Assembly: GCF_030269605.1 (NCBI RefSeq)
Contig: NZ_BSTQ01000009.1
Span: 186,001-250,000 of the forward strand
Direction of reading: 5' to 3'
Length of the DNA: 64,000 nt
DNA from: Lentzea sp. NBRC 105346
GTDB lineage: Bacteria; Actinomycetota; Actinomycetes; Mycobacteriales; Pseudonocardiaceae
Shown: in pieces, positions 1-64,000 of the stretch
Layout of the letters: each line of letters starts with the position of its first letter
Position numbering within the stretch: position 1 is the first letter of the stretch
Notes under the pieces: generated by a model
What the model was told of the DNA's origin: nothing
Databases searched by the model: none
What the model saw: the letters and a program-made list of their open reading frames with translations, nothing else
Translations under genes and position numbers: made by a program

Positions 1-2
1 CC

Positions 3-830
3 GCCCTGGTCGTGGCCGGCGGCGGGTTCGTGCTGTTGCGCTCCACCCCAGCGCGGCCGCACTCGCAGCACCAGCAGGCCGCCGCCGTCGTGCCCGCGAG
101 CCACAGCGACGGGTTGTCCGAAGTGGAGGGTGGCTACCGCTTCGAGCGCGTGGTCATGCCGACCGGCCGCGGGGTCTCGATTCCGGTGGCGTTCCGGATC
201 CTCGGCGTGGACGGCAAACCGGTGACCCGGTTCCTGGACGACCAGACCAAGCAGCTGCACTTCTTCGTCGTCCGCGACGACATGAACGTGTTCCGGCACG
301 TTCACCCGACGTTGGACGGCGACACCTGGCACACCTCGGTCGACCTGCCGGACGGCGGTGCCTACCGCATGTTCGCCGAGTTCATTCCCCTGGACACCAA
401 GGATCCCCGCCACCCGGTGGTGCTCGGTGTCCCGTTCAGCCTCGCCGGCGACACCGCGCTCGTGCCCGTGCCGGCCCCGGACGCCCGCACGGTCACCGCG
501 ACCGGCTACACCGTGACCCGCGTCGACGAACCCGCCGCGCTCCCGGTGCTGAGCGAGCGTTCGATCCGGCTGGCCATCCGCATGCCGGACGGCACCCCGG
601 TCGAGAAGCTCGAACCGCACCTGGGCGCCAACGGGCACATGACCGGGTTCCACACGATGCTGTTGTCCGCCACGCACCTGCACCCCGTGGAACCGGCGGG
701 CGCACGTCTGACCAACGGCGAGCTGACGTTCCGTTCCGTGTTCGCCGAACGCGGCGAGTACCGGTTGTTCCTGGAGTTCTCCCACGGCGGCAGGCTGCAC
801 ACGGCCGCACTCACCGTCGCGGTGGAGTGA
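3..830 (+). CDS. Exported or membrane-anchored histidine-rich beta protein (5' partial)
   Basis: The frame is open to the left edge, and its first residues (ALVVAGGGFVLL) look like the end of a signal or membrane anchor, so the true start lies outside the window. The rest is about 250 residues of beta-rich sequence with two similar halves. His-containing patches (HFFVV, FRHVHP, NGHMTGFH, THLHP) suggest metal binding on the outer face of the membrane. Actinobacterial proteins of this kind are usually annotated as hypothetical or heavy-metal-associated. It stops 10 bp before the convergent GH13 gene. A GTG at 12 is available but would cut the hydrophobic segment. The metal role is inference. 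Confidence 0.7.
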   Translation, partial: ALVVAGGGFVLLRSTPARPHSQHQQAAAVVPASHSDGLSEVEGGYRFERVVMPTGRGVSIPVAFRILGVDGKPVTRFLDDQTKQLHFFVVRDDMNVFRHVHPTLDGDTWHTSVDLPDGGAYRMFAEFIPLDTKDPRHPVVLGVPFSLAGDTALVPVPAPDARTVTATGYTVTRVDEPAALPVLSERSIRLAIRMPDGTPVEKLEPHLGANGHMTGFHTMLLSATHLHPVEPAGARLTNGELTFRSVFAERGEYRLFLEFSHGGRLHTAALTVAVE

Positions 831-840
831 CTAGCCGGCG

Positions 841-2466
841 TCAGGACCACGGGACGTCGGCCAGGCGGATCCAGCGGTAGCCGTACCCGTTGAGTTGCAA
901 CGACAACAGGTCGACATCGTTGTCGTAGGCGCCGTCCGCCACGACGTTCTGCGGGGGTTCCTCCTCAGCAGTCTGCGGCGGCACGGACACCTGGCATGGT
1001 TCGGGGCTCAGGTTGTGCGCGAAGAGCATGACACCGCGCGGTCCGCGTGCCACGTGGACGAGGACGTGGGGCGGGCCGATGCCGAGCACCTCGTGCTCGC
1101 CGGTGGCGATCTCCTCGCACTCGCGGCGGGTGTGCAGGATGCGTTCGAACCAGGTGAGCAGGCTGTGCGGGTCGCTGCGCTGGCGGGCCACGTTGACCTC
1201 GGCACAGCCGCAAGGGCCGGTGCTGATCACCGGCATGATCAGTGAGTCCGCCCTGGAGAAGCCGGCGTTCTTCGCGTCCGACCACTGCATCGGGGTACGG
1301 ATCGCCTCTCGTTCCGGCAGCGTCAGGTCCTCGCCCATGCCGATCTCGTCGCCGTAGCGCAGCACCGGGGTGCCGGGCAGGGTGAGCTGCAGGCTGTACG
1401 CGAGCTCCACCCGGCGGCGATCACCGTCGAGCATCGACACCAACCGTCTCCGGATGCCACGCCCGTACAGCCGCATTTCCGGTTCGGGACCGAACGCGGC
1501 GAACACGTCGTCGCGCTCGTCCTGCCGCAGCCTGCCGAGATCGACTTCGTCGTGGTTGCGCAGGAACGTGGCCCACTGCGCGTTCTGCGGCAGGTCCGGC
1601 AGCTCGCGCAACACCGTCGCGATGGGACCGGCGTCGCACCGCGCCAGCGCCAGCATCACCGCCTGGTTGAGCCGGAAGCTGAACAGCATCAGCGCCCGGC
1701 TCGCCCGGTTGTCGCTGTGTCCGAAGTACTCGAGCACCTCGTGGTCCTCGACGTTGGCCTCGCCGAGCACGACCGCGTCCCGCCGTTGCCAGGACGCCGT
1801 TTCCCGGATGTCGCGCAGCAGGCTGAAGTCCTGACCGGAGCGCGACGAGACCAGGAACGGTGCCGCGTCCACCCGGAACCCGGAGACCCCGAGCCGGGCC
1901 CAGAAGCTGACGATCTTGCGGATCTCCGCGCGCACCTCGGGGTGGTCTGTGTTGAGGTCCGGCTGGAAGCGGTAGAACCGATGCCGGTACCAAGCCTCCG
2001 CTCGGTCGTCGTAGGTCCATGTTTCCGTTTCCACGCCGGGAAAGACGGAGCCCTCCCGACGGTCCGCGGGCTCGGTGTCCGACCAGACGTACCAGTGCCG
2101 AAACGGTGAGTCGCGCGTGGCGCGCGCGGCCTGGAACCACGGATGCTCGTCACTGGTGTGGTTCACGACCAGGTCCATCATGACCCGCACGCCTCGCTCG
2201 TCGGCGTGGTCGAGCAACTCGGCGAAGTCACCGAGGGAGCCCAGTCTCGGGTCGACGGAGTAGTGGTCGGTGACGTCGTAGCCGCCGTCGCGGCGCGGCG
2301 ACCGGTGGAACGGACTGAGCCACACCGTGTCGACGCCGAGCCGGGACAGGTAGTCCAGGCGGCTCATGAGTCCTCTCAGGTCTCCGACACCGTCACCGTC
2401 GGAGTCCTGGAACAGGCACACGTCCAGTGAGTAAATGACCCCGTTGCGATACCAGCGCTCCACCAC
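841..2466 (-). CDS. GH13 alpha-amylase family enzyme, trehalose-synthase/maltosidase-like
   Basis: About 541 residues with the GH13 motifs in order: DLVVNHTS near residue 100, GFRVDAA with the nucleophile Asp near 200, GEAN with the acid Glu near 236, and FLRNHDE with the transition-state Asp near 306. This is the catalytic (beta/alpha)8 barrel plus a C-terminal beta domain. Family members act on alpha-glucosides such as maltose, trehalose or malto-oligosaccharides; the exact reaction cannot be read from the sequence. The frame extends upstream to a GTG at 2574, but homologous sequence begins at RWYRNGVIYSLDV, so the GTG pair at 2461-2466 is preferred. It is a single gene with no evident operon partner. 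Confidence 0.88.
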   Translation of the reverse strand: MVERWYRNGVIYSLDVCLFQDSDGDGVGDLRGLMSRLDYLSRLGVDTVWLSPFHRSPRRDGGYDVTDHYSVDPRLGSLGDFAELLDHADERGVRVMMDLVVNHTSDEHPWFQAARATRDSPFRHWYVWSDTEPADRREGSVFPGVETETWTYDDRAEAWYRHRFYRFQPDLNTDHPEVRAEIRKIVSFWARLGVSGFRVDAAPFLVSSRSGQDFSLLRDIRETASWQRRDAVVLGEANVEDHEVLEYFGHSDNRASRALMLFSFRLNQAVMLALARCDAGPIATVLRELPDLPQNAQWATFLRNHDEVDLGRLRQDERDDVFAAFGPEPEMRLYGRGIRRRLVSMLDGDRRRVELAYSLQLTLPGTPVLRYGDEIGMGEDLTLPEREAIRTPMQWSDAKNAGFSRADSLIMPVISTGPCGCAEVNVARQRSDPHSLLTWFERILHTRRECEEIATGEHEVLGIGPPHVLVHVARGPRGVMLFAHNLSPEPCQVSVPPQTAEEEPPQNVVADGAYDNDVDLLSLQLNGYGYRWIRLADVPWS

Positions 2467-2638
2467 GTCGGCAGGATTCCCGGCATTCGCCCGGCGAACC
2501 TCCTGGTGCGAGGCCTTATTCCCCGCCACGGCTCGCCGGCGACCTACGACGAGATCACCGCCTGGGGCCACCACACTGCGGCGTCAGCGGCCTGACTCCT
2601 CAATCCGGCCGCCCTCGGTCCGGGACCTCATCAGCCGG

Positions 2639-3424
2639 TCAGGAGAGCATGACCGAGTCGAGCAGGTTCTTGGCGACGTCGCGCAGTTTGGCGTTCTCGT
2701 GCTGCGACCGCTGCACGAGCATCGAGAAGGCTTCGTCCGGTGAGCACTTGTGCACGGCCATCAGGATGCCCTTGGCCTGATCGATGACAGCACGCGACAC
2801 CAGCGCTCGCTCGAGCTGCTGGATGTGTTCACGAGAGCGCTGCCATCGTTGGGCGCTGCTGATCGTGGCGGAGGCCGCCGTGGTGAACAGGCGCATGAGG
2901 CCTTCGTCGAACGGGTCGAAAGCCTCAGCGGTGTGGCTGTAGATGTTGAGCGAACCGACGTGTTCCGCCTGGGTCCGGTCGGTGGCGGGCAGGATCACGG
3001 GTACCGACAGGTAGGCGCGAATGTTGTGTTCCGCTGCCGCGGCTTCGAACTCCGGCCACTCCTCCCGGTGCTCGCCGACGACTGCGCGGACAGGCTCCAG
3101 GGTGCGGGCGGACTGCAGGCACGGGCCGCGATCGGCGCTGTACTGCTTCTCGTCGACATCGACGAGGATGCGGTCCGTGGCGGCCGCGGTGCGCGGCCGC
3201 TGCAGTGTCACCACGGAGACGGTCACCGCGTCGGCGTCAGGGATCGCCTTCGCCGCGGTCTCTGCCAGCCGCTGCAACGCATCGTCGAGCGATTCCTCAC
3301 CGGTGAGCGCTTCGCGCAACACCTCCAGCGCGTCGGCGGTGTCGTCGAGGCGCTCCAGAGCGTCGGGCCGATCACCGTTGAGCGACCGATCGGATGGTGG
3401 AAACGTTCGCGCATCGTCGGCCAT
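2639..3424 (-). CDS. GAF-ANTAR domain regulator
   Basis: 261 residues. A GAF sensory domain fills roughly residues 40-190 and an ANTAR RNA-binding three-helix domain the last 60 (ERALVSRAVIDQAKGILMAVHKCSPDEAF). ANTAR proteins bind paired RNA hairpins and act as antiterminators; the GAF ligand is unknown. The ATG at 3424 is chosen because GAAGGAG lies 8 nt upstream. A palindrome that overlaps a -10-like hexamer lies 56 bp upstream. It is one of six GAF-ANTAR genes in the window; the other five cluster at 22.8-27.4 kb. Confidence 0.9.
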   Translation of the reverse strand: MADDARTFPPSDRSLNGDRPDALERLDDTADALEVLREALTGEESLDDALQRLAETAAKAIPDADAVTVSVVTLQRPRTAAATDRILVDVDEKQYSADRGPCLQSARTLEPVRAVVGEHREEWPEFEAAAAEHNIRAYLSVPVILPATDRTQAEHVGSLNIYSHTAEAFDPFDEGLMRLFTTAASATISSAQRWQRSREHIQQLERALVSRAVIDQAKGILMAVHKCSPDEAFSMLVQRSQHENAKLRDVAKNLLDSVMLS

Positions 3425-3479
3425 GCCGCGCACTCCTTCGCCGTCGGGTGGAACCCACGGCGCCGGCTGCTCGACGCAC

Positions 3480-3506
3480 GTTCAACGCATGATACTGCCG
3501 TTGAAC
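3480..3506 (-). promoter_or_regulatory. Inverted repeat overlapping a -10-like element upstream of the GAF-ANTAR gene
   Basis: Perfect 8-bp arms GTTCAACG (3480-3487) and CGTTGAAC (3499-3506) flank an 11-nt centre. Read on the minus strand, the centre contains TATCAT, a good TANNNT -10 hexamer. A repressor bound here would block the promoter. No convincing -35 is visible. The regulator is unknown. Confidence 0.45.
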
Positions 3507-3889
3507 CCCACGGCGCTGACCTGGTGAGGCGCAACCGGTCCGGCGGCGGGTTGCTGGAGTGCTCAACTTCCCGCGCCGGCCCCGGCCGGACCACCCGGAG
3601 GCGGGCCTACCGTGCGGACAAACGCGTGCACGGTGCTTTCCCTGTACCCGATCATTTGGCGTTCACTCGCCAAATGGAGTTTCGGCGATGACGTGGTGAA
3701 GCCGACCTGCCCAGCGACGGTGGATTGGATCTGCCGATCGAGCCGATGAGCACTGTGCTCACGTCACGCACCTCCAGGACGGCGACTGCATCTCCCGCGC
3801 CGGGGGTCTGGGGCGATCGGTACTCGTTCGTCGTGGTGACGAAACAACCCGTCACTCCGTTTCCACAGTGGACGGTGCCGGAAAGGCTC

Positions 3890-3917
3890 GGCGGCCGGTC
3901 GCGTGAGACCGGCCGCC
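3890..3917 (-). terminator. Hairpin terminator after the cold-shock gene
   Basis: Perfect 11-bp arms GGCGGCCGGTC (3890-3900) and GACCGGCCGCC (3907-3917) with a 6-nt loop, 16 nt after the cold-shock stop codon. On the minus strand it is followed by GAGCCTTTCC rather than a long U tract, as is common in actinomycetes. Confidence 0.7.
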
Positions 3918-3932
3918 GGTTTCGTCAGCCGG

Positions 3933-4136
3933 TCAGAGAACGCGTACGGAGACCGCTCGCGGCCCCTTGTCGCCCTCACCGATCTCGAACTCCACCGGTT
4001 GATTGTCCGGGATGCCCTGGAAGGCGTAGCCGTTCACCTCGGAGTGGTGCAGGAACAGGTCCGGCCCACCGTTCTCCGGCGCGATGAAGCCGAAACCCTT
4101 GCTGCCACTGAACCACTTGACGATGCCTCGGTTCAT
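3933..4136 (-). CDS. Cold-shock protein, CspA family
   Basis: 67 residues, the standard family length, forming one five-stranded OB fold. GIVKWF opens the domain; RNP1 is KGFGFI (13-18) and RNP2 is DLFLHHS (26-32), the aromatic patches that bind single-stranded RNA or DNA. These cytoplasmic RNA chaperones melt secondary structure, often during cold or stationary phase. Its ATG overlaps the stop of the upstream small gene (ATGA), and GGAAGGAG precedes it inside that gene. It is therefore probably translated by coupling, not from the long structured 5' UTR typical of enterobacterial cspA. Confidence 0.95.
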   Translation of the reverse strand: MNRGIVKWFSGSKGFGFIAPENGGPDLFLHHSEVNGYAFQGIPDNQPVEFEIGEGDKGPRAVSVRVL

Positions 4137-4423
4137 GCACGTGCTCCTTCCACAGGCCGGAACACGCCGAACGCCTCCGGGTAAGTCGGGGTGGTGTGCT
4201 GGTCGTGCCGCGGGACCGCGCGGCAGGAGCCCGGTGGCAGTGTCGCCAGGCCGAGCATGGACAGCAGTTCACGGCAGTCGCCCGCATCGCGAGCGTGTTC
4301 CGCCACTCTCCTGGCGGCCTGGCGTTGCTGGAGGTTTTCCGCTCGTTCCGCGGACAGTCGGGCTTCGGCGAAGTCGACGGCCGCGCGGGACCTGGAAGGG
4401 GGAGGCTGGCTGTCCGGCAACAA
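4133..4423 (-). CDS. Small uncharacterised protein coupled to the cold-shock gene
   Basis: About 96 residues from a TTG at 4423, with AGGAG 7 nt upstream. A charged helical core (AAVDFAEARLSAERAENL, then AEHARDAGDCRELLSMLGL) resembles small Pseudonocardiaceae proteins that end in an xDCxxLLxMLGL helix. That resemblance is from memory and the function is unknown. The 3' end overlaps the cold-shock ATG as ATGA, which supports real translation. The start is uncertain because the frame continues upstream without a better site. Confidence 0.55.
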   Translation of the reverse strand: MLPDSQPPPSRSRAAVDFAEARLSAERAENLQQRQAARRVAEHARDAGDCRELLSMLGLATLPPGSCRAVPRHDQHTTPTYPEAFGVFRPVEGARA

Positions 4424-4544
4424 GCCGGTGCTCCTGTCTCCGGCCGGAGAACCACCGGACCGGACGGGATCGGGGACCGCGTCGGCCCGATGCCGTCGGC
4501 TGGACCCCAACCCGTCCCACAGTAGCCGAATACCGGAGCCGGGG

Positions 4545-5108
4545 TCAGCCACGACCGGGTGGGCCGAGCGACGCGGGTGCGGCCGGGTCGAGGTCCGCCA
4601 TGCGAAGGCGGAACACCCGCAGTTCGAGGCCGAAGTACTTCGCCGTCTCGCCGACCCACTGCATCCCGTTGTTCCGCAAGGTGGACAAGGCGCGGGTGTT
4701 GCCGGGCCGGACGACGGCGAACACCTCGTACACGTCCTGGCTGAACGCCCACGCGGCGAGGGCATGGGTCACCTCGGTGGCGTAACCGTTGCCCCAGGTG
4801 TCACGGCGTAGCTGCCAGCCGACCTCCAGGTCCTCCCGGCCGGGCGGCAGCGGAAGCAGGAGGGCGCCGCCGATCACCTGACCGTCGGCGGTGCGCTCGA
4901 TCGCCCAGCGGCCGGCCGGGGCGGCAAGCCGGGCACTCTCGGCGCTCCACTGCTGCAGCCGCAACTTCATGGCGGCCTCGTCCGGGACCTGGTCCATTTC
5001 GGGACTGAGCCAGCGAGTCACCTCGGCGTGGCCGTAGACGTCCAGTGCGGCGGGTGCGTCGTCGACGTGCCACGGACGCAACGTCAGCCGCTCCGATTTC
5101 AGCGCCAT
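4545..5108 (-). CDS. GNAT family N-acetyltransferase, RimJ/RimL type
   Basis: 187 residues beginning MALKSERLTLRPW, the usual opening of RimJ/L-like GNATs. The acetyl-CoA pyrophosphate loop is RDTWGNGYA (RxxxGxGxA type), followed by the helix and the NxxAxxxxxxxGM segment (NTRALSTLRNNGM). It should transfer acetyl from acetyl-CoA to an amine; the substrate is unknown. Its ATG lies 10 bp inside the 3' end of the transglutaminase-like gene, so it is the last member of the coupled minus-strand operon starting at 6650. A longer frame exists upstream, but homology begins at MALK. Confidence 0.85.
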   Translation of the reverse strand: MALKSERLTLRPWHVDDAPAALDVYGHAEVTRWLSPEMDQVPDEAAMKLRLQQWSAESARLAAPAGRWAIERTADGQVIGGALLLPLPPGREDLEVGWQLRRDTWGNGYATEVTHALAAWAFSQDVYEVFAVVRPGNTRALSTLRNNGMQWVGETAKYFGLELRVFRLRMADLDPAAPASLGPPGRG

Positions 5109-5968
5109 GTCGGGGCCAGGTCCTCTTCGGCCTGAACGACCATCGACTCGAGCACCGGGCCGCCGAACGTGGTGACCATCGCGACATCGGCGGCATCGCG
5201 GCCTCTGCCGATGACCACGCGTCCCTTGCGGGGCTCGTTGTTGCGCGGGTCGAAGGTCCACCAGCGGTCACCCAGCCAGACCTCCATCCACGCCGCGAAG
5301 TCCATCGGGGCACCGTCGGGCGGCACGTCCAGGTCCGGCAGGTAGCCGAAGACGTACCGGGCCGGAATGTTGAGGGCGCGGCAGAACGAGATCGCGAGAT
5401 GCGTGAAGTCACGGCAGACGCCGAAACCCGCGGCGTTGACGTCGGCCGCGGTGGACAACGCGGTGGAGGTGCCGTAGCCGAAGCTCAGCGACTCGTGGAC
5501 GTGCCGGCAGATCTCGCGCACCCGGCCGTAACCGGGCGGATGAGCGCCGAACCTCGACCATGCCTCGTCGCCCAGTACGTCGGACACGCAGTACCGGCTC
5601 GGCAACGTGTACAGCAGCACGTCGTCCGGAAGACCGTCGGGCAGCGTCTCCGGCACGGTGTCGTCCACGTCCTCGGTCCTGTCCGGGACGTCCACCCACG
5701 CGCTGTAGTGCACTGTGGACAGACCGGGAGGCAGCGCGACACGGGTGTTGCGGTTGCCGTACAGGTCGCGATAGTGCCGCATTGGGACGTCCGGCTTCAC
5801 GTCCAGGTGCTCCTGGCTCAGCCGCACGTCCGCGCTCCACAGTGGACGCACGAGGAACACTGCCGGCGTGGGCACTTCGGCGCGGTACGTGAACGCACAA
5901 CCGACGCGGAGCAGTCGGGTGCCCCACGTCAGCTGCGTCGCGCCAGTGCCGTAGTGGCGCGAGGTCAA
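5099..5968 (-). CDS. Transglutaminase-like domain protein with an altered catalytic His
   Basis: 289 residues. An N-terminal beta region (to about 150) is followed by a transglutaminase/protease-like core. The nucleophile Cys is in GFGVCRDFTHLAISFCRA, and the Asp is in WWTFDPRNN. The position that normally carries His in a HAW motif reads MDFAAWMEVW, so the triad His is absent; close relatives with S/AAW at this place are known to me in this bacterial group. The TTG start overlaps the DUF6307 stop (TTGA), and the 3' end overlaps the GNAT start. It may act on peptide or amide bonds or may be a non-catalytic relative. Confidence 0.85.
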   Translation of the reverse strand: MTSRHYGTGATQLTWGTRLLRVGCAFTYRAEVPTPAVFLVRPLWSADVRLSQEHLDVKPDVPMRHYRDLYGNRNTRVALPPGLSTVHYSAWVDVPDRTEDVDDTVPETLPDGLPDDVLLYTLPSRYCVSDVLGDEAWSRFGAHPPGYGRVREICRHVHESLSFGYGTSTALSTAADVNAAGFGVCRDFTHLAISFCRALNIPARYVFGYLPDLDVPPDGAPMDFAAWMEVWLGDRWWTFDPRNNEPRKGRVVIGRGRDAADVAMVTTFGGPVLESMVVQAEEDLAPTWR

Positions 5969-6120
5969 CGCACCCGCTCGGGAATGTGGTCCAGCGCGTG
6001 CAACACGTGCACCGCGAGGTCCCGTGTGGTCTTGCCGTCGAGTTCGGTGCGGCCGGTCAGCACGTCCTGCACCAGTTTGAGCCTGCGCTCATAGGCGGAG
6101 GTGTGGGTCGATGTCGTCAT
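5965..6120 (-). CDS. DUF6307 family small protein
   Basis: 51 residues, MTTSTHTSAYERRLKL... to LHALDHIPERVR. The YERRLKLVQDVL and DLAVHVLHALD helices match the short DUF6307 family of actinomycetes (recognised from memory). The function is unknown. The ATG overlaps the DUF5994 stop (ATGA), and its TGA overlaps the TTG start of the transglutaminase-like gene, so it sits between two coupled genes. It is almost entirely helical, with no membrane segment or Cys. Confidence 0.8.
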   Translation of the reverse strand: MTTSTHTSAYERRLKLVQDVLTGRTELDGKTTRDLAVHVLHALDHIPERVR

Positions 6121-6650
6121 CCAAGTCCTTGCGTTGTTTGTTCGGGTAGGCGGGCGCTGCCGGCGCCAACCATGTCCACAATGGACCGACCGGCCTCATC
6201 GTCGTGCAGCAGAACTTCGACGGTGTCGGTGTTTTCGCGCCGGGCGGCGCGCATCATGGCGTGGTGGGCGGCGGGCGGGCTGGTGTCAGGCGGAACGAGG
6301 AGCAGTGTGAGGCGACGCCGGTCTCCCGCGACGACGTCGACGGTGTGCGGTGGCCTCGACCAGAACCCGTTGAGCCGGACCCGGACGCCATCGGCGGCGA
6401 TCTGGCGTGGGGCGGTCTCCCACTCGGTCAGGTTGTAGCTCACCCGCGGGATCTCGCCCAGCCGAACTGCCAGCACCGCGAGCAGCGCGGGCAGTTCGGC
6501 GGCGAGGTCCCGGGAACGCGGCCACCAGGCACCGTCGACATACCCCGTGGTGAGCGCCTTCGGCCGCAACCGCAATCGCAGCGGATACCGAGGCTGCTCG
6601 TTGGCCGTGACGGCCGGAGGGGCCATGGAATGGTGAGGAGCCGACGTCAT
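6117..6650 (-). CDS. DUF5994 family protein
   Basis: 177 residues. The central block RLRLRPKALTTGYVDGAWW with PRSRDLAAELPALLAVLA following is characteristic of DUF5994, a family common in actinomycetes and often near stress or ANTAR genes. No catalytic motif is evident. It is the first gene of a four-gene coupled unit (DUF5994, DUF6307, transglutaminase-like, GNAT). The unit is preceded by a 165-bp gap with no obvious sigma-factor consensus. The function is unknown. Confidence 0.85.
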   Translation of the reverse strand: MTSAPHHSMAPPAVTANEQPRYPLRLRLRPKALTTGYVDGAWWPRSRDLAAELPALLAVLAVRLGEIPRVSYNLTEWETAPRQIAADGVRVRLNGFWSRPPHTVDVVAGDRRRLTLLLVPPDTSPPAAHHAMMRAARRENTDTVEVLLHDDEAGRSIVDMVGAGSARLPEQTTQGLG

Positions 6651-6815
6651 GCCGGGACTCCCGTCTCCGGCCCGAAAGAGGACCGGTTCAGGTTTCGCCG
6701 GGTGCGACGTGAGCTTGAGTGCTCAGGTGCGAGATGCGCTCGGCAAAACCGACACTACACGCGTTCAAGCCTGATCGACCGAAATACCGTCCGCCAGTTC
6801 GAGCAAAGGTGCTTG

Positions 6816-7271
6816 TCAGCGTGCGTAACGTTCCATGCACTCGGCCAGGTCCGACCATCCCATCAGCGGCGGGCCCGCCACCGGGGCCTCCTGGGCCCCG
6901 AGGCGTCCCATGGACTCGGCCACCAGACGTGCCACGACCTCTGGCGCCTGCACGATGTCTCCGGTCGAGCGGGCGAGCACGATCCGAGGCTCGGCGGGGT
7001 CGGTCTCGATCGACACCGCCCAGCCCTGCGTCGCGCTCCAGACGAGCATGACGTCACGATCCGGGTGAGCCGCGGCGCGGCAGCCGAGTGCGATGTAGGC
7101 CGTCGCGGTGTCGGTGACCTCGAAGCTGATGCCGTCGCGCGGCACACCGAGAGCCCCGGCGACCTTCCCCACATAACGCTCGAGGGCACCTGCCAGCAGG
7201 TACGTGCCCTCGGAGGTGGCGTTCCGGCCGCGCAGGATCCGATCATCACCGATGGGCGCCGTCACTGCCAT
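6816..7271 (-). CDS. DUF6292 family protein
   Basis: 151 residues from the ATG at 7271. The pattern LERYVGKVAGALGV, TATAYIALGCR, HPDRDVMLVWSATQGWAVSIET and GDIVQAPEVVARLV matches DUF6292, small proteins of Pseudonocardiales with unknown role. The frame continues upstream for about 57 codons of Arg/Pro-rich sequence that looks non-coding, so the internal ATG is preferred. It is monocistronic, 165 bp from the DUF5994 operon. Confidence 0.8.
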   Translation of the reverse strand: MAVTAPIGDDRILRGRNATSEGTYLLAGALERYVGKVAGALGVPRDGISFEVTDTATAYIALGCRAAAHPDRDVMLVWSATQGWAVSIETDPAEPRIVLARSTGDIVQAPEVVARLVAESMGRLGAQEAPVAGPPLMGWSDLAECMERYAR

Positions 7272-7428
7272 GAGAACTCCGTCTTCCTCAGATCGCCGCG
7301 GAGCCACGGCGGGCGGGCACAGACCGCGGAGGTGACGAAGCGAATGGATTGGCCGATCAAACGGGCCTTGTTCGTCCACTGTAGCTGCTCGCAGCCGGGT
7401 TGGAGCGCTCGCCGGACCGGCCACGCAC

Positions 7429-7463
7429 CCAGGAGGGCGCACCGCCGCGGTGCGCGCTCCTGG
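7429..7463 (-). terminator. Terminator after csbD
   Basis: Arms 7429-7444 and 7448-7463 pair over 16 bp with one mismatch around a 3-nt loop, 18 bp past the CsbD stop. It is likely an intrinsic terminator for the minus-strand gene. Confidence 0.6.
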
Positions 7464-7480
7464 GGAGAGCGGTGAGCCGT

Positions 7481-7657
7481 TCAGTCCTTCTTGAAGGCGT
7501 CCTTGACCTTCTCTGCCGACTCACTCAGGTGACCCTTCGCCTGGTCGACCTTGCCCTCGGCTTCCAAGCCCTTGTCGTCGGTCGCGTCGCCGACGCCTTC
7601 CTTGACCTTGCCCTTGAGCTCGTCGGCCTTGGCGTCGAGCTTGTCGTCGGTGCCCAT
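7481..7657 (-). CDS. CsbD family stress-response protein
   Basis: 58 residues, MGTDDKLDAKADELKGKVKE... ending VKDAFKKD. The Lys/Asp/Glu/Ala-rich composition and the ADELKGKVKEGVGDATDD block are diagnostic of CsbD, a small four-helix protein of the general stress response whose molecular function is unknown. A terminator hairpin follows. The start ATG has no competitor. Confidence 0.9.
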   Translation of the reverse strand: MGTDDKLDAKADELKGKVKEGVGDATDDKGLEAEGKVDQAKGHLSESAEKVKDAFKKD

Positions 7658-7871
7658 GTGTCCTTCCCCGACACCCGAATCTCGGGTGCGACGTCTGCCT
7701 CCGGATGCCCGCTCAGGCGGACCTCAACCGTCCGCGCCTCATCGGCCTGGGGCAGCCGCGTGCTCGCGGAGCTCGGCGACGACCCCGACCGCCTCACCCC
7801 TTGATCCCGGGGATGTCCTCGGGCCGGCAAACCAACGAACGAGATGTCGCACGAAAAGGACCACAAATACA

Positions 7872-7907
7872 AAGAAGCAGGTTAATCCGGAGATTAACCT
7901 GCTTCTT
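7872..7907 (-). terminator. tRNA terminator hairpin
   Basis: Perfect 15-bp arms (7872-7886 with 7893-7907) around CCGGAG. It lies directly downstream, on the minus strand, of the tRNA-Lys 3' fragment and is followed by TTTGTATTTG. This is the natural terminator of the ancestral tRNA gene, which shows which side of the scar is the old chromosome. Confidence 0.8.
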
Positions 7908-7912
7908 CGATG

Positions 7913-7957
7913 TACGCCGCCAGGGACTCGAACCCCGGACCCGCTGATTAAGAGTCC
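7913..7957 (-). other. tRNA-Lys(CTT) 3' fragment, putative attachment site
   Basis: Read on the minus strand, the sequence gives the anticodon loop CTCTTAA (anticodon CTT), the 3' side of the anticodon stem (TCAGC), a variable loop, a T arm with loop TTCGAGT, and the 3' acceptor strand. The 5' side of the anticodon stem breaks pairing after GGA, and no D arm or 5' acceptor follows. Only the 3' half of the gene remains, with its terminator. Such 3' halves are typical att sites left by tyrosine-integrase elements. No intact tRNA-Lys copy is present elsewhere in the window. Confidence 0.75.
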
Positions 7958-7984
7958 TCGGGTGAACCCCTGCCGTGGTGTCGG

Positions 7985-8791
7985 GTGATGTCGGTGAGTG
8001 ACGTTTCTGCACTTCAGGTACGGGATGCGGCGGAGGCTCCTGTCGCGATGTGTCGTCCTGAATCTCCGCAGGTCAGGGATCTCGGGCGCAACTCGGGCTC
8101 CTCGGGCGCTCTCGCCGGTGGGTTGGTGGACGCCTCACGGGCGATCACCGTGATCGTCACGACGGTCGTCGGGTTGACCTTCTTGTTCGGCTTCGGCAAC
8201 GTCCTCAACCTCGCTCTGCGGCTCGGCGTGCCGGTATGGGTGGCGCCGCTCATCGCACCGGCCGTGGACCTTTCGATCCTCGGGCTCCTCCTGGCGGTGA
8301 GGCATCTGACCCTGCATGGTTGCTCGGCGCACGACCTCCAGCCATTGCGGAGGTTCACACTCTTCGTCAGCGTGATCACCTTGGCCCTCAACGTTGCGGA
8401 CCCACTGCTTACTGGCCAGTACGGCAAAGCGGCGTTCGACGCTGTCGGGCCGGTGCTGCTGATTGGCTGGGCGGAAGTCGGGCCCGGTCTGCTTGAGGCG
8501 ATCGCACAGGTTCGGCGCGCGCCTGAGACTGCTCTTGCCGAGCGACCCGCCGAAGACGATGAAGAGTGCGGTGACGTCGTCCGTGTCGAGTCGCAAACCC
8601 CGTCAGACTTGACGCGTGCTCGACTTGCCGACGCGCGTCACTGGGCGACGCGGAAGCGTCCGATCACAGCAGATGCGCTTCGCACTGAGTTGGAGATCAG
8701 TACGGAGAGCGCGAGGGCGTTGGTCGCCGTCCTGCGTGCGGAGGTAGCGGAGATGATCAACTCTCGTCAGAGTGCTGAGCTGACGGCATAG
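7985..8791 (+). CDS. DUF2637 membrane protein
   Basis: 268 residues. Four hydrophobic segments lie roughly at 52-75, 82-105, 122-140 and 152-170. The block VPVWVAPLIAPAVDLSILGL is typical of DUF2637 proteins encoded by actinomycete plasmids and integrative elements, where they resemble spread (Spd) proteins. The C-terminal 90 residues are soluble, with a helical segment (ARLADARHWATRKRPITADALRTELEI style) resembling a winged-helix. It starts at GTG 7985 or ATG 7988, and no clear RBS decides. It lies next to the tRNA scar. Confidence 0.75.
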   Translation: MMSVSDVSALQVRDAAEAPVAMCRPESPQVRDLGRNSGSSGALAGGLVDASRAITVIVTTVVGLTFLFGFGNVLNLALRLGVPVWVAPLIAPAVDLSILGLLLAVRHLTLHGCSAHDLQPLRRFTLFVSVITLALNVADPLLTGQYGKAAFDAVGPVLLIGWAEVGPGLLEAIAQVRRAPETALAERPAEDDEECGDVVRVESQTPSDLTRARLADARHWATRKRPITADALRTELEISTESARALVAVLRAEVAEMINSRQSAELTA

Positions 8792-8894
8792 TTGGTGAGG
8801 TACTGGCTTGTGCTGCATGGCGGCCGGTCGAGTGACGCGTAGCTGTTGGCCTTGATCGTGCGTTGTTGCCTGGCAGTGTGCTAGGGAGGCGATC

Positions 8895-9611
8895 TTGCAT
8901 GTCTCTCGTGCGATGGTGGAGGAGCGGGTTGTGGCCACTCGGGATTACACACCTGCGACCAGGGCGGCGCTGACCGCGTTCAGTTCCGGGAAGTGCTACT
9001 GGCCGGGCTGCGGTGAACAGCTGCTTCGTTTGGTGAACGGCAAGTATCGGATGGCGCTCGACATCGCGCACATTCGCGCGCTGAACCCTGACGGTCCGCG
9101 CTACGACCCGGCGATGACCGACCAGGAACGGAATGACTTTCCGAATCTGATCTACCTGTGCCGTGTCCATCATCGTGTGGTCGATGAGGGCACCGGTGAG
9201 GCCTACCCGGTGGAACTGTTGCTCGACTGGAAGGCAGACAGGGAAACCGCGGGCCAACAGCGTTTGCACGCTCAGGCCCCGATCACGGTCGAAGTCTTCG
9301 AGACGGTGATCGCGGAGGCCATGGAACGCCGCGACGAGCAGATCAACGAGATCCTTGTCCGACTGGAACGAACAGACCTCGAAGCTGCTCAGTTGATGCG
9401 CGAGTTGCGGGAGGAGTTGGTTGAGATCCGCCGCAACGGAGCCGTCATCGACCCCGACACCGCCGCGATGCTCAGCCGCGCCGCAGCTCGGCTGGAGGGC
9501 CTGCCTGACAGCGCTGGAACGCTCGCCAAAGCAGCCACGAAGCTGGTCGGGCTTCCGGATCTCGTGGCTCGGCTCAACGCTGCGGCCAACCGGCTGGACG
9601 GGTTGAGGTAG
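8895..9611 (+). CDS. HNH endonuclease with C-terminal coiled coil
   Basis: 238 residues. The N-terminal half has a zinc-bound HNH core: CYWPGC, then DIAHIRAL, then FPNLIYLCRVHHRVVD, giving the paired Cys, the general-base His and the metal-binding His residues. After residue 130 it is a long Glu/Arg/Leu-rich helix (ERRDEQINEILVRLERTDLEAAQ) that should form a coiled coil, followed by repeats of an ARLEGLP/TKLVGLP type. TTG 8895 has GGGAGG 5 nt upstream; GTG 8931 has GGAGGAG 6 nt upstream and is an equal candidate. HNH proteins of this kind occur as defence effectors, but that role is inferred here. Confidence 0.8.
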   Translation: MHVSRAMVEERVVATRDYTPATRAALTAFSSGKCYWPGCGEQLLRLVNGKYRMALDIAHIRALNPDGPRYDPAMTDQERNDFPNLIYLCRVHHRVVDEGTGEAYPVELLLDWKADRETAGQQRLHAQAPITVEVFETVIAEAMERRDEQINEILVRLERTDLEAAQLMRELREELVEIRRNGAVIDPDTAAMLSRAAARLEGLPDSAGTLAKAATKLVGLPDLVARLNAAANRLDGLR

Positions 9612-9614
9612 AGG

Positions 9615-10172
9615 TCAGGACGAACGGCGGGTGATCTGCTTGGCAACGCCGGTGCTGTTGTAGCGGTAGCGTGCCATCTCCAGCGTGACCCGGTTTTCGG
9701 TCGCGATCGCGTCCGGTTTCAAGCCGCGCCTTGCCGCATCTAGGAGAAGCGCTCGCGGAAGGAGCAGCGTGCCGCCGAAGGCCGTTGCCTCTTCCTCCTC
9801 GTTCGGCTGGCACGTGCGGAACGGCACGTCGTCGAGTTCGCGGATCTCCGAAAGCTCATGCTTGAGCAGCAGGTGTGACAGTTCGTGCGCGATGTCGCTG
9901 AAGATCCTTCCCTCTGACCGCAGGGGGTTCGTGACCACGTAGGAGTTGCCGCGGACGTCAAAGGTCGCTGCGGAGAAGGAAAATGCTTGTAGTCGCTCCA
10001 ATTCCTCCAAACGCGCGCGGTCGACCAAGCGGTCGGCGCTGACCACCGCGACACCCATGTGCTCCGCCAGCTGGCGAACATCGAGAGGTGCAGCGGGGGA
10101 GATGCCCAGTTCTTTGCGGAGGCGGGTGGCTTCGCGTTCGGCGTTCGCCTTGAAGCCGCGGGGCAAGGTCAT
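9615..10172 (-). CDS. ImmA/IrrE family metallo-endopeptidase
   Basis: 185 residues. The zinc protease signature HELSH (HExxH) is in IFSDIAHELSHLLL near residue 95, with a downstream EEEEATAF segment giving the third ligand region. ImmA/IrrE peptidases cleave partner XRE repressors to derepress mobile elements or stress genes. The ATG overlaps the stop of the upstream XRE gene (ATGA), so the two are made together as a repressor-protease pair. Tail-to-tail with the HNH gene (3-bp gap). Confidence 0.85.
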   Translation of the reverse strand: MTLPRGFKANAEREATRLRKELGISPAAPLDVRQLAEHMGVAVVSADRLVDRARLEELERLQAFSFSAATFDVRGNSYVVTNPLRSEGRIFSDIAHELSHLLLKHELSEIRELDDVPFRTCQPNEEEEATAFGGTLLLPRALLLDAARRGLKPDAIATENRVTLEMARYRYNSTGVAKQITRRSS

Positions 10173-10702
10173 AGTTCGCCTGCCTCGACCTTTCGTTCCA
10201 GTGCTTCGTGCATGTCCTGAAGGAGAGAGGCGAGACGAGGCGCCACGCCTGGGCGCATTACCGGATCGGCTCTGAGGTGGCAGGCCACGATCGATTTCGG
10301 CGGGGCGATGTCGCGAGCGAGCGCACCGTAAAGGTCCTTGAGCACTGAGCTGATCTTCGCGGCGGCGTCCGCAGTCAGCCGAGGGTCCGCGCGCAGATGC
10401 GTGATCGCCTCGTCCAGAGGTGTGATCTCGCGCTCGACGACAGGGGTGAAGAAGCGCGAGGGGGAGACCCCCAGCCATGCGCAGAGGCGGGTGAAGGTGG
10501 CGAGGTCGGGATGAGCGCCCGCTTCGACTCGCGACAACGTGCTGAAACTGACGCCGGCCTCTTGGGCGGCTTGCCTGATCGACAGGTTGCCACGACGGTC
10601 GCGGAGCAGTTCGGCCAGCTGGGTCAGGTCCAGCCTCTCTGGCTGCTGCGTGGCCTCGTCGCGGTCCCTTGGTGGTTCGGCGGGATGGGACACGCCCGCC
10701 AT
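10169..10702 (-). CDS. XRE family transcriptional regulator
   Basis: 177 residues from the ATG at 10702. The helix-turn-helix is NLSIRQAAQEAGVSFSTLSR and continues VEAGAHPDLATF, a standard XRE/Cro fold near residues 35-90; the C-terminal helices are of unknown role. It is translationally coupled to the ImmA/IrrE gene and divergent from the Ubl operon across 118 bp that contain three copies of TGCAACA(G/C)T. It is the best candidate to control the Ubl operon, with the peptidase removing it on a signal. Upstream in-frame codons look non-coding. Confidence 0.85.
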   Translation of the reverse strand: MAGVSHPAEPPRDRDEATQQPERLDLTQLAELLRDRRGNLSIRQAAQEAGVSFSTLSRVEAGAHPDLATFTRLCAWLGVSPSRFFTPVVEREITPLDEAITHLRADPRLTADAAAKISSVLKDLYGALARDIAPPKSIVACHLRADPVMRPGVAPRLASLLQDMHEALERKVEAGEL

Positions 10703-10727
10703 CGTAGGACGAGCGATGACACTTGCG

Positions 10728-10781
10728 TGCAACAGTCCGCGATGCAACACTGATGGCGTAGTGACGCTTTGCTGCAACAGT
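10728..10781. promoter_or_regulatory. Three phased TGCAACA(G/C)T boxes in the XRE/Ubl divergent region
   Basis: TGCAACAGT occurs at 10728-10736, TGCAACACT at 10743-10751 and TGCAACAGT at 10773-10781, with start-to-start distances of 15 and 30 bp. All are in the same orientation, between the XRE start (10702) and the Ubl start (10821). Repeated boxes of this size fit an operator array for the adjacent XRE protein; binding is inferred. Confidence 0.6.
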
Positions 10782-10820
10782 GTGAATGCCTCGCTCCCCC
10801 GAGGCAGGAAGGAGCTCGCT

Positions 10821-11087
10821 ATGACGGGCCAGCCGAAGGACATCACGGTCACCGTCACGTTCGCCACGGCGCCGAAGCCGTTCCGCGAGGACTTCGAACC
10901 GCGGACTCAGCTCAGCGTGGTGCTCGACGCAGCGCTGAAGGAGTTCGGCATCACGGCCGACGGCACCACCCGCTACTACCTGCTGCACAAGGACGACGAG
11001 CCAGCGTTGACCGTCACGCTGGCCGACCTCGCTGGCCACGCGCATGCAGTGCACCTGCGCTTGCGCACCGAGACGACCCAGGGCTGA
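10821..11087 (+). CDS. Ubiquitin-like protein with C-terminal glycine
   Basis: 88 residues with AGGAAGGAG 6 nt before the ATG. The pattern is a beta-grasp: two initial strands (DITVTVTFATAPKPF), a helix (QLSVVLDAALKEFGI), YYLLHKDDE, TLADL and a final strand AVHLRLR. The last residues TETTQG leave a free Gly after an LRLR stretch, comparable to LRLRGG in ubiquitin. This suggests it is conjugation-competent without trimming. It is a single Ubl domain, unlike the tandem-Ubl BilA or multi-ubiquitin proteins. The next genes encode E2, JAB and E1 homologues, which strongly supports the call. Confidence 0.85.
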   Translation: MTGQPKDITVTVTFATAPKPFREDFEPRTQLSVVLDAALKEFGITADGTTRYYLLHKDDEPALTVTLADLAGHAHAVHLRLRTETTQG

Positions 11088-11107
11088 AGCAAGATCAGGC
11101 CCGGCTC

Positions 11108-11545
11108 GTGGACCTCGAAAGCCGCCTGCGGCTTGAGCGGCATGTGCCTGAGGTCGAGGAGTTCCTCGCCTCGACCTCAGGGCGTCTCGTACATCGTCCC
11201 GAAGACGAGGACGGCGCCTACTGGATCATGATGCAGGCGCGCGGCCAGAGTGGAGAGCCCTTCATCGCCCGCCTCGTGTGGACCGTTTATCCGCTACGCC
11301 CGCCATCCCTGCTGTTCGCCGACTCCGTCGGCGGAGCCACGAACCGGCCGGCCTCGTGGCCATCCGCAGCTGGCTACCGCGCGCCCAACGACGTGTGCAA
11401 ACCGTTCACCGCGGAAGGGCAGGCTCTTCATCCGGAGTGGGCCACCGGCCCACACGCGTGGCGCGCCTCCGGCAACCCCTTCCTCTATGTCGTCGAGACC
11501 GTGCAGGGCGACATCGACCGAGCGAACGGACAGCGAGCCGCATGA
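11108..11545 (+). CDS. Prokaryotic E2-like ubiquitin-conjugating protein
   Basis: About 145 residues. An N-terminal helix (residues 1-25) and strands lead to VWTVYPLRPPSLLFAD (residues 57-72), which matches the YPxxPPxxxF flap of UBC folds. RAPNDVCKPF then gives a single candidate active Cys at 97 and is followed by W/H-rich sequence and a C-terminal helix. No HPN tripeptide precedes the Cys, as in other bacterial E2 families. GTG 11108 is the first usual start; a CTG overlapping the Ubl stop (CTGA, 11084) is possible. Its stop overlaps the JAB start (ATGA). Confidence 0.8.
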   Translation: MDLESRLRLERHVPEVEEFLASTSGRLVHRPEDEDGAYWIMMQARGQSGEPFIARLVWTVYPLRPPSLLFADSVGGATNRPASWPSAAGYRAPNDVCKPFTAEGQALHPEWATGPHAWRASGNPFLYVVETVQGDIDRANGQRAA

Positions 11546-12036
11546 CTGAAGACCAGCTGGTGATCTCGACCAACTCAGTGGAGAGCCTCATCAAGGCGGT
11601 GCGACGTCACGGTCTTGCGTGGGAGGAAACTGGAGCGCTGCTCCTGACCACTCCAGAGAAGTGGGACGTCGTCGCGGTCGCGCTTGCCGGTGACGACGGC
11701 ATCCAGCGGGGAAAGGGACTCTTCGTCATCACCCTTCCTGCGTTTGACGCGTTGTTCACCTACGCAGAGGAACAGGATCTGCAGGTCCGGGCAATGGTGC
11801 ACTCGCACCCGTATGAAGCGTTCCTTTCGCCGGTCGACCGTCAGCACGGCCTTCGCGTCCGCGGTTTCATCAGCGCGGTCATCCCGACCTACGGCGACCC
11901 GCCTGTCGACCCGAGTGACTGGGGCTGGTGGCGTTTCGAAGACGACTGGCACCCCACCCAGCCCGCGATCATGGTCGAGCACGGCCCGGTCGCGAAGGTG
12001 TTCACCTTCGACTCCGGAGGGCTCCATGACGACTGA
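11542..12036 (+). CDS. JAB/JAMM-domain peptidase
   Basis: 164 residues. The JAMM motif is complete: Glu in WEETGALLL (29/30), and HSHPYEAFLSPVD giving H87, H89, S96 and D99. It should be a zinc isopeptidase acting on the Ubl or its conjugates, and a deconjugation role is likely because the Ubl already ends in Gly. Its start overlaps the E2 stop (ATGA) and its 3' end overlaps the E1 start by 11 bp. It could also process a precursor or trim targets. Confidence 0.88.
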   Translation: MTEDQLVISTNSVESLIKAVRRHGLAWEETGALLLTTPEKWDVVAVALAGDDGIQRGKGLFVITLPAFDALFTYAEEQDLQVRAMVHSHPYEAFLSPVDRQHGLRVRGFISAVIPTYGDPPVDPSDWGWWRFEDDWHPTQPAIMVEHGPVAKVFTFDSGGLHDD

Positions 12037-13528
12037 CTACAGCCGGGGCCTGCTGTTGGCCAGCGCGGCCGCCGGAGTCGACGAAGCTGGACTTCGCCAT
12101 CGCCTCGAAAACACACGCGTGCACGTCTCGGCCGAACTCGATATAGCAGGAGTGGTCCTAGCGTTGACGGTGCTCGTCACCAACCTCCGGCGGCTACCGC
12201 TGGACCTTGGCCTGGAAGTGATTGGGAGCGACCCCGATTCGCCTCGCGGCCTTCTCGATCACATCCTTGAGCTCGCAGTCGGGATCGACGCCGACCGCAA
12301 CGTCACGCTCTCGAGGCGTCGCGCGGGTGCTGTTCTGCACGTGCATCTCGGCACCAGCCCGCCGGACGGCGTCCTCGTGAGCGCGGTGCCGGATGGACAC
12401 GGCGTACGGCTTCGGTATCCCGGAAATCCTTACCCCGCCCTGCGGGCGCCGGGCTCGGGGCTCGGGGCGGTGCTGACCGCCGCCGTTCTCACTGGGGAGG
12501 TTTTCAAGCACGCCACAGGCCTCCGCCCTGAAGCGATGCGCGTGCGACAGACGCTGGACTTCTGTCCGGTCACCCTCACCGAGGACCCTGGCGTCGTAAC
12601 CGAGACGCCGATGATCTTCACTGATACGGCGCTTGTAGGCGGTGGTGCCATCGGCACCGCCATCTCTCTGATCTTGCGCGAGTTGCCCTCGGCGGGCCGA
12701 CTTGTGGTGGTCGATCCACAGACCTTCGAGGAACCAAATGTCACGACCTACAGTCTGGGCAACGTCCAGGACGCACAGAACGGCTTGCGCAAGATCGACT
12801 TGATCAAGCGCGAACTTCACGGATTCGACGTGACCACCATCTACGGGACCGCCCAGGACCTTCTGGAAAAGATCGACCGCGGGAACGTGTGGTGGCCGAA
12901 GGTCGTGCTGGGCGCGGTCGACAGCATCTCCGCTCGACACGAGCTGCAACGTGTATATGCAGACCTCACCTTGGACGGAAGTACGGGAGGACACGTCGGA
13001 ACCACCCTCGCGCTCCGCGAAGGCCTGCCTACCGGGCCGTGCTTGAGGTGCTACTACCCGCTGCGCGATGCCCAGGCGGGCCCGAGCGCCGAGCAGCTAC
13101 TGCATCAAAGCACGGGCCTGGCCATGAACCGAATTGCCCGCGGACAGCTCCCGTTGAGCGAGCGAGACCTGGATGGCCTGTCCGAAACGGGCAAACGCAT
13201 CCTCGCGCCACATGTCGGCAAGCCGGTATGTGGCCTGGCGTCGCTGCTCGGGTTGGTGCCGGACAGTCGCGACGACTACCGCCCCTCAGCGGCGTTCGTC
13301 GCCCAGCAAGCGGCTGCCCTCGTCGTAGGGGCGTTGATTGCCCGCCAAACCGGAACGCTCACTGGAGCGGTGCGAGACGTTGAGTACGACGCCCTGTATG
13401 GCCCGTACCTCCACATGATCGCAAGTCGTCGGCCGCGGCCTGCGTGTGCTTGTGCGTCGAACAAGGATCTGATCGAGCAAGTTAGGGAGGTGCGCTCCAG
13501 CCTTATCCCGCGCCGTGGCCGGTGTTGA
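12026..13528 (+). CDS. E1-like ThiF-family adenylyltransferase
   Basis: 500 residues. The first 190 form an N-terminal domain without recognised motifs. A Rossmann ThiF domain follows: TALVGGGAIGTAISLIL (glycine loop 205-210), VVVDPQTFEEPNVTTYSLG (Asp 230), a GLRKIDLIKREL helix in place of the usual RQ segment, and GAVDSISARHELQ. Candidate zinc ligands are CLRC (339, 342) and CAC (474, 476); C402 in KPVCGLASLLG is a candidate thioester Cys. It should adenylate the Ubl C-terminal Gly with ATP and pass it to the E2. It overlaps the JAB gene upstream and the small gene downstream. Confidence 0.88.
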   Translation: MTTDYSRGLLLASAAAGVDEAGLRHRLENTRVHVSAELDIAGVVLALTVLVTNLRRLPLDLGLEVIGSDPDSPRGLLDHILELAVGIDADRNVTLSRRRAGAVLHVHLGTSPPDGVLVSAVPDGHGVRLRYPGNPYPALRAPGSGLGAVLTAAVLTGEVFKHATGLRPEAMRVRQTLDFCPVTLTEDPGVVTETPMIFTDTALVGGGAIGTAISLILRELPSAGRLVVVDPQTFEEPNVTTYSLGNVQDAQNGLRKIDLIKRELHGFDVTTIYGTAQDLLEKIDRGNVWWPKVVLGAVDSISARHELQRVYADLTLDGSTGGHVGTTLALREGLPTGPCLRCYYPLRDAQAGPSAEQLLHQSTGLAMNRIARGQLPLSERDLDGLSETGKRILAPHVGKPVCGLASLLGLVPDSRDDYRPSAAFVAQQAAALVVGALIARQTGTLTGAVRDVEYDALYGPYLHMIASRRPRPACACASNKDLIEQVREVRSSLIPRRGRC

Positions 13529-13893
13529 CCGCGGTTTCGACCTGCTCGCCTGCGTGTCGGCTGAAGTCTGAACTGCTCGCGGTGGTGCCCTGTTCTGAAG
13601 TTCCAACTCATGCGTTCGCCCTGCTCGTCGCGGAGATCACCACCGTCGAGAACGAGATGGTCAAGCGCTTGCCTAAGCACGCGGACGCTGAGATCTATCA
13701 CCCGGCGTGGTACGACACCGAGCGCGCCAGGAAGGCAGTGGACGAGACGCTGGCACTGACACCGGCAGGCGACGAGCTGTTGAGCGGTCTGTTCATCGAA
13801 CTATCGGCTCTTCGACTTGAAGGCATCCTGGAGTGCCGAGCGAGCGACCGCCACGGACTAACGCAGACCAGCGAGCGCGCAACCCATCCCTGA
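13522..13893 (+). CDS. Small protein of unknown function at the end of the Ubl operon
   Basis: Up to 123 residues from GTG 13522 (TTG 13525 also possible), overlapping the E1 stop. The middle part is charged and helical (FALLVAEITTVENEMVKRL, then AEIYHPAWYDTERARKAV, then LLSGLFIELSALRLEGILE). No known domain is recognised. Coupling to E1 suggests it belongs to the pathway, for example as a target adaptor or an immunity or regulatory partner. The N-terminal 25 residues are Cys/Ser-rich and may not be translated. Confidence 0.55.
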   Translation: MLTAVSTCSPACRLKSELLAVVPCSEVPTHAFALLVAEITTVENEMVKRLPKHADAEIYHPAWYDTERARKAVDETLALTPAGDELLSGLFIELSALRLEGILECRASDRHGLTQTSERATHP

Positions 13894-13923
13894 CAGGGGT
13901 GCGGGCTGGCACTCGATGGTCTT

Positions 13924-13938
13924 CTGGTCGGTGACCAG
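13924..13938. terminator. Short hairpin between convergent genes
   Basis: CTGGTC and GACCAG pair around GGT immediately after the minus-strand peroxiredoxin stop and 30 bp after the small operon gene. It may terminate both, but it is short. Confidence 0.4.
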
Positions 13939-14394
13939 CTAGGCGACGCGCTTGCGAAGGGTCGCGAGTGCCTCGTCCGCGTGGACGTCGAACTTCAGCT
14001 CACCCTTGATCACGTCGAGGATCGTGTGATCGGTGTCGATGACGAATGTGCGCCGTTTGGCGTGCAACGGGCTGAAGCGTCGCCAGACGTCGAACTGTTT
14101 CGCGACCTGGCCGTCCACATCGGACAACAGCGGGTGGTCGAAGCCGTTCGCGGCGGAGAACGCGCGCTGCTTGCTCACGGCGTCCGGGCTGATGCCGATC
14201 CGGTGCGCGCCGACCTCGGCGAACTCCTCGGTCAGATCGCGGAAGTGGCAGCTCTCCTGGGTGCAGCCGCCCGATGACGCCATCGGGTAGAAGAACAGCA
14301 CGACGGGGCCAGTGGACAGGAATTCGGAGAGCGTGCGCTGTTCGCCGCTGTCGTCGGGCAGGGTGAAGTCCGGGGCGGTGTCTCCTCGTTTCAT
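13939..14394 (-). CDS. bcp: Peroxiredoxin, Bcp/PrxQ type
   Basis: 151 residues from the ATG at 14394. The peroxidatic Cys is C44 in the segment FYPMASSGGCTQESC, and C49 five residues later is the resolving Cys, the CX4C arrangement of atypical 2-Cys PrxQ. The usual TPGCT reads SGGCT, a mild change. It reduces hydrogen peroxide and organic peroxides with thioredoxin. It marks the return to chromosomal sequence after the Ubl island. Confidence 0.88.
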   Translation of the reverse strand: MKRGDTAPDFTLPDDSGEQRTLSEFLSTGPVVLFFYPMASSGGCTQESCHFRDLTEEFAEVGAHRIGISPDAVSKQRAFSAANGFDHPLLSDVDGQVAKQFDVWRRFSPLHAKRRTFVIDTDHTILDVIKGELKFDVHADEALATLRKRVA

Positions 14395-14590
14395 GGTCTG
14401 AGTTCGTGCTCGCGGCCCAGCCGGATTGCACCCGGTGCGGCAGTCCACAGTGGATTCACTCGTGTTTTCCCTGGTAGCGGGCCATTTGTAGCGAGTCTGG
14501 TAACGGATCGATAACCGCACCCATCCGTCATGCGGTTGGCGGCGAATCACGAGCAGCAACTGTTCGTTCACTCTTTGGAGATGTCTCGTC

Positions 14591-15238
14591 ATGAACCAGA
14601 CCGTCCGCAACACCGTCCTGGCCGTTGGCGCCGCCTCGCTCGCCCTGTTCGGCGCGGCATGCGGCTCGGGTGACATGGCCAGCAGCGGCAACTCCAGCGC
14701 CGCGCCCACGACCACCACGACCACGTCCGCGGCGATGGCCGACCCGGCCCGTGACCTCGTCGGTCCGGGTTGTGCCGACTACGCGAAGCAGGTTCCGTCC
14801 GGTGCGGGTTCCGTGGCGGGCATGGCCGCCGACCCGGTCGCCGTCGCCGCGAGCAGCAACCCGCTGCTGACGACCCTCGTCAGCGCGGTGTCCGGCAAGC
14901 TGAACCCGAAGGTGAACCTGGTGTCGACGCTCAACGGTGCCGAGTTCACCGTGTTCGCGCCGGTGGACTCGGCGTTCGCGAAGATCGACGCCGCGACGAT
15001 CGAGAAGCTCAAGACCGACGACGCGCTGCTGACCAAGATCCTGACCTACCACGTCGTCCCGGGCCAGCTCTCGCCCTCCAAGGTCGTCGGTGACCAGAAG
15101 ACCGTGGAGACCGGTGTGGTGAAGGTGACCGGGTCCGGCAACGCGCTGAAGGTCAACGACGCCAACGTGATCTGCGGTGGCGTGCACACCGCCAACGCGA
15201 CTGTCTACCTGATCGACTCGGTGCTGCTCCCCGCCTGA
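14591..15238 (+). CDS. Fasciclin-domain lipoprotein, MPT70/MPB83 type
   Basis: 215 residues. The signal peptide ends in a lipobox (ALFGAAC), and a Thr/Ser-rich linker follows to about residue 55. A single FAS1 domain covers about 75-213, with [23 protein letters not shown] and a C-terminal [13 protein letters not shown]1 domains mediate adhesion or cell-surface interactions, and this one should be tethered outside the membrane. Cys 62 and Cys 199 may form the disulphide seen in the mycobacterial proteins. A strong terminator follows. Confidence 0.9.
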
Positions 15239-15263
15239 CATCTCCAGGGGTAGCCGTACCGCG

Positions 15264-15302
15264 ACTCCGGGAACCGCACTGTGTTGCGGTTCCCGGAGTT
15301 TT
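15264..15302. terminator. Strong intrinsic terminator between convergent genes
   Basis: A perfect 15-bp stem (15264-15278 with 15285-15299) around CTGTGT, followed by TTTT. It lies 26 bp after the fasciclin stop and abuts the 3' end of the TrkA-N gene. It probably works mainly for the plus strand. Confidence 0.9.
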
Positions 15303-15691
15303 CACGTCTCCATGTCGTCCGGGTATCGCATGTGGACGGACACCGCCCTGTCGACCGAGAAGATCTCGTGGTTCTCGGCTTCGCGAATGACGGCCACGAT
15401 CACGGTGTCGGGGTTCAACGGACGCACGGCTTTGGTGATCAGGAAAGCGCTCAGATCGTCCGGGACCGCGATGATGACGCGATCGGCGACGTCGGCGGCG
15501 GCCTCGCTCAGCGCGCATCTGTCCCGCCCGTCGCCGACGACCGCGGTGACGTCGTTGGCCGCCGCCTCGGCGACGGCGAGGAAGTTCTTGTCCAGCACGG
15601 TCAGCCGCGCGTCCGGCTGTGCGGCCAGGACCGCGTTCACGGCGAGGCGTCCGGTGTCGCCGTACCCGATGACGAGGATGTGATCGGTCAT
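15302..15691 (-). CDS. TrkA-N (RCK) NAD-binding domain protein
   Basis: 129 residues starting MTDHILVIGYGDTGRLAV, a Rossmann GxGxxG loop, with the acidic end of strand 2 in LTVLDKN. This is an RCK/TrkA-N ligand-binding domain as found in potassium channels and Trk/Ktr regulators. No membrane pore is encoded. The codons just upstream (TTPRVEYQI) resemble the linker that joins a pore helix to the RCK domain in channels, so the gene may be a domain freed from a channel. An in-frame start further upstream (15814) has Pro-rich, unconvincing sequence. Confidence 0.7.
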   Translation of the reverse strand: MTDHILVIGYGDTGRLAVNAVLAAQPDARLTVLDKNFLAVAEAAANDVTAVVGDGRDRCALSEAAADVADRVIIAVPDDLSAFLITKAVRPLNPDTVIVAVIREAENHEIFSVDRAVSVHMRYPDDMET

Positions 15692-15844
15692 GATCTGGTA
15701 TTCGACGCGGGGTGTGGTCCAGATTGCGTCCAATTCAGTGAAGGACGGCGGCGGTGACCAGTGCGCCTGACCCGGCATTTGTCCAGCTGTGACATGCACT
15801 CCTGCGTCCAGCATCGCGAACTTTCGTCCGGCCGCTGACAGCGC

Positions 15845-15880
15845 GAACGGCCCGCTCCTGGGGGCGGGAGCGGGCCGTTC
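15845..15880 (-). terminator. Terminator after the IniB-like gene
   Basis: 14-bp perfect arms GAACGGCCCGCTCC (15845-15858) and GGAGCGGGCCGTTC (15867-15880) with an 8-nt loop, 12 bp past the stop of the minus-strand gene. Confidence 0.8.
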
Positions 15881-15892
15881 GGAGTGGACCTG

Positions 15893-16663
15893 TCAGAGAC
15901 CCAGGTCGAGGTCGTTGAGCACGCCGCCGACGTTGACGTCGCCGAGCTCGCCGGAGACGTCGCCGATCTGGCCGATGTCCCCGACGTGGCCGACGCCGGT
16001 CACGTCGCCGAGGTTGCCCACGTTGGACACGACATCGGTGACGTTGCCGACGTGGTCGAGTGACAGGTCGTTGCCGGTCACGTTGCCGATGGCGGAGGTG
16101 ATGTCGCCGTTGAGCGCGTCGGTGACGCCCAGGTCGCCGGTCTGCACGCCGCTGGTGACGTCGCCGATGACGTCGGTGACGTGCGTGGTGTCGAGCAGTT
16201 CGGTGCTGTTGGTGATGTCGCCGACGGTGTTGGTCACGTCGAGGTCGGTGACGGTCTTGGTGACGTCGGTGATCTCGGTCTTGCCCACGACGTCCAGCGC
16301 GCTGGACGGGTCGTTGAGCACGTCGAAGCCGTTGGTGACGCCGTGCACGGCCGCGGTCAGGCCGGAGACGGCGCCGACGACGGTGTTGTCGTCGAACTGC
16401 TGGCCGACGGTGTTCTGCAGCGTGCTCATCAGGTTGAGCTGGTCGTCGAGCGACAGGTCGGAGATCGAGCCGAGGTCGCCCAGCGAGGAGGCCGGGGCGA
16501 AGTCGAGCACGAGCGGCAGCAGCTCCTGGATGTCCGCCGGGTGCACGTCGCCGAGGCCGGCCGCGTCGAGCGAGCCCTGCGGGTCGAGCTGGAAGGCTGA
16601 CCGGGCGTCGGGGTCGCTGAGCAGGTTGAGGGCGAACTCGTTCAGCGTCTGCGGCAGGGTCAC
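15893..16663 (-). CDS. IniB N-terminal domain protein with Asp/Val/Gly repeats
   Basis: 256 residues from a GTG at 16663 with GGAG upstream. The first 60 residues (MTLPQTLNEFALNLLSDPDA, AAGLGDVHPADIQELLPLV) match the IniB N-terminal domain. The remainder is a low-complexity string of short VTDxxGDVTxxxxDxG-type repeats with almost no aromatic or basic residues, probably an extended surface or beta-solenoid structure. Mycobacterial IniB is induced by cell-wall antibiotics. The neighbour is an IniR-like regulator transcribed divergently, the same pairing as in mycobacteria. The function of the repeat region is unknown. Confidence 0.8.
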   Translation of the reverse strand: MTLPQTLNEFALNLLSDPDARSAFQLDPQGSLDAAGLGDVHPADIQELLPLVLDFAPASSLGDLGSISDLSLDDQLNLMSTLQNTVGQQFDDNTVVGAVSGLTAAVHGVTNGFDVLNDPSSALDVVGKTEITDVTKTVTDLDVTNTVGDITNSTELLDTTHVTDVIGDVTSGVQTGDLGVTDALNGDITSAIGNVTGNDLSLDHVGNVTDVVSNVGNLGDVTGVGHVGDIGQIGDVSGELGDVNVGGVLNDLDLGL

Positions 16664-16895
16664 GTCGAACTCCAGGTGCGTCGTTGGTGCTTGTCACACA
16701 AAGTTACGAAGAGTCGGCTATTCGCCGCATCGGGTGGCATGCATGGTCTTGTCCGGCGGGGACGGATCGGGGATTGGCGCCACGTTCGGTAGGGGAATAG
16801 GGGTCTCTCCCCATCTTGAGGTCGTGACCAAACCTGAACGGGTGATGCACCGAAGTACTGACGAAGAGGTTGGTCACCAGGAGGTTCACGCGCTC

Positions 16896-19193
16896 ATGTC
16901 TCGGCTGTCGGACATGCCGTTGTTGCTCGACAGCGGGACCGTGCGAACGCTCGAACGCGCGCGGAGCGCGGACCACGTCGTGCTGACCGGCCCGGCCGGG
17001 TGCGGCAAGACGACGGTGCTGCACACCTTCGACACGCCGTTCCTGGTCGACGACGGGCATGCGCTCGATGACGACGAGGTCGACCGCCTGCTCGGCGAGG
17101 TCACTGCTGGAGGCCGGCTCGTCATCGCGCATCGGCCGTGGCCCGACAACCGGGCGCTCGCCCGCCTGATCGGCGCGCTCCCCGGCATCGTCGTCCGCGT
17201 CCAGCTGAGAGCTCTGTCCCACGCTCACGCCCGATCTCTCGCGGAACACGTCCTGGACGCCGAAGTCGACGAGGAGTTCGCGCACCGCCTGCACGAACGC
17301 ACAGGCGGCACACCGGCGTTCGTGCTGGACGAACTCTCCCCGGACCCGCGCACCACGTTCGCCCGCCACTTCGACGGGCTGTCGGTCGCCGCGGCCGACC
17401 TGCTGCTGGCCCGCGCCCTCGACGCCCCCTTCGACGTCGGACTCCTCGCGATGGTGCTGGCCCTGGACCTGCACAGAGTGTCGGAGTCCATCGAGGCACT
17501 CAGGTCTGCGGGCCTGCTGCGGGTCGACGGAACTCCGCTTCCTGCCGCCGCCGATGCGATCGAGGCGCTCGCACCGGTCGAACAGCGCGCCGACCTGCTG
17601 CGCAAGCTCGCCCTGACCCAGGTCCAACGCGCCCAGCCGGTGTCGGACTATGCGCGTCGGTTGCTGGAGTTCGGTGTGACGGATCCCGGTCTCGGCAACG
17701 TGTACTCGGCCGCGGGCGACGAGGTGCTCAACGACGATCCCGGGCTGGCGGCACAGCTGTTCGTCGCCGCGGGCCCCGTCTCTTCCGCTCTCCTGGCGCG
17801 GGCCCGCGCACTGAGCGGTGATCTCGACGGCGCCGTGGACGCCGTGGACCTGGAACACGCCGACGCGGATGCCTTGCTGGTCGCGGCGTCCGTGCTGACG
17901 TTGCGGGGACAGGTCGGGCGGGGCGGGGAACTGCTCGCGCGATCCGGCAACGGACTGGCACTGGGCTTCGCCGTGACCGGACTCCTCGGCGCGGGCCGGC
18001 TCGACGAGGCCCGCACCGTCCAGTTCGGCGTCCGCTCGCAGCCCGCCAGGACGCTCACCGACACCCTCGGGCACCGCCTGGCGGACGTGGTGCTCGACAG
18101 CGTGACCGGTTCGCCGATGGCCGCCGTCGCCGCCGCGGTGGCCACGGCCGGTGTGAACCAGTCCGGATCGCGCGCCTCGGTGCAGCCGGACAGCCCGACC
18201 GCGCTCGCCGCGCTGATCTGCATCCACGCGGGTGAGCTGACGGTGGCGAAGTCGTTGCTCGCCAAGGCCGTTCAGGCAGACGACGGCAAGGGACTGCACG
18301 CCGGCAGACACCGGCTGCTGCTCGCCTTCGCGGAGCTCTTCACCGGCGATGCCGAAGCGGCGAAGGAGCTTGCCCGGTGGGACGCTCGTCTGGAGCCGAG
18401 GGAAGCGCTGTTCGCCGCGGCGCTGGAACTCGGGATCACACGCCGTGCAGGGGATCTGCGTGCGCTGCGGTCGGCCTGGGAACCGGCCCAGCAGGCCCTC
18501 GTCGTGCACCCCGTCGACCTCTACACGTTGATCCCGCTGGCGGAGATCGCCGTCGCCGGAGCCAGAATCGGCCAGTACCACCGGGTCGAGACGCACGTGA
18601 ACGAGGCGTGGTCGCTACTCGCCAGACTCGGCGACCCTCCCCTGTGGACGGTTCTGCCGCGCTGGCACGCCTTTCACGCCGCACTGCTTCTCGGCGATCA
18701 CTCGGCCGTCGAGGAACACCTGGTGGTGCTGGAAGAGGCGGCGCGCGACATCCCGTTCGCACGTGCGCTCGCCAACGCCGCGCGGCGCTGGAACTCGGCC
18801 GGTCGTGGCGAGGTGGACCACGCAGGGGTCGAGGCGGCGGCGCGGGAACTGCACGCGTACGGCATGCGCGCGGACGCGGCGCGGCTCGCCGGGCACGTGG
18901 CCATGCACACCATGGACCGCAAGACGATGACGCAGTTGCTCGACATCGCCCGCCAGTTCCATGGCACCCCAGGTCAGGGAGCCGCCGGCGCGGAGGGCTT
19001 GAGCGATCGTGAACAGGAGGTCGCCGCGTTGGTGCGTGACGGCCTCACCTACCGCGAGGTGGGTGACGCGCTGTTCATCTCGGCCAAGACCGTGGAACAC
19101 CACGTCACCCGCATCCGGAACAAACTCGGTGCCAAGAACCGGCGTGAACTGGTGCGTGCGCTGGAAGACGTCGACTTGTCGGCGGTCAAGTAG
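16896..19193 (+). CDS. IniR-like ATPase/LuxR-type transcriptional regulator
   Basis: About 765 residues. The P-loop GPAGCGKTT (32-40) begins a STAND-type NTPase region, followed by a long helical TPR-like middle. A C-terminal LuxR helix-turn-helix (GLSDREQEVAALVRDGLTYR and AKTVEHHVTRIRNKLGAKNR) covers the last 70 residues. This is the LAL architecture and fits IniR, the activator of iniBAC-type genes in cell-envelope stress. The ATG at 16896 has AGGAGG 11 nt upstream; ATG 16845 is an alternative. Divergent from the IniB-like gene across a 230-bp spacer. Confidence 0.82.
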   Translation: MSRLSDMPLLLDSGTVRTLERARSADHVVLTGPAGCGKTTVLHTFDTPFLVDDGHALDDDEVDRLLGEVTAGGRLVIAHRPWPDNRALARLIGALPGIVVRVQLRALSHAHARSLAEHVLDAEVDEEFAHRLHERTGGTPAFVLDELSPDPRTTFARHFDGLSVAAADLLLARALDAPFDVGLLAMVLALDLHRVSESIEALRSAGLLRVDGTPLPAAADAIEALAPVEQRADLLRKLALTQVQRAQPVSDYARRLLEFGVTDPGLGNVYSAAGDEVLNDDPGLAAQLFVAAGPVSSALLARARALSGDLDGAVDAVDLEHADADALLVAASVLTLRGQVGRGGELLARSGNGLALGFAVTGLLGAGRLDEARTVQFGVRSQPARTLTDTLGHRLADVVLDSVTGSPMAAVAAAVATAGVNQSGSRASVQPDSPTALAALICIHAGELTVAKSLLAKAVQADDGKGLHAGRHRLLLAFAELFTGDAEAAKELARWDARLEPREALFAAALELGITRRAGDLRALRSAWEPAQQALVVHPVDLYTLIPLAEIAVAGARIGQYHRVETHVNEAWSLLARLGDPPLWTVLPRWHAFHAALLLGDHSAVEEHLVVLEEAARDIPFARALANAARRWNSAGRGEVDHAGVEAAARELHAYGMRADAARLAGHVAMHTMDRKTMTQLLDIARQFHGTPGQGAAGAEGLSDREQEVAALVRDGLTYREVGDALFISAKTVEHHVTRIRNKLGAKNRRELVRALEDVDLSAVK

Positions 19194-19206
19194 CCGCACG
19201 GCGCCG

Positions 19207-19668
19207 TCAGCCGGCGCGGCGGCTGACCAGTCCGAGAGTGACCATTCCGGCGCCCAGCCCCAGATGCAGCCAGTTGTCGGCGGTGTTGACCGGCACGAAG
19301 TTCGCCGCGCTGTCGTGGTCGATCGCGATCCCGTAGAGCCAGAGCACGAGGTAGATCGCGCCACCGCCGACGAGGTAGATCGCGGCCTGCCGGGCGGTGC
19401 CCGACATCAGCAGTCCGGCCACGCCGAACGCGACGTGAACCAGGTTGTGGAGCACGGACACCGCGAACACGCCGAGCAGGAGCGCGCCGGCGTGATGGCC
19501 GGCGAAGGAGAGCTCGTCGTAGTTCGCGGTGATACCAGGGACGAAGCCGAGTGCGCCGACGAGCAGGAACACCGCGCCGACCGCCGCTGCGAGCAGCTGG
19601 ATCGGCCGGCGCGGCACTTCGCGGTGGTGCTGCAGTCGGGAGGACCGTGTTGGAGTCAACGGACTCAC
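19207..19668 (-). CDS. DUF4383 membrane protein
   Basis: 153 residues with four predicted membrane helices (about 23-45, 60-82, 88-110, 125-145). VGAVFLLVGALGFVPGIT and the HNLVHVAFGVAGLL segment are the DUF4383 signature; His residues in the second helix are conserved in this family. The function is unknown. It is convergent with the IniR-like gene. Confidence 0.85.
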   Translation of the reverse strand: MSPLTPTRSSRLQHHREVPRRPIQLLAAAVGAVFLLVGALGFVPGITANYDELSFAGHHAGALLLGVFAVSVLHNLVHVAFGVAGLLMSGTARQAAIYLVGGGAIYLVLWLYGIAIDHDSAANFVPVNTADNWLHLGLGAGMVTLGLVSRRAG

Positions 19669-19731
19669 CTCCGGGAACCTTGACGCGAATCTGACATCGG
19701 TGATTCGGAACGGACCCCGTTCCCGGATTGG

Positions 19732-20070
19732 TCAGAGCCAGGTGGACAACGCCTTGACGATGTCCGCGCGCTTGCGGGGCGCGGTGAGGGTGGTGACGGG
19801 TTCGCCGCCGGAGAACAGGATCAGCGTGGGGATGCTGAGGACCTGGTAGCGGACGGCGATGTCGGGGTGCGCGTCGATGTCGACCTTCACGACCGAGATC
19901 TTGTCCTGGTGTTCTTCCGCGATGCCGGTGACGACCGGGCCGAGCTGCTTGCAGGGGCCGCACCAGGGTGCCCAGAAGTCGACGAGGACGGGCTTGTCGG
20001 CGCCGAGGACGGTGGTGTCGAAGGAATCGGTGGTGACGTCGGCGAGGTGCATGGTGTGGTTCCTGATCAT
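19732..20070 (-). CDS. Thioredoxin
   Basis: 112 residues with the WCGPC active site (36-40) in [16 protein letters not shown] and the cis-Pro segment SIPTLILF. It is a cytoplasmic protein-disulphide reductant. The ATG at 20070 overlaps the DipZ stop (ATGA), which fixes the start despite a second internal ATG. Co-translation with DipZ links it to electron flow into the extracytoplasmic thioredoxin domain. Confidence 0.92.
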
Positions 20071-21794
20071 CCGAAGGTGAAGGAGAAGGCCTGGACGCCG
20101 GAGCTGACGGTCGCGGTGAGCGAGCCGCCCTGGATCGTCGGCGTGGCAAGGAGCTGGTAGGAGTTCGGGGTGCCGTCGACCTCGATGGTCGTGGTCTTGC
20201 CGTTGTGCTCGACGGTGACGGTTCCCTTGCCGGACAACACCATGCGGACTTCCTTGGCCCGGTAGTTGAGCTTGATCCTCCCGGCGTCACCGGTCGGGGT
20301 GATCGACTGCGTGTCGAGCTTCCAGGCACCCGAGAGGGCGAACGAGTCCGTGCCCTGGTTCTCGGGGAACTGGAAGGAACTCTCGCCGCTGGTGTAGGTC
20401 TCGGTGCCGGCGAAGTTCACGCGCTTGGTGGAGCCGAGGTAGGTCTCGCGGGTGATGTCGGCGACGATCGGGGTGTCGTCCTGCAGTTCGGTGGCCTGGG
20501 GCAGCTGGAGGCCGGGCTTGGCGTCGGTGAGCAGCTGCCGGATCAGTTTCTCGGTGACCTGGTAGTCGCCTTCGCCGAACTTGATGTGCCGCACGGTGCC
20601 CTGGGCGTCGATGAGGTAGTGCGCGGGCCAGTAGCGGTTGCGGTAGTTGGTCCACGTGCCCAGGTTGTTGTCCAGCGCCACCGGGTAGGTGATACCGAAG
20701 TTCCTCGCGGCCGCCTCGACGTTGGCGGGTTCCTTCTCGAACGCGTACTCGGGGGAGTGCACACCGATGACCTGGAGCCCGGCGTCGCGGTAAGCCTTGT
20801 CCCACGCGACGACGTGCGGGATCGAGCGCTGGCAGTTGATGCACGAGTAGGCCCAGAAGTCGACCATCACGACCTTGCCGCGCAACGCTTTCAGCTCCAG
20901 CGGCTGCGAGTTGACCCACTGCTGGATGCCGGTGAGATCCGGTGCGGTGCCGCAGGACTCCAGGTCGGGGGCGCCGTCGGAGCACTTGTCGAGGTCCTTG
21001 TTCTGGTCGTTGACCAGACCGCCGAGGTTCAGCGCCCGCTTGACCTGTTCGGAGTTGTTCACCTTGTCCTGCAACGAAGCCGTGTAGTCCGGGATCGCGC
21101 GCTGCAGCAGCTGCGGCAGGTTGAACACCAGTCCGATCGCGAGTGCGATCATCACGACGCCCGCGGTGATGCGGATTCCCCGCTGGCGCTTGCGGAAGGC
21201 CTGCACCCGTTCGGCGACGCGACGACCGGCGAGGGCGAAGATGAGCAGGGGGATCGCGGCGCCGACGGCGAAGGTGAGCGTGAGGACGACGGTCTCCGTG
21301 CCGATCCGGCCGGTCGAGCCGGCCACGGTGATGGCGGCCAGCACGGGCCCGGCGCAGGGCACGTAGACCGCTCCGAGCGCGAGACCGAGGGTGAACCCGC
21401 CGCGGCTCGCGTCGGGGTTGCGCTGGGGGATCCAGGTGAACGGCTTCTCCAGCAGCTGCTCGAAGCGCGGCACGATCAGGCCGATGCCGATCAGCACGAG
21501 TACGACGATTCCCGCGTAGCGCAGAACGTCCTGCGGCAGGTTCAGGACGGTCAGCAGGAGCGAACCGAACAGGGTGACGAGGCTGAAACTGACGACGAGT
21601 CCGGCGATGACGAGGTAGGGCCTGGCGCGCGAAGCCGGTTTGGTCGCGAGTGCCACGCCACCGGTCGAGGACTCCGTCGTGCGGGAGCTCTGCGTGCCGC
21701 CGGAGAAGAAGATGACGGGCAGGACGGGCAGGATGCACGGCGAGATACCGGTGACCAGGCCGCCGATCAAACCGATCAGTGCGAGGGTCAACAT
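20067..21794 (-). CDS. dipZ: DipZ: CcdA-like membrane protein fused to a thioredoxin-like domain
   Basis: 575 residues. The CcdA/DsbD-like membrane part (to about 230) has the Cys pair in SPCILPVLP (C20) and VPCAGPVL (C147). An extracytoplasmic TlpA-like domain has SCINC (C318, C321) near 285-430. A C-terminal beta domain (440-575) follows, as in mycobacterial DipZ. It should carry reducing power from cytoplasmic thioredoxin across the membrane for disulphide reduction. The ATG at 21794 begins [12 protein letters not shown], directly the first membrane helix. The thioredoxin gene is coupled downstream. Confidence 0.92.
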
Positions 21795-21802
21795 GTGAGG
21801 GC

Positions 21803-22183
21803 CTACTCGAATTGGCGGAAATGCGTTGTGCCAGTGATTCGGGGCCGGACACGTCGCGGATTGCCCGTGCGGCGGAAGCGTTGTCGGCAGATCACCGATC
21901 CGACCGCGCGGAGGATCTTCCCGAACTGGTGCGTCGGCGGTGTCTGTCGCACCTCGCGGACCGCGTGCAGCACCTGTTGCCGGAGGTCTGCCGCGACGAC
22001 GTGGTCCACCGCGTCGCCGAGCCGGGTCGCGGTCTCGCTGAATTCGGCCACCTCGTCCGCGCAGCTCCGGCAGTTGCCCAGGTGTCTCTCGAACTCGGCT
22101 CGTTCGGCGTCCGGCAGCGCGCCGAGTGCGTGGGCACCGGTCAGCAGGTGCGGGTTGTTCGCACGCCGCGTTCCCGGGTTCAC
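21803..22183 (-). CDS. Truncated anti-sigma factor, zinc-finger domain only
   Basis: 126 residues. The first 75 form a ZAS domain: [18 protein letters not shown], then NCRSC, giving the HxxxCxxC zinc site (H34, C38, C41). After [10 protein letters not shown] the sequence loses the membrane helix and RskA domain expected in this family and becomes Arg-rich. No sigma factor lies upstream; that position holds a transporter pseudogene fragment. The GTG start sits directly against AAGGAG, so the true start is uncertain. It may be an orphan or decayed anti-sigma protein. Confidence 0.6.
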
Positions 22184-22422
22184 CTCCTTGCTTCGGCACC
22201 GTCCGGTGAGCGGATTGCCCCGGCGTTGGGTCTGAAGTGGACTTCGCGACGCGGGGCAGGTCGTGCGTGCGGATCCGCCAGACGCGGTTCAGCCGGCTCG
22301 GGACGGCGCCGCACCTTGTTCCTGTGCGTCCGGTGGAGTTGGCGTCGGACGCACAGGGACAGCTCAATGGACATGGCCACGGTCCCCGTGTGGGACCGGG
22401 TGACCTGGTCGGCACAGGGGCG

Positions 22423-22620
22423 CTCGCTCTCGGCGCGGACCTCGGCGGCAACGCCACCGCGGTCGGAGCAAGCGCGAACGTCGTCGTGCTCGGCCTCGCC
22501 GCGCGCAACGGCACCCCGATCAGCTTCTGGAAGTTCACCCGTTACGGCGCGATCGTGGCCGGCCCGTCCGTCCTGCTCGCCGCGCCCTACCTGTAGTTGG
22601 GGTACTTCCTGCTCGCCTGA
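22423..22620 (+). pseudogene. 3' fragment of an NhaD-type transporter gene
   Basis: About 200 bp match, nearly base for base, the last 200 bp of the intact transporter gene at 35760-35957. The encoded piece reads [20 protein letters not shown] and continues to YFLLA. The Trp codon near the end has become a TAG stop, and no 5' part of the gene is present. It is a partial duplication or the remains of a second copy, probably dead. Confidence 0.85.
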
Positions 22621-22775
22621 GTGTTGCTGCGACCGAACAGCGGCGGAGCCCGGCGGCTGAACCCGACTACGATGGGTGGCGGTGTGCCTGGCACAGTCAG
22701 CCAGGGGGCGTCTCGGCCGCTCCAGTCCCCGGCGGTGCTCACCTGCACCAGTTCCGGTCAGGAGTGCTGGCTCCC

Positions 22776-23504
22776 GTGAATGACGAGCGGCTGACGAGAG
22801 TGCTGGAACGCCTCGCCGATGACGCGGCGGCGTGCGGCAGCGCGGTGTCGAGTGAGACGGCGTGTGAGGCGTGCGTTCACCTGACCGGGGTGACCGGCGT
22901 GCAACTGACGCTGATGAACGGTGTCGGGCACGGGGAGTCGCGGTACTCGACCAACGAGATCGGTGATCGGCTCGAGGATCTGCGGTTCGTGCTCGGCGAA
23001 GGTCCCTGCGAGGACGCGGTCCGGTACGGGGTGCCGGTGGCGGTCCCGGATCTGGACGCCAAGGCGAACCACCGGCGGTGGCCGCTGTTCGTGCTCGCGG
23101 CCGGTGCGGCCGGGGCGCGGGCGCTGTTCGTGTTCCCGTTGCGCAGTGGCGCGGTCCGGCTGGGCGCGCTCGTGCTGAACAGGACGAGTCCCGGTCCGCT
23201 GGCGGCCGAACAGGTGTCCGATGCGCTGGTCATGACCGAGGTGGTGATGTCGCTGGTCCTGGACGAGCTGGCCGGCGTCCGTCTCGACGCCGATTCGCCG
23301 GTGCCGGGCGGGATCCCGTTCCGTCATGCGGAGGTGTACCAGGCGACCGGAATGCTGTCCGTCCAGATGGGTGTGTCCGTGGACGAGGCACTGGTGCGGC
23401 TGCGCGCGGACGCGTTCGCTCAGGACCAGCCGGTCGTCGAGGTCGCCCGCGATGTCGTCGCCCGGCGTGTGCGGCTGGACCTGGACGGCAGGACCCGGCC
23501 CTGA
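22776..23504 (+). CDS. GAF-ANTAR domain regulator
   Basis: About 242 residues: GAF domain (roughly 15-165, with EACVHLTGVTGVQLT and GEGPCEDAVRYGVPV) and C-terminal ANTAR (AEVYQATGMLSVQMGVSVDEAL). The YQATGM and LVRLRADAF positions are typical of the RNA-binding helices. GTG 22776 has AGGAG 11 nt upstream; GTG 22764 overlaps that RBS and is less likely. It is followed 43 bp later by a second GAF-ANTAR gene and is most similar to the minus-strand protein at 26584-27369. Confidence 0.9.
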   Translation: MNDERLTRVLERLADDAAACGSAVSSETACEACVHLTGVTGVQLTLMNGVGHGESRYSTNEIGDRLEDLRFVLGEGPCEDAVRYGVPVAVPDLDAKANHRRWPLFVLAAGAAGARALFVFPLRSGAVRLGALVLNRTSPGPLAAEQVSDALVMTEVVMSLVLDELAGVRLDADSPVPGGIPFRHAEVYQATGMLSVQMGVSVDEALVRLRADAFAQDQPVVEVARDVVARRVRLDLDGRTRP

Positions 23505-23547
23505 TGACCGCGTACGTCGTCGGTGAGTGAGGAGCGAAGGTAGTCCC

Positions 23548-24303
23548 ATGTCCACGGAGAATCTGGCGGAGACGTTCGTCGAGCTGGCCGACACGCTCGT
23601 GGCGGACTTCGACCCGTTCGAGTTCATGCATCTGCTGGCCGACCGCAGCGTCAGCACCCTGGCCGTGGATGCCGCCGGCATCCTGCTCGTCGATCACCAC
23701 GACGAGCTGCAGGTCGTCGCCGCGTCCAGCGACCGCGCCAGGGTGCTGGAACTGTTCGAGCTCCAGCACCTGCAGGGCCCGTGCATGGAGTGCTACCGCA
23801 CCAGCGCACCGGTGACGGTCGCCAGCCTCGCTGACGAGCCCCAGCGCTGGCCGGAGTTCTCGTCGGTGGCGAGGGACGCCGGGTTCTCGGCGGTGCACGC
23901 CCTGCCGATGCGGTTGCGCGCCCAGACCGTCGGCGCGCTGAACCTGTTCACCGCGACCGAGGGCGCGCTCAGCGAGTCGACTTTCCGGATCGCCCAGGCC
24001 ATGGCCGACGTCGCCACCATCGGTCTTCTGCAGGCTCAGATCATCAGCGACCAGGAGCTGCTCACCGGGCAGTTGCAGCACGCGCTGCAGAGCAGGGTGC
24101 TCGTGGAACAGGCGAAGGGCGTGCTCGCGGAGCGGCTGCGGATCGACATGGGCCGCGCGTTCGAGACGCTGCGGCGCTATGCCAGAAGCCACAACGAGCA
24201 TCTGAGCACGGTGGCGGAGGACATCATCGCGGGGGCCATCGACATGACGACGCTGGCGGAAGTCGACGCCGCGAATCCGCCTGACACCCGATCGGAACGA
24301 TGA
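23548..24303 (+). CDS. GAF-ANTAR domain regulator
   Basis: 251 residues: a GAF domain with AAGILLVDHHDELQVVAASS and LQGPCMECYRTSAPVTV, then ANTAR (LQHALQSRVLVEQAKGVLAE). It is closely similar along its length to the protein at 25838-26587. The ATG at 23548 has a purine-rich GAAGGTAG upstream. Its stop overlaps the start of the flavin-binding protein (ATGA). RNA-binding antitermination is the family role; targets are unknown. Confidence 0.92.
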   Translation: MSTENLAETFVELADTLVADFDPFEFMHLLADRSVSTLAVDAAGILLVDHHDELQVVAASSDRARVLELFELQHLQGPCMECYRTSAPVTVASLADEPQRWPEFSSVARDAGFSAVHALPMRLRAQTVGALNLFTATEGALSESTFRIAQAMADVATIGLLQAQIISDQELLTGQLQHALQSRVLVEQAKGVLAERLRIDMGRAFETLRRYARSHNEHLSTVAEDIIAGAIDMTTLAEVDAANPPDTRSER

Positions 24304-24692
24304 TGATCCCGAGAGAGCTGTCCGAGACGGAGTCGATGAAGCTCCTCGCCAGTACGCCGCTCGGCCGTCTGGTGTTCTCGGAGCACGCGCTGCCCGCGAT
24401 CCGGATCGTCGGCCACGTCGTCGACGACGGCGACGTGATCATCCGCACGCGGCCGACCACGACGGCACTGGCTCCGAGCGGCACCGTCGTCACCTACGAG
24501 GCGGACGTGATCGACCCGCACACGTTCCTGGGGTGGAGCGTGGTCGTCACAGGCCTCGCGGAGTGGGTCACCGACGCACTTGACGTCGCGCGCTACGAGG
24601 AGATGTTGCCGCGATGGGGTGCCGCGGTCGCCGATCAGGTGATCCGGATCCGTCCGCACTGGATCACCGGGTGCGAGTTCGCCGGCGGCTGA
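24300..24692 (+). CDS. Pyridoxamine 5'-phosphate oxidase-like FMN-binding split-barrel protein
   Basis: 130 residues. MKLLASTPLGRLVFSEHALPAIRIVGHVV and VVVTGLAEWVTD are typical of the small PPOX/nitroreductase-like split barrels that bind FMN or F420. Members reduce or sense small molecules; the substrate is unknown. It is coupled by ATGA to the upstream GAF-ANTAR gene, which suggests a shared stress signal. Confidence 0.85.
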   Translation: MMIPRELSETESMKLLASTPLGRLVFSEHALPAIRIVGHVVDDGDVIIRTRPTTTALAPSGTVVTYEADVIDPHTFLGWSVVVTGLAEWVTDALDVARYEEMLPRWGAAVADQVIRIRPHWITGCEFAGG

Positions 24693-24707
24693 ACGCTCCG
24701 GACGGTG

Positions 24708-25679
24708 TCAGCGGAGACTGCGGACGGTGTCGGACAGGTCGGCGGTGCCGTCCATGATCGCCTGGGCGGTGTCGATCGGGTGCACGTCGTGCAGGCGGGA
24801 GTGCGTGGCCACGACGTTCTGCGCCGCGCTGATGGAGATGCCGTGGCGTTCCGCCAGCACTCCTTTGGCCTGTTCGGCAACGGCTTGGACGATCAGCGCG
24901 GACTCGAGGCGTTCCGCTCGTGAGTCGCGTTGACGCATCATCCCGTCGCAGGTGAGGGCCACGACCGCGAAGCTGGCCACGGTCTCCGCAAGGTGAACGT
25001 CGTTGGCTGACGGCTCGTGCGTGGTGGTGCGGAACAGCGCCAGCGCACCGAGCGGCGTGCCGACCACACCCAGCGGCACCGTGTGGATGGCCTGGAAACC
25101 CGCGGTCCGCGCCTGCGCGGTGAACAACGGCCAGCGGCTCGTCGCCGCCAGGTCGCCCACGGTCACCGGTTGTCCGTCTCCACAGGTGTCGCGGCACGGT
25201 CCGTCCGCCAACTGGCACAGTTCCCAGGCCACGTCCGCGTCGAGGCCGGTCGTGGCCGCGGCAGCCATCTCGATCATCACGTCCTGGTCGACGAGCACGA
25301 TCGCCGCCGCGTCGATGCCCAGCAGTTCCACGCAATGCCGGGCCAGGTCGTGCAGGTAGCCGGGGAGGTCGAGGCCGGTGCGAGACGTGATCGGCGGGTC
25401 GATCGTCGCCGTTCGAGCCGACGCGAGTCGCGCGCCGGCGTGGTGGACCGTGCTGATGGCGTCGTCGAGCCTGTTGATGACGGCGCGCACCCGGTCCTCT
25501 GTTCGTTGCCTGTGTTCACCGGGCAAGCCCAGCAACGCGAGCACGGTGTGCAGGTCGAGGCCGGAGGCGTACAGCTCGTGCACCACGTGGTTGAGGATCT
25601 CGTCGATCCCGCGCTCGGAAAGCGCTTCAGGCCGGCGGAGTACTGGGTGGGGCGGCGGGACGGGCGGTTGTGAGCGCAT
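24708..25679 (-). CDS. Large GAF-ANTAR regulator with N-terminal helical domain
   Basis: 323 residues. An extra N-terminal helical segment (about 20-100, LSERGIDEILNHVVHELYAS) precedes the GAF domain (about 105-255, with GPCRDTCGDGQPVTVGDL) and the ANTAR domain (LIVQAVAEQAKGVLAERHGI). The N-terminal part resembles helical regions seen before GAF domains in DevS-like sensors, but no kinase domain follows. It is single-gene, placed between the two mirrored GAF-ANTAR pairs. Confidence 0.88.
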   Translation of the reverse strand: MRSQPPVPPPHPVLRRPEALSERGIDEILNHVVHELYASGLDLHTVLALLGLPGEHRQRTEDRVRAVINRLDDAISTVHHAGARLASARTATIDPPITSRTGLDLPGYLHDLARHCVELLGIDAAAIVLVDQDVMIEMAAAATTGLDADVAWELCQLADGPCRDTCGDGQPVTVGDLAATSRWPLFTAQARTAGFQAIHTVPLGVVGTPLGALALFRTTTHEPSANDVHLAETVASFAVVALTCDGMMRQRDSRAERLESALIVQAVAEQAKGVLAERHGISISAAQNVVATHSRLHDVHPIDTAQAIMDGTADLSDTVRSLR

Positions 25680-25837
25680 GACGACAGGTCCCCTTGGCCT
25701 CGGCTGCGAGTTGGCGCGGGTGAGGCCGCCGGGGTCCGGGGCAGCGTCCGGGCACCGCGCTCCGCGGATGATGGACGATCACGATGTTGCCCCGCTGACG
25801 GCCCGTGGACAACCAGCCGACCGGGCGACGCTCGCAG

Positions 25838-26587
25838 TCACTCCGCTGGGGTGAGGCCGGACGCCGAGTCGGCGATCGCGCGTACGTCGGCCGAGCCGTC
25901 GACCACGTCGGCGGCGACGTCGGCCAGCCGCTGGGATGCCTGGCGGGCGTAGCGGCGCAGCAGGACGAACGCCTGGTCGACCGTGACCTGCAGCCGTTCG
26001 GCCAGGACGCCCTTGGCCTGCTCGATCAGGATGCGGCTGTTGAGCGTGGCCTGGAGCTGTTCGATGACGACCTCGTCGTGCCGGATGGTGCGCTGGTGCA
26101 GGATGCCGATCGTGGCGATGTTGGCGAGGGCCTGACCGAGCCCGATCACGTCGGCGTTCAACGAGCCCGGCCGGGCACCGAACAGGTTGAGCGCGCCGAT
26201 CACGGTCTCGCGCAGCCGCATCGGCACCGCGTGCACCGCGGCGAACCCGGCCTCGGCGGCGGCGGGTGCGAACAGCGGCCACCGCTCGGCGGCCGCGGCG
26301 ATGTCCGCGCACGTCACCACCTCGCCGGTGTGGTAGCACTCCAGGCACGGGCCCTCGTCGTTCTGCAACTGGAACAACTCGAGCACTCTCGCCTGTTCGG
26401 TGGAGGCCGCCACCATGTTCAGCGTGCCGCGGTGGTCCACCAGCAACACACCGGCCGCGGTCACTCCCAGCAGGTCGACACTATGGCCGCACAGCACGTC
26501 CAGGAAATCGATGATGTCGAAGTCCGCCACGAGCGCGTCCGCCAGCGCGACGAAGACGTCGCGAGCCTTCTGGTCCGATATCGTCAC
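25838..26587 (-). CDS. GAF-ANTAR domain regulator
   Basis: 249 residues from the GTG at 26587. GAF: TAAGVLLVDHRGTLNMVAAS and NDEGPCLECYHTGEVVTC; ANTAR: TLNSRILIEQAKGVLAER. The start overlaps the stop of the upstream GAF-ANTAR gene (GTGA). It is the counterpart of the plus-strand protein at 23548-24303. Confidence 0.92.
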   Translation of the reverse strand: MTISDQKARDVFVALADALVADFDIIDFLDVLCGHSVDLLGVTAAGVLLVDHRGTLNMVAASTEQARVLELFQLQNDEGPCLECYHTGEVVTCADIAAAAERWPLFAPAAAEAGFAAVHAVPMRLRETVIGALNLFGARPGSLNADVIGLGQALANIATIGILHQRTIRHDEVVIEQLQATLNSRILIEQAKGVLAERLQVTVDQAFVLLRRYARQASQRLADVAADVVDGSADVRAIADSASGLTPAE

Positions 26588-27369
26588 CGGTCTTCCTCCC
26601 TCCCCGAACCAGGGTTGCGGCCGTCGGCCGGGTTGCCGTTCATGTCGGGCGAGAACCGCAGCCTGCGCTCGACCACGTCGCGGGCTACCTCGGCCAGCCG
26701 CCGTTCCCGAGCGTAGGCATGTGCCCGCAGTCGTACCAACGCTTCCTCCACCCCGACGCCGAGTTGCACGGAGATCATGCCCGCCGCCTGGTGCACCTCT
26801 GCCCGCCGCTCGTCGAAACCCCGTCCGGTCAGGTCCGGTCGTTCCGCGGCCATCCCGTCGCTGACCCCGATGACGAGCAGCATCGCGGCATCCGCGTACA
26901 CGAGCAGGTCCGCGATCGCGTCCTCGCTCGCCACGTCCGGCACCGCCCGGTAGACGGTCAGCACCCCGACCTGGATCGCACCTGCCTGCAGCGGCGCGGA
27001 GAGCACCGACCGAACACCGCGGTGCAGAGCCGCAGGGGCGAACATCGGCCACCGGCGACCGCTGTCGATGCTGGACAGATCCCGGGCCAGCACCAGAGCC
27101 CGCGCGTCCGCCGCATCGGCGGCAGGTCCTTCGCCGAGCGTGAACTGCAACTCCTCGAGCTCGTCCACGCCTGGCCCGACCGCGCACACCGGCTCGCGCA
27201 TCCCCTTGCCCCGGGCCAAGGACACACCGGCGCCCTGCGCATCAAGGGCCTGGGCACACGCCGCACAGGCGTGACGCACCGACACGGTCGTGTGTTCACC
27301 GTCGGCATGCTCTCTGATGGATGCCCACGCCCATGCCACCCGATCGTGATCCACAGACGTCCTCGTCAC
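26584..27369 (-). CDS. GAF-ANTAR domain regulator
   Basis: 261 residues from a GTG at 27369. GAF: CAACAQALDAQGAGVSLARG and LGEGPAADAADARALVLA; ANTAR: AEVHQAAGMISVQLGVGVEE. It is the counterpart of the plus-strand protein at 22776-23504 and forms a coupled pair with the gene at 25838-26587. A perfect 8-bp inverted repeat lies 16 bp upstream (27385-27405). Confidence 0.9.
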   Translation of the reverse strand: MTRTSVDHDRVAWAWASIREHADGEHTTVSVRHACAACAQALDAQGAGVSLARGKGMREPVCAVGPGVDELEELQFTLGEGPAADAADARALVLARDLSSIDSGRRWPMFAPAALHRGVRSVLSAPLQAGAIQVGVLTVYRAVPDVASEDAIADLLVYADAAMLLVIGVSDGMAAERPDLTGRGFDERRAEVHQAAGMISVQLGVGVEEALVRLRAHAYARERRLAEVARDVVERRLRFSPDMNGNPADGRNPGSGREEDR

Positions 27370-27384
27370 CGTCAGAAAACGACC

Positions 27385-27405
27385 TGTCCAGGCCGTACCT
27401 GGACA
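27385..27405 (-). promoter_or_regulatory. Inverted repeat upstream of the GAF-ANTAR pair
   Basis: TGTCCAGG (27385-27392), CCGTA, CCTGGACA (27398-27405). It could be an operator, or a hairpin in the 5' leader of the minus-strand GAF-ANTAR operon, since it lies only 16 bp from the start codon. Confidence 0.4.
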
Positions 27406-27558
27406 CTAGTTGCCCGCCACTGGATCGCACTATCCCACGGCCACCGGGCCGCAGCCGTGCGGCGGGTCCGACGATTTCGGGCTTGGATGTCGAGAACCGG
27501 GTGACGGCTCCGACTGATGGCGTGCACCCGCACCTGGGTGCCGGTGAAGGGAGCGACG

Positions 27559-27906
27559 GTGAAGTACATGATCATGATGTTCGGCGGGCTCGGTGCCACG
27601 CTGGAGAACCGGACACCCGACTGGATCACGGGTATGCAGGAGCTCATGATGAAGCTCGACCAGGAACTGCGGGACTCCGGCGAGCTCGTGGCCAGCAGCA
27701 AGCTCATCGACCCGAGCCAGGCGAAGACCGTGCGTTTCCAGAACGGTGTGGCCGTCCCGACGGACGGCCCGTTCGCGGAGATCAAGGAGTCGCTGGCCGG
27801 TTACTGGATCATCGACGTGACCGAGGAACGTGCGCTCGAGGTCGCGGCGCGGGTGGTCGAGTACACCGAGTACCCGATGGAGGTCCGGCAGGTCATGCAC
27901 CTGTGA
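27559..27906 (+). CDS. YCII-related (DGPF) protein
   Basis: 115 residues from a GTG at 27559 (VKYMIMMFGG). The motif TDGPFAEIKESLAGYWIID is the DGPF signature of the YCII/dimeric alpha-beta-barrel family. Such genes are the standard partners of ECF42 sigma factors. Its stop overlaps the sigma gene start (GTGA). The biochemical role is unknown; sensing or a small catalytic activity has been suggested. Confidence 0.9.
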   Translation: MKYMIMMFGGLGATLENRTPDWITGMQELMMKLDQELRDSGELVASSKLIDPSQAKTVRFQNGVAVPTDGPFAEIKESLAGYWIIDVTEERALEVAARVVEYTEYPMEVRQVMHL

Positions 27907-29108
27907 GCGCGCTCGGTTTCGAGGACCTGCTGCGTGAGCTCGCACCGCAGGTCCTCGCCGCGCTCGTGCACCGGTACGGCCAGTTCGACGCGTGCGAGCA
28001 CGCCGTGCAGGAAGCCTTGGCCGATGCCGTGCGGCAGTGGCCGGTCGACGGAGTGCCGAACCAACCGCGGGCCTGGCTGGTGACCGCGGCGAGCCGGTCG
28101 CTCGTGGACGCGTGGCGCAGCGACAGCGCCCGGCGGCGCCGCGAAGTGACAGCCGGGGCGCTACTCGAACCGGTGGAGGTGGCTGACCAGGACGACACCC
28201 TGGTCCTGCTGTTCCTGTGCTGTCACCCTGCTCTGTCGCCGCCGTCGCAGCTCGCGTTGACGTTGCGCGCGGTGGGCGGGCTGACCACGGCCGAGATCGC
28301 GGCGGCGTTCCTGGTGCCGGAGGCCACGATGGCCCAGCGCATCAGCCGGGCCAAGCAACGACTTCGCGGCGCGCGGTTCGCGTTGCCGTCCGAAACCGAG
28401 CGGCCGCAACGCTTGAGTGTCGTGCTGCACGTGCTCTATCTGATGTTCACCGAGGGCCACACCGCGAGCAGCGGAACGGAACTGGGCCGCGCCGACCTGA
28501 CCGCGGAGGCGATCCGGCTGACCCGCGTGCTGCTGCGGCTGCTGCCCGCCGAGTGCGAGGTCACCGGACTGCTGGCGTTGATGCTGCTCACCGACGCACG
28601 CCGGGCGGCGCGCACGGACCGCGCCGGAGCGATCGTGCCGCTCGCCGAGCAACGCCGCGACCTCTGGGACACCGCGATGATCACCGAAGGCGTGGCACTG
28701 CTGGAACGCACGCTCGGCACCGGCCCGATCGGCCCCTATCAGCTGCAGGCCGCCATCGCCGCGGTGCACGACGAGGCCGTCACGGCCCAGGACACCGACT
28801 GGCCGCAGATCCTCGCGCTCTACGACGTGCTCGCCCAGGTCGCGCCAGGTCCGGTGGTCACGCTCAGCCGTGCGGTCGCGGTGGCGGAGGTGCACGGGCC
28901 ACGTGCAGGCCTCGCCGCGCTCGGGACGCTCGACGACGAAGCCAGGCTGGCGCACAACCACCGGCTGGAAGCTGTCCGGGCACACCTGCTCGAACGTGCG
29001 GGAGACCTCGCCGCGGCCACGGAGTCTTACTCACGCGCTGCGAAGATGACCGCCAGCCTGCCCGAACAGCACTATCTGAACTTGCGTGCCGCCAGGTTGC
29101 GAAGCTGA
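27903..29108 (+). CDS. ECF42-type RNA polymerase sigma factor with C-terminal SnoaL/TPR-like extension
   Basis: 401 residues. Sigma region 2 (ACEHAVQEALADAVRQWPVDGVP) and region 4 (LTTAEIAAAFLVPEATMAQR and ISRAKQRLR) fill the first 180 residues. The C-terminal 220 residues (VLHVLYLMFTEGHTASSG and later TPR-like repeats) are the conserved extension of ECF42/DUF6596 sigma factors. This extension is required for activity, and no anti-sigma factor is expected. Coupled to the DGPF gene. Targets probably include the DGPF gene itself. Confidence 0.9.
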   Translation: MSALGFEDLLRELAPQVLAALVHRYGQFDACEHAVQEALADAVRQWPVDGVPNQPRAWLVTAASRSLVDAWRSDSARRRREVTAGALLEPVEVADQDDTLVLLFLCCHPALSPPSQLALTLRAVGGLTTAEIAAAFLVPEATMAQRISRAKQRLRGARFALPSETERPQRLSVVLHVLYLMFTEGHTASSGTELGRADLTAEAIRLTRVLLRLLPAECEVTGLLALMLLTDARRAARTDRAGAIVPLAEQRRDLWDTAMITEGVALLERTLGTGPIGPYQLQAAIAAVHDEAVTAQDTDWPQILALYDVLAQVAPGPVVTLSRAVAVAEVHGPRAGLAALGTLDDEARLAHNHRLEAVRAHLLERAGDLAAATESYSRAAKMTASLPEQHYLNLRAARLRS

Positions 29109-29159
29109 CGCACACCCGACCGCAGGTAGCTCAGGCCTTCCAGTCGCACCACGCCCGGA

Positions 29160-29615
29160 TCACGGCTTCCAGCTCCGCTCGTCGAGCGGTTGCGCCTCGT
29201 TGAGCCACTGGTCGACCTCGCTGATTCCCAGGTCCTGCCGCAACGCCTGGCTGTCGTCGCGCACCTGCCAGACCGTCACCAGCCCGTCACTCACCTCGGC
29301 GAGCCAGATGACGCCGAGCGCGAGTTCCTCGTCGTCGGCGAGGTTGAGGTGTGATCCGGTCGTGGCACCGAAGACCGCGACCCGGTTCCCATCGGGGACG
29401 AAGAGGCGCGGATGGATGACGTACTCGGGGAAAGCGGTGAAGTACCCGCGCCACGCCTCGACGTTCGCGTCCCGACCCACGACCGGTGGCACGTCCATCA
29501 CGAGGAGACGGTGGTCCGGGTGCATCAGCTCGGCGAGCCCCGCGAGGTCCGTGTGGTTGATGCGGTCTACGAAGCTGAGCGTGGTCGCCAAAGCCGGCAA
29601 CGGGTTTCGCGCCAT
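29160..29615 (-). CDS. SnoaL-like (NTF2 fold) protein
   Basis: 151 residues from the ATG at 29615. FVDRINHTDLAGLAELMHPDHRL and EAWRGYFTAFPEYVIHPR are typical of SnoaL-like polyketide-cyclase or NTF2-fold proteins that bind small hydrophobic ligands or catalyse isomerisation. The substrate is unknown. Convergent with the sigma gene. Confidence 0.8.
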   Translation of the reverse strand: MARNPLPALATTLSFVDRINHTDLAGLAELMHPDHRLLVMDVPPVVGRDANVEAWRGYFTAFPEYVIHPRLFVPDGNRVAVFGATTGSHLNLADDEELALGVIWLAEVSDGLVTVWQVRDDSQALRQDLGISEVDQWLNEAQPLDERSWKP

Positions 29616-29679
29616 GGGCGGGATGGTCGCACGGCGCGGCAGGCCGCGCACCGCCGCGATGACGCTCGCCGTGGCGTAG

Positions 29680-29745
29680 CCTTGCCCTCAGGTGTGCCGG
29701 GAAGCCTGGTCGGCGTGGGTTCGACGCCGACTCGCGGGAGTTGCC
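29680..29745 (+). promoter_or_regulatory. Leader A: conserved 25-bp core upstream of the ABC exporter
   Basis: The 25-bp core spans 29692-29716 and starts GGTGTGCCGGG, ending GGTCGGCG. It recurs exactly at 33971-33995 (leader B). GCCG and CGGC can pair within the core. Here GTCGGCGT can alternatively pair with ACGCCGAC just downstream, so two exclusive folds are possible in front of the start codon at 29746. This layout fits a cis-acting RNA. The ligand and class are not known to me. Confidence 0.5.
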
Positions 29746-30645
29746 ATGGCACCTGTCATCGCTTTGCGAAGCCTCTCCAAGCACTACGGCGACCTCGCCG
29801 CGGTCGATGATCTCTCGCTGGACGTCGCGGCGGGCGAGATCTACGCGCTGCTCGGTCTCAACGGAGCCGGCAAGACGACCACGATCCGGATGTTGCTCGG
29901 CATGGTGCGGCCCAGCTCAGGCTCCGTCGAGCTGTTGGGCGAGCCCGTGCGGCCGGGACCGTGGGCGCGGGTCGGCTACCTCGTCGAGGGGCCGGCCGCG
30001 TACCCGGAGCTCACGGTCGTCGAGAACCTGACCGTCGCGGCACGGCTGCGCGGCTTGTGGGGCCGTCGGCAGGTCGACGAAGTGGTGGAACGGTTGAATC
30101 TGACCGCCTACGCCACCCGTCGGGCGGGGACGTTGTCGTTGGGCAACGCCCAACGGCTGGGGTTGGCCAAAGCCTTGCTGCACAAGCCTGAACTGCTGAT
30201 CCTCGACGAGCCGGCGAACGGCCTCGACCCCGCGGGCGTGGCCGAGATCCGGGAACTGGTGCGCGAACTGAGCCGCGAGCACGGTGTGACCGTGGTGCTG
30301 TCGAGCCACATCCTCACCGAGGTCGCCCGGCTGGCCACCCGCATCGGCGTCCTGCACCGCGGCAGGCTCGTGCGTGAGCTCGACGCGGGAGAGCTCGCGG
30401 CACAGACCCGTCGCCGGCTCAGTGTGACGGCGCGGGATCTGGTGGCTGCCGAACACGCGTTGCACGCGGTGGGCTTCAGTCCAATCAGGACAGACCTGGG
30501 TGCTCTCGACCTGATGGACGATCGCGCGATCGCGGAGCCCGAACGGGTCGCCGTCGCGCTGGTCGCCGCGGGTTGTCCGCCGGTTCGGCTGGTGGTCGAG
30601 CAGGACGACCTGGAGACGTTCTTCCTGCGGGTGGTGGAGTCGTGA
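29746..30645 (+). CDS. ABC transporter ATP-binding protein, ABC-2 exporter type
   Basis: 299 residues: Walker A LNGAGKTTT, Q-loop region, signature TLSLGNAQRLGLAKAL (LSLGN in place of LSGGQ), Walker B LLILDEPANGLD and the H-loop SSHIL. C-terminal 80 residues are an accessory domain typical of NatA/CcmA-like exporters. The ATG at 29746 follows GGGAG. Its stop overlaps the permease start (GTGA). Cargo is unknown: antibiotic, lipid or cation export are all possible. Confidence 0.92.
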   Translation: MAPVIALRSLSKHYGDLAAVDDLSLDVAAGEIYALLGLNGAGKTTTIRMLLGMVRPSSGSVELLGEPVRPGPWARVGYLVEGPAAYPELTVVENLTVAARLRGLWGRRQVDEVVERLNLTAYATRRAGTLSLGNAQRLGLAKALLHKPELLILDEPANGLDPAGVAEIRELVRELSREHGVTVVLSSHILTEVARLATRIGVLHRGRLVRELDAGELAAQTRRRLSVTARDLVAAEHALHAVGFSPIRTDLGALDLMDDRAIAEPERVAVALVAAGCPPVRLVVEQDDLETFFLRVVES

Positions 30646-31421
30646 TCAACGCACTGGCCACCGAACTGCTCAAGGCGCGCCGCTCCCGCGTGCCGTGGGT
30701 GACTGCGCTGGCGTTCACGGTCGCCGCAGGGGTGGGCGGGCTGTTCATGTTCATCCTGCAGGACCAGGGTCGCGCCCGGTCGCTAGGCCTGATCGGCACC
30801 AAGGCCTCGCTGGTGGGGAGAGACGCGGACTGGCCGACGTATCTGGCTTTTCTGGCGCAGACGACCGCGGTCGGCGGCATGCTCGTCTTCGGTCTGGTGT
30901 CCGTGTGGTTGTTCGGGCGCGAGTTCGGCCAGAACACCGTGAAGGACCTGCTGGCGTTGCCGACCTCGCGCACCGCGATCGTGCTGGCGAAGTTCGTCGT
31001 AGCGGCGTTGTGGTGTCTGGTGCTCACCGTGCAACTCGTCGTGCTCGGGCTGGTGATCGGCACAGTGCTCCGGCTGCCGGGGTGGTCTGCCGATCTCGCG
31101 GCGTCCGGGGTGGCGACCGTTGGCGCGACGGCGGCGATGACGGTTCTGCTCACCACGCCGATCGCGTTCGCGGCCAGCGTCGGCCGAGGGTATCTGTCCG
31201 GTGTCGGGGTGATGATGGCTGCGATCTTCTTCGCCCAGGTCATCGCCGCGCTGGGCTACGGGCGCTACTTCCCGTGGTCGGTGCCGGCCTTGTTCAGCGG
31301 ACTGGCGGGTCCGGACAGCGACCCGCCCGGCCTGCTCGGGCTGCTGCTGGTGTTGCTGGTCGGTGTTGCGGGCGTGGTGGCGACCGCACTGTGGTGGCGC
31401 AACGCCGATCAGGACCGCTGA
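30642..31421 (+). CDS. ABC-2 type permease
   Basis: 259 residues from a GTG at 30642 with six predicted membrane helices; the EFGQNTVKDLLALPTSRT loop is the coupling region typical of ABC-2/NatB-like permeases. Works with the ATPase upstream. The 3' end overlaps the convergent glycosyltransferase gene by 13 bp. Confidence 0.9.
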   Translation: MINALATELLKARRSRVPWVTALAFTVAAGVGGLFMFILQDQGRARSLGLIGTKASLVGRDADWPTYLAFLAQTTAVGGMLVFGLVSVWLFGREFGQNTVKDLLALPTSRTAIVLAKFVVAALWCLVLTVQLVVLGLVIGTVLRLPGWSADLAASGVATVGATAAMTVLLTTPIAFAASVGRGYLSGVGVMMAAIFFAQVIAALGYGRYFPWSVPALFSGLAGPDSDPPGLLGLLLVLLVGVAGVVATALWWRNADQDR

Positions 31422-32662
31422 GCCCAGCGTCCACTGTGGACTTCCTCCAGCTCCCGCACCGCCGTGGCGACACCGTTCTCAGCACGTATCCGCTCGCCGA
31501 GATCGTCGGCTCGTTGCCCGAGCGTCAGAGCGCGCGAGATGGCTGAGGCCAGTGCGCTGGTGGTGAGTTTCCGGTGGGGGACGGGCTCTGGCGCGACGCC
31601 CAGAGCGTGCATGCGTCGTGCCCAGTGGGGCTGGTCCGCGACGAACGGGCACACGACCTGAGGCCTGCCCGCGGCGAGCGCGGCTGCCGTCGTTCCTCCT
31701 CCACCGTGGTGCACCACCGCTGATACCCGACTGAACAGCCAGTCGTGGGGTGCCTGGTCGATCACCAGGAGATCGTCGGACGACTGCGCGGCCAGTCCTC
31801 CCCACCCTGTTGCGATGATCGCGCGCACCCCGGCGGCCCGCACCGCTTCGGCGACGATGTCACCGGTGCGTTGTGCGTCGCGTCCCGCCATACTGCCGAA
31901 CCCGATGTAGACGGGAGCTGGTCCGGCGTCGAGGAACGCCGAGAGCGTCGCGTCCGGCGTCCAGTTCGTCGTGGGCCGCAGGTACCAGAATCCGGTGGTG
32001 CGCACGGAATCCGGCCAGGCCGGGTCGACCGGTGTGACCAGAGGGCTGAACGCCTGCAGCACGAGGGTCGGTTGCGGCCCGCTGCCACGAGGAAGGCCGA
32101 GGTCGTTGGTGCGCGAGGCGTTGACGACACCGGAGTAGGCGCGCAGCGTCGCCGAGACCGTGAGGTAGGTAGCGCGGTTGAGGAATCGAGGCACCTTCGG
32201 CAGCGGCACCATCGGGCACGGGAACTCCGACGTCGGCACCCAACCTGGTTGCAGCGCAACGAGAACGGACGGCACCCCGAGCATCTCCGCCGCGTGCTGC
32301 GCGGGCACGCTCGGCGTGTGCACGACGATGTCCGCTGCGGACGAGCGTGCGACTTCCGCGAGATCGCGCAGCACGTTGGCCATCAGCGGCTTGATGCGCC
32401 TGATGGTCGACAACGCGGTGATCTTGCCCTGGACTCCTCGGTACCCGCCCTCGATCGCTTCCTTGAGCACCGGGTCGTCGAGGAGCCGGTTCGGTCCGTC
32501 GTCCAACGGCGCGAACTCGACGTCGTGCGCCCGGATGCTGTCGGCGAACGACCGCGGCGCGGCGAGCAGTGCTTCGTGGCCTGCACTGTTGAGCGCGATC
32601 GCCAGCGCCAGCAACGGTTGCACGTCCCCGCGCGTGCCGTGGGCGACCAGCAACACCTTCAC
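31409..32662 (-). CDS. UGT-type glycosyltransferase (GT1, macrolide/sterol type)
   Basis: 417 residues from a GTG at 32662. N-terminal VLLVAHGTRGDVQPLLALA is the typical GT1 acceptor-domain opening; the C-terminal sugar-nucleotide site includes GFGSMAGRD and VVHHGGGGTTAAALAAGRPQ. It should transfer a sugar to a hydrophobic acceptor. The start overlaps the TetR stop (GTGA), so it is likely controlled with or by that regulator, as in drug-inactivation pairs. Confidence 0.92.
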   Translation of the reverse strand: MKVLLVAHGTRGDVQPLLALAIALNSAGHEALLAAPRSFADSIRAHDVEFAPLDDGPNRLLDDPVLKEAIEGGYRGVQGKITALSTIRRIKPLMANVLRDLAEVARSSAADIVVHTPSVPAQHAAEMLGVPSVLVALQPGWVPTSEFPCPMVPLPKVPRFLNRATYLTVSATLRAYSGVVNASRTNDLGLPRGSGPQPTLVLQAFSPLVTPVDPAWPDSVRTTGFWYLRPTTNWTPDATLSAFLDAGPAPVYIGFGSMAGRDAQRTGDIVAEAVRAAGVRAIIATGWGGLAAQSSDDLLVIDQAPHDWLFSRVSAVVHHGGGGTTAAALAAGRPQVVCPFVADQPHWARRMHALGVAPEPVPHRKLTTSALASAISRALTLGQRADDLGERIRAENGVATAVRELEEVHSGRWAQRS

Positions 32663-33267
32663 GACCGGCTCCTCCCGTCGATCTCGGTGAACGCGGTCAA
32701 CCACCGGTCGTCGGCGAACAGGCCGCGGGTCAACATCTCCAGGCCTGCCCGAGCGCCGCGCACGGCGGTCGCGGTTTCGGCCGGGTCGCCGCCCAGCAGG
32801 CGACCGACGTGGTCGCCGAGCACCAGCGGGGCCAGCAACCACGACACGTACGTCACCGCCCGCCCTTGTGCGTCGGCGGTGGGGTGCACCCAACCTTCGC
32901 TCTCCCCATCCGCGAGCCAGGCTTCGGTTCGTTCGACGATCTCGTTGAACAACGCTGAGGCCGCATCGGTGTTGTCCAGCAGCGCGCGAGCCAGGTAGCG
33001 CCGCACTGGCGTAGCAGCGTTGAGCACCTCGCCCAGGGCTTCGGTCGACGTCTCGCCGCCGGACCGGATCGCGTCCAGGACGTACTCGTCGCAGGCCTGG
33101 CGCAGGCCGTCCTTGGAGCCGAAGTGGTGCACGACCAGCGCGGGGGAGACCCCGGCGTCCGCGGCCACCGTGCGCACGGAGGTGCCGGCGACGCCGTCGG
33201 TCCCGAACCGGGCCAGTGCGGCGTCACGGATGCGAGCACGAGCGGTGAGGTCAGATGCTGAACGCAT
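32659..33267 (-). CDS. TetR family transcriptional regulator
   Basis: 202 residues. The N-terminal HTH is AALARFGTDGVAGTSVRTVA and AGVSPALVVHHFGSKDGL; the C-terminal region is an all-helical ligand domain. It is coupled to the glycosyltransferase gene. The start region near 33280 carries TTGAACAACTGTTCAA-like symmetry on the minus strand (TGAACAACTGTTCA at 33281-33294), a likely autoregulatory operator. Confidence 0.88.
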   Translation of the reverse strand: MRSASDLTARARIRDAALARFGTDGVAGTSVRTVAADAGVSPALVVHHFGSKDGLRQACDEYVLDAIRSGGETSTEALGEVLNAATPVRRYLARALLDNTDAASALFNEIVERTEAWLADGESEGWVHPTADAQGRAVTYVSWLLAPLVLGDHVGRLLGGDPAETATAVRGARAGLEMLTRGLFADDRWLTAFTEIDGRSRS

Positions 33268-33279
33268 GTACAGAGTATT

Positions 33280-33296
33280 GAACAGTTGTTCAGTCC
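33280..33296. promoter_or_regulatory. Candidate TetR operator
   Basis: The sequence TTGAACAGTTGTTCAG, 13-30 bp upstream of the TetR start, is a nearly perfect inverted repeat (TGAACA, GT, TGTTCA). TetR proteins often bind such sites over their own promoter. Confidence 0.55.
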
Positions 33297-33316
33297 GCGT
33301 CCAGCTCTTACTTCAC

Positions 33317-33820
33317 TCAGATCTGAGAGTCGGCGTGCCAGGGGCGCAGTCGTGGTACCCAGCCGGGCACGGCCGCCCGATAGGTGTCGTACTGGTCGCC
33401 GAACTGGCGGTGCAGAGCCGGTTCCTCGTGCCAGTGCACCATCGCGGCGAACGCGGCGCTGACCACGGCGGCGTAGGCGAGCAGGATCAGCTGGCCCAGC
33501 ACCAGCGCCTGTCCGATGATCAACGACAACACGGCGAGGTACATCGGGTTGCGCACGAACCGGTAGAACCCGCCCACCACAAGGCGATCCGGCGGCGCCA
33601 CCGGTGCGGGCGTGCCGAAACCCTCCGCCACGAACCGGGCGAACGACGAGATCAGCACCGCGAGGGCGGCGACGAGCAGAAGAACACCGACGACCCTCAG
33701 CGGCAACCAGAACGGCAGCGCCTCCCAACGGGTCAGCAGCCAGGGGATGAGCCCCGCGACGCCGCCGGGAGCCAGCACGAAGAACGCGGCGGATCCGAGT
33801 GCTGCCTTCCGCTTCTCCAT
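33317..33820 (-). CDS. Isoprenylcysteine carboxyl methyltransferase-like membrane protein
   Basis: 167 residues from the ATG at 33820 with four to five hydrophobic segments. GGFYRFVRNPMYLAVLSLI is the conserved NPMY region of ICMT/phospholipid methyltransferase-like proteins, and the C-terminal FGDQYDTYRAAVPGWVPR matches the family SAM-binding end. Bacterial substrates are generally unknown (lipids or small thiols). It is monocistronic. Confidence 0.88.
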   Translation of the reverse strand: MEKRKAALGSAAFFVLAPGGVAGLIPWLLTRWEALPFWLPLRVVGVLLLVAALAVLISSFARFVAEGFGTPAPVAPPDRLVVGGFYRFVRNPMYLAVLSLIIGQALVLGQLILLAYAAVVSAAFAAMVHWHEEPALHRQFGDQYDTYRAAVPGWVPRLRPWHADSQI

Positions 33821-33965
33821 GGCGCACACCCTTACTCATTCTGGCCCACTGTGGGTAGCTCCCACAGTCATCTCGGCCGCGTTGTTCACCTGGTCGGGCT
33901 ACTGAGCGGGACGCGAAGGGTGGGCGGGGCTTGAGCGGGTCGGCCAGCCGATCACGGGTTAGTCT

Positions 33966-34032
33966 TTCCCACGGTGTGCCGGGAAGCCTGGTCGGCGAGT
34001 GTCCTCGTCGTCCGCAAGATCAGGAGAGTCCC
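33966..34032 (+). promoter_or_regulatory. Leader B: conserved 25-bp core upstream of the CBS/transporter operon
   Basis: The core at 33971-33995 is identical to leader A (29692-29716); flanks also share the TAGYCTT-type sequence before it. Downstream, CGAG/CTCG can form a short stem. A GGAG RBS and an ATG at 34033 open a 37-codon frame that stops at 34146, 48 bp before the CBS gene. I have a weak memory of similar leaders before actinobacterial cation antiporter genes, unverified. Confidence 0.5.
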
Positions 34033-34194
34033 ATGGCCTCGCTCACGGTTCAGTGGCGGCCGATCGCCCGCACCACCAACGCGACCAGCACGAACGCCCC
34101 GATAAGCACCAGGACCATGGCCAGACCGGACATGGCCGGATGGTAGCGCCGACCACTACACCGGTCATTTCCACTTTGTTCGAAGGAGCTTGTT

Positions 34195-34662
34195 GTGCGT
34201 GCCCGTGACCTCGCTGAGGACTACCCGCTGGTCACCCTGACCGACGACGCGCTGACCGCCGCCCAGCTCATCGCCGAGCAACGCCGGCCGGGCGTCGTGG
34301 TCGTCGACGCCGGCGGCAAACCGGTGACCGTGCTGCCCGGCTCGCAGGTGCTGCGCTTCCTCATCCCCGGCTACGTGCAGGAGGACCCGTCGCTCGCCCG
34401 CGTCTTCGACGAGCGCGGCGGCGCCGAGGCGTGCGTGAACAAACTCGCCGGACGCACGGTCAAGGAACTCCTGCCACCCAAGGAAAAACGCTACGAGATA
34501 CCCATGGTGTCCGGTGACGCCACCGTGATCGAGTGCGCAGCCATGATGGCCCGGCTGCACACCCCGCTGCTGCTCGTCAGCGACAACGACACCATCCACG
34601 GCGTCGTCACGACCTCACACCTGCTCGAGGTGCTCCTCGCGACCGCCGGACCGAAAACGTGA
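34195..34662 (+). CDS. CBS-domain protein
   Basis: 155 residues from a GTG at 34195 with GAAGGAG upstream. Two CBS motifs: VTLTDDALTAAQLIAEQRRPG with VVVVDAGGKPVTVL, and DATVIECAAMMARLHTPLLL with VSDNDTIHGVVTTSHLL. CBS pairs sense adenosine nucleotides and often gate transporters. The stop overlaps the transporter start (GTGA), so it is likely a regulatory subunit of the transporter. Confidence 0.9.
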   Translation: MRARDLAEDYPLVTLTDDALTAAQLIAEQRRPGVVVVDAGGKPVTVLPGSQVLRFLIPGYVQEDPSLARVFDERGGAEACVNKLAGRTVKELLPPKEKRYEIPMVSGDATVIECAAMMARLHTPLLLVSDNDTIHGVVTTSHLLEVLLATAGPKT

Positions 34663-35957
34663 CGATCGCCCAAATCCTCTCGGTCGGAGTCTTCGTCGGC
34701 GCCTACGTCCTGATCGCCACCGAACGCGTGCACCGCGTCGCGGCCGCACTCGGTGGCGCGGCCCTGATGCTCGCGCTGCGGCTCACCGACGGTGAGACGG
34801 CCTTCCACTCCCTGGACGCGGGCGTGGACTGGAACGTCGTGTTCCTCCTGCTCGGCATGATGATCATCGTTGGGGTGATCAAGCAGACCGGCCTGTTCGA
34901 GTACCTCGCCATCGCGGCGGCCAAGCGCGCCAAGGGAAAGCCGTACGCCGTACTGGCGATGTTCGTCATCATCACCGGTACCGCGTCGGCCGCGCTGGAC
35001 AACGTGACGACCGTGCTGCTGATCGCGCCGGTGACGTTCCTGGTGTGCGACCGGCTCGGCCTCAACCCGATCCCGTTCCTGATCGCCGAGGTGCTCGCGT
35101 CCAACATCGGCGGTACCGCCACCCTCATCGGCGACCCGCCGAACATCATCATCGCCAGCCGCGCAGGGTTGTCCTTCAACGACTTCCTGCTCCACCTGGC
35201 ACCGTTCATCATCGTGCTGATGATCGCCTTCGTGCTCGTGTGCCGCTGGCTGTTCCGCGACTCCTTCCGCTACAACGAGGACCGCGTCGCCGAGGTCATG
35301 GCGCTGTCCGAACGCGAGGCCATCCGCAACCGCACCCTGCTCGTGCAGAGCCTGATCGTCCTGGGGCTCGTCCTCGTCGGCTTCGTGCTGCACAGCGCCC
35401 TGCACATCGAGCCGTCCGTCGTGGCACTGCTCGGCGCCGGCTTGCTCGTGCTGATCTCCAAAGTCACCACCGAGGACGCCATCGCCGACGTCGAGTGGGA
35501 GACCCTGGTCTTCTTCATGGGTCTCTTCGTCATGGTCGGCGCGCTCGTGAAGACCGGCGTGATCGACGAGGTGTCCCACGCACTCGCCAACGCCGTCGGC
35601 GGAGACCCGCTTCTCGCGGTGATGGCGCTGCTATTCATCTCGGCGCTGTTGTCGGCCATTGTGGACAACATCCCCTACGTGGCGACGATGGCCCCGATCG
35701 TAGGCGAACTCGTTGCCGCACAGGGAGAGTCGCCGCAATCGCAGTCGATGTGGTGGGCTCTCGCCCTCGGCGCGGACCTCGGCGGCAACGCCACCGCGGT
35801 CGGTGCGAGCGCCAACGTCGTCGTGCTCGGCCTCGCCGCGCGCAACGGCACCCCGATCAGCTTCTGGAAGTTCACCCGCTACGGCTCGATCGTGGCCGGC
35901 CTGTCCATCCTGCTCGCAGCGCCCTACCTGTGGCTGAGGTACTTCCTGCTCGCCTGA
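34659..35957 (+). CDS. ArsB/NhaD-type ion transporter (IT superfamily)
   Basis: 432 residues from a GTG at 34659 with about 11 membrane helices. Conserved segments include GTASAALDNVTTVLLIAP and ASNIGGTATLIGDPPNIIIA (first half) and VDNIPYVATMAPI plus [20 protein letters not shown] (second half), the paired hairpin motifs of the ArsB/NhaD/DASS fold. The substrate may be sodium/proton, anion or arsenite; the sequence does not decide. A copy of its last 200 bp occurs as a pseudogene at 22423-22620. Confidence 0.9.
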   Translation: MTIAQILSVGVFVGAYVLIATERVHRVAAALGGAALMLALRLTDGETAFHSLDAGVDWNVVFLLLGMMIIVGVIKQTGLFEYLAIAAAKRAKGKPYAVLAMFVIITGTASAALDNVTTVLLIAPVTFLVCDRLGLNPIPFLIAEVLASNIGGTATLIGDPPNIIIASRAGLSFNDFLLHLAPFIIVLMIAFVLVCRWLFRDSFRYNEDRVAEVMALSEREAIRNRTLLVQSLIVLGLVLVGFVLHSALHIEPSVVALLGAGLLVLISKVTTEDAIADVEWETLVFFMGLFVMVGALVKTGVIDEVSHALANAVGGDPLLAVMALLFISALLSAIVDNIPYVATMAPIVGELVAAQGESPQSQSMWWALALGADLGGNATAVGASANVVVLGLAARNGTPISFWKFTRYGSIVAGLSILLAAPYLWLRYFLLA

Positions 35958-36062
35958 GCAGCGGCAGGGCCGGGGTGTCAGCGATGTGCAACCGCGCGTT
36001 GACACCCTCGCCCGCATGTCCGGTGACCGATTCGCCGGAAATGCCGATTGAAGGGAACTCAG

Positions 36063-36497
36063 ATGAAGCACCATCTGCGTCGAGCCGCACGGACCGCCGC
36101 CGTGCTCGGCACGGCGACCGCCCTCGCTCTGCTCCCCGTCGCCGCCGCGGAAGCCGCCGCGAAGATCGAAGTTGGACCGCACAACGCCCTGGGCACAGGC
36201 CTCGCCGGCGACTTCTGGTGGGGAAGCACCGGCCAGTACACGATGAATTGGGACATCGACGTCATCGACACCAGCGCGAACGGGTTCTGCGCTCAGGCGA
36301 AGATCATCGCCGACCTGCCCGCCTTCCCGGACCGCCAGTACTCCAGCCCGCGCGTGTGCGGTCACCAGCAGGGCACTGTCTGGCGCGTCGGGCAGAACGA
36401 GTCCTCCACCATCCGGGGCGTGAAGGTCCAGGTCTGCCGCGTGCACTCCGACGGCAGCGACCAGCACTGCGAAACGAAGCAGTACATCTCCAAGTGA
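36063..36497 (+). CDS. Small secreted protein
   Basis: 144 residues from the ATG at 36063. Signal peptide: KHHLRRAARTAAVLG then a hydrophobic core and cleavage near AEAAAK (about residue 34). The mature part (about 110 residues) has four Cys (FCAQ, RVCG, QVCR, HCET), likely two disulphides, and beta-strand pattern. No family recognised. A terminator hairpin follows. Confidence 0.75.
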   Translation: MKHHLRRAARTAAVLGTATALALLPVAAAEAAAKIEVGPHNALGTGLAGDFWWGSTGQYTMNWDIDVIDTSANGFCAQAKIIADLPAFPDRQYSSPRVCGHQQGTVWRVGQNESSTIRGVKVQVCRVHSDGSDQHCETKQYISK

Positions 36498-36515
36498 CGA
36501 CGGCGTAGGGACGAG

Positions 36516-36545
36516 CGCGGCCACTCGAGTCGTTGGCCGCGTTTG
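36516..36545 (+). terminator. Terminator after the secreted protein gene
   Basis: CGCGGCCA (36516-36523) pairs with TGGCCGCG (36534-36541) around a 10-nt loop, followed by TTTG, 19 bp after the stop. Confidence 0.7.
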
Positions 36546-36828
36546 TCCTGATCACGACGAAACGTTTCGCGTCCTGCATGCGACCAGTAGGCCGAAGCAG
36601 TGCTGGCGGCGAGGTGCACCACGATGGCGGGCAACGGTTGCCGGTGGGTGAGCACTGGGTTAGAGCGGGTCTGCGAGTCCTTCCCGAGACGCGTGCGCTT
36701 GCCGGCGACTGGGGATGAGCGACCGCTAAGGGATGTCGTGCCGCACCTGGCGCTGGTGTGAGCACACGGCCAGTACCTGCCGGCGTTCGCCCGCTGATCG
36801 CTGTCGCCTGGCTGTGGAGGTATGTGAC
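36546..36828. other. Intergenic sequence, nothing recognised
   Basis: About 280 bp between the terminator and the IS110 fragment. No gene, RNA or repeat recognised; it is probably degraded mobile-element or gene sequence. Confidence 0.4.
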
Positions 36829-37053
36829 GTGTTGTTCGTCGGTGATGACTGGGCTGAAGGTCATCACGACATCGAGATCATGGACACGCATGGCAAGAAG
36901 CTGTGCGGTACGCGATTGCCCGAAGGTGTGGAGGGCGTCCGGCAGCTGCACGCGTTGATCGCCGACCACATCGATGGCGAGCCGGACCAGGTGTCGATCG
37001 GGATCGAGACCGATCGCGGACCGTGGGTGACGGCTCTGGTTGCGGCGGGCTGA
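36829..37053 (+). pseudogene. IS110 family transposase, N-terminal fragment
   Basis: About 74 codons from a GTG with GGAGG upstream: LFVGDDWAEGHHDIEIMDTH and VSIGIETDRGPWVTALVAAG. The first acidic residue of the DEDD site (VGDDWA) and the GIETDRG block are characteristic of IS110-type transposases, which are about 400 residues. The frame stops at the point where YxxxxINP normally follows. It is a dead remnant. No matching C-terminal half nearby. Confidence 0.75.
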
Positions 37054-37054
37054 T

Positions 37055-37219
37055 GTGGGCCTCGCCGTCGCGCACGACCGCCCGGAACTGGGAGTGGCCG
37101 AGGGTGTGCCGGCCGAGCTTGCATCGGGCTGGCAAGAGGGCCACCCGAAAGCCGGTCGCGTCGAACCTGTATGTGAGCTTGCCGTCCATTTGGGACGGTT
37201 CGAGAAGCTGCCGATCCAT
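37055..37219 (-). pseudogene. Small actinobacterial gene truncated at the IS110 junction
   Basis: From an ATG at 37219: MDGKLTYRFDATGFRVALLP and ARCKLGRHTLGHSQFRAV. The F..GFRxALLPxRCxxGxH pattern resembles small Pseudonocardiaceae proteins that continue with a CxxC-containing tail; here the tail is replaced at the IS110 remnant. The truncation suggests the insertion broke this gene. Recognition is from memory and moderate. Confidence 0.45.
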
Positions 37220-37281
37220 GACGCGAGAACCTATCACCGACTTCGCACATATGTTCGGTTAGACGCGTGCGGCGGTTGTCC

Positions 37282-38340
37282 TCAACCCGGCAGGGTGGCG
37301 GGAACCGATCTCGTTGGACTTGCGGCCGCGAACGCTTTCCACAGCAGGTTCAGTGGATGGTCGGTGGCGTAGCGGTCGCGCTCGCCCTTGCGGGCGAATA
37401 TGCCGGTCACGATTTCGAGTGCGGGGTCGAAGTCGTCGGCGAGGTTGATCTTGCGCAGGCCGCAGCCGGGCAATCGTCCTTCGAGGACGGCGTCGGCGAC
37501 TCGTTCGGTCGTGAGCATGCAGCCGTGAACGAGCTCCGCGTTGAGCAGGTTGAGGCCGTAGTTGAGGGAGTCAATGTCGGCGATGATGTTGAGGGTGCCG
37601 CGGTAGTCGGGGCCGTACCAGCGGCCGAGGAACTGGGCGAGCAGGCCGGCGGTCGGTGCGAGCAGCGGCAGGGTGGGCAGCTTGGCGGCGGTCACCGGGG
37701 TGTCGGGCAGTTCGCGGGTGGTGAGGTTGGTGAGCAGGGCGACGCGTTCGCGGTGCCATTCCAGGAAGTCGTAGTCGAGTTCGGGCGGGCGTCCGGGGTG
37801 GGCGGCGAAGCTGCCGCAGACCATGTCGACCTTCTTGGCGTCGAGTTTGCGCCACAGGTCGCGGGTGCGGACGTGCTCGATGTTGAGCTGGATGCCGCGG
37901 CGCTCAAAGTCCTCCCGCAGCGAGGGCCAGACGGCGCCCAGGAACTCGACGGTGAACTCGGTGGTGCCGAAGGTGACAGTGGAGCCGAGCCGCCGCCGGC
38001 TGCGGTGCAGGCTGTCGGTCCACGAGTCCAGGGTCTGCATCGCGAGTGCGACGACCTCTTCGCCGGACGGGGTGAAGAGAAAGTCCTTGCCCCGGCCCTG
38101 TTTCAGGACGAGTGCCTCGCCGACGAGGCGGGTCGCTGTCCGGTTGAGGTTATCGAGCTGCTTCTGCACGCTGGACTGTTCACGGCCCAGGATGCGGGCT
38201 GCGCGTTGTGCGGTGCCGGCGGTGTGCACGACAGCGAGGGTGCGGAGCTGGTCGAGGCTGACGTCGAGCATCTCCGGCGGGCAGCCCAGCAGGGTCCCCA
38301 GCAGTTTCTCCGCGTCGACCTCGTCCACATTGTCCGACAC
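37282..38340 (-). CDS. LysR-like transcriptional regulator
   Basis: 352 residues from a GTG at 38340 with GGAGG 6 nt upstream. The N-terminal winged HTH is LDQLRTLAVVHTAGTAQRAA and RILGREQSSVQKQLDNLNR; the C-terminal 260 residues form a two-lobed periplasmic-binding-like effector domain (STVTFGTTEFTVEFLG onward). Longer than typical LysR proteins by about 50 residues. Divergent from the radical SAM operon; 228 bp between them contains palindromic TGTCCA half-sites. It is the likely regulator of that operon. Confidence 0.85.
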   Translation of the reverse strand: MSDNVDEVDAEKLLGTLLGCPPEMLDVSLDQLRTLAVVHTAGTAQRAARILGREQSSVQKQLDNLNRTATRLVGEALVLKQGRGKDFLFTPSGEEVVALAMQTLDSWTDSLHRSRRRLGSTVTFGTTEFTVEFLGAVWPSLREDFERRGIQLNIEHVRTRDLWRKLDAKKVDMVCGSFAAHPGRPPELDYDFLEWHRERVALLTNLTTRELPDTPVTAAKLPTLPLLAPTAGLLAQFLGRWYGPDYRGTLNIIADIDSLNYGLNLLNAELVHGCMLTTERVADAVLEGRLPGCGLRKINLADDFDPALEIVTGIFARKGERDRYATDHPLNLLWKAFAAASPTRSVPATLPG

Positions 38341-38430
38341 CGTCGCCTCCTTCGGTCTGTTGCCGCGTGCACTCTGACGTGCTTGTTGTCCGTGTGAACA
38401 GTTGGGTTGTCGCTGATCGCAGTTGTACTC

Positions 38431-38492
38431 GTACTGTCCAAAAGATGTCCACTTGGACATCTAAAGTCGCGCTACTGTACTTCCGAACATCT
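38431..38492. promoter_or_regulatory. Operator region with TGTCCA half-sites between LysR and radical SAM genes
   Basis: A perfect 20-bp palindrome AGATGTCCACTTGGACATCT lies at 38443-38462. An extra TGTCCA half-site at 38435-38440 is one helical turn (11 bp) before the one in the palindrome, and ACATCT recurs at 38487-38492. TTGGAC at 38453-38458 with TGTACT 17 bp later (38476-38481) is a possible plus-strand promoter. Binding by the LysR-like protein is inferred. Confidence 0.6.
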
Positions 38493-38568
38493 AGTCGGAG
38501 TGCTTGATCCGGCACTCGATCATCGGCGGCATCGGCGAACCGACTGTCGCGGACGGGGGAGGTTCACG

Positions 38569-39693
38569 ATGACCAGTGCTCGCAGCATCGCCGATGAGGC
38601 GTTCGCCACCTCCTGCTATTTCCGGACCACAGTGGACAGTCCGTACCGCAAGGCTCTCGTGCAGATCAACGAGGACTGCAACCTCCGCTGCGCCCACTGC
38701 TTCGTGTCGGCGACCCGTGTAGGCAAGCAGATGCCCCTCGCCGAGATGGTCGGCAAGGTGATCCCGCAGCTCAGCGCGGCGCGGGTACGGAGGGTCACCC
38801 TCACCGGCGGGGAACCCACGATTCACCCCGACTTCATGGCCATAGTGCGTGAGTTCCGCACCGCTGACATGGAGGTGGGGGTGTGCACGAACGCCACGAT
38901 GTTGAGCGACCAGCAGATCGCCGAACTCGCCGGCCTCGGAGTGCACTGCAACGTGTCGCTCGACGGGTTCGCCGCGGACTCGCACGGCAAGTTTCGCGGC
39001 GACCGAGCCAGCTTCGACGTCACCGTCGCCACGGTGCGGAAGCTCGGCGCCGCCGGAATCCTGCAGGGCTTGCTGTGCACGCCGAACTCTTTGGCGCAGA
39101 ACGAGGAGTACGTCGAGCTGTGCGCGTTCGCCCGGACCCATGGAGCGCGATATGTGTTGCTCAACCCGTTGGGCAGCATGGGGCGTGGCGTCAAGTCGCA
39201 AGGACGGCTCGCGAAGACCACCCTGCACATGCAGGAGATCCACGCCTTGACCGAGCCGTTCGACGGCCCGGACCTCGACATCGCCCACATCCGCTTCCCC
39301 AACACCGCGGGCAAGCCATTGTCAGGCTGTGAAGCGGGAACGATCATCTACGTGTTCACGCCGGGCGAGGTCACAGTGTGCCCGTACCTGGTGTTCGCCG
39401 CGAGAACTCCGGCGTCCGAGCATGCCGACACAGAGTTCATCGTCGGGAACATCTTCACCGACACGGACATCGCCCAGCGCCTGGACGACTACCGGTTCCA
39501 CGACCGCTACAAGGTTGGTGTCAACAGCACCTGCGGGTCGTGCTCGATGAACTCAGGCTGCGGAAAGGGTTGCCCGGCCGCCGTGGTCGCTGCAGGCGGC
39601 CGGATCGGCGATGTCGACGCCGAGCAGTGCCCGGTCGCGACCGGTGATCAGGTTGTGGGAGAACGTCGGCTGTTGCCGCTGATGCCGGTATGA
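38569..39693 (+). CDS. Radical SAM enzyme with complete SPASM domain
   Basis: 374 residues from the ATG at 38569 (GGGGGAGG upstream). The [4Fe-4S] SAM cluster motif is CNLRCAHC (C37, C41, C44) and GGEP follows at 80-83. The C-terminal SPASM pattern is fully present: C254, G266, C271 (CX11GX4C), C322, C325, C331, C335 (CX2CX5CX3C) and C354. SPASM enzymes usually modify peptides or proteins, sometimes sugars. The next gene is coupled (ATGA) and encodes a nucleotide-kinase-like protein. No precursor peptide is recognised nearby. Substrate unknown. Confidence 0.9.
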   Translation: MTSARSIADEAFATSCYFRTTVDSPYRKALVQINEDCNLRCAHCFVSATRVGKQMPLAEMVGKVIPQLSAARVRRVTLTGGEPTIHPDFMAIVREFRTADMEVGVCTNATMLSDQQIAELAGLGVHCNVSLDGFAADSHGKFRGDRASFDVTVATVRKLGAAGILQGLLCTPNSLAQNEEYVELCAFARTHGARYVLLNPLGSMGRGVKSQGRLAKTTLHMQEIHALTEPFDGPDLDIAHIRFPNTAGKPLSGCEAGTIIYVFTPGEVTVCPYLVFAARTPASEHADTEFIVGNIFTDTDIAQRLDDYRFHDRYKVGVNSTCGSCSMNSGCGKGCPAAVVAAGGRIGDVDAEQCPVATGDQVVGERRLLPLMPV

Positions 39694-40343
39694 CCGCGCT
39701 CTTCGACGAGCCCCGACGTTTGCCGGGGACTCTGATCACGCTGGACGGCCCTGGTGGCGTCGGCAAATCCACCGCGGCGAACCTGGTCGCCGGGACGTTG
39801 ACCGCGGCGGGTGTTCCGGTACTCGCCACAGCACAACCGTCCCGGGCGCCGCTGGGCGAGCTGGCTCGGCACGGCACGGATACCTATCGAGGAATGGCGC
39901 TGGCGTGCCTGTGCGCGGCCGACCGGCACCATCAGCTCGATGCTGAGATCAAACCCGCACTGCGCGAGGGCCAGGTCGTCATCTGCGACCGCTACGTCGC
40001 CTCCTCGCTCGTCCTGCAAGGGCTCGACGGCTTGTCCGCCGAGACGGTCTGGCAGCTCAACCACGGCGTCTACCGGCCGGACCTCTCTGTCATCCTCAAC
40101 GGCGATCCCGCCGTGATCGACCATCGGCTGCGGACGCGCGGCGGACACAGCCGCTTCGAACGCGCCGAGGACAACAGCGACATGGAATCCGGGCTCTACA
40201 TCCACGCCGTCGTGGACTTGCAGGCCAAGGGATGGCTGGTCGAGACGCTGGACTGCACCACCGACGACGCGGCCACGATCGCTGCCAGGATCGTGTCGCT
40301 GATCCACCGAGTACTCGAGGAGAAGATCGCGGTATGTCGCTGA
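39690..40343 (+). CDS. Thymidylate kinase-like P-loop protein
   Basis: 217 residues. Walker A GPGGVGKS (20-27), the DRY motif in VICDRYVASSLVLQG (100-102), and a GLSAETVWQLN helix match dTMP kinases. The lid region around RTRGGHSRFERAEDN carries Arg residues. dTMP kinases make dTDP from dTMP and ATP. Placement inside the radical SAM operon, coupled at both ends, suggests a specialised nucleotide phosphotransfer rather than the housekeeping enzyme. Confidence 0.88.
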   Translation: MTALFDEPRRLPGTLITLDGPGGVGKSTAANLVAGTLTAAGVPVLATAQPSRAPLGELARHGTDTYRGMALACLCAADRHHQLDAEIKPALREGQVVICDRYVASSLVLQGLDGLSAETVWQLNHGVYRPDLSVILNGDPAVIDHRLRTRGGHSRFERAEDNSDMESGLYIHAVVDLQAKGWLVETLDCTTDDAATIAARIVSLIHRVLEEKIAVCR

Positions 40344-41176
40344 GCCTGCTCACCCTCAACGTCGGCGCCCCGTCGATCGACCGCGCCCAACGCCAGCTGC
40401 GATGGCTTGCTGCCCGCCCGGAAGGCGTCCTGGTCCTGACCGAGACCAAAGCCACCGCGGGAAGCGAGTTCCTGGCCAAGACCTTCGCGGCCGCCGGGTA
40501 CTCGGTCACCTTCCCCGCACACGCACCTGGCGAGCTCGGCGTGATGATCGTCAGCAAGCTCGCCACCACGCTGGACCCGCTCGGTGCCGCCCTCGACTAC
40601 TTGCCCGCACGTGCAACCGGCGTCGTCGTCGAGACTGAGGAGGGTCCACTGCGTGTCGTGGGCGCGTACGTGCCGTCCCGCGACGCCACCCTGGAGAAGA
40701 CGGAGCGGAAGAAGACCTGGATCGAGCGGTTCCACAAAGCGCTCGACAACACCAACTCGAACGCTCCGCTGCTTCTGCTCGGCGACCTCAACGTGCTCGA
40801 ACCCAACCACCAGCCACCTCATCGTGGCCAGTTCGCCCGGTTCGAGTACGCCTTCTACACCGACCTGACCGAACGACACGGCCTCGCCGACCTGTTCCGG
40901 CGCCTGCATCTCGACCAGGTCGAACACAGCTGGGCACGCCGGGCGGACCTCGGCTACCGCTACGACCACGCCCACGGTTCGCAAGCAGTCGCCGAGAAGC
41001 TCGTGACATGCGAATACATCCACGAGACCAGGGAAAACGCCCCCGACGGATCCCGCCTCACAGATCATTCGGGACTCGCCGTCACGCTGGCGCTGACCGC
41101 TAAGCAGACGCTGCTAACGTCTGACCCCGCCACGGCGGTCGACGCGCTCAACGAGCCGGAGCCAACTCTGTTCTGA
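40334..41176 (+). CDS. Endonuclease/exonuclease/phosphatase (EEP) family protein
   Basis: 280 residues from the ATG at 40334, overlapping the kinase gene by 10 bp. Catalytic motifs of the DNase I/ExoIII fold: LTLNVG (N9), LTETK (E37), LLGDLNV (D151, N153) and LTDHSGL (D244, H245). It resembles ExoIII-type nucleases and so may act on DNA, RNA, or a phosphodiester-containing small molecule. The family alone does not identify the substrate. Confidence 0.88.
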   Translation: MSLSLLTLNVGAPSIDRAQRQLRWLAARPEGVLVLTETKATAGSEFLAKTFAAAGYSVTFPAHAPGELGVMIVSKLATTLDPLGAALDYLPARATGVVVETEEGPLRVVGAYVPSRDATLEKTERKKTWIERFHKALDNTNSNAPLLLLGDLNVLEPNHQPPHRGQFARFEYAFYTDLTERHGLADLFRRLHLDQVEHSWARRADLGYRYDHAHGSQAVAEKLVTCEYIHETRENAPDGSRLTDHSGLAVTLALTAKQTLLTSDPATAVDALNEPEPTLF

Positions 41177-41237
41177 ACTCCGGTACCACCCGCGCAGGCT
41201 GCCACCCAGTCAGCCGACCGCGAGGAACGCCCGCCGG

Positions 41238-41729
41238 ATGTCCACCACCGCCACCACCCCGCGCATCGGCGCACGGGTGCTGCTTCTCGACGCCGATGAC
41301 CGAGTGCTGCTCGTTCACGCCTGCGATCCGCACGACCGCGGCCATCACTGGTGGGAGCTGCCCGGCGGTGGCCTCGACGAGGGCGAGAAGCCAGAAGACG
41401 CAGCCCTGCGCGAGGTGGCGGAAGAGACCGGAATCATCATTCCGTCCCTCGGACGCAAGCTGTGGATCCGCGAGTCCCGCTTTCACTACAAGGGACGCGA
41501 CCACCACCGTGAGGACCACGTGTTCCTCGGCCGCATCACCGATACCGCGCCGACGGTCGCGCTCAAGCCCACGGAGAACGAGAAGGCCGGGCTGATCGAA
41601 CGACGATGGTGGTCAGCAGCCGAACTGCGTCAGTGCACAGACAAGCTGCTCCCTGCCCGGCTCCCGGCACTACTTGACGACCTCCTGGCAGGCACCTTCA
41701 GTGCTACGCCCTTGAGCTTGAACGATTGA
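41238..41729 (+). CDS. NUDIX hydrolase
   Basis: 163 residues. The Nudix box GX5EX7REVAEETGI spans residues 44-66 (starting GGLDEGE). Such enzymes hydrolyse nucleoside diphosphates linked to another moiety. It starts 61 bp after the EEP gene and is likely part of the same transcript. The 3' end overlaps the convergent DUF5753 gene by 26 bp. Confidence 0.9.
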   Translation: MSTTATTPRIGARVLLLDADDRVLLVHACDPHDRGHHWWELPGGGLDEGEKPEDAALREVAEETGIIIPSLGRKLWIRESRFHYKGRDHHREDHVFLGRITDTAPTVALKPTENEKAGLIERRWWSAAELRQCTDKLLPARLPALLDDLLAGTFSATPLSLND

Positions 41730-42666
41730 TCGCGCTCCGACGCATCTGGCTCCGTTCGAATCCGTTGCCGTGCAACGGATCCTGGAGTTGCATCGCGGTT
41801 CGGCACAGCCACAGTGATGTCTCCTCCCGTGGCAGCAGAACCGCTTCGAGAGATTCGAGTGCGTGCTCGTAGGGCTGCCGCTCATGTTCCGGCTCCAGCC
41901 AGCTGTCGCCGTGAAGGGTCCGGACGTGCACAACGTCGTCGAAGCGCCTTTCGACGAACCGCATCACGGTGAACGACCTCCCCATGCCGAAGTACGGGCC
42001 AGCCGCGCCGTCCACGATCTCGATCACAAGATTGGGCAGCGAGGCCTGAAGCTCATCGAGATGCAGGAGCTGATCTGCCACGACCCGTGCTCCGCCCACG
42101 CTGTTGGTCAGCGCGGATTCGGACACGATCAGCCGAACACGGAGCAGGCCGGCACTTCCGTGCTGCCCGGCGTCTCGCGGCTCCATGGCCAATCGGCCGA
42201 GAACCTCTTCGCGAAGTTCGGAGTCGAGTTCGTGGGCAGTCGCACCCGCTTGCAGCATTGCGGCATGGTGGGCGGCGGTGCGGACGAGTTCGGGGATGGC
42301 GTCGGCCGCCACGATCACCAGCTCGGACGCCTCGGTCGCGACGTCCCAGTAGGTCCAGGTGAGCCGTGGCCACGTGCCGCGAGTGACGTAGTCCCACGTC
42401 TGCGGATCTCCGAGTCGGTGCGACGCTTGAACGCAGAGTTCGACTTCGTCGTCCGGTACGCCGCAAGCACTGGCGATCTTCACGACATCCATCGGAGAAC
42501 ACCGGATCACCGCACTGCTCAGCTGAGACAGCTTCGCCGTGGAGAAACCGACGATCTCCTTCAGGTCCTCCAGAGTCCAGTTCCGCCTCTTGCGCCAGCC
42601 GAGGACTCTCCGGCTGAGCGCGCGAACCTCCAGGCTCGCCTTCCCGTCAACCAGCTTGGCGGCCAT
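41704..42666 (-). CDS. XRE-type regulator with DUF5753 domain
   Basis: 320 residues. The N-terminal HTH (RRVLGWRKRRNWTLEDLKEI and VGFSTAKLSQLSS) is slightly unusual; the C-terminal DUF5753 region includes SASELVIVA-like and IVDGAAGPYFGMGRSFTVMR segments. These regulators are frequent in actinomycetes, often with small DUF397 partners, which are not seen here. The start ATG lies 20 bp inside the upstream membrane-protein gene. Confidence 0.85.
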   Translation of the reverse strand: MAAKLVDGKASLEVRALSRRVLGWRKRRNWTLEDLKEIVGFSTAKLSQLSSAVIRCSPMDVVKIASACGVPDDEVELCVQASHRLGDPQTWDYVTRGTWPRLTWTYWDVATEASELVIVAADAIPELVRTAAHHAAMLQAGATAHELDSELREEVLGRLAMEPRDAGQHGSAGLLRVRLIVSESALTNSVGGARVVADQLLHLDELQASLPNLVIEIVDGAAGPYFGMGRSFTVMRFVERRFDDVVHVRTLHGDSWLEPEHERQPYEHALESLEAVLLPREETSLWLCRTAMQLQDPLHGNGFERSQMRRSAINRSSSRA

Positions 42667-43078
42667 CGGTCTCGGTCAGCGTGGCTGTAGCGCGGTCGAC
42701 GACTGCAGCGACGTAGAGGCCCGTCTTGAGCTGGCTGTCACGTCGCTGCATCTGCACGACGACGTCGAACAGGAGAAGAGTCACGGCGGTATGGAGGATG
42801 GCCACGACGAGAGTGGGCAGGTCCTGCGCCGTGAATGCAGTGAAACCTCCGCACGTCAACGTCGCGGCGAGCAGGACGCGACCCGCAGGCCTTGAGATCA
42901 GGGCGCGTCCGAAGGGAAAAATCTTGTCGACGTGCCGCTGGATCTCCCTTCGTACGCAGAGGTCCTGGTTCTTGCCGGCCTCGATCGCTTCGCGCTGTCG
43001 TTGCGCGACAACGTCCACAGCAGCGTGCTGGATCGTGCAGGCGTCGATCTTGTCCATCAGTTCGTCCACTTTCAACAC
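42647..43078 (-). CDS. Two-helix membrane protein of unknown function
   Basis: 143 residues from a GTG at 43078. The N-terminal 50 residues are charged and helical; two hydrophobic segments (about 66-84 and 89-108) form a hairpin; the C-terminal tail is soluble. No family recognised. It overlaps the DUF5753 gene downstream and follows the zinc-finger gene by 24 bp, so the three may form one operon. Confidence 0.65.
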   Translation of the reverse strand: MLKVDELMDKIDACTIQHAAVDVVAQRQREAIEAGKNQDLCVRREIQRHVDKIFPFGRALISRPAGRVLLAATLTCGGFTAFTAQDLPTLVVAILHTAVTLLLFDVVVQMQRRDSQLKTGLYVAAVVDRATATLTETDGRQAG

Positions 43079-43102
43079 TCGTGAGGCATCGGGAGGTCTT
43101 CA

Positions 43103-43474
43103 TCAGGCGGCGCTGATGTCGACCTGCTGGTCCAGCTCGACGGCGAGCAGTGCCAACGTGGTGACGAGCTCTCTGAACTGCGCGGCCTTGTCCGCGCACG
43201 GCGAGGCTTGGCCGTCCAGTTCGTTGTCACCTTCAACGGCCGGAGATCTCTTCGACTTCTCCGGCCTCGGCCATGGCAGGAGGTGTTCGTGCTCTCGCCA
43301 CACCGCGTCGCACTTCTTGCAGGTGGGCCAGCACCGCTCAGAGTCAGCCCACTTGTCGGTCGACGCGGTCACTTCGAGGTCGCAAAGGGTGTTGCCCACC
43401 TCGTTCGCGGCTAGCTCTTGAGATATCGCGTGGCGCGACCCCTCGTGGGGCTGCCACTTGTAAGGACGGGCCAT
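43103..43474 (-). CDS. Small zinc-finger protein
   Basis: 123 residues. GSRHAISQELAANEVGNTLC and CWPTCKKCDAVWREHEH give a Cys/His set (C31, C48, C52, C55 and His residues) that resembles the actinomycete 'zinc finger protein' family with a WPTCxxC motif. Role unknown, possibly DNA or protein binding. Two GGGGAC repeats lie 111 bp upstream. Confidence 0.75.
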   Translation of the reverse strand: MARPYKWQPHEGSRHAISQELAANEVGNTLCDLEVTASTDKWADSERCWPTCKKCDAVWREHEHLLPWPRPEKSKRSPAVEGDNELDGQASPCADKAAQFRELVTTLALLAVELDQQVDISAA

Positions 43475-43584
43475 GACCGATCACTTCCCGTGAACCTGTG
43501 CGCGTCGAGCGCTCGTGGTGTCGGCGGTGACCTACTGAAACCTGCTTGCGGATATCCGCGCCAGCCCGCGAACTTGCCTCAAAT

Positions 43585-43601
43585 GTCCCCTGAACGTCCC
43601 C
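43585..43601 (-). promoter_or_regulatory. Phased GGGGAC repeats upstream of the zinc-finger gene
   Basis: On the minus strand, GGGGAC occurs at 43601-43596 and 43590-43585, exactly 11 bp apart (N5 spacing), oriented toward the zinc-finger gene. The same arrangement occurs three times at 45683-45710 before another gene. A shared activator or repressor site is likely. Confidence 0.5.
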
Positions 43602-43635
43602 TGTAGAGCTTCTACCTGCGGTAACAAAGCTCTCG

Positions 43636-43667
43636 CCCAATTGGGTGATATTGGAGCGATCCCAATA
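43636..43667. promoter_or_regulatory. Palindromic CCAAT/ATTGG sites upstream of the XRE-TPR gene
   Basis: CCCAATTGGG (43636-43645) is a perfect palindrome; TATTGG (43649-43654) and CCAATA (43662-43667) form an inverted repeat with a 7-nt centre. Together they make a compact operator candidate 70-100 bp before the regulator gene, consistent with autoregulation. Confidence 0.4.
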
Positions 43668-43737
43668 GGTCTGCTGGTGGAGAAGCGTTCTCGGGCTACG
43701 CTGCTGGTTAGGCGAATCCGTGTTAGGGGAGACCGCG

Positions 43738-44907
43738 ATGGCACCGCCGCGGAAGGCACTGACTGAACGCCGCAAGGCGGAGGGATTCTCGCGGGAATCG
43801 CTGGCGCTCGCGGTCGGAGTCGCCGAGAAGACGGTCGGCAAGTGGGAGCGCAACGAGGCGACTCCTGAGCCGCTGAACCAACCGCGTCTCGCCAAGGCGC
43901 TCCGGCTCACCACCCAGAAGCTGATCGACCTTCTCAACGCAGACGCAGAGCCTCAGGTGCAAGAGGGCCTCGATCGCGTCGAATGGGCGCTCGCGAACCC
44001 GTCTCAAGCCGACTTCGAAGCAGTTGCCCGGCTCCGCAACCACGTTGTCGAGCTGAGTGGGCGCTACGACCGCGAGCGGTCGACCGCTTTGCTCGCCGAG
44101 GCGGGCCAGCTGCTGGGGCAGGTTCGATTCCTTCGGCAGCATGCCCAGCGATACGGGGTGAAGCGAGATCTGCTTGCGGCGGAGGCTGAGGCAGCGACCC
44201 TCATGGGCCAGTTCGCCTGGGACGCCTCCCAACGCCGGGATCACCTCGAGGCGAGGAAGCACTTCGATCGTGCTGCGGAAGCCGCACGCGAGATCAACGA
44301 CCCGGTGCTGGAGAGCATCGCGCTTCTCCGGACTTCGTACGTCGCGCTCTACGGCGAAGACGACGCGCGTGACGGTCTCCGGCTGACCGAACAAGCCGCC
44401 GTGGCCGCGCGTGGAAACAGCGAAGTCCTGGAAGGACTTGCGGTGCTGCACACCGCCGAGGCCCACGCGATGCTCGGCGAACGCCGATCCTGCGAACGGG
44501 CGTTGGATCTGGCTCAGGACCACTTCGGGCAGAAGACCGAGGACGACCCCGTGCCGGAGATGTTCTCTGAGACGCAGCACGACCGGTTGGCAGGTGCCTG
44601 CTATCTCCGGTTGGAGGACGCGACCAAGGCCCAGCCCACCTTGGAACGGGTCGCGGTCAAGGCACGATCCCGGTCGAAGTCCCGCAGCATCGTGCTGGCG
44701 AACCTCAGCCTGACCCACATCCTGCAGCGCGACCTCGAACAGGCGGCCGCGAGCTTGCACCTGGCAATCGACTCGGTCGAGGGGACGTGGGGCGGTGGCG
44801 GCCTCAAGGTCATTTTCGGTGCGGCGAGAGAGCTTCGTCCCTGGCGTGCGGAACCTGTGGTAGATCAGGTGTACGACCGCCTGCTGACCGTGATGGCGGC
44901 GACCTAG
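43738..44907 (+). CDS. XRE family regulator with TPR-like C-terminal region
   Basis: 389 residues from the ATG at 43738. The XRE HTH is SRESLALAVGVAEKTVGKWE (residues 20-45). The rest is helical repeats (EARKHFDRAAEAAREINDPV; ALDLAQDHFGQ), the TPR-type sensor domain of Streptomyces-like XRE-TPR regulators that respond to peptides or small ligands. It is followed 11 bp later by the cyclo-ligase gene, likely in one operon. Confidence 0.85.
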   Translation: MAPPRKALTERRKAEGFSRESLALAVGVAEKTVGKWERNEATPEPLNQPRLAKALRLTTQKLIDLLNADAEPQVQEGLDRVEWALANPSQADFEAVARLRNHVVELSGRYDRERSTALLAEAGQLLGQVRFLRQHAQRYGVKRDLLAAEAEAATLMGQFAWDASQRRDHLEARKHFDRAAEAAREINDPVLESIALLRTSYVALYGEDDARDGLRLTEQAAVAARGNSEVLEGLAVLHTAEAHAMLGERRSCERALDLAQDHFGQKTEDDPVPEMFSETQHDRLAGACYLRLEDATKAQPTLERVAVKARSRSKSRSIVLANLSLTHILQRDLEQAAASLHLAIDSVEGTWGGGGLKVIFGAARELRPWRAEPVVDQVYDRLLTVMAAT

Positions 44908-44918
44908 GAGGCTAGTTC

Positions 44919-45650
44919 GTGGGCGGTCCCGGCGAGGGCAAGAACGAAGTTCGTCACCGCGTCTGGGATCTGATGGCCGAACACGGAGCTGCTCCGCCGG
45001 ACGTGCACGGGTCGATCCCCAACTTCGTGGGTGCCGAAGCGGCTGCGGGCAAGCTCGCCGAGCTCGCCATCTGGCAGTCCGCGCGCGTGGTCAAGGCTGT
45101 CCCGGACAAGCCGCAGATCCCGGTTCGGGTGCTGGGTCTGTCTCAGGGCAAGCTGATCTACCTCGCGGTGCCGAAGCTCGCAGGGGCGAAGCCGTTCTAC
45201 GAGCTCGATCCGGCGCATCTGCCCGTTCCGCCGGCCGAGGCCGCCATGCCCAAGGTCGCGGCGACGTTCGCGAGGACCGTCGACACCGACGAGATGCCGC
45301 AGGTGGATCTCGTCGTGTGCGGCTCGGTCGCGGTCGACCGCCGGGGCACACGACTCGGCAAAGGCGCCGGCTACGCGGACATCGAGGTCGCCCTGCTTCA
45401 GGAGGCCGGACTCATCCACGAAGCGACGCCCATCGTCACGACCGTGCACGACCTCCAGGTGGTCGAGGACGAGCTGCCGGAGACAAGTCACGACTTCTCG
45501 GTCGACTTCATCATCACGCCGACTCAGGTCATCGAGTGCGGCCCCTCGCGGCGACCGGAAGGCATCCTGTGGTCGGAGATCGACCCGGCGAAGGTGGCTG
45601 CCATCCCAGCCCTTGCCTTGCGGGCGGCACAAAGACCCCCGATCGAGTGA
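44919..45650 (+). CDS. 5-formyltetrahydrofolate cyclo-ligase family protein
   Basis: 243 residues from a GTG at 44919 with AGGAGG upstream. RLGKGAGYADIEVALLQEAG is the GKGxGxxD-type substrate/nucleotide loop, and HDFSVDFIITPTQVIEC the conserved C-terminal segment. The family converts 5-formyl-THF to 5,10-methenyl-THF with ATP. A second cyclo-ligase gene beside regulators is typical of actinomycete accessory clusters, so the true substrate may differ. Confidence 0.85.
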   Translation: MGGPGEGKNEVRHRVWDLMAEHGAAPPDVHGSIPNFVGAEAAAGKLAELAIWQSARVVKAVPDKPQIPVRVLGLSQGKLIYLAVPKLAGAKPFYELDPAHLPVPPAEAAMPKVAATFARTVDTDEMPQVDLVVCGSVAVDRRGTRLGKGAGYADIEVALLQEAGLIHEATPIVTTVHDLQVVEDELPETSHDFSVDFIITPTQVIECGPSRRPEGILWSEIDPAKVAAIPALALRAAQRPPIE

Positions 45651-45682
45651 TCACGGCGTTCCTGCAGCTCAGGGCAGGTCGA

Positions 45683-45710
45683 GGGGACGCATCGGGGACC
45701 TTCTGGGGAC
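45683..45710 (+). promoter_or_regulatory. Three phased GGGGAC repeats
   Basis: GGGGAC at 45683-45688, 45694-45699 and 45705-45710, each 11 bp apart, then GATAGAGG, 78 bp before the gene at 45788. One helical turn of spacing places all copies on the same DNA face, as expected for a multi-subunit regulator. The pair at 43585-43601 has identical spacing. Confidence 0.6.
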
Positions 45711-45787
45711 GATAGAGGCGTTCCGCCGCGTGGCACCACGGGCTTGGCTATGGCGTCCCAGCCAGCGCAGAAAGCCGAGGTGGCTCC

Positions 45788-46435
45788 GTGAGCACGCAGG
45801 CGCCTGTCGAATCCGGCCGCATCATCGCGCCGTACATCACCACGTGGTCCGCTGAGCAAGATCTACCGTCGCGGCTGGTGGAACACCCCCTCGGTGGCAT
45901 CGGCTACGCAGACGAGGGGTTGGGGGATCGCGATGCCCACGGAGTGCTGTGGAGCCGCATCGGTGTCCGTGTGGGGACAGGCCGTCCGGAGTTCGGGAAG
46001 GTGCATCCGCTGAGGCAGCGGCGCGCTATGCGCAAGCTGTTGTGCCAGGTGTGCGCCGGCCCGGCAGACCGCACGGACGAGGGTGTTCTCTGGTTGTTGC
46101 GCGACTACCGCGGCGACTGGCCGCGCTGGCCGGAAGGCATGGCGTCGACCGAGCCGCCTGTATGCGTGTCGTGCGTCGCGATCTCGCTGAAGCGCTGTCC
46201 GGCGCTTCACCGCGGCGCTGTTGCCGTCCGCGTTCGTGAGTGCCCGATCGCAGGTGTGCGCGGTGCGGTCTATCAGCGAGGCATGTTCGGGCCGACCGCC
46301 GTCATGGCAGCCAATGTCACCTACGACGCCCCGGAGATCCGCTGGACGGTCGCTTCGGCGTTGATCCGCGAGTTGAAGGGGTGCGCGCTGGTATCGCTTG
46401 AGGACCTCGTCGCCGAGGCCACTTCTGCTCTGTGA
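45788..46435 (+). CDS. Uncharacterised Cys-containing protein
   Basis: 215 residues from a GTG with GAGGTGG upstream. A central block LLCQVCAG and VCVSCVAISLKRCPAL suggests a zinc ribbon (CxxC pairs about 65 residues apart). The sequence resembles hypothetical proteins of actinomycete accessory regions; no function recognised. Preceded by the GGGGAC array. Confidence 0.7.
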   Translation: MSTQAPVESGRIIAPYITTWSAEQDLPSRLVEHPLGGIGYADEGLGDRDAHGVLWSRIGVRVGTGRPEFGKVHPLRQRRAMRKLLCQVCAGPADRTDEGVLWLLRDYRGDWPRWPEGMASTEPPVCVSCVAISLKRCPALHRGAVAVRVRECPIAGVRGAVYQRGMFGPTAVMAANVTYDAPEIRWTVASALIRELKGCALVSLEDLVAEATSAL

Positions 46436-46580
46436 AGCCTCCGGAAGTCGACTAAAGAATTCACTCGACTGAATGATTTGAGAACCTCGCCATCAGCGTC
46501 TTGGAGAAGCTCCAAGCGCTACGCCCTTGGTGGAGTTAGCCTGCCTGAGCAGGCCAATCTTCGACCGGGGGGACGGAGCG

Positions 46581-47594
46581 ATGGCGGCTGACTGGTTGTT
46601 GGTCGAAACCTTTGGCGGCAGTCGGTGCGAGCCGACGGTGCTGGCTGTTGGAAGCAACCCGAAAAACATGGTTCCACTTCGCTCGGTTCTCCAACGGGGC
46701 CCCTTCCTCGCTGACGCATTGGCCGTGACCGCGCGCGTGGTGGAAGGTCGGCAGTCGGTCGAAGCTCGAACGAGCACAGGCCGACGCCGAGTGATCGGGC
46801 ACCCGTTGCTCGCGTATGGCGGTCTGGTCCACGGCGTCTACCTGTGGGTCGGACCGCTGGACGAGGATCCGCCGCCGCGAGACCCCGCGGGCGCGTGGCA
46901 CATCAACCTCACCCGGCACGTCAGCAGCAGGTCTGACGATCTGCTGAGGCTCTATGGGACCAGAGCCGACAAGTGGCGGAACGAGCACGACCTCGCTGAG
47001 CTCTTCGCCTACCAGCGGCTGACGACGAACGCGGACGAGGCGAAGGCGCTGGCGCTCATCGTCAACGCGAAGGAGGGCGCGGAGCACCTGGCCACGTGGA
47101 CCGTGAACCGGGACGATGGCGAGCGGCGTGGTGTGCATTTCGCATGCCGGTGCGTCGAGGTGAAGACGCCCAACGGCCGCGTCGAGCTCATCGTCCGCGG
47201 AATCACCCACGACATAGGGCCTGCCGAGAGCGTTCCGGCTGCTCCGCCGCCCATGCCGGTCCTGCTCGCGCAGCAGGTCCTCGCGGCTGAGGCCACGCCG
47301 GGACGCTGGCGCGCGATCGTCGACCTGCGCACGATGAGGCTGCTGAAGTGGCTCGACAACCCCATGCCCGGAGTCGCCTGGACGCTCGGCGCACCGCACC
47401 GTCCAGCCATCCACCGCGAGGATCTGCGCAGCGCGGTCGGGTTGTCGAAGGAACTGATGTCGAGCGGGCGGACAGGTGGTGTTCTGAGGCTTCGCGCCGA
47501 GGACGGAAGCTGGATGAAGGTGGCCGTCTCCGCGGCGCTCATGGCGTTGGATCAACACACCACCGCAGCGCTCGTCACCCTCACCATGCCGTGA
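46581..47594 (+). CDS. Rv3651-like protein (PAS/GAF-like domains)
   Basis: 337 residues from the ATG at 46581: the opening MAADWLLVETFGG and SNPKNMVPLRSVL resembles mycobacterial Rv3651 (DUF5593/DUF5628 family), which combines PAS- and GAF-like folds; recognised from memory. The C-terminal half (GVAWTLGAPHRPAIHREDL) fits a PAS-like domain. Function unknown, perhaps sensory. Confidence 0.65.
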   Translation: MAADWLLVETFGGSRCEPTVLAVGSNPKNMVPLRSVLQRGPFLADALAVTARVVEGRQSVEARTSTGRRRVIGHPLLAYGGLVHGVYLWVGPLDEDPPPRDPAGAWHINLTRHVSSRSDDLLRLYGTRADKWRNEHDLAELFAYQRLTTNADEAKALALIVNAKEGAEHLATWTVNRDDGERRGVHFACRCVEVKTPNGRVELIVRGITHDIGPAESVPAAPPPMPVLLAQQVLAAEATPGRWRAIVDLRTMRLLKWLDNPMPGVAWTLGAPHRPAIHREDLRSAVGLSKELMSSGRTGGVLRLRAEDGSWMKVAVSAALMALDQHTTAALVTLTMP

Positions 47595-47643
47595 ACGTGG
47601 GAAGGTCGACTCAGTTGGCCGGCCGCGGGGAAGGTGCTGGGTC

Positions 47644-48477
47644 TTGAGCTGCTTCGAGGGCAAGGTTGCGGTCATCACCGGTGCTGGTGCGGGCATCGGG
47701 CGGGCGTTGGCGGTGGAGCTCGCGCGCCGTGGCGCTCGGCTTTCACTGCTTGATCACGATGCCGACGGTCTTGAGGAAGCGACCCGCCGCTGTGAGGCGA
47801 TCGGAGCGCAGGTGCTTGCCCAAGTCGTCGATGTGACTGACTGGGACGGCATTCAGGCCGCTGCGGCCGCGGCCAAGGCCGAGCTGGGCGGCGTCGACTC
47901 CGTGTTCGCGGCCGCCGGGACCATTCATCGCGGCAGCCTGCTCGACTCGGACGTCGCGGACATCGAGCGCGTGATGGCGGTGAACTGGCGAGGACTGATG
48001 TACACCGTCAAGGCGCACCTTGCGGCTGTCACCCACTCGAAGGACGGCCGCATCGTGACGTTCTCCAGCGCATACGGTCTGGTGGCGACTCCGAAGTACA
48101 GCGCGTACAACTCGTCGAAGTTCGCTGTCCGCGGCTTCAGCGAGTCACTGCGGCAGGAGCTCGCTGGCACCGGCGTCTCGGTGACGTGTGTTTTCCCTGG
48201 GGGAGTCCGGACTTCGATCGTCCGCAACGGAAGCTTCGCGAGCGGCGAGAACCGAGACACCGTCGTCCGAGGCTTCGAGAAGCGCGTCGCACGCACTGAA
48301 CCTGAAGAGGCGGCGACGACCATCCTAAGTGGAGTTGAGCGCCGTCGTGCACGGGTCTTCGTCGGTGCGGACGCGCGTCTCGTGGCCGTCCTCGAGCGTC
48401 TTGTCGGCGGGCACTACCAGGGTCTGGTTCCGGCTGTCGGGCAGCTGCTCGGGCGTCGGCAGAGGCGATCCGGTTGA
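47644..48477 (+). CDS. Short-chain dehydrogenase/reductase
   Basis: 277 residues from a TTG at 47644. NAD(P) loop TGAGAGIG (TGxxxGIG), FAAAGTI in place of NNAG, catalytic Ser in TFSSAYG and YNSSK (YxxxK). The C-terminal part has an amphipathic end common in SDRs that act on lipids or xenobiotics. Substrate unknown. It ends just before the Tad operon promoter, whose -35 overlaps its 3' end. Confidence 0.9.
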   Translation: MSCFEGKVAVITGAGAGIGRALAVELARRGARLSLLDHDADGLEEATRRCEAIGAQVLAQVVDVTDWDGIQAAAAAAKAELGGVDSVFAAAGTIHRGSLLDSDVADIERVMAVNWRGLMYTVKAHLAAVTHSKDGRIVTFSSAYGLVATPKYSAYNSSKFAVRGFSESLRQELAGTGVSVTCVFPGGVRTSIVRNGSFASGENRDTVVRGFEKRVARTEPEEAATTILSGVERRRARVFVGADARLVAVLERLVGGHYQGLVPAVGQLLGRRQRRSG

Positions 48478-48502
48478 CGTGATCGGCGTCACTGTCTACT
48501 CT
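48474..48502 (+). promoter_or_regulatory. Promoter of the Tad operon
   Basis: TTGACG (48474-48479), 17-bp spacer, TACTCT (48497-48502), a good match to the housekeeping sigma consensus. Transcription should begin near 48509, giving a 5' leader of about 215 nt before the prepilin peptidase gene. Confidence 0.65.
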
Positions 48503-48505
48503 GGG

Positions 48506-48527
48506 CCAATCGGAGTATTCCGATTGG
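48506..48527 (+). promoter_or_regulatory. Palindrome at the Tad operon transcription start
   Basis: CCAATCGGA (48506-48514), GTAT, TCCGATTGG (48519-48527): perfect 9-bp arms located at the predicted +1. It could be an operator for repression or a 5'-terminal RNA hairpin. Confidence 0.55.
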
Positions 48528-48725
48528 GTTGGCTTTGTCGCTATCGAGCTGATCCCTGAAACCGCAGTGGTGAGGCAGCCGTGGGCTGGCCTCGAACGCG
48601 ATCGGGGATCGACATGTCTCGGCGACCATCAGCTACCAACAACCACCTTCTGACGTTTCACAGCGCTCTGTCGCGCTCACGTGTGCGGATCCGGCCGGTC
48701 GGACATTCGCTTGCTGGAGGGCGCG

Positions 48726-49367
48726 ATGTTCATGTTGCTGTCCTACTCGGTGCTGGGCCTGGTTACGGGACCGCTGGTGGTGCTCTACAGCTTCTCGATC
48801 GCGCGGCGCGAGCCGCTGTCGTGGTGCCTCCTCGCTTCTGTTGGCTGGACTGTTTCCCTTGCAGGGAGCGCGTTTCTGGGTTCTGCGCTGGCGTACGCAG
48901 CGTTGATGGCTCCTCGGTCGGCCGCGCTCGTTGCGTGGTTGGTGATCATCGGCCTCGTGCTTGCGCTGGTCGACTGGACGTGCCACAAGCTGCCGCACCA
49001 CGTCGTGGGCACGCTGTTCGCCGGCGGCCTGATCCAGCTCAGCTTCATGGCGTTTGCCCTGCGCGATGTCGAGTTGCTGGTACGCGCCGGGCTCGCCGCG
49101 GCTGTGGTGTTCGTGGTCGGATTGATCCTCTACCTGAGGCTTGGCGCCGACTTGGGGTTCGGCGACGTCACGCTTGCCACGACATTGGCCCTCTTTCTGG
49201 GCTCGCGCGGATGGACGAACGTCGCCTTAGGACTAATCGCAGGTCTCACGGTCGCTGGGCTGGTCGCGCCGGCATTGCTCGTCCTGAGGCGAATCAGTCG
49301 TCGCGATCCAGTCGCACTCGGGCCGGCGCTCCTTGCCGGAACTGTCTACGTGATGTTGCAAAGCTGA
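48726..49367 (+). CDS. A24 family prepilin peptidase (CpaA/TadV-like)
   Basis: 213 residues from the ATG at 48726 with about seven membrane helices. The two catalytic Asp are D83 in LVDWTCHKLP and D147 in LGFGDVTLA (GxGD), the aspartic-protease pair of A24 enzymes. It cleaves the leader of Flp/TadE-type prepilins at the inner face of the membrane. First gene of the Tad operon. Confidence 0.88.
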   Translation: MFMLLSYSVLGLVTGPLVVLYSFSIARREPLSWCLLASVGWTVSLAGSAFLGSALAYAALMAPRSAALVAWLVIIGLVLALVDWTCHKLPHHVVGTLFAGGLIQLSFMAFALRDVELLVRAGLAAAVVFVVGLILYLRLGADLGFGDVTLATTLALFLGSRGWTNVALGLIAGLTVAGLVAPALLVLRRISRRDPVALGPALLAGTVYVMLQS

Positions 49368-49380
49368 AGGAGGTTGCCTG

Positions 49381-49608
49381 ATGTGCCTTCCGCTCAGGGA
49401 AACCGATCCTGTCATCGCTTACGAGGCACCGCGGGCACTGCATCGCGCCGTCGCGCTCTTCGTCTTGATCGTGCAGCTCGCGCTCGCCGACGAACTTCGC
49501 CCGGACGTCAGTTTTACTCCGGGCGCGCCGGTCGAGGTGGCCCCTACGCCCCCAAGCGGGGCCACCTCGGCACCACCGTTCACCTTCCCAGTTTGGAGGC
49601 CTCGATGA
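49381..49608 (+). CDS. Small protein coupled to the lipoprotein gene
   Basis: 75 residues with AAGGAGG 7 nt before the ATG; the stop overlaps the next ATG (ATGA). A single hydrophobic stretch (ALHRAVALFVLIVQLALA) is followed by a Pro/Thr-rich tail. No family recognised. The RBS and coupling argue that it is translated. Confidence 0.6.
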   Translation: MCLPLRETDPVIAYEAPRALHRAVALFVLIVQLALADELRPDVSFTPGAPVEVAPTPPSGATSAPPFTFPVWRPR

Positions 49609-50129
49609 AGAAGACGCTGCTGCTTGTCGGAAGCGCGCTCCTGGTGGGTGCGTGCGCTCAGGCGCCTGCGCCTGGCACATCTTCGCCTGAGACGACTTCC
49701 GCTGTGCGGCCTGCCGACTCAGCCCGCACCGACGCGATCGATGCGTATCGAGGGATGTGGGATGCCTTCTCCGTTGCGGGGACCACCGCGGACGCGGCTT
49801 CTCCGCTGCTTGGGCAGCATGCGGCCGGTGCCGCGCTGGAGAAGCTGAAACGGAGCCTGCAGTCGGACCGGGAGAAAGGATTGGTCAGCAAGGGAACGCC
49901 TGTCCTCGATCCGAAGGTGTCGGCCGCAGATCCTGCCGGTGATCCGCGGAAGATCACGATCACCGACTGCGGCGACTCGACGAACTGGCTCAAGTACCGC
50001 AAGGACAACGGCATGCTCGCGGACGATGTGCCCGGTGGTCGGCGACTCATCAAGGCCGCGGTCGAGAAGCAGCCGGACGGCACGTGGAAGGTCTCCGACT
50101 ACGGGGTTCACGAGGTCGGGAGTTGTTGA
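49605..50129 (+). CDS. Lipoprotein of the Tad operon
   Basis: 174 residues from the ATG at 49605. Signal peptide KKTLLLVGSALLVGAC with lipobox Cys 17. The mature domain (SARTDAIDAYRGMWDAFSVA and later KITITDCGDSTNWLKYR) fits a small NTF2/DUF-like fold. Likely anchored to the outer leaflet with the pilus machinery; function unknown. Confidence 0.8.
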   Translation: MKKTLLLVGSALLVGACAQAPAPGTSSPETTSAVRPADSARTDAIDAYRGMWDAFSVAGTTADAASPLLGQHAAGAALEKLKRSLQSDREKGLVSKGTPVLDPKVSAADPAGDPRKITITDCGDSTNWLKYRKDNGMLADDVPGGRRLIKAAVEKQPDGTWKVSDYGVHEVGSC

Positions 50130-50132
50130 GCG

Positions 50133-50975
50133 ATGAGACGAACAAGTGTTGTTGTGGCGCTGATGACAACGGGCTTCTTCGCAGCCTCGCCGGCGGCTGT
50201 GGCGGATGACGCGTGGGGCGTCACGACCTGTGGTCAGGAGCCTTCCCCGTTGTGCGAGGTTTCGGCGGGGACGCGCCCGGACGGTTCGACGACCAGCGGT
50301 CAGCGCCCGGTCAACGGGACAGAGCAGAACGACGACGGCCGCTTCGGTTGTCGGTACGTGCCTGCTGGGCCAGGGCCCGGCCAGGAAACGCCGAAGGAAC
50401 CCGGCGGCTGGTTCATGTTGCTGTGCTCGCCCGACGGAAAGGATCCGGACTCCCGCGGCCCGATCTGGGTTCCCGCTGGGGCCGCCGCCGCACCACCTCT
50501 CACACCTGAGCAGGTAGCACAGATCGCCCGCAGGCAGCTGCGCCTGCCCACGCCGAGGATCATGGCGAGCCCGGCTGGAGACCAGCTGGTCAACCTGCCC
50601 ACCTGGATGTGGCTGGATCGCAGCAGCTGGACTGACGTCTCGGCCACGGCGTCCGTGCCCGGAGTATCCGTGACCGCTAAAGCAACGCCCACCTCGGTGA
50701 TCTGGTCCATGGGGGACGGCAGTTCGGTCACCTGCATCGGCGCGGGCACCTCGTTCCCGGCTGACGGCGACCCGAAGGGCACATCGCCCGACTGCGGGCA
50801 CACGTACAAGTCGTCGTCGGCAGGGCGTCCAGCAGAGGCCTTCCCCGTGACCGCCACTGTGCAGTGGACGGTGACTTGGTCCGGTGCGGGGCAGAGCGGG
50901 ACGTTCCCGAACCTGTCGACCAACGCTTCAGCCGCGTTCCGGGTCGCCGAGAGCCAAGGAATCACCACCGGCTGA
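50133..50975 (+). CDS. Secreted protein of the Tad operon
   Basis: 280 residues. Signal peptide cleaved near AVADDAW (about residue 25). Central disulphide-rich part with GCRYVPAGPGPGQETP, then a C-terminal beta domain (SVTAKATPTSVIWSMGDGSS) resembling a PKD/immunoglobulin-like fold. Such proteins are regularly found with actinobacterial Tad genes. Role at the cell surface is inferred. Confidence 0.75.
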   Translation: MRRTSVVVALMTTGFFAASPAAVADDAWGVTTCGQEPSPLCEVSAGTRPDGSTTSGQRPVNGTEQNDDGRFGCRYVPAGPGPGQETPKEPGGWFMLLCSPDGKDPDSRGPIWVPAGAAAAPPLTPEQVAQIARRQLRLPTPRIMASPAGDQLVNLPTWMWLDRSSWTDVSATASVPGVSVTAKATPTSVIWSMGDGSSVTCIGAGTSFPADGDPKGTSPDCGHTYKSSSAGRPAEAFPVTATVQWTVTWSGAGQSGTFPNLSTNASAAFRVAESQGITTG

Positions 50976-51060
50976 TTGCTCAACACATCCGTTAGATCCA
51001 GGCACGTCGAACAGCTGAACCGACGTGTCGCGATGAAGTCATGCCTTAAGGGGGCCCGTG

Positions 51061-51744
51061 ATGACCGCGAGCAGCGATCTGATCAACACGAAACCACCGG
51101 CCAGCTCGTCTCTGCGATGGACGTCGCGCGACGGCAAGCCACCAAGGCGGTGGAGCAACCGTCGTCGGCGCGTTCCGCATCTGCTGCTGGGGCTCATGCT
51201 GGTCCCCGCTTGCGGCGTCGGGGGCGCGGTTCTCGCGACTGAACTGGAAGACAGAGACAGCGTCCTCGCGCTCGCCCGTCCAGTTGCGGCTGGCCAAGTC
51301 CTTGCGGCCCAAGACCTTCGCCAGGTCGCGCTGGCAGCGGGCTCGGAGCTGGACGTGATCGTCGCGTCGGCCGCCTCAACGGTCGTCGGGCAGCCTCTCG
51401 CGTTCAGCCTGCCCCAAGGTTCGCTCGTAACACGTTCGGTGCTCGGCGCTCCTCAGGTTCCTCAGCAGGGCAAAGCGATCGCGGCCGTTGGTCTCAAGCC
51501 GGGGCAGTTCCCACCGGACCTCTCGCCGGGCACGACCGTCGCCGTCCTGCTCACTCCTGGACAAGGAACGTCGGCGGAGTCGACACCCAAGTCCTGGACC
51601 GCGGTGGTACTCGGCGTCACCGGGCGCGCGAACGAGCAGACCACGGTCGTCTCGTTGCACATGTCCGAATCGGACGGTCGCGCGTTGTCGTCGGCACCAG
51701 CAGGCCAGCTGAGCCTGCTCGCGATCGCGGGAGGGAACCGCTGA
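51061..51744 (+). CDS. SAF domain protein, CpaB/RcpC-like
   Basis: 227 residues from the ATG at 51061 with AAGGGGG upstream. One N-terminal membrane helix (about 43-62), then a SAF domain (VLALARPVAAGQVLAAQDL; VVGQPLAFSLPQGSLVTRSV). CpaB-type proteins help the pilus subunit cross the envelope. The stop overlaps the next start (TGATG). Confidence 0.85.
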   Translation: MTASSDLINTKPPASSSLRWTSRDGKPPRRWSNRRRRVPHLLLGLMLVPACGVGGAVLATELEDRDSVLALARPVAAGQVLAAQDLRQVALAAGSELDVIVASAASTVVGQPLAFSLPQGSLVTRSVLGAPQVPQQGKAIAAVGLKPGQFPPDLSPGTTVAVLLTPGQGTSAESTPKSWTAVVLGVTGRANEQTTVVSLHMSESDGRALSSAPAGQLSLLAIAGGNR

Positions 51745-52529
51745 TGCTCATCGCCGTCTGCTCGTTGAAGAGTTCTCCAGGTGTCACCACTCTTGCGGTG
51801 GCGCTGGGTGCGCGGTGGCCGGGGCCGGAGGTTCCGGTGGTAGTGGAGGCCGACCCCGCTGGGGGCGACCTGATGACCCGATTCCGGTTGAGCTCCGAGC
51901 TGACGTTGGTTCGGCTGGCTGCTTCAACCCGTTTCCGCGCGGACCAGCTGGCGCACCACGCTCAGTTCCTTCCAGACGGGTTGCGGGTGCTGCCTGGACC
52001 CGTCCAAGCGGAGCAAGCCCGTGCAGCACTGGGTTTGTTGGCTACCGGCGCGTCGTCACCCTTGCGCCGCGCCGGCGATCGGGCGGACACCGCCGTGATC
52101 GCCGACTGCGGCCGGGTGGACCCGGACTCTCCGGCGTTGTCGATCATCCGGAGCGCGGACGCGATGTTGCTCGTTGCGCGTCCGCGCGACGACGAGCTCG
52201 CCCACGTTGCCCTCAAGCTCGAAGCTGCACAGCGATGGTCCCAACGCCCCTGTTTTGTCTTGGCGGGCCACGGCCACCGCGTCGGCTACGTGTCGAATGA
52301 GCTGCGCATTCCGGTCATGGCGCACATCCCCTACGACGTGAAGGGCGCGGAAGCCCTGTGCGGTCAAGGAGGCAGCCGGAGCGGGCCGAACAGGTCGGCG
52401 CTGGGTAGGGCAGCGGCCAAGCTCGCGCTCAGCCTTCGCGGGAGTCTGATCGCGTCTGCGCCAGAGGCGAGCTCGCAGCCCCTACTCGCTTCGGTCGGGC
52501 AGCCCCGCCAGAACGGAGCGGGGTCATGA
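51744..52529 (+). CDS. ParA/MinD-like ATPase, CpaE/TadZ-like
   Basis: 261 residues. The deviant P-loop region reads CSLKSSPGVTTLAVALG (no canonical GK[ST]), with the later VVVEADPAGGDL and VIADCGRVD Walker B-like segment. TadZ proteins position the machinery at the pole and often have degenerate P-loops. Overlaps the CpaF gene start (ATGA). Confidence 0.82.
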   Translation: MLIAVCSLKSSPGVTTLAVALGARWPGPEVPVVVEADPAGGDLMTRFRLSSELTLVRLAASTRFRADQLAHHAQFLPDGLRVLPGPVQAEQARAALGLLATGASSPLRRAGDRADTAVIADCGRVDPDSPALSIIRSADAMLLVARPRDDELAHVALKLEAAQRWSQRPCFVLAGHGHRVGYVSNELRIPVMAHIPYDVKGAEALCGQGGSRSGPNRSALGRAAAKLALSLRGSLIASAPEASSQPLLASVGQPRQNGAGS

Positions 52530-53908
52530 CTCGCGCCTTGGCAGGCCCAGCAGAGCTACCGTACAAGGCGGCTGGAGAGGCAGCTGCGGTTGACCGGTTG
52601 CGCCAACACTTGCGCAACTCGCTGTCAGAACAGCTCGGTCAGCGCATTCGGAGCGATGAGGCCGCTGAACGACCGCCGATGAACGCGCAGCAGCGACAGC
52701 GTCTGGCCGAAGCGATACTCACCGACGCCGCGGAAGCACACGCTCGTGCCGAGCTCCACAACACGGCGGACGGCGGGATGCTGGTCACTCCGGACGTCGA
52801 GCAGCGAATGATCAAGCAGGTCCTCGACGAGGTCTTCGGCTTGGCCGGCCTCGAACCGCTGCTGGCTGATCACGACATCGAGAACATCAACATAAACGGT
52901 GACCGCGTGTTCGTCCGGCGCGCCGATGGAAGCCGCAGGCGCCTGCCACCCGTCGTCGGCTCGGACACCGAGCTCGTCGAGCTGATCCGCGACCTCGCGG
53001 CCCGATCAGGTGTAGAGGAACGTCGGTTCGACCGCGGCTCGCCGATCGTGAACTTCCAGCTGCCCGGCGGCGAGCGCGTGTCCGCGGTCATGGCCGTGAC
53101 AACGCGGCCGTCTGTGTCGATTCGTCGTCACCGCTTCTCCAGGGTGAACCTGGCGCAGCTTCGCGAACTCGGCAGCATCGATCTGGCTCTGGAGAGCTTC
53201 CTGGCAGCCGTCGTACGAGCCAAGCGCAACGTGCTGGTCACCGGCGGCACCTCGATCGGCAAGACCACGATGCTCCGCGGCCTTGCCTCGGCCATTCCGT
53301 GCTGGGAGCGGCTCGTCACCATCGAGGACGTCTTCGAGCTCGGCCTGGGCGAGGATGCCGATCTTCATCCAGACGTCGTGCCCTTGCAGGCCCGAGAGCC
53401 GAACATCGAGGGCCAAGGCGGAATCTCGATGTCTGATCTCGTCTGGCAGTCGTTGCGGATGAGCCCTGACAGGGTGATCGTCGGAGAGGTTCGCGGCCCG
53501 GAGGTCATCCCGCTGACCAACGCGATGTCCATGGGCAACGACGGCTCGATGGGCACCTTGCACTCCAGCTCCAGCCAGGGCGCGTTCACCAAGCTCGCCG
53601 CCTACGCCGTGCAGGGACCTGAACGGTTGCCGATCGAGGCGACCAACCTCCTGGTCGCCTCGGCGCTGCACTTCGTCGTCCACCTGGACAAGCCGCGGGA
53701 CGACGCCAGCAAGCGCGTCGTGTCGTCGGTGAGAGAGGTGGTCGGGGCCGAAGGCGCACAGGTCATCAGCAACGAGTGCTGGCGCCCTGGCCCGGATCGG
53801 CGCGCTGTTCCAGCCGCACCCCTTCGGACCGACACTGTCGACCTGCTCGTCGAAGCGGGCTACGACCCCGGTCTCTGCGACCGGAGTGACGGGTGGTGGA
53901 GGCCATGA
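52526..53908 (+). CDS. CpaF/TadA secretion ATPase
   Basis: 460 residues. Walker A GGTSIGKTT (240-248; SI replaces the usual GS), Asp box and Walker B IVGEVRG, His box LHSSSSQ. It is a hexameric ATPase that powers extension of Tad/Flp pili. Overlaps TadB downstream (ATGA). Confidence 0.93.
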   Translation: MTRALAGPAELPYKAAGEAAAVDRLRQHLRNSLSEQLGQRIRSDEAAERPPMNAQQRQRLAEAILTDAAEAHARAELHNTADGGMLVTPDVEQRMIKQVLDEVFGLAGLEPLLADHDIENININGDRVFVRRADGSRRRLPPVVGSDTELVELIRDLAARSGVEERRFDRGSPIVNFQLPGGERVSAVMAVTTRPSVSIRRHRFSRVNLAQLRELGSIDLALESFLAAVVRAKRNVLVTGGTSIGKTTMLRGLASAIPCWERLVTIEDVFELGLGEDADLHPDVVPLQAREPNIEGQGGISMSDLVWQSLRMSPDRVIVGEVRGPEVIPLTNAMSMGNDGSMGTLHSSSSQGAFTKLAAYAVQGPERLPIEATNLLVASALHFVVHLDKPRDDASKRVVSSVREVVGAEGAQVISNECWRPGPDRRAVPAAPLRTDTVDLLVEAGYDPGLCDRSDGWWRP

Positions 53909-54774
53909 CCACCTTGCTCTTCGGGCTGCTCGGGGCTGGTTTGGCTGCCGGTGTTCTGCTTGTCATCGCTGGTTGGCGTGGACGACCCGTCACCGAGACG
54001 AAGCCACGTCGGCGCGAAGTGCCCGCCCTGAGACTCGATCAGAGGAACTTCGGTCATGCTGCACTTGCGGTGCTCGTGGGGCTCGGCGTCGGCATGTTCA
54101 CCGGCTGGGTGGTGGGCGGCGTCCTGAGCCTGCTCGCAGTGCTCGGGCTCCCGCGGATACTGGGATCGAACGTCGGCCATCAGCGTCAGCTCGAACGCAT
54201 CGAGGCGATCGCCAGCTGGACGGAGATGCTGCGCGACACGCTCGTCGCCGCGGCTGGTCTGGAACAAGCGATCCTCGCCACCGCTTCAACCTGCCCGGAA
54301 CCGATCCGCGACGAGGTCGCCGAGCTTGCGGTGAAGCTGGAACGCGGCGAGCGCCTCGGGCCAGTACTTCGCGACCTCGCCGACCAGCTTCAAGACCCCA
54401 TTGCGGACCTGGTCGTCTCGGCGCTGGTGCTGGCCTCCGAGCATCAGGCACGACAACTCGCAGACCTGCTCGGCGAGCTCGCCGTCGAAGCACGCGAACA
54501 AGCGACGATGCGGATGCGGGTTGACGCCGGGCGAGCTCGTTCGCGGACCAGCGTGCGAGTCATCGTGATCACCACCCTGCTGTTCGCCGCTGGCCTGGTG
54601 GTCTTCAACCGCGACTACCTCAGTCCGTTCGACTCGGCGTTCGGCCAGTTCGTGCTGCTGCTCGTCGGAGCGCTGTTCGTGACGGCGTTCGCGTGGTTGA
54701 CCAGGATCGCGCGGTTCCGCGAGCCCGAGCGGTTCCTCACTGGCCTGAGTACGGACATGGGAGCGACACGGTGA
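53905..54774 (+). CDS. TadB-like type II/IV secretion inner-membrane protein (GspF domain)
   Basis: 289 residues from the ATG at 53905 with GGAGG upstream. N-terminal membrane helices, then the GspF/T2SSF cytoplasmic domain (ASWTEMLRDTLVAAAGLEQA), then two C-terminal helices. Forms the membrane platform with TadC. Overlaps the next gene start (GTGA). Confidence 0.9.
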   Translation: MTTLLFGLLGAGLAAGVLLVIAGWRGRPVTETKPRRREVPALRLDQRNFGHAALAVLVGLGVGMFTGWVVGGVLSLLAVLGLPRILGSNVGHQRQLERIEAIASWTEMLRDTLVAAAGLEQAILATASTCPEPIRDEVAELAVKLERGERLGPVLRDLADQLQDPIADLVVSALVLASEHQARQLADLLGELAVEAREQATMRMRVDAGRARSRTSVRVIVITTLLFAAGLVVFNRDYLSPFDSAFGQFVLLLVGALFVTAFAWLTRIARFREPERFLTGLSTDMGATR

Positions 54775-55664
54775 TCACCATGGCGTTCTGGGGAATCGGC
54801 CTGGGCATTGGGCTGTGGATGCTCGCGGTGTACGTCTTCCCGCCACGACCGTCGCTACGCGCCCTGGTGAACCAGCTGCAGGCCGATCCTCCGTCGGCTC
54901 CGATACTCACCGCGAACTCTGCGGGCTGGGCTCTGAGCGTGGGCAAGCCGTTCGTCGGCACCCTGAGTTCTGTTGGCGTGCCGAGCAAGCCGCTCCGGGA
55001 TGACCTCGCGGTCATCGGCAAGGGCGTCGACCACCATCTGGCGGAGAAGGCAGTCCTTGCTTTGACCGGCATGCTGTTGCCTCCGCTCGTACAACTCGTG
55101 CTTGTCGTTGCCGATGCTGGTCTCGGCTGGGAGATCCTGCTCGCGGCCAGCGTTCTGTTCGGCGTCAGTGGCTTCTTCTGTCCAGACATCAACGTCCACC
55201 GAGAGGCTGAACGGCGTCGCTCGACGTTCCGGCACGCCTTGTCCGCCTACCTCAACCTGATTCGTGTCCTATTGGCAGGCGGGGCTGGTGTCGACGGCGC
55301 ACTGAAGTACGCGGGCAACGTCGGCAAGGGATGGGCTTTCGACCAGCTTCGCCACGCCCTCGTCACCTCGAGGCTCACCCGAAGCACACCGTGGTCCGCC
55401 CTGCGTCAGCTCGGTGTGGAGCTGGGCGTGCAGCCGCTGACCGAGCTCGCCGCCTCGGTGAGCCTCGCCGGTACCGAGGGCGCTCGCGTTCGCGCCAGCC
55501 TCGCCGCGAAAGCCACCGCACTCCGAACGCGGGAGCTGACTCTCGCCGAAAGCGCGGCACAGGCCGCCACGGAACGGATGAGCGTCCCCGTGGTGGTGCT
55601 TTGCGCCGGCTTCCTGATCTTCATCGGTTTCCCTGCAGTGGCAAACGTGCTCGGAGGGCTCTGA
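54771..55664 (+). CDS. TadC-like inner-membrane protein (GspF domain)
   Basis: 297 residues from a GTG at 54771. Helix near 5-25, another pair near 105-140, GspF-type domain (ALSAYLNLIRVLLAGGAGVD), C-terminal helix PVVVLCAGFLIFIGFPAV. Partner of TadB. Followed by the Flp-like pilin. Confidence 0.9.
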   Translation: MITMAFWGIGLGIGLWMLAVYVFPPRPSLRALVNQLQADPPSAPILTANSAGWALSVGKPFVGTLSSVGVPSKPLRDDLAVIGKGVDHHLAEKAVLALTGMLLPPLVQLVLVVADAGLGWEILLAASVLFGVSGFFCPDINVHREAERRRSTFRHALSAYLNLIRVLLAGGAGVDGALKYAGNVGKGWAFDQLRHALVTSRLTRSTPWSALRQLGVELGVQPLTELAASVSLAGTEGARVRASLAAKATALRTRELTLAESAAQAATERMSVPVVVLCAGFLIFIGFPAVANVLGGL

Positions 55665-55703
55665 ACGACCCGCGTACCCAGTTAAGGCAGTTAGGAGAGG
55701 TCG

Positions 55704-55892
55704 ATGTTCATCGAGGTTCAGTTTCTCGTCGTCTACGTTCAGGCCGGTCTGGAGAAGATCCGCCGTGACGACCGCGGCTACTCGACCGAGTTCGTCGTCG
55801 GCACCGCGTTGCTGGTGTCCGCGACGATCGCGGCGGTCGCCTTCATCGTCGCCAAGATCATCCAGAAGGCACAGAGCATTCCGATCGAGTGA
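55704..55892 (+). CDS. Flp-like major pilin candidate
   Basis: 62 residues. A short basic leader (EKIRRDDRGYSTEF) precedes one hydrophobic helix (VVGTALLVSATIAAVAFIVA), as in Flp-type prepilins where the peptidase cuts before the helix after a Gly. GY at 25-26 with Glu 29 (position +4/+5) fits the class. Small size and location fit the main pilin. Confidence 0.8.
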   Translation: MFIEVQFLVVYVQAGLEKIRRDDRGYSTEFVVGTALLVSATIAAVAFIVAKIIQKAQSIPIE

Positions 55893-56302
55893 TGGCGATG
55901 CTTCGGCTCATTCGACGCGTTTGCCGCGACCAGAAGGGGAGCGGCACAGCCGAGCTCGTGATCGTCATGCCGGTGCTGTTCTTGCTGTTCCTGTCGATCG
56001 TGCAGTTCGCGCTGTACATGCACGCGGCGCACATCGCTCAAGCCGCTGCGGCACAAGCGCTGTCCGCGGCCCGTGTTTCCGGTGGAAGTGCTGGAGCCGG
56101 CACTACGGCAGGGCAGCAGATGCTCGCACAGCTCGGCAGGGGACCGCTTCGCGAGCCATCCGTACGAGCACAACGCGGCGCTGATCAAGCGTCCGTGCAG
56201 GTTCGAGGAAAGGCGGTCAGCGTGATTCCGTTCGTCACCCTCGCGGTTCGTGCCGAAGCCGTCGGTCCCGTCGAGAAGTTCTCACCGGCGGTGTCGCCAT
56301 GA
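55892..56302 (+). CDS. TadE-like pseudopilin
   Basis: 136 residues. Leader RDQKGSGTAELVIVMPVLFLLFL: Gly before SGTAE and the +5 Glu typical of TadE. Then a soluble domain. Minor pilin or surface protein. ATGs overlap neighbours at both ends. Confidence 0.88.
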   Translation: MAMLRLIRRVCRDQKGSGTAELVIVMPVLFLLFLSIVQFALYMHAAHIAQAAAAQALSAARVSGGSAGAGTTAGQQMLAQLGRGPLREPSVRAQRGADQASVQVRGKAVSVIPFVTLAVRAEAVGPVEKFSPAVSP

Positions 56303-56727
56303 AGTTGATCCAAGTACTGCGCGATGACCGAGGCTCAGCTGCGGCCGAGCTGGCGTTGGTCGCACCGTTGATGGTTCTCCTTCTGCTATTCGTGGTCCTC
56401 TGCGGGCGTCTGGCGACGACGCAAGTGCGGATCAGCGACGTCGCGCATCAGGCCGTTCGCGCGGCGACTTCAGCTCGGACTCCGGTGCAAGCCAGCGCCG
56501 CGGCTCACGCCACCGCCGAGGCTTCGCTCGCCGCCGCGGGCATCACCTGCCAGTCGCTGTCGGTGCACGTCGACGCCGGCGATCTCCGGCCTGGCGTCAC
56601 GGTGACCGTGACCGTCTCGTGCGTTGTCGGCCTCCAGGACCTAACAGCGCTCGGCGTTCCCGGAAGTCGCACCCTCAGCAGCAGTTTCTCCTCGGTCGTC
56701 GATCTATGGCGAGGAGTTCGGCCATGA
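56299..56727 (+). CDS. TadE/TadF-like pseudopilin
   Basis: 142 residues. RDDRGSAAAELALVAPLMVL has the same Gly-x4-Glu processing site, followed by a helix and a soluble part with two Cys (ITCQS, VSCVV). Coupled upstream and downstream by ATGA overlaps. Confidence 0.88.
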   Translation: MKLIQVLRDDRGSAAAELALVAPLMVLLLLFVVLCGRLATTQVRISDVAHQAVRAATSARTPVQASAAAHATAEASLAAAGITCQSLSVHVDAGDLRPGVTVTVTVSCVVGLQDLTALGVPGSRTLSSSFSSVVDLWRGVRP

Positions 56728-57143
56728 ACCTGTCAGAGCGTCTGCGTGGCGATCAGCACGGCCGTGTCAGCGCGTACGTGGTGATCACGGCGACCGCGGC
56801 GCTGGCGTTCGGGGGGCTCGTACTCGACGGTGGACTCGCGCTGGCCGCCAAAGTTCGCGCGATGGGGCAGGCGCAGGAAGCAGCTCGGGCCGGCGCGCAG
56901 GAGATCGACCTGACTGCCTACCGAACTAACGGCACCTTGAGGCTGCAGCCGGATCGGGCCGTCGCCGCCGCGCACAACTACCTCGCCGCCGCGCACTACA
57001 TCGGCTCAGTCTCCGTCAGCAACAACACCGTCAACGTCAGCGTGACGATCAACCAACGAACGCAGCTCCTGGGATTGGTCGCGGTCGACACGATCACGGT
57101 GACGGGACGCGGTGAAGCGCAGCCGCAACGCGGAATCTCTTAG
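56724..57143 (+). CDS. TadG/TadE-like pilus assembly protein
   Basis: 139 residues from the ATG at 56724. RGDQHGRVSAYVVITATAAL and FGGLVLDGGLALAAKVRAMG resemble the N-terminal region of TadG-like proteins (short version). The C-terminal beta part is about 60 residues. Probably a membrane-anchored assembly or minor pilin component. Confidence 0.82.
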   Translation: MNLSERLRGDQHGRVSAYVVITATAALAFGGLVLDGGLALAAKVRAMGQAQEAARAGAQEIDLTAYRTNGTLRLQPDRAVAAAHNYLAAAHYIGSVSVSNNTVNVSVTINQRTQLLGLVAVDTITVTGRGEAQPQRGIS

Positions 57144-57161
57144 TAGGAAGGAAATCCGGAG

Positions 57162-57566
57162 ATGACGACGATCGACGACATCGCGCGGCGCGTGGAGGAC
57201 GCTGACTCGGCTCGCAGTGCACGACGGACCAAAGCTGCCCAGCTCGTTGGTGAACTTGTGTATGAACGCGTCGCAGTGGTTCAACGACTTGCAGACATCG
57301 ATCAGCAGATCGGCGATGCCATCGTCGAGAACGGCGATGTGATCACGGTGGACGAGCTGGCCAAGTTCACCGGCGTGTCTGCGGGTGATCTGGCGCAGAT
57401 CCTCGACTCGCGCAAGCACTCACGCGGAAGGCGCAGGAAGAGCGCCGCCCGTTCAGGACCTGGCCGCAGCGGACGCGGCCGGACCGCGGACACCTCCGAA
57501 CCGCAAGCGCAGGTGGCTTCCTCAGCGGAAGAGTCCGTTGCTGAGAAGGAAATAGGCACGTCATGA
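57162..57566 (+). CDS. Small basic protein in the Tad operon
   Basis: 134 residues. A helical N-terminal part (RVEDADSARSARRTKAAQLV and later VDELAKFTGVSAGDLAQILD, HTH-like) and a Lys/Arg/Ser-rich tail. Resembles small DNA-binding or scaffold proteins; no family recognised. Overlaps the next start (ATGA). Confidence 0.65.
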   Translation: MTTIDDIARRVEDADSARSARRTKAAQLVGELVYERVAVVQRLADIDQQIGDAIVENGDVITVDELAKFTGVSAGDLAQILDSRKHSRGRRRKSAARSGPGRSGRGRTADTSEPQAQVASSAEESVAEKEIGTS

Positions 57567-60184
57567 CAGGGGCGGGTCGCTGGTCGGTGCTGTCAGGCAG
57601 CGTTGGAGTGGCGCGAGGTCTGCTGGCTTTCGGTGTGCTCTCGGCGCTGACGGCGGGTCTCCCCTGGGGTCTGGTGCATTTTGTTGGCTGGCCGCTTCCT
57701 GACCACGTGCCGACCTGGGACGAGGTTCAGATAGCGCTGTTCAGTCCGATGAGCGGCCAGTTCTTCATCGACGCGCTGGCGATCATCTGTTGGATCGCTT
57801 GGTTCTTCTTCGTCTTGTCCGTGCTGCGCTCGGTCGTCGACATCGCGACCGGAATCGCTTGGACGCCACGTCGAGCGCGCGGACCGTTCCAGGCGCTCAC
57901 GGCCGCTCTCATCGGCGCCGTGGTGCTGACCTTGCTGAGCAATCGAGCGTTCGCCACACCTGCAGCTGGTGGCCGCGCGCACGAGCCGACTGCCGCCGTT
58001 GTGGTTGCGCCTTTGAGCCCTGGCGCCATGGAGCACCCTGCGGCCCTGGATTTGGTCGTGGACCGTGCAGCACCAGCCCCGCCGGGTCTCGTGCGTGTTG
58101 TTGATGAAGTCCGCCTACCGCAAAACGGCATCTACGACAGCTTGTGGCGGATCGCTGAACGGATCTATGGACCGGGCGGTGGTGATCGGTGGCCTGAGCT
58201 CTACCAGCTCAACCGTGGAGTTGAACAGGAAGACGGCCGTTCCCTCACCAATCCCGACCTCGTGCGGCCGGGCTGGAAGATCGCCGCCTACGTTCCGGAA
58301 CCGGCTGAAGCACCACCACCGGCTGAAGTACCAGCTACGCCGTCGAATCCTGCCCCGCCGGAGGAAATGGCCGAACCTCGTGGAGAACTGAGCGAGCCAG
58401 GCCTGAACCTGATGACCGGTGTGTACGTGAGTCTCGGTCTTGCGGGAGCGATATCGGCCGCCGTTGCGGCTATTCAGATGCGGGGCAGGCGCCGGTACCG
58501 GATCGGCAGCGGCAAGCGGTCCGACCTTCGTCGCCCGGTTGCTCCCGTGGTCCAGGCGTTGCGTGTTGGGCACGAGGCTATGCGAGATCGGCAGAGCGAT
58601 GACACCGAGTTCGTCCACTTCGGTCCGCCCCGGCCGAATGCTCGGTTGAGCGCGGAGGGCGCGCCGGAGCCGAGCAGCGAACCGCCACGGCTCCCCGCGT
58701 CGGCGGGCACGAGACGTGGGCGAGAGTTCGCTGTGGACCTCGCCAGCACGCGCGGCCTCGGCCTGTCCGGGCCTGGCGCCACTGCAGCGGCACGAGCGCT
58801 CCTCCTGCACCTGCTCACCGCGCAAGGCGCGGACGCAACCTGTCGCATTCTCGTGCCTGCTGACGATGTCCACCTGATCTTCGGTGAGGTGGAGGCCCAG
58901 GACCTGCCGCACACCGTCGAGGTCGTTGCCTCGCTGGACGCCGCCCTCGACGAGATGGAGACGCTCCTACTCACCCGTGCCCGGCAAGCCCTCGACGGGC
59001 ATTTGAGGGCGTCGGGCGCTGTGGTCCTCGTCGCTCGCTCTGTCGGGCACACCGAACGTCGGCTGCAAGCTGTCCTCGACAACGGATCTGCTCTCGGCCT
59101 TGCTGGCGTTCTTCTGGGTCAGTGGCGTCCAGGCGCGACGGTCATCGTTCGGGTCGACGGAACGGTAAGTGCGACCAGCCCGGGCCTTGGGGACGAACTC
59201 TCCGGGGCGAGGCTGTTCAACCTGCCTGCCGCCGACGCCGCGGACCTTCTCGCCGTCCTCCGCGAGGCTGAAGTCCAAAGAGGGCCTGACGATGTCGACG
59301 AGGACGTCCGTTCGATACCGGACGCAAGGCTTCCCGAGCCGCGATCGAGCACCGTTCCCGACGCTGCAGCCGTGGGCTCGACACACGCCGCGGTGGCATC
59401 TCGCCTGACCGTGGAGGTCTTCGGTCGGTTTCACCTCGTGTTCGAGCCTGCTGGGTCCGCCAGTGTTGATCTCAGCGACTTGCTCACCCCGAAGCAACGC
59501 GAGGTGTTGGTGCACCTAGCGCTCCATCCGCAGGGTGTCCGGCGTGAGGTCCTGAACGAGGCGGTGTGGCCAGGAAGCAGGCCTCCAAGGCCGTACAACT
59601 CGTTCCACAACACGTTGTCGGTGCTTCGGCGCGTGGTCACCGAAGCCACCAGCGGTTCCATGGCGAACTTCGTCGTGAACAGCGATGGCCGCTACCAACT
59701 GAACCGCGAACTCGTCGAGGTGGACTTCTGGAAGCTTGAACAGTCGCTTGCGAACGCGGGGTCTGCAGGTGCCGACCGGACGTCATGTCTGCAGCGCGCT
59801 GTTGACCTCTACGTGGGAGATCTTGCTGAAGACGTTCTCTCGCCGTGGATTGAGCCGGTCCGCGAGGCCGCGCGGCGCGACGTGCTGGATGCACTCAGCG
59901 CGCTGATCAACGAGCACGGCGATGCGGACCCGCAGAGGGTTCTCGTCCTGCTCGAGCGCGCACGCCAACTCGATCCGTACAACGAGGGCGTCTACCGCCA
60001 GATCATGAGCACCCAGGCTGAGCTCGGACAGCTCGCCGCCGTTCCTCGTACGCTCGCCCTGCTGACCGCCACGCTCGGCGAAATCGACGAAGAGCCGAGC
60101 CCCGCCACGTGCGACCTCGCTGAGTTCCTGCAGCACCGCATCGGGCCGCAGGTCACTTCCTACGGCCGCGCTGCAGCGTCGTGA
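57563..60184 (+). CDS. Membrane-anchored LysM/BTAD transcriptional-regulator-like protein
   Basis: 873 residues. Three N-terminal membrane helices (within 10-135), a LysM-like domain (about 180-245, IAERIYGPGGGDRWPELYQL), another helix (about 280-300), a large middle region, and a C-terminal winged-helix plus BTAD domain (about 615-860; TPKQREVLVHLALHPQGVRR and YEGVYRQIM-like). This architecture occurs regularly in actinobacterial Tad operons. The LysM part may bind peptidoglycan, the BTAD part may bind DNA or act as a scaffold. The combination in one membrane protein is unusual. Confidence 0.85.
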   Translation: MTGAGRWSVLSGSVGVARGLLAFGVLSALTAGLPWGLVHFVGWPLPDHVPTWDEVQIALFSPMSGQFFIDALAIICWIAWFFFVLSVLRSVVDIATGIAWTPRRARGPFQALTAALIGAVVLTLLSNRAFATPAAGGRAHEPTAAVVVAPLSPGAMEHPAALDLVVDRAAPAPPGLVRVVDEVRLPQNGIYDSLWRIAERIYGPGGGDRWPELYQLNRGVEQEDGRSLTNPDLVRPGWKIAAYVPEPAEAPPPAEVPATPSNPAPPEEMAEPRGELSEPGLNLMTGVYVSLGLAGAISAAVAAIQMRGRRRYRIGSGKRSDLRRPVAPVVQALRVGHEAMRDRQSDDTEFVHFGPPRPNARLSAEGAPEPSSEPPRLPASAGTRRGREFAVDLASTRGLGLSGPGATAAARALLLHLLTAQGADATCRILVPADDVHLIFGEVEAQDLPHTVEVVASLDAALDEMETLLLTRARQALDGHLRASGAVVLVARSVGHTERRLQAVLDNGSALGLAGVLLGQWRPGATVIVRVDGTVSATSPGLGDELSGARLFNLPAADAADLLAVLREAEVQRGPDDVDEDVRSIPDARLPEPRSSTVPDAAAVGSTHAAVASRLTVEVFGRFHLVFEPAGSASVDLSDLLTPKQREVLVHLALHPQGVRREVLNEAVWPGSRPPRPYNSFHNTLSVLRRVVTEATSGSMANFVVNSDGRYQLNRELVEVDFWKLEQSLANAGSAGADRTSCLQRAVDLYVGDLAEDVLSPWIEPVREAARRDVLDALSALINEHGDADPQRVLVLLERARQLDPYNEGVYRQIMSTQAELGQLAAVPRTLALLTATLGEIDEEPSPATCDLAEFLQHRIGPQVTSYGRAAAS

Positions 60185-60244
60185 GCTGCCGTCGGCCTCC
60201 GGGTTTCCCGCTGTATCAACCAACTCCGAGATTGGAGCCATCTC

Positions 60245-60610
60245 ATGAACCGACGACTCGCTAGCGTGCTCAGCGCCGCGGCCATGCTGGTCGCCGCTGC
60301 TGCCGGCACTCCGAACGCGGCCGCGGCCACGAGAATCTGGCCGCCACCGGGCTGCGGCTTCGTTCCCTTGCCTCAGCCCGTAGGAGAGCTCACCGCCCGC
60401 TACTTCCACTGCGGCGCCAACTTCATCCTCATCAAATTCCACTGGGATACAGGAAGTACTGGAACATCGTGTGTGCCACCTTGGTATCAGGTTCCCTTTT
60501 TCCGTGATGGCGCGCACGTGATCGTCAACGCCTACTACGTCTCCACTCCGCCGAATCTCAGTGGGCCGCCCGGTGGGGAATGGTGCTCGTTGTCGCAACC
60601 TAGGGTCTGA
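60245..60610 (+). CDS. Small secreted protein after the Tad operon
   Basis: 121 residues. Signal peptide RRLASVLSAAAMLVAAAAG with cleavage near NAAAAT. Mature part about 90 residues with four Cys (GCGF, HCGA, SCVP, WCSL). It may be a cargo or surface protein of the Tad system. Lower GC than the operon. Confidence 0.7.
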   Translation: MNRRLASVLSAAAMLVAAAAGTPNAAAATRIWPPPGCGFVPLPQPVGELTARYFHCGANFILIKFHWDTGSTGTSCVPPWYQVPFFRDGAHVIVNAYYVSTPPNLSGPPGGEWCSLSQPRV

Positions 60611-61167
60611 TAGATATACTGCGTGTGGGCAAAGACGTGCCATGCGACACTGTGGAAGTTTTGGGCACTTATATCTTTCGTGGAAGACTCTGGTCTGACC
60701 GCGGGGCGATGTACTCGTTTTTTCTTGATTTTTATTGGATGCGGTGCTTTCGTGGTTTGGCTGCGGAAGCATCGCATCCTTGGATCGGCCCCTGAAGGGT
60801 CCGTGTCACGTTCCTGGCCAGGTGCCTTCTAGGGCAGAAGCCCCTTGATCGGACGAATCCGCTGGTCAGAAGTAGTGTGGTGGCTACCCGTGTGACGCCT
60901 GACTCGGTAGCCGGCAGGCAGTTGAGCAGTCGACCGGCGCGACGGTGGTCCCCGCCTCCGCCCAACTAGCTAGCGGCCGCCCTTCGTGCTAGAAAGCCCT
61001 GAATTGACGCACTCCCTATTCAACTTCATTTAGCTCAATACGCCCTAGGCTGGCGTACTTTATTGGTATTCTGGTCGTCTCGCGTCCGGCTTTGAATTCC
61101 TGAATTTTTGTGCATTGCGATCACTCGTGAAGCGCTAAAGAATCATGGAAATTCGCGCGGGAATCTA
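60611..61167. other. Low-GC intergenic region
   Basis: About 560 bp with clear T-rich stretches (for example around 60718-60735) and no convincing gene. The composition differs from both sides and may mark the boundary between the Tad operon and a mobile region. Confidence 0.5.
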
Positions 61168-61196
61168 TTGTGTCCCGATCGGTTCGATGCTATGTT
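61168..61196 (+). promoter_or_regulatory. Promoter of the gene at 61274
   Basis: TTGTGT (61168-61173), 17-bp spacer, TATGTT (61191-61196), a good housekeeping-type promoter. Start expected near 61203. Confidence 0.6.
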
Positions 61197-61205
61197 TGAT
61201 GTATC

Positions 61206-61236
61206 GCGAGATGGGTTCGCACCCCGCATATCTCGC
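61206..61236 (+). promoter_or_regulatory. Palindrome downstream of the promoter
   Basis: GCGAGAT (61206-61212) and ATCTCGC (61230-61236) with a 17-nt centre, right after the predicted start site. Candidate operator or 5' hairpin. Confidence 0.45.
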
Positions 61237-61273
61237 AACCACACAAACCCAATAACCGCCAGGAGTGGTCGTC

Positions 61274-61876
61274 ATGGCTGATGTCATGGTCACCGCGTGG
61301 AGCAACGGCGATGGTTGGCTCAGCGTTGATACCGCTGAGTGGATCGCCGAGCGCGCGGAACTCTGCGAAGAGCTCACGAACGAGCTGCGCGAGTGGATGG
61401 ATGAGAGAGGGCACCGGGATCCGACAGCACGTGTGCTGGTGCTCTGGGTGAAGGAGCGCACTGGAGAAGACCCGGTCGGCCTCTACGGTGACGGGCTGTT
61501 CTGGGCACACAACACCTGCAACGTGGAGAACATCCTCTCGGATGATCTCGGCTTCCTGGTGTTCTCGGCCGGCGGTGAGCTGGGCGACCTGATGGTGACG
61601 ATGAGCGGTGACGGGGGTCTCTACGGCCAACCTGAGGTCTACCGCGACACCACCACCGACACGGCCTACTGGGCGGACCACGCGCACGCGGTCGGTTGCT
61701 GCGCGAACGGCCATCAGTGGGAGACCTGCGACGGCTACCGGTTGCACTGCGTCAACGGTGGCCTCTTCGACGGCGCCCCGACGATCAGCGGCCAAGCGCG
61801 TGTGCCCTTTGGTGATCGCGAGCGCGCCTACATCGCGTGCCCGCAGTGTCGTAAGTCGCTCCGCTTCACGGCCTGA
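61274..61876 (+). CDS. Uncharacterised protein with zinc-ribbon-like tail
   Basis: 200 residues from the ATG at 61274 (AGGAG upstream). Acidic N-terminal half; several Cys near the middle (CCANGHQWETC) and the end (CPQCRKSLRF), together resembling a zinc ribbon. Resembles plasmid/ICE hypothetical proteins; no function recognised. Confidence 0.7.
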   Translation: MADVMVTAWSNGDGWLSVDTAEWIAERAELCEELTNELREWMDERGHRDPTARVLVLWVKERTGEDPVGLYGDGLFWAHNTCNVENILSDDLGFLVFSAGGELGDLMVTMSGDGGLYGQPEVYRDTTTDTAYWADHAHAVGCCANGHQWETCDGYRLHCVNGGLFDGAPTISGQARVPFGDRERAYIACPQCRKSLRFTA

Positions 61877-61923
61877 GTAGCCGACTTCCCAACCCTCGTT
61901 CTTCCCTCAGCGTGAGGTGTGCC

Positions 61924-62382
61924 ATGTCTGCCATGCTCTCTGTCGATCAGGACCAACTGCGGTTCGTCGAGGACGACTCGGTGACTGTCTCCCTTGAATT
62001 CCCGTGGGAAACGGACTCCGGCTACCACTGCACTCGGTGCGGTGAGGACATCGTGGAGACGGCCGGCGGCTACGAAACCGAGTCCGGAGAGGCGACGTGC
62101 TCCCCGGACGGCGACGAGCCAACCGCGCACGTACCGGAACGAGCTCCGTTGTCGTGGGTGAACTCCGCGACGATCGACGCGGACGAGGTCGACGACTCCG
62201 TCACCGTGTCGATCAGCGTCGGTGACCCGCGTGGAGCGTTCTGTTTCACCGTGCGACGAGTGCCGGACGACGCGGGCGGTGATCTTGCGGGCCGCCTGGT
62301 GTTGCACGTCCCGCACCCCGGCGAGTCCAGCCCGCACAGGAAGCTGACGATGCTGCATCCTGGCGCGTTCGTCGTCGGCTGA
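61924..62382 (+). CDS. Uncharacterised acidic protein
   Basis: 152 residues from the ATG at 61924. One CxxC (YHCTRCGED) near residue 40 and otherwise acidic beta-type sequence. It follows the previous gene by 47 bp, likely in one transcript. Function unknown. Confidence 0.65.
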   Translation: MSAMLSVDQDQLRFVEDDSVTVSLEFPWETDSGYHCTRCGEDIVETAGGYETESGEATCSPDGDEPTAHVPERAPLSWVNSATIDADEVDDSVTVSISVGDPRGAFCFTVRRVPDDAGGDLAGRLVLHVPHPGESSPHRKLTMLHPGAFVVG

Positions 62383-62676
62383 CCTCGGCTGAACGGCGGT
62401 CCGCAAGGCCTCGCAGTCTTCGGAGCGTCGTTCGCCCCCTCTAGGCGGAAGTGCCGACGGACGGCACGTCACCGCTGTATGCGGCACGAACGCGGAGTTC
62501 AGAACGGGGCTACGCTACGGATGCCCTCCTGTTCGCAGGCGGGTTTGTGTGGTGGCCGGCGGGGGTGCGACACCTCCACCGTGAGGTGCCCCGTCGGCCC
62601 GCACTGGCCTTCTCCGGCGTGCCGCTCCTAGATGCGCAACTCGACTTTTCGGCCCGTTTCGGCCCGGAGCGCTGTC

Positions 62677-63546
62677 ATGTGTTCACAAAAGCAATCGCAG
62701 GCTGGGCGTGTGCCCACAGATCCGCACCAACACGCGGTGAAGATCGCGGAATCCGTTGACGAGACCTGGCACCGTGTCCACGGCTCAGGACAACTCGAAA
62801 TCCCTGTGTCAGTCGTCGGCGCGTTGGCGTTCCTGGCTCCGCCGGACGACGAGCGCGACGACGTGGTGAGTTGCCTCCTTTCGTTGTCAGCTGGCGACTT
62901 CTCCGACTTCGCTCGTATGCAGTGGGCGATCTTCGTCAAGGCGAGACCAGATCTCGTCAACCGAGCATGGCCGCTGATCTCGTTGTGGCACGGCGAATCG
63001 CGTCTTGACGATCAGGCGGTCTCGGCAGCCAAGAGCGTTGCGGATGCCGCGCTACGTGCGGAGCAACTCCACCTCACCGGAACTGACCGGCGACGTGAGA
63101 CGGACTTGTTCGGCGCCCTGCTCGAAGTGCTCCGCTCGCGCACCGCGAAGAGTGCGCGCGGGCAGTTCTACACACCGGCGTGTGTCGCGGACGCGATGGC
63201 ACGCATGGTCGGTGTGCCAGGTGAGGGCGAGCGTGTACTTGAACCGACGGCAGGTACGGGCGCCCTCCTTCGTGCTGCGGCTGAAGCCATGCGTGAGCTG
63301 GACCACGATCCCTCCACTGTGGAGTGGTGGGCGGTCGACGTGGACGAGCTCGCGGTGGCGTGCCTCGCAGTCAACGCGGTGTTGTGGGGTCTCGGGAACA
63401 AGGTCGTGCTCGGCGTCGGCAACGGCCTGACCGACGAGTGGATGCCGCGTGCTCTCGCCGAACGCCGCGAACCTATGGAACTCGCGAGCGCAATTCGTTG
63501 CATGGCTGACCTGATTCGGATCACCGAACGGCCCGCTGGCGGATGA
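62677..63546 (+). CDS. N6-DNA methylase-like protein lacking motif IV
   Basis: 289 residues from the ATG at 62677 (GGAG 7 nt upstream). A helical N-terminal domain, then ARGQFYTP (motif X, about 160-167) and VLEPTAGTGALL (motif I, about 187-198), and an acidic motif II (AVDVDELA). The expected NPPF/Y catalytic motif IV is absent: the sequence after the fourth strand is GVGNGLTDEWMP. It may bind SAM without methylating DNA. Similar proteins occur on actinomycete mobile elements. Confidence 0.82.
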   Translation: MCSQKQSQAGRVPTDPHQHAVKIAESVDETWHRVHGSGQLEIPVSVVGALAFLAPPDDERDDVVSCLLSLSAGDFSDFARMQWAIFVKARPDLVNRAWPLISLWHGESRLDDQAVSAAKSVADAALRAEQLHLTGTDRRRETDLFGALLEVLRSRTAKSARGQFYTPACVADAMARMVGVPGEGERVLEPTAGTGALLRAAAEAMRELDHDPSTVEWWAVDVDELAVACLAVNAVLWGLGNKVVLGVGNGLTDEWMPRALAERREPMELASAIRCMADLIRITERPAGG

Positions 63547-63628
63547 CCGCGCACGTACTTCATCAACCTCCCATTTGTCCTTGTCCGCGCGGCATGCGCG
63601 CGACACAACCAAGTTGAGGTGACCAATC

Positions 63629-64000
63629 ATGGCCATTGAAGATCTGACCACTGCGAACCCAACCGAGATCGACGCCGAACTCGACCGGCTGAACACTGAG
63701 CGCGCAAAGGCGGAGCACGCGGTCCGCATCCTGACGAAGCGTCGCCAGGACTGGCTCGAAGCCCACGCGGCCGATCTCGCGGCTGATCTGGAACCCCGGA
63801 TCGAGAGCGCTTCTCAGACCGTCATGGAGTGCAAGGTGGCTGCCGGGCCGCTAGAGGACGAGTTCGACCGCCGGGGCGGATGGACTCGCGCATGGCTCGT
63901 CCTCAACGCCAGTGGCCATGTGCACCGCACCATGGAGTGCAGGACCTGTTTCGACACCACGAAGTTCGCTTGGCTGACACACCTGTCTGGGCACGATGAA
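63629..64000 (+). CDS. Coiled-coil/zinc-ribbon protein (3' partial)
   Basis: At least 124 residues from the ATG at 63629; no stop before the window ends. The first 60 residues are a Glu/Arg/Ala-rich coiled coil (ELDRLNTERAKAEHAVRIL), then a W/H/C-containing part (MECRTCFDTTKFAWLTH) that begins a possible zinc-binding region. Typical of actinomycete mobile-element proteins; function unknown. Confidence 0.7.
   Translation, partial: MAIEDLTTANPTEIDAELDRLNTERAKAEHAVRILTKRRQDWLEAHAADLAADLEPRIESASQTVMECKVAAGPLEDEFDRRGGWTRAWLVLNASGHVHRTMECRTCFDTTKFAWLTHLSGHDE

Follow-up and report, generated by a model that had tools for sequence, protein, structure and literature searches.

The combination of a ubiquitin-like protein (Ubl), an E1, an E2 and a JAB peptidase is common to Bub, type II CBASS and the cassette described here. 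BubCD is a fused protein in Bub, while type II CBASS has an E1-E2 fusion beside a CD-NTase. For Bil, phage structural proteins are reported to be the targets of the Ubl. PMC11354881 describes BilA as a two-Ubl protein that is first cut by BilC. According to PMC13373217, Bub operons have CapW or CapH+CapP controllers and five Bil operons have CapK+CapS controllers, so that damage-type control of the present cassette was expected rather than surprising. A literature search conducted outside the primary descriptions of Bil yielded no statement on XRE+ImmA pairs with Bil.

In the window, which is the whole stretch of 64,000 nucleotides that was analysed, four adjacent genes at 10821-13528 followed the Bil order Ubl-E2-JAB-E1. 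It is quite likely that they form a Bil-type ubiquitin-like conjugation system with a single Ubl, repressed locally and open to induction. The coordinates and frames given in the preliminary description all held, and its reading of a complete cassette with a divergent, coupled XRE/ImmA pair was borne out, the pair being conserved alongside the cassette. Its proposal of a distinct subtype stood in part. The actinobacterial clade and the regulator are distinctive, but the single Ubl and the gene order are already those of Bil, and the extra open reading frame is not conserved. The order lost its novelty because the two-Ubl Bil operon L050 has an identical one. The novelty of the single Ubl was weakened by the solved Bil Ubl chains, which show one domain (numbered 16-96, the solved part only), although BilA is the two-Ubl protein mentioned above. 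As the order and the one-domain chain are both found in Bil, the gene combination is not new; what varies relative to known Bil is the clade and the control.

Genes of the putative conjugation cassette

The Ubl (BilA-like; 10821..11087, forward strand) has 88 amino acids and a single beta-grasp domain. This fold, on which the preliminary description had staked its interpretation, was predicted by AF2 with a mean pLDDT of 85.9, and Foldseek concurred. The protein ends in LRLRTETTQG with a free C-terminal Gly after LRLR, as had been claimed. No PDB match to the Ubl profile was obtained by sequence. The PADLOC BilA model, which represents the two-Ubl form, was matched at positions 77-154 of 162 only, corresponding to the second BilA domain.

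The E2/UBC-fold protein (BilB-like; 11108..11545, forward strand, 145 amino acids) is separated from the Ubl gene by 20 bp. Of the two junctions considered earlier, this gap was favoured by the frames of relatives starting with MDLES or MDFES, which back the GTG start at 11108 (VDLESRLRLER). Its single Cys (C97), the candidate active residue, was invariant in 19/19 aligned sequences and occurs together with E103 and H108. The best structural match was BilB, by fold, but the sequence match to BilB was weak (E 0.28). Foldseek gave no E2 match at E <= 0.001, and PADLOC did not recognise the protein.

The JAB/JAMM peptidase gene (BilC-like; 11542..12036, forward strand, 164 amino acids) overlaps the E2 gene by 4 bp and the E1 gene by 11 bp. 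The peptidase matched PADLOC BilC (3.7e-14), and BilC (8tyx_B) was the best PDB match of its profile (7.9e-23). Residues E29, H87, H89, S96 and D99 were invariant in 18/18 aligned sequences, in agreement with the assignment made at first sight. The E1 (BilD-like; 12026..13528, forward strand, 500 amino acids) matched Pfam ThiF (3.5e-7) and PADLOC BilD (3.6e-10), and its profile had its best PDB match in BilD (8tyz_A, 4.5e-31, columns 15-490). GxGxxG and five Cys residues were invariant in 19/19 aligned sequences; zinc-ligand candidates had been pointed out earlier, and the zinc-type residues are C339/C342/C474/C476, with C402 as the candidate catalytic Cys. C402 aligned with Cys417 of 8tyz in neither of two alignments. 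In the E1 tree, from which the broken E1 of L016 and duplicate loci were omitted, 8tyz and L050 formed very long branches and their placement was unsure.

The solved Bil enzymes (8tyx/8tyz/8tz0) thus gave the best sequence matches for JAB and E1 and the best structural match for E2, and they share the one-domain Ubl chain and the four zinc-type E1 Cys residues with the cassette. They differ in the missing Ubl sequence match and the weak E2 match, and in the Ubl of the window the final residue is Gly from the outset, so unlike BilA it has no need of prior cutting. L050 and L051 are two-Ubl Bil operons with an ISG15-like BilA. Membership in this subtype was rejected because the Ubl, at 88 amino acids, has one beta-grasp instead of two. 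The PADLOC BilD score was 5.2e-159 for the E1 of L050 and 3.6e-10 for that of the window, and the zinc-type Cys residues of the window had no counterpart in either of the two such rows of the alignment. Bub was rejected since JAB and E1 are separate genes and the JAB profile matched BubCD (a 458-residue PDB chain) at 0.031 compared with 7.9e-23 for BilC. Type II CBASS was rejected since E1 and E2 are separate and no CD-NTase or cyclase match occurred among the eight proteins scanned.

Putative regulator pair and operator

Two genes on the reverse strand (9615-10702) encode an XRE-family putative repressor (CapH-like; 10169..10702, 177 amino acids) and an ImmA/IrrE (M78) metallopeptidase (CapP-like, short; 9615..10172, 185 amino acids, HELSH motif). 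They overlap by 4 bp, consistent with the coupled divergent pair noted previously. The XRE protein matched Pfam HTH_31 (1.3e-10) and the PADLOC models capH (5.8e-5) and RmrA (1.7e-5). The peptidase matched Pfam Peptidase_M78 (3.1e-13) and had no PDB match; in PADLOC it scored slightly better with RmrA (1.5e-12) than with capP (1.8e-11). As with CapH+CapP of CBASS, Bub and other systems, the XRE gene adjoins and overlaps an M78 gene at the operon promoter. In contrast to CapP, the 185-residue peptidase matched the capP model at positions 4-132 of 242 only and misses the C-terminal part, so that it was classed as CapP-like and not as CapP. For this reason, and in view of the RmrA score, an ssDNA signal is proposed by analogy.

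An XRE protein of the same family was encoded divergently in seven other loci, and the divergent arrangement of XRE and ImmA was kept across Streptomyces, a Frankiaceae MAG and the window genome. Between the divergent genes lie two direct repeats of 18 bp on the forward strand, box 1 (TGACACTTGCGTGCAACA, 10717..10734) and, 45 bp on, box 2 (TGACGCTTTGCTGCAACA, 10762..10779). Such a duplicated box was present in all eight loci with this XRE family, five of which are near-identical Streptomyces. Allowing one mismatch, no further box was found in the 9.39-Mb genome; the pattern was derived from the two boxes, so that their own matches arise by construction and the absence elsewhere is the informative part. 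In single loci the shuffle test was weak, with 0 to 24 of 200 shuffles reaching the observed value. The duplicated box is probably the operator. With this cassette, probable Bil-type Ubl conjugation reaches a compact clade of actinobacteria and comes with a two-box putative operator.

Distribution and possible exchange of controllers

The analysis covered 24 loci (L004-L027, in which L006 and L015 denote one place, as do L007 and L018); L050, L051, L052, L054 and L055 stand outside this set. The window cassette falls in a sporadically distributed clade of actinobacteria with at least 13 loci, and the distribution is partly plasmid-borne. In the whole-genome protein searches, scoring was confined to a few top candidates in each genome (3 to 5 in the rows listed), and prevalence figures are therefore lower bounds. 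XRE+ImmA was found in 10/13 loci of the clade and a CapK/CapS-like pair in 2/13. In the latter, the Janibacter plasmid L004 and Nocardioides L015, the place of XRE+ImmA is taken by a gene for a DUF4325 protein and one for a kinase-like protein. The kinase-like protein has GHKL motifs by eye and no Pfam or PDB match, and the Nocardioides CapK-like protein had no PDB match. These pairs run divergently to the operon; the CapK+CapS pairs described in PMC13373217 precede it instead. The clade suggests that two unrelated damage-type controllers can replace each other before the same cassette.

An ImmA gene was also found at no fewer than eight of the eleven other loci. None was found at L024, L025 and L027, an absence that is not firm: the seed search, which used the window ImmA and one XRE-ImmA, missed L019, L020, L022 and L026, where Pfam later found the gene, and the Pfam scan did not cover the upstream genes of L024 and L027. 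The M78 base rate was taken from the window genome alone. The putative DNA-binding partner of ImmA varied between a separate XRE, a fused XRE, a PIN-like gene with a fused XRE and, in two acidobacterial MAGs, a sigma-factor-like gene. Tentatively, the single-Ubl Bil lineage may consist of damage-inducible units that keep an ImmA/IrrE protease across phyla, with an exchangeable DNA-binding partner and sometimes a CapK/CapS-like replacement. If so, a proteolytic switch would be nearly obligatory for Ubl conjugation of this type in bacteria, and such systems may also be turned on by a sigma factor under protease control, an additional route that is perhaps undescribed.

Outside the 24 loci, L052 encodes a BilD of the two-Ubl type that has a TAG in its frame, L054 has a BilD-model match with a different gene order, and one search match came from a haloarchaeal plasmid.

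Proposed function, alternatives and neighbouring genes

The analysis established homology, folds, the conservation of catalytic residues and of the boxes, the order of the genes and the association with the regulator, while the conjugation chemistry, the targets, the antiviral role, the inducing signal, and the binding and cleavage of the repressor are inferred. Attaching a ubiquitin-like tag to proteins is the probable task of the cassette. The E1 would adenylate the C-terminal Gly of the Ubl and load it onto a Cys, with C402 as candidate, from which it would be passed to C97 of the E2. The E2 would attach it to lysines of the targets, the cassette having no E3 gene, and the JAB peptidase would strip the tag off again. 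In relatives whose Ubl has one or two extra residues, the peptidase would also have to mature the Ubl, a step unneeded in the window cassette; nature thus offers examples of a JAB peptidase retained beside a Ubl that requires no maturation. Under uninduced conditions the XRE protein would occupy the two boxes. A stress signal would lead ImmA to cleave the repressor, and the operon would then be expressed; the CapH/CapP analogy points to ssDNA or DNA damage as the most likely signal. By analogy with Bil, the targets are probably phage structural proteins and the role probably antiviral.

Conjugation might instead be part of a broader reaction to DNA damage, concerned with stress or protein quality. 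What this class of controller senses is DNA damage and not phage as such, the sequence itself names no phage target, and PMC13373217 states that Bub operons with such controllers have no antiviral activity shown for them and may be stress responses. The same text, however, calls Bil, the closest characterised relatives, immune pathways, and the sporadic, partly plasmid-borne distribution also argues against a general response. Restriction-type or RmrA PADLOC matches, possibly generic at two of the loci, adjoined five of the six loci from which neighbours had been hand-picked for scanning, which points in the same direction. A stress response is considered unlikely.

The divergent pair could also be an independent regulator of a mobile element that adjoins the cassette by chance. 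Integrative elements often carry XRE+ImmA pairs, and a DUF2637-like gene (recognised by eye) and a 3' fragment of tRNA-Lys lie close by. The conservation of the divergent pair in Streptomyces, the Frankiaceae MAG and the window genome, and the restriction of the boxes to the space between both gene sets, make a chance neighbourhood very improbable. Although the E1 belongs to the ThiF family, a sulfur-carrier or biosynthetic ThiF/ThiS-type system is highly improbable, since in the four-gene loci the E1 is accompanied by a UBC-fold E2 with an invariant Cys and by a JAMM peptidase, its alignment with BilD spans almost the entire protein, and it scored 23.4 bits against a ThiF equivalog cut-off of 275 bits.

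The fifth small protein of the preliminary description (ORF5, 13522-13893, forward strand) has an open frame that overlaps the E1 gene by 7 bp. It was not counted as part of the Bil-type cassette because it had no relative in the 24 loci and matched only itself among 60 family genomes; PADLOC gave no hit. An HNH gene at 8895-9611 was likewise discarded for lack of a relative in the 24 loci. Carriage by phages or viruses was rejected, as JAB had no match in phage records and the E1 profile none in viral contigs. A simple single insertion fails to explain the copies observed. In genome G238 the syntenic flank and the intact tRNA-Lys are about 10 kb apart.

Assignment of the cassette and its catalytic residues

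Every gene named in the preliminary description proved to be an open frame at its coordinates: Ubl (10821-11087), E2 (11108-11545), JAB (11542-12036) and E1 (12026-13528) on the plus strand, ORF5 (13522-13893), and, divergently on the minus strand, XRE (10169-10702) and ImmA (9615-10172). With Pfam, E1 matched ThiF (3.5e-7), ImmA Peptidase_M78 (3.1e-13) and XRE HTH_31 (1.3e-10). The matches of JAB to Prok-JAB (0.002) and of Ubl to a Ubl model (0.016) were under the Pfam cut-offs, and E2 had no Pfam match. PADLOC matched Ubl to BilA (2.3e-7), JAB to BilC (3.7e-14) and E1 to BilD (3.6e-10); ImmA matched capP (1.8e-11) and RmrA (1.5e-12), XRE matched capH (5.8e-5) and RmrA (1.7e-5), and E2 and ORF5 gave no PADLOC match. 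The cassette is a predicted Bil-type Ubl conjugation system with one Ubl, and its controller resembles CapH/CapP. BilABCD is described as a set of Ubl, E2, DUB and E1 in which BilC processes a BilA with two Ubls (PMC11354881), and bacterial Ubl/E2/JAB/E1 operons were already described in 2006 (PMC1779556). The kind of system is already known; the clade and its control are what varies.

In the aligned sequences, C97, E103, H108 and W111 of E2 (n=19), E29, H87, S88, H89, S96 and D99 of JAB (n=18) and G205, G207, G210, C339, C342, C402, C474 and C476 of E1 (n=19) were invariant. The solved BilD (8tyz) has Cys aligned with C339, C342, C474 and C476 of E1, whereas two PADLOC-type BilD rows lack counterparts of these residues. 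In both rows a Cys aligned with C402. Cys417 of 8tyz, which PMC11354881 names as the BilA-reacting residue, did not, and it lay about nine residues after C402 in the profile alignment; C402 is therefore a likely candidate for the catalytic Cys.

Relatives, gene order and Ubl C-termini

The E1 search was positive in at least 1 of 297 family genomes, the source genome itself, and in at least 3 of 394 class genomes, the source genome included; both counts are lower bounds because few candidates were scored per genome. Three E1 relatives were present among plasmid records (Janibacter, Deinococcus and a haloarchaeon), and a genome-contig search with a five-row E1 profile yielded 20 loci. With the window, the Janibacter plasmid (L004), L005 and L053 added, the set comprised 24 distinct loci, of which 13 are actinobacterial (window, L004, L008-L018) and 11 are not (L005, L019-L027, L053). 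The 12 actinobacterial rows of the E1 tree formed one clade (support 100/99).

The actinobacterial loci other than L017 (12 of 13) held the four cassette genes as one group, with a shortened E1 frame in L016. Streptomyces sp. SPB162 (L017, 9205-11482) retained E1 and most of JAB; Ubl, E2 and regulators were looked for there and not found, and this is probably a decaying copy. The four genes were also together in L005 and L019-L026, the Ubls of L005, L019, L021-L023, L025 and L026 being identified by position and alignment rather than by seed search. L053 was assessed for the cassette genes other than E2, and E1 was the only cassette gene seen in L027.

Terminal Gly was present in 7 of 12 actinobacterial Ubls (window, L008-L013), and the other five (L004, L014, L015, L016, L018) carried one or two residues beyond it. 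Nine of ten non-actinobacterial Ubls (L005, L019-L026, L053) ended in Gly, that of L020 having one further residue. As JAB is retained in loci whose Ubl needs no maturation, we infer that its common task is likely deconjugation.

Further E1-like genes were observed. In L025 (1165-2939) a second JAB-ThiF fusion gene, preceded by a small E2-like gene (by eye), lies directly upstream of the Bil-type operon. A PADLOC-type BilD of a Ramlibacter MAG genome (L052, 2330-3601; E 2.2e-135) carries an in-frame TAG. Pieces of a second BilD-like E1 (L055, G690:C7 82467-83147; best 8.8e-27) occur in the genome of Micromonospora tarensis, the source of L014.

Controllers and putative operator boxes

Ten of the 13 actinobacterial loci (window, L008-L014, L016, L018) have XRE and ImmA divergent from Ubl, the pair of L014 and L016 differing from that of the others. 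In L004 and the Nocardioides locus L015 a kinase-like gene and a DUF4325 gene (7.7e-8 in L015) take their place, a combination termed CapK/CapS-like; L017 has lost the control region. Since L004 and L015 paired inside the actinobacterial clade of the E1 tree (support 100/99), a single exchange of XRE and ImmA for the CapK/CapS-like genes is the simplest account. Of 544 Bub operons, 219 are reported to have CapW or CapH plus CapP, and five Bil operons to have CapK plus CapS (PMC13373217). Among titles and abstract openings from a collection with few subscription papers, none concerned XRE and ImmA control of Bil, which is no proof that such a description is lacking.

An M78 gene adjoined the operon in at least 8 of the 11 non-actinobacterial loci. 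It was fused with an XRE domain in L005, L021, L026 and L053, had an XRE gene as neighbour in L023 and, with a weak HTH match, in L022, and adjoined a sigma-factor-like gene in L019 (match over the Pfam cut-off) and L020 (slightly under). No M78 gene was seen beside the operon in L024, L025 and L027, a result that is not firm. An M78/ImmA gene thus accompanied the cassette in at least 18 of 24 loci, those inside one clade not being independent; the source genome has four M78 genes in 9.39 Mb.

In the acidobacterial MAG loci L019 (620-2566) and L020 (6159-8092), where the ImmA flanking a single-Ubl Bil operon is paired with the sigma-factor-like gene and not with XRE, a 180-200 aa gene of no assigned family joins the pair. 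A PIN-nuclease-like gene, recognised by eye and without a Pfam match in L053, accompanies the XRE-ImmA fusion in L021 (6436-8036) and L053 (2350-3909), where they are divergent from a single-Ubl operon.

The best 18-mer direct repeat of the divergent region was the same element pair in all eight loci with the window XRE family (window, L008-L013, L018), spaced by 43-50 bp. In these loci 3, 8, 17, 24, 1, 0, 16 and 4 of 200 shuffles reached the repeat value. The best pair of L014 and L016, with the other XRE, was a different sequence. The putative boxes of the window lie at 10717-10734 (box 1) and 10762-10779 (box 2), and a search of the source genome tolerating one mismatch gave no copies besides these two. 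In the Streptomyces loci a TTGACT hexamer lies within box 1 (by eye), which would fit a putative repressor blocking RNA polymerase.

Genomic neighbourhood

From about 7.5 to 14 kb of the window, G+C was 0.63-0.67 versus 0.68-0.70 on the left; on the right it stayed at about 0.66 out to 16 kb, and only the left side shows a clear contrast. A tRNA-Lys(CTT) gene is represented at about 7912-7956 by a 3' fragment; an intact copy lies about 75 kb rightward on the same contig in identical orientation. Together, these features suggest a mobile origin of the cassette region without fixing its boundaries.

The HNH nuclease gene at 8895-9611 matched the PADLOC models PDC-M68A, with an E-value of 7.7e-30, and 'Effector, Endonuclease', at 1.1e-22; its conservation alongside the cassette was looked for at related loci and not seen. 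PADLOC was also run on ORF5 and on nine neighbour proteins, chosen by eye from six loci. The large gene of L010 had no match, and the helicase-like match in L008 (1.1e-35) and the AAA match in L015 (2e-17) are possibly generic. An RmrA gene was present in L011 (2.9e-153) and a methyltransferase of type II-like character in L012 (4.2e-60), and L014 carried a type I restriction set of methyltransferase (2.3e-189), specificity (1.6e-46) and restriction (5.1e-40) genes.
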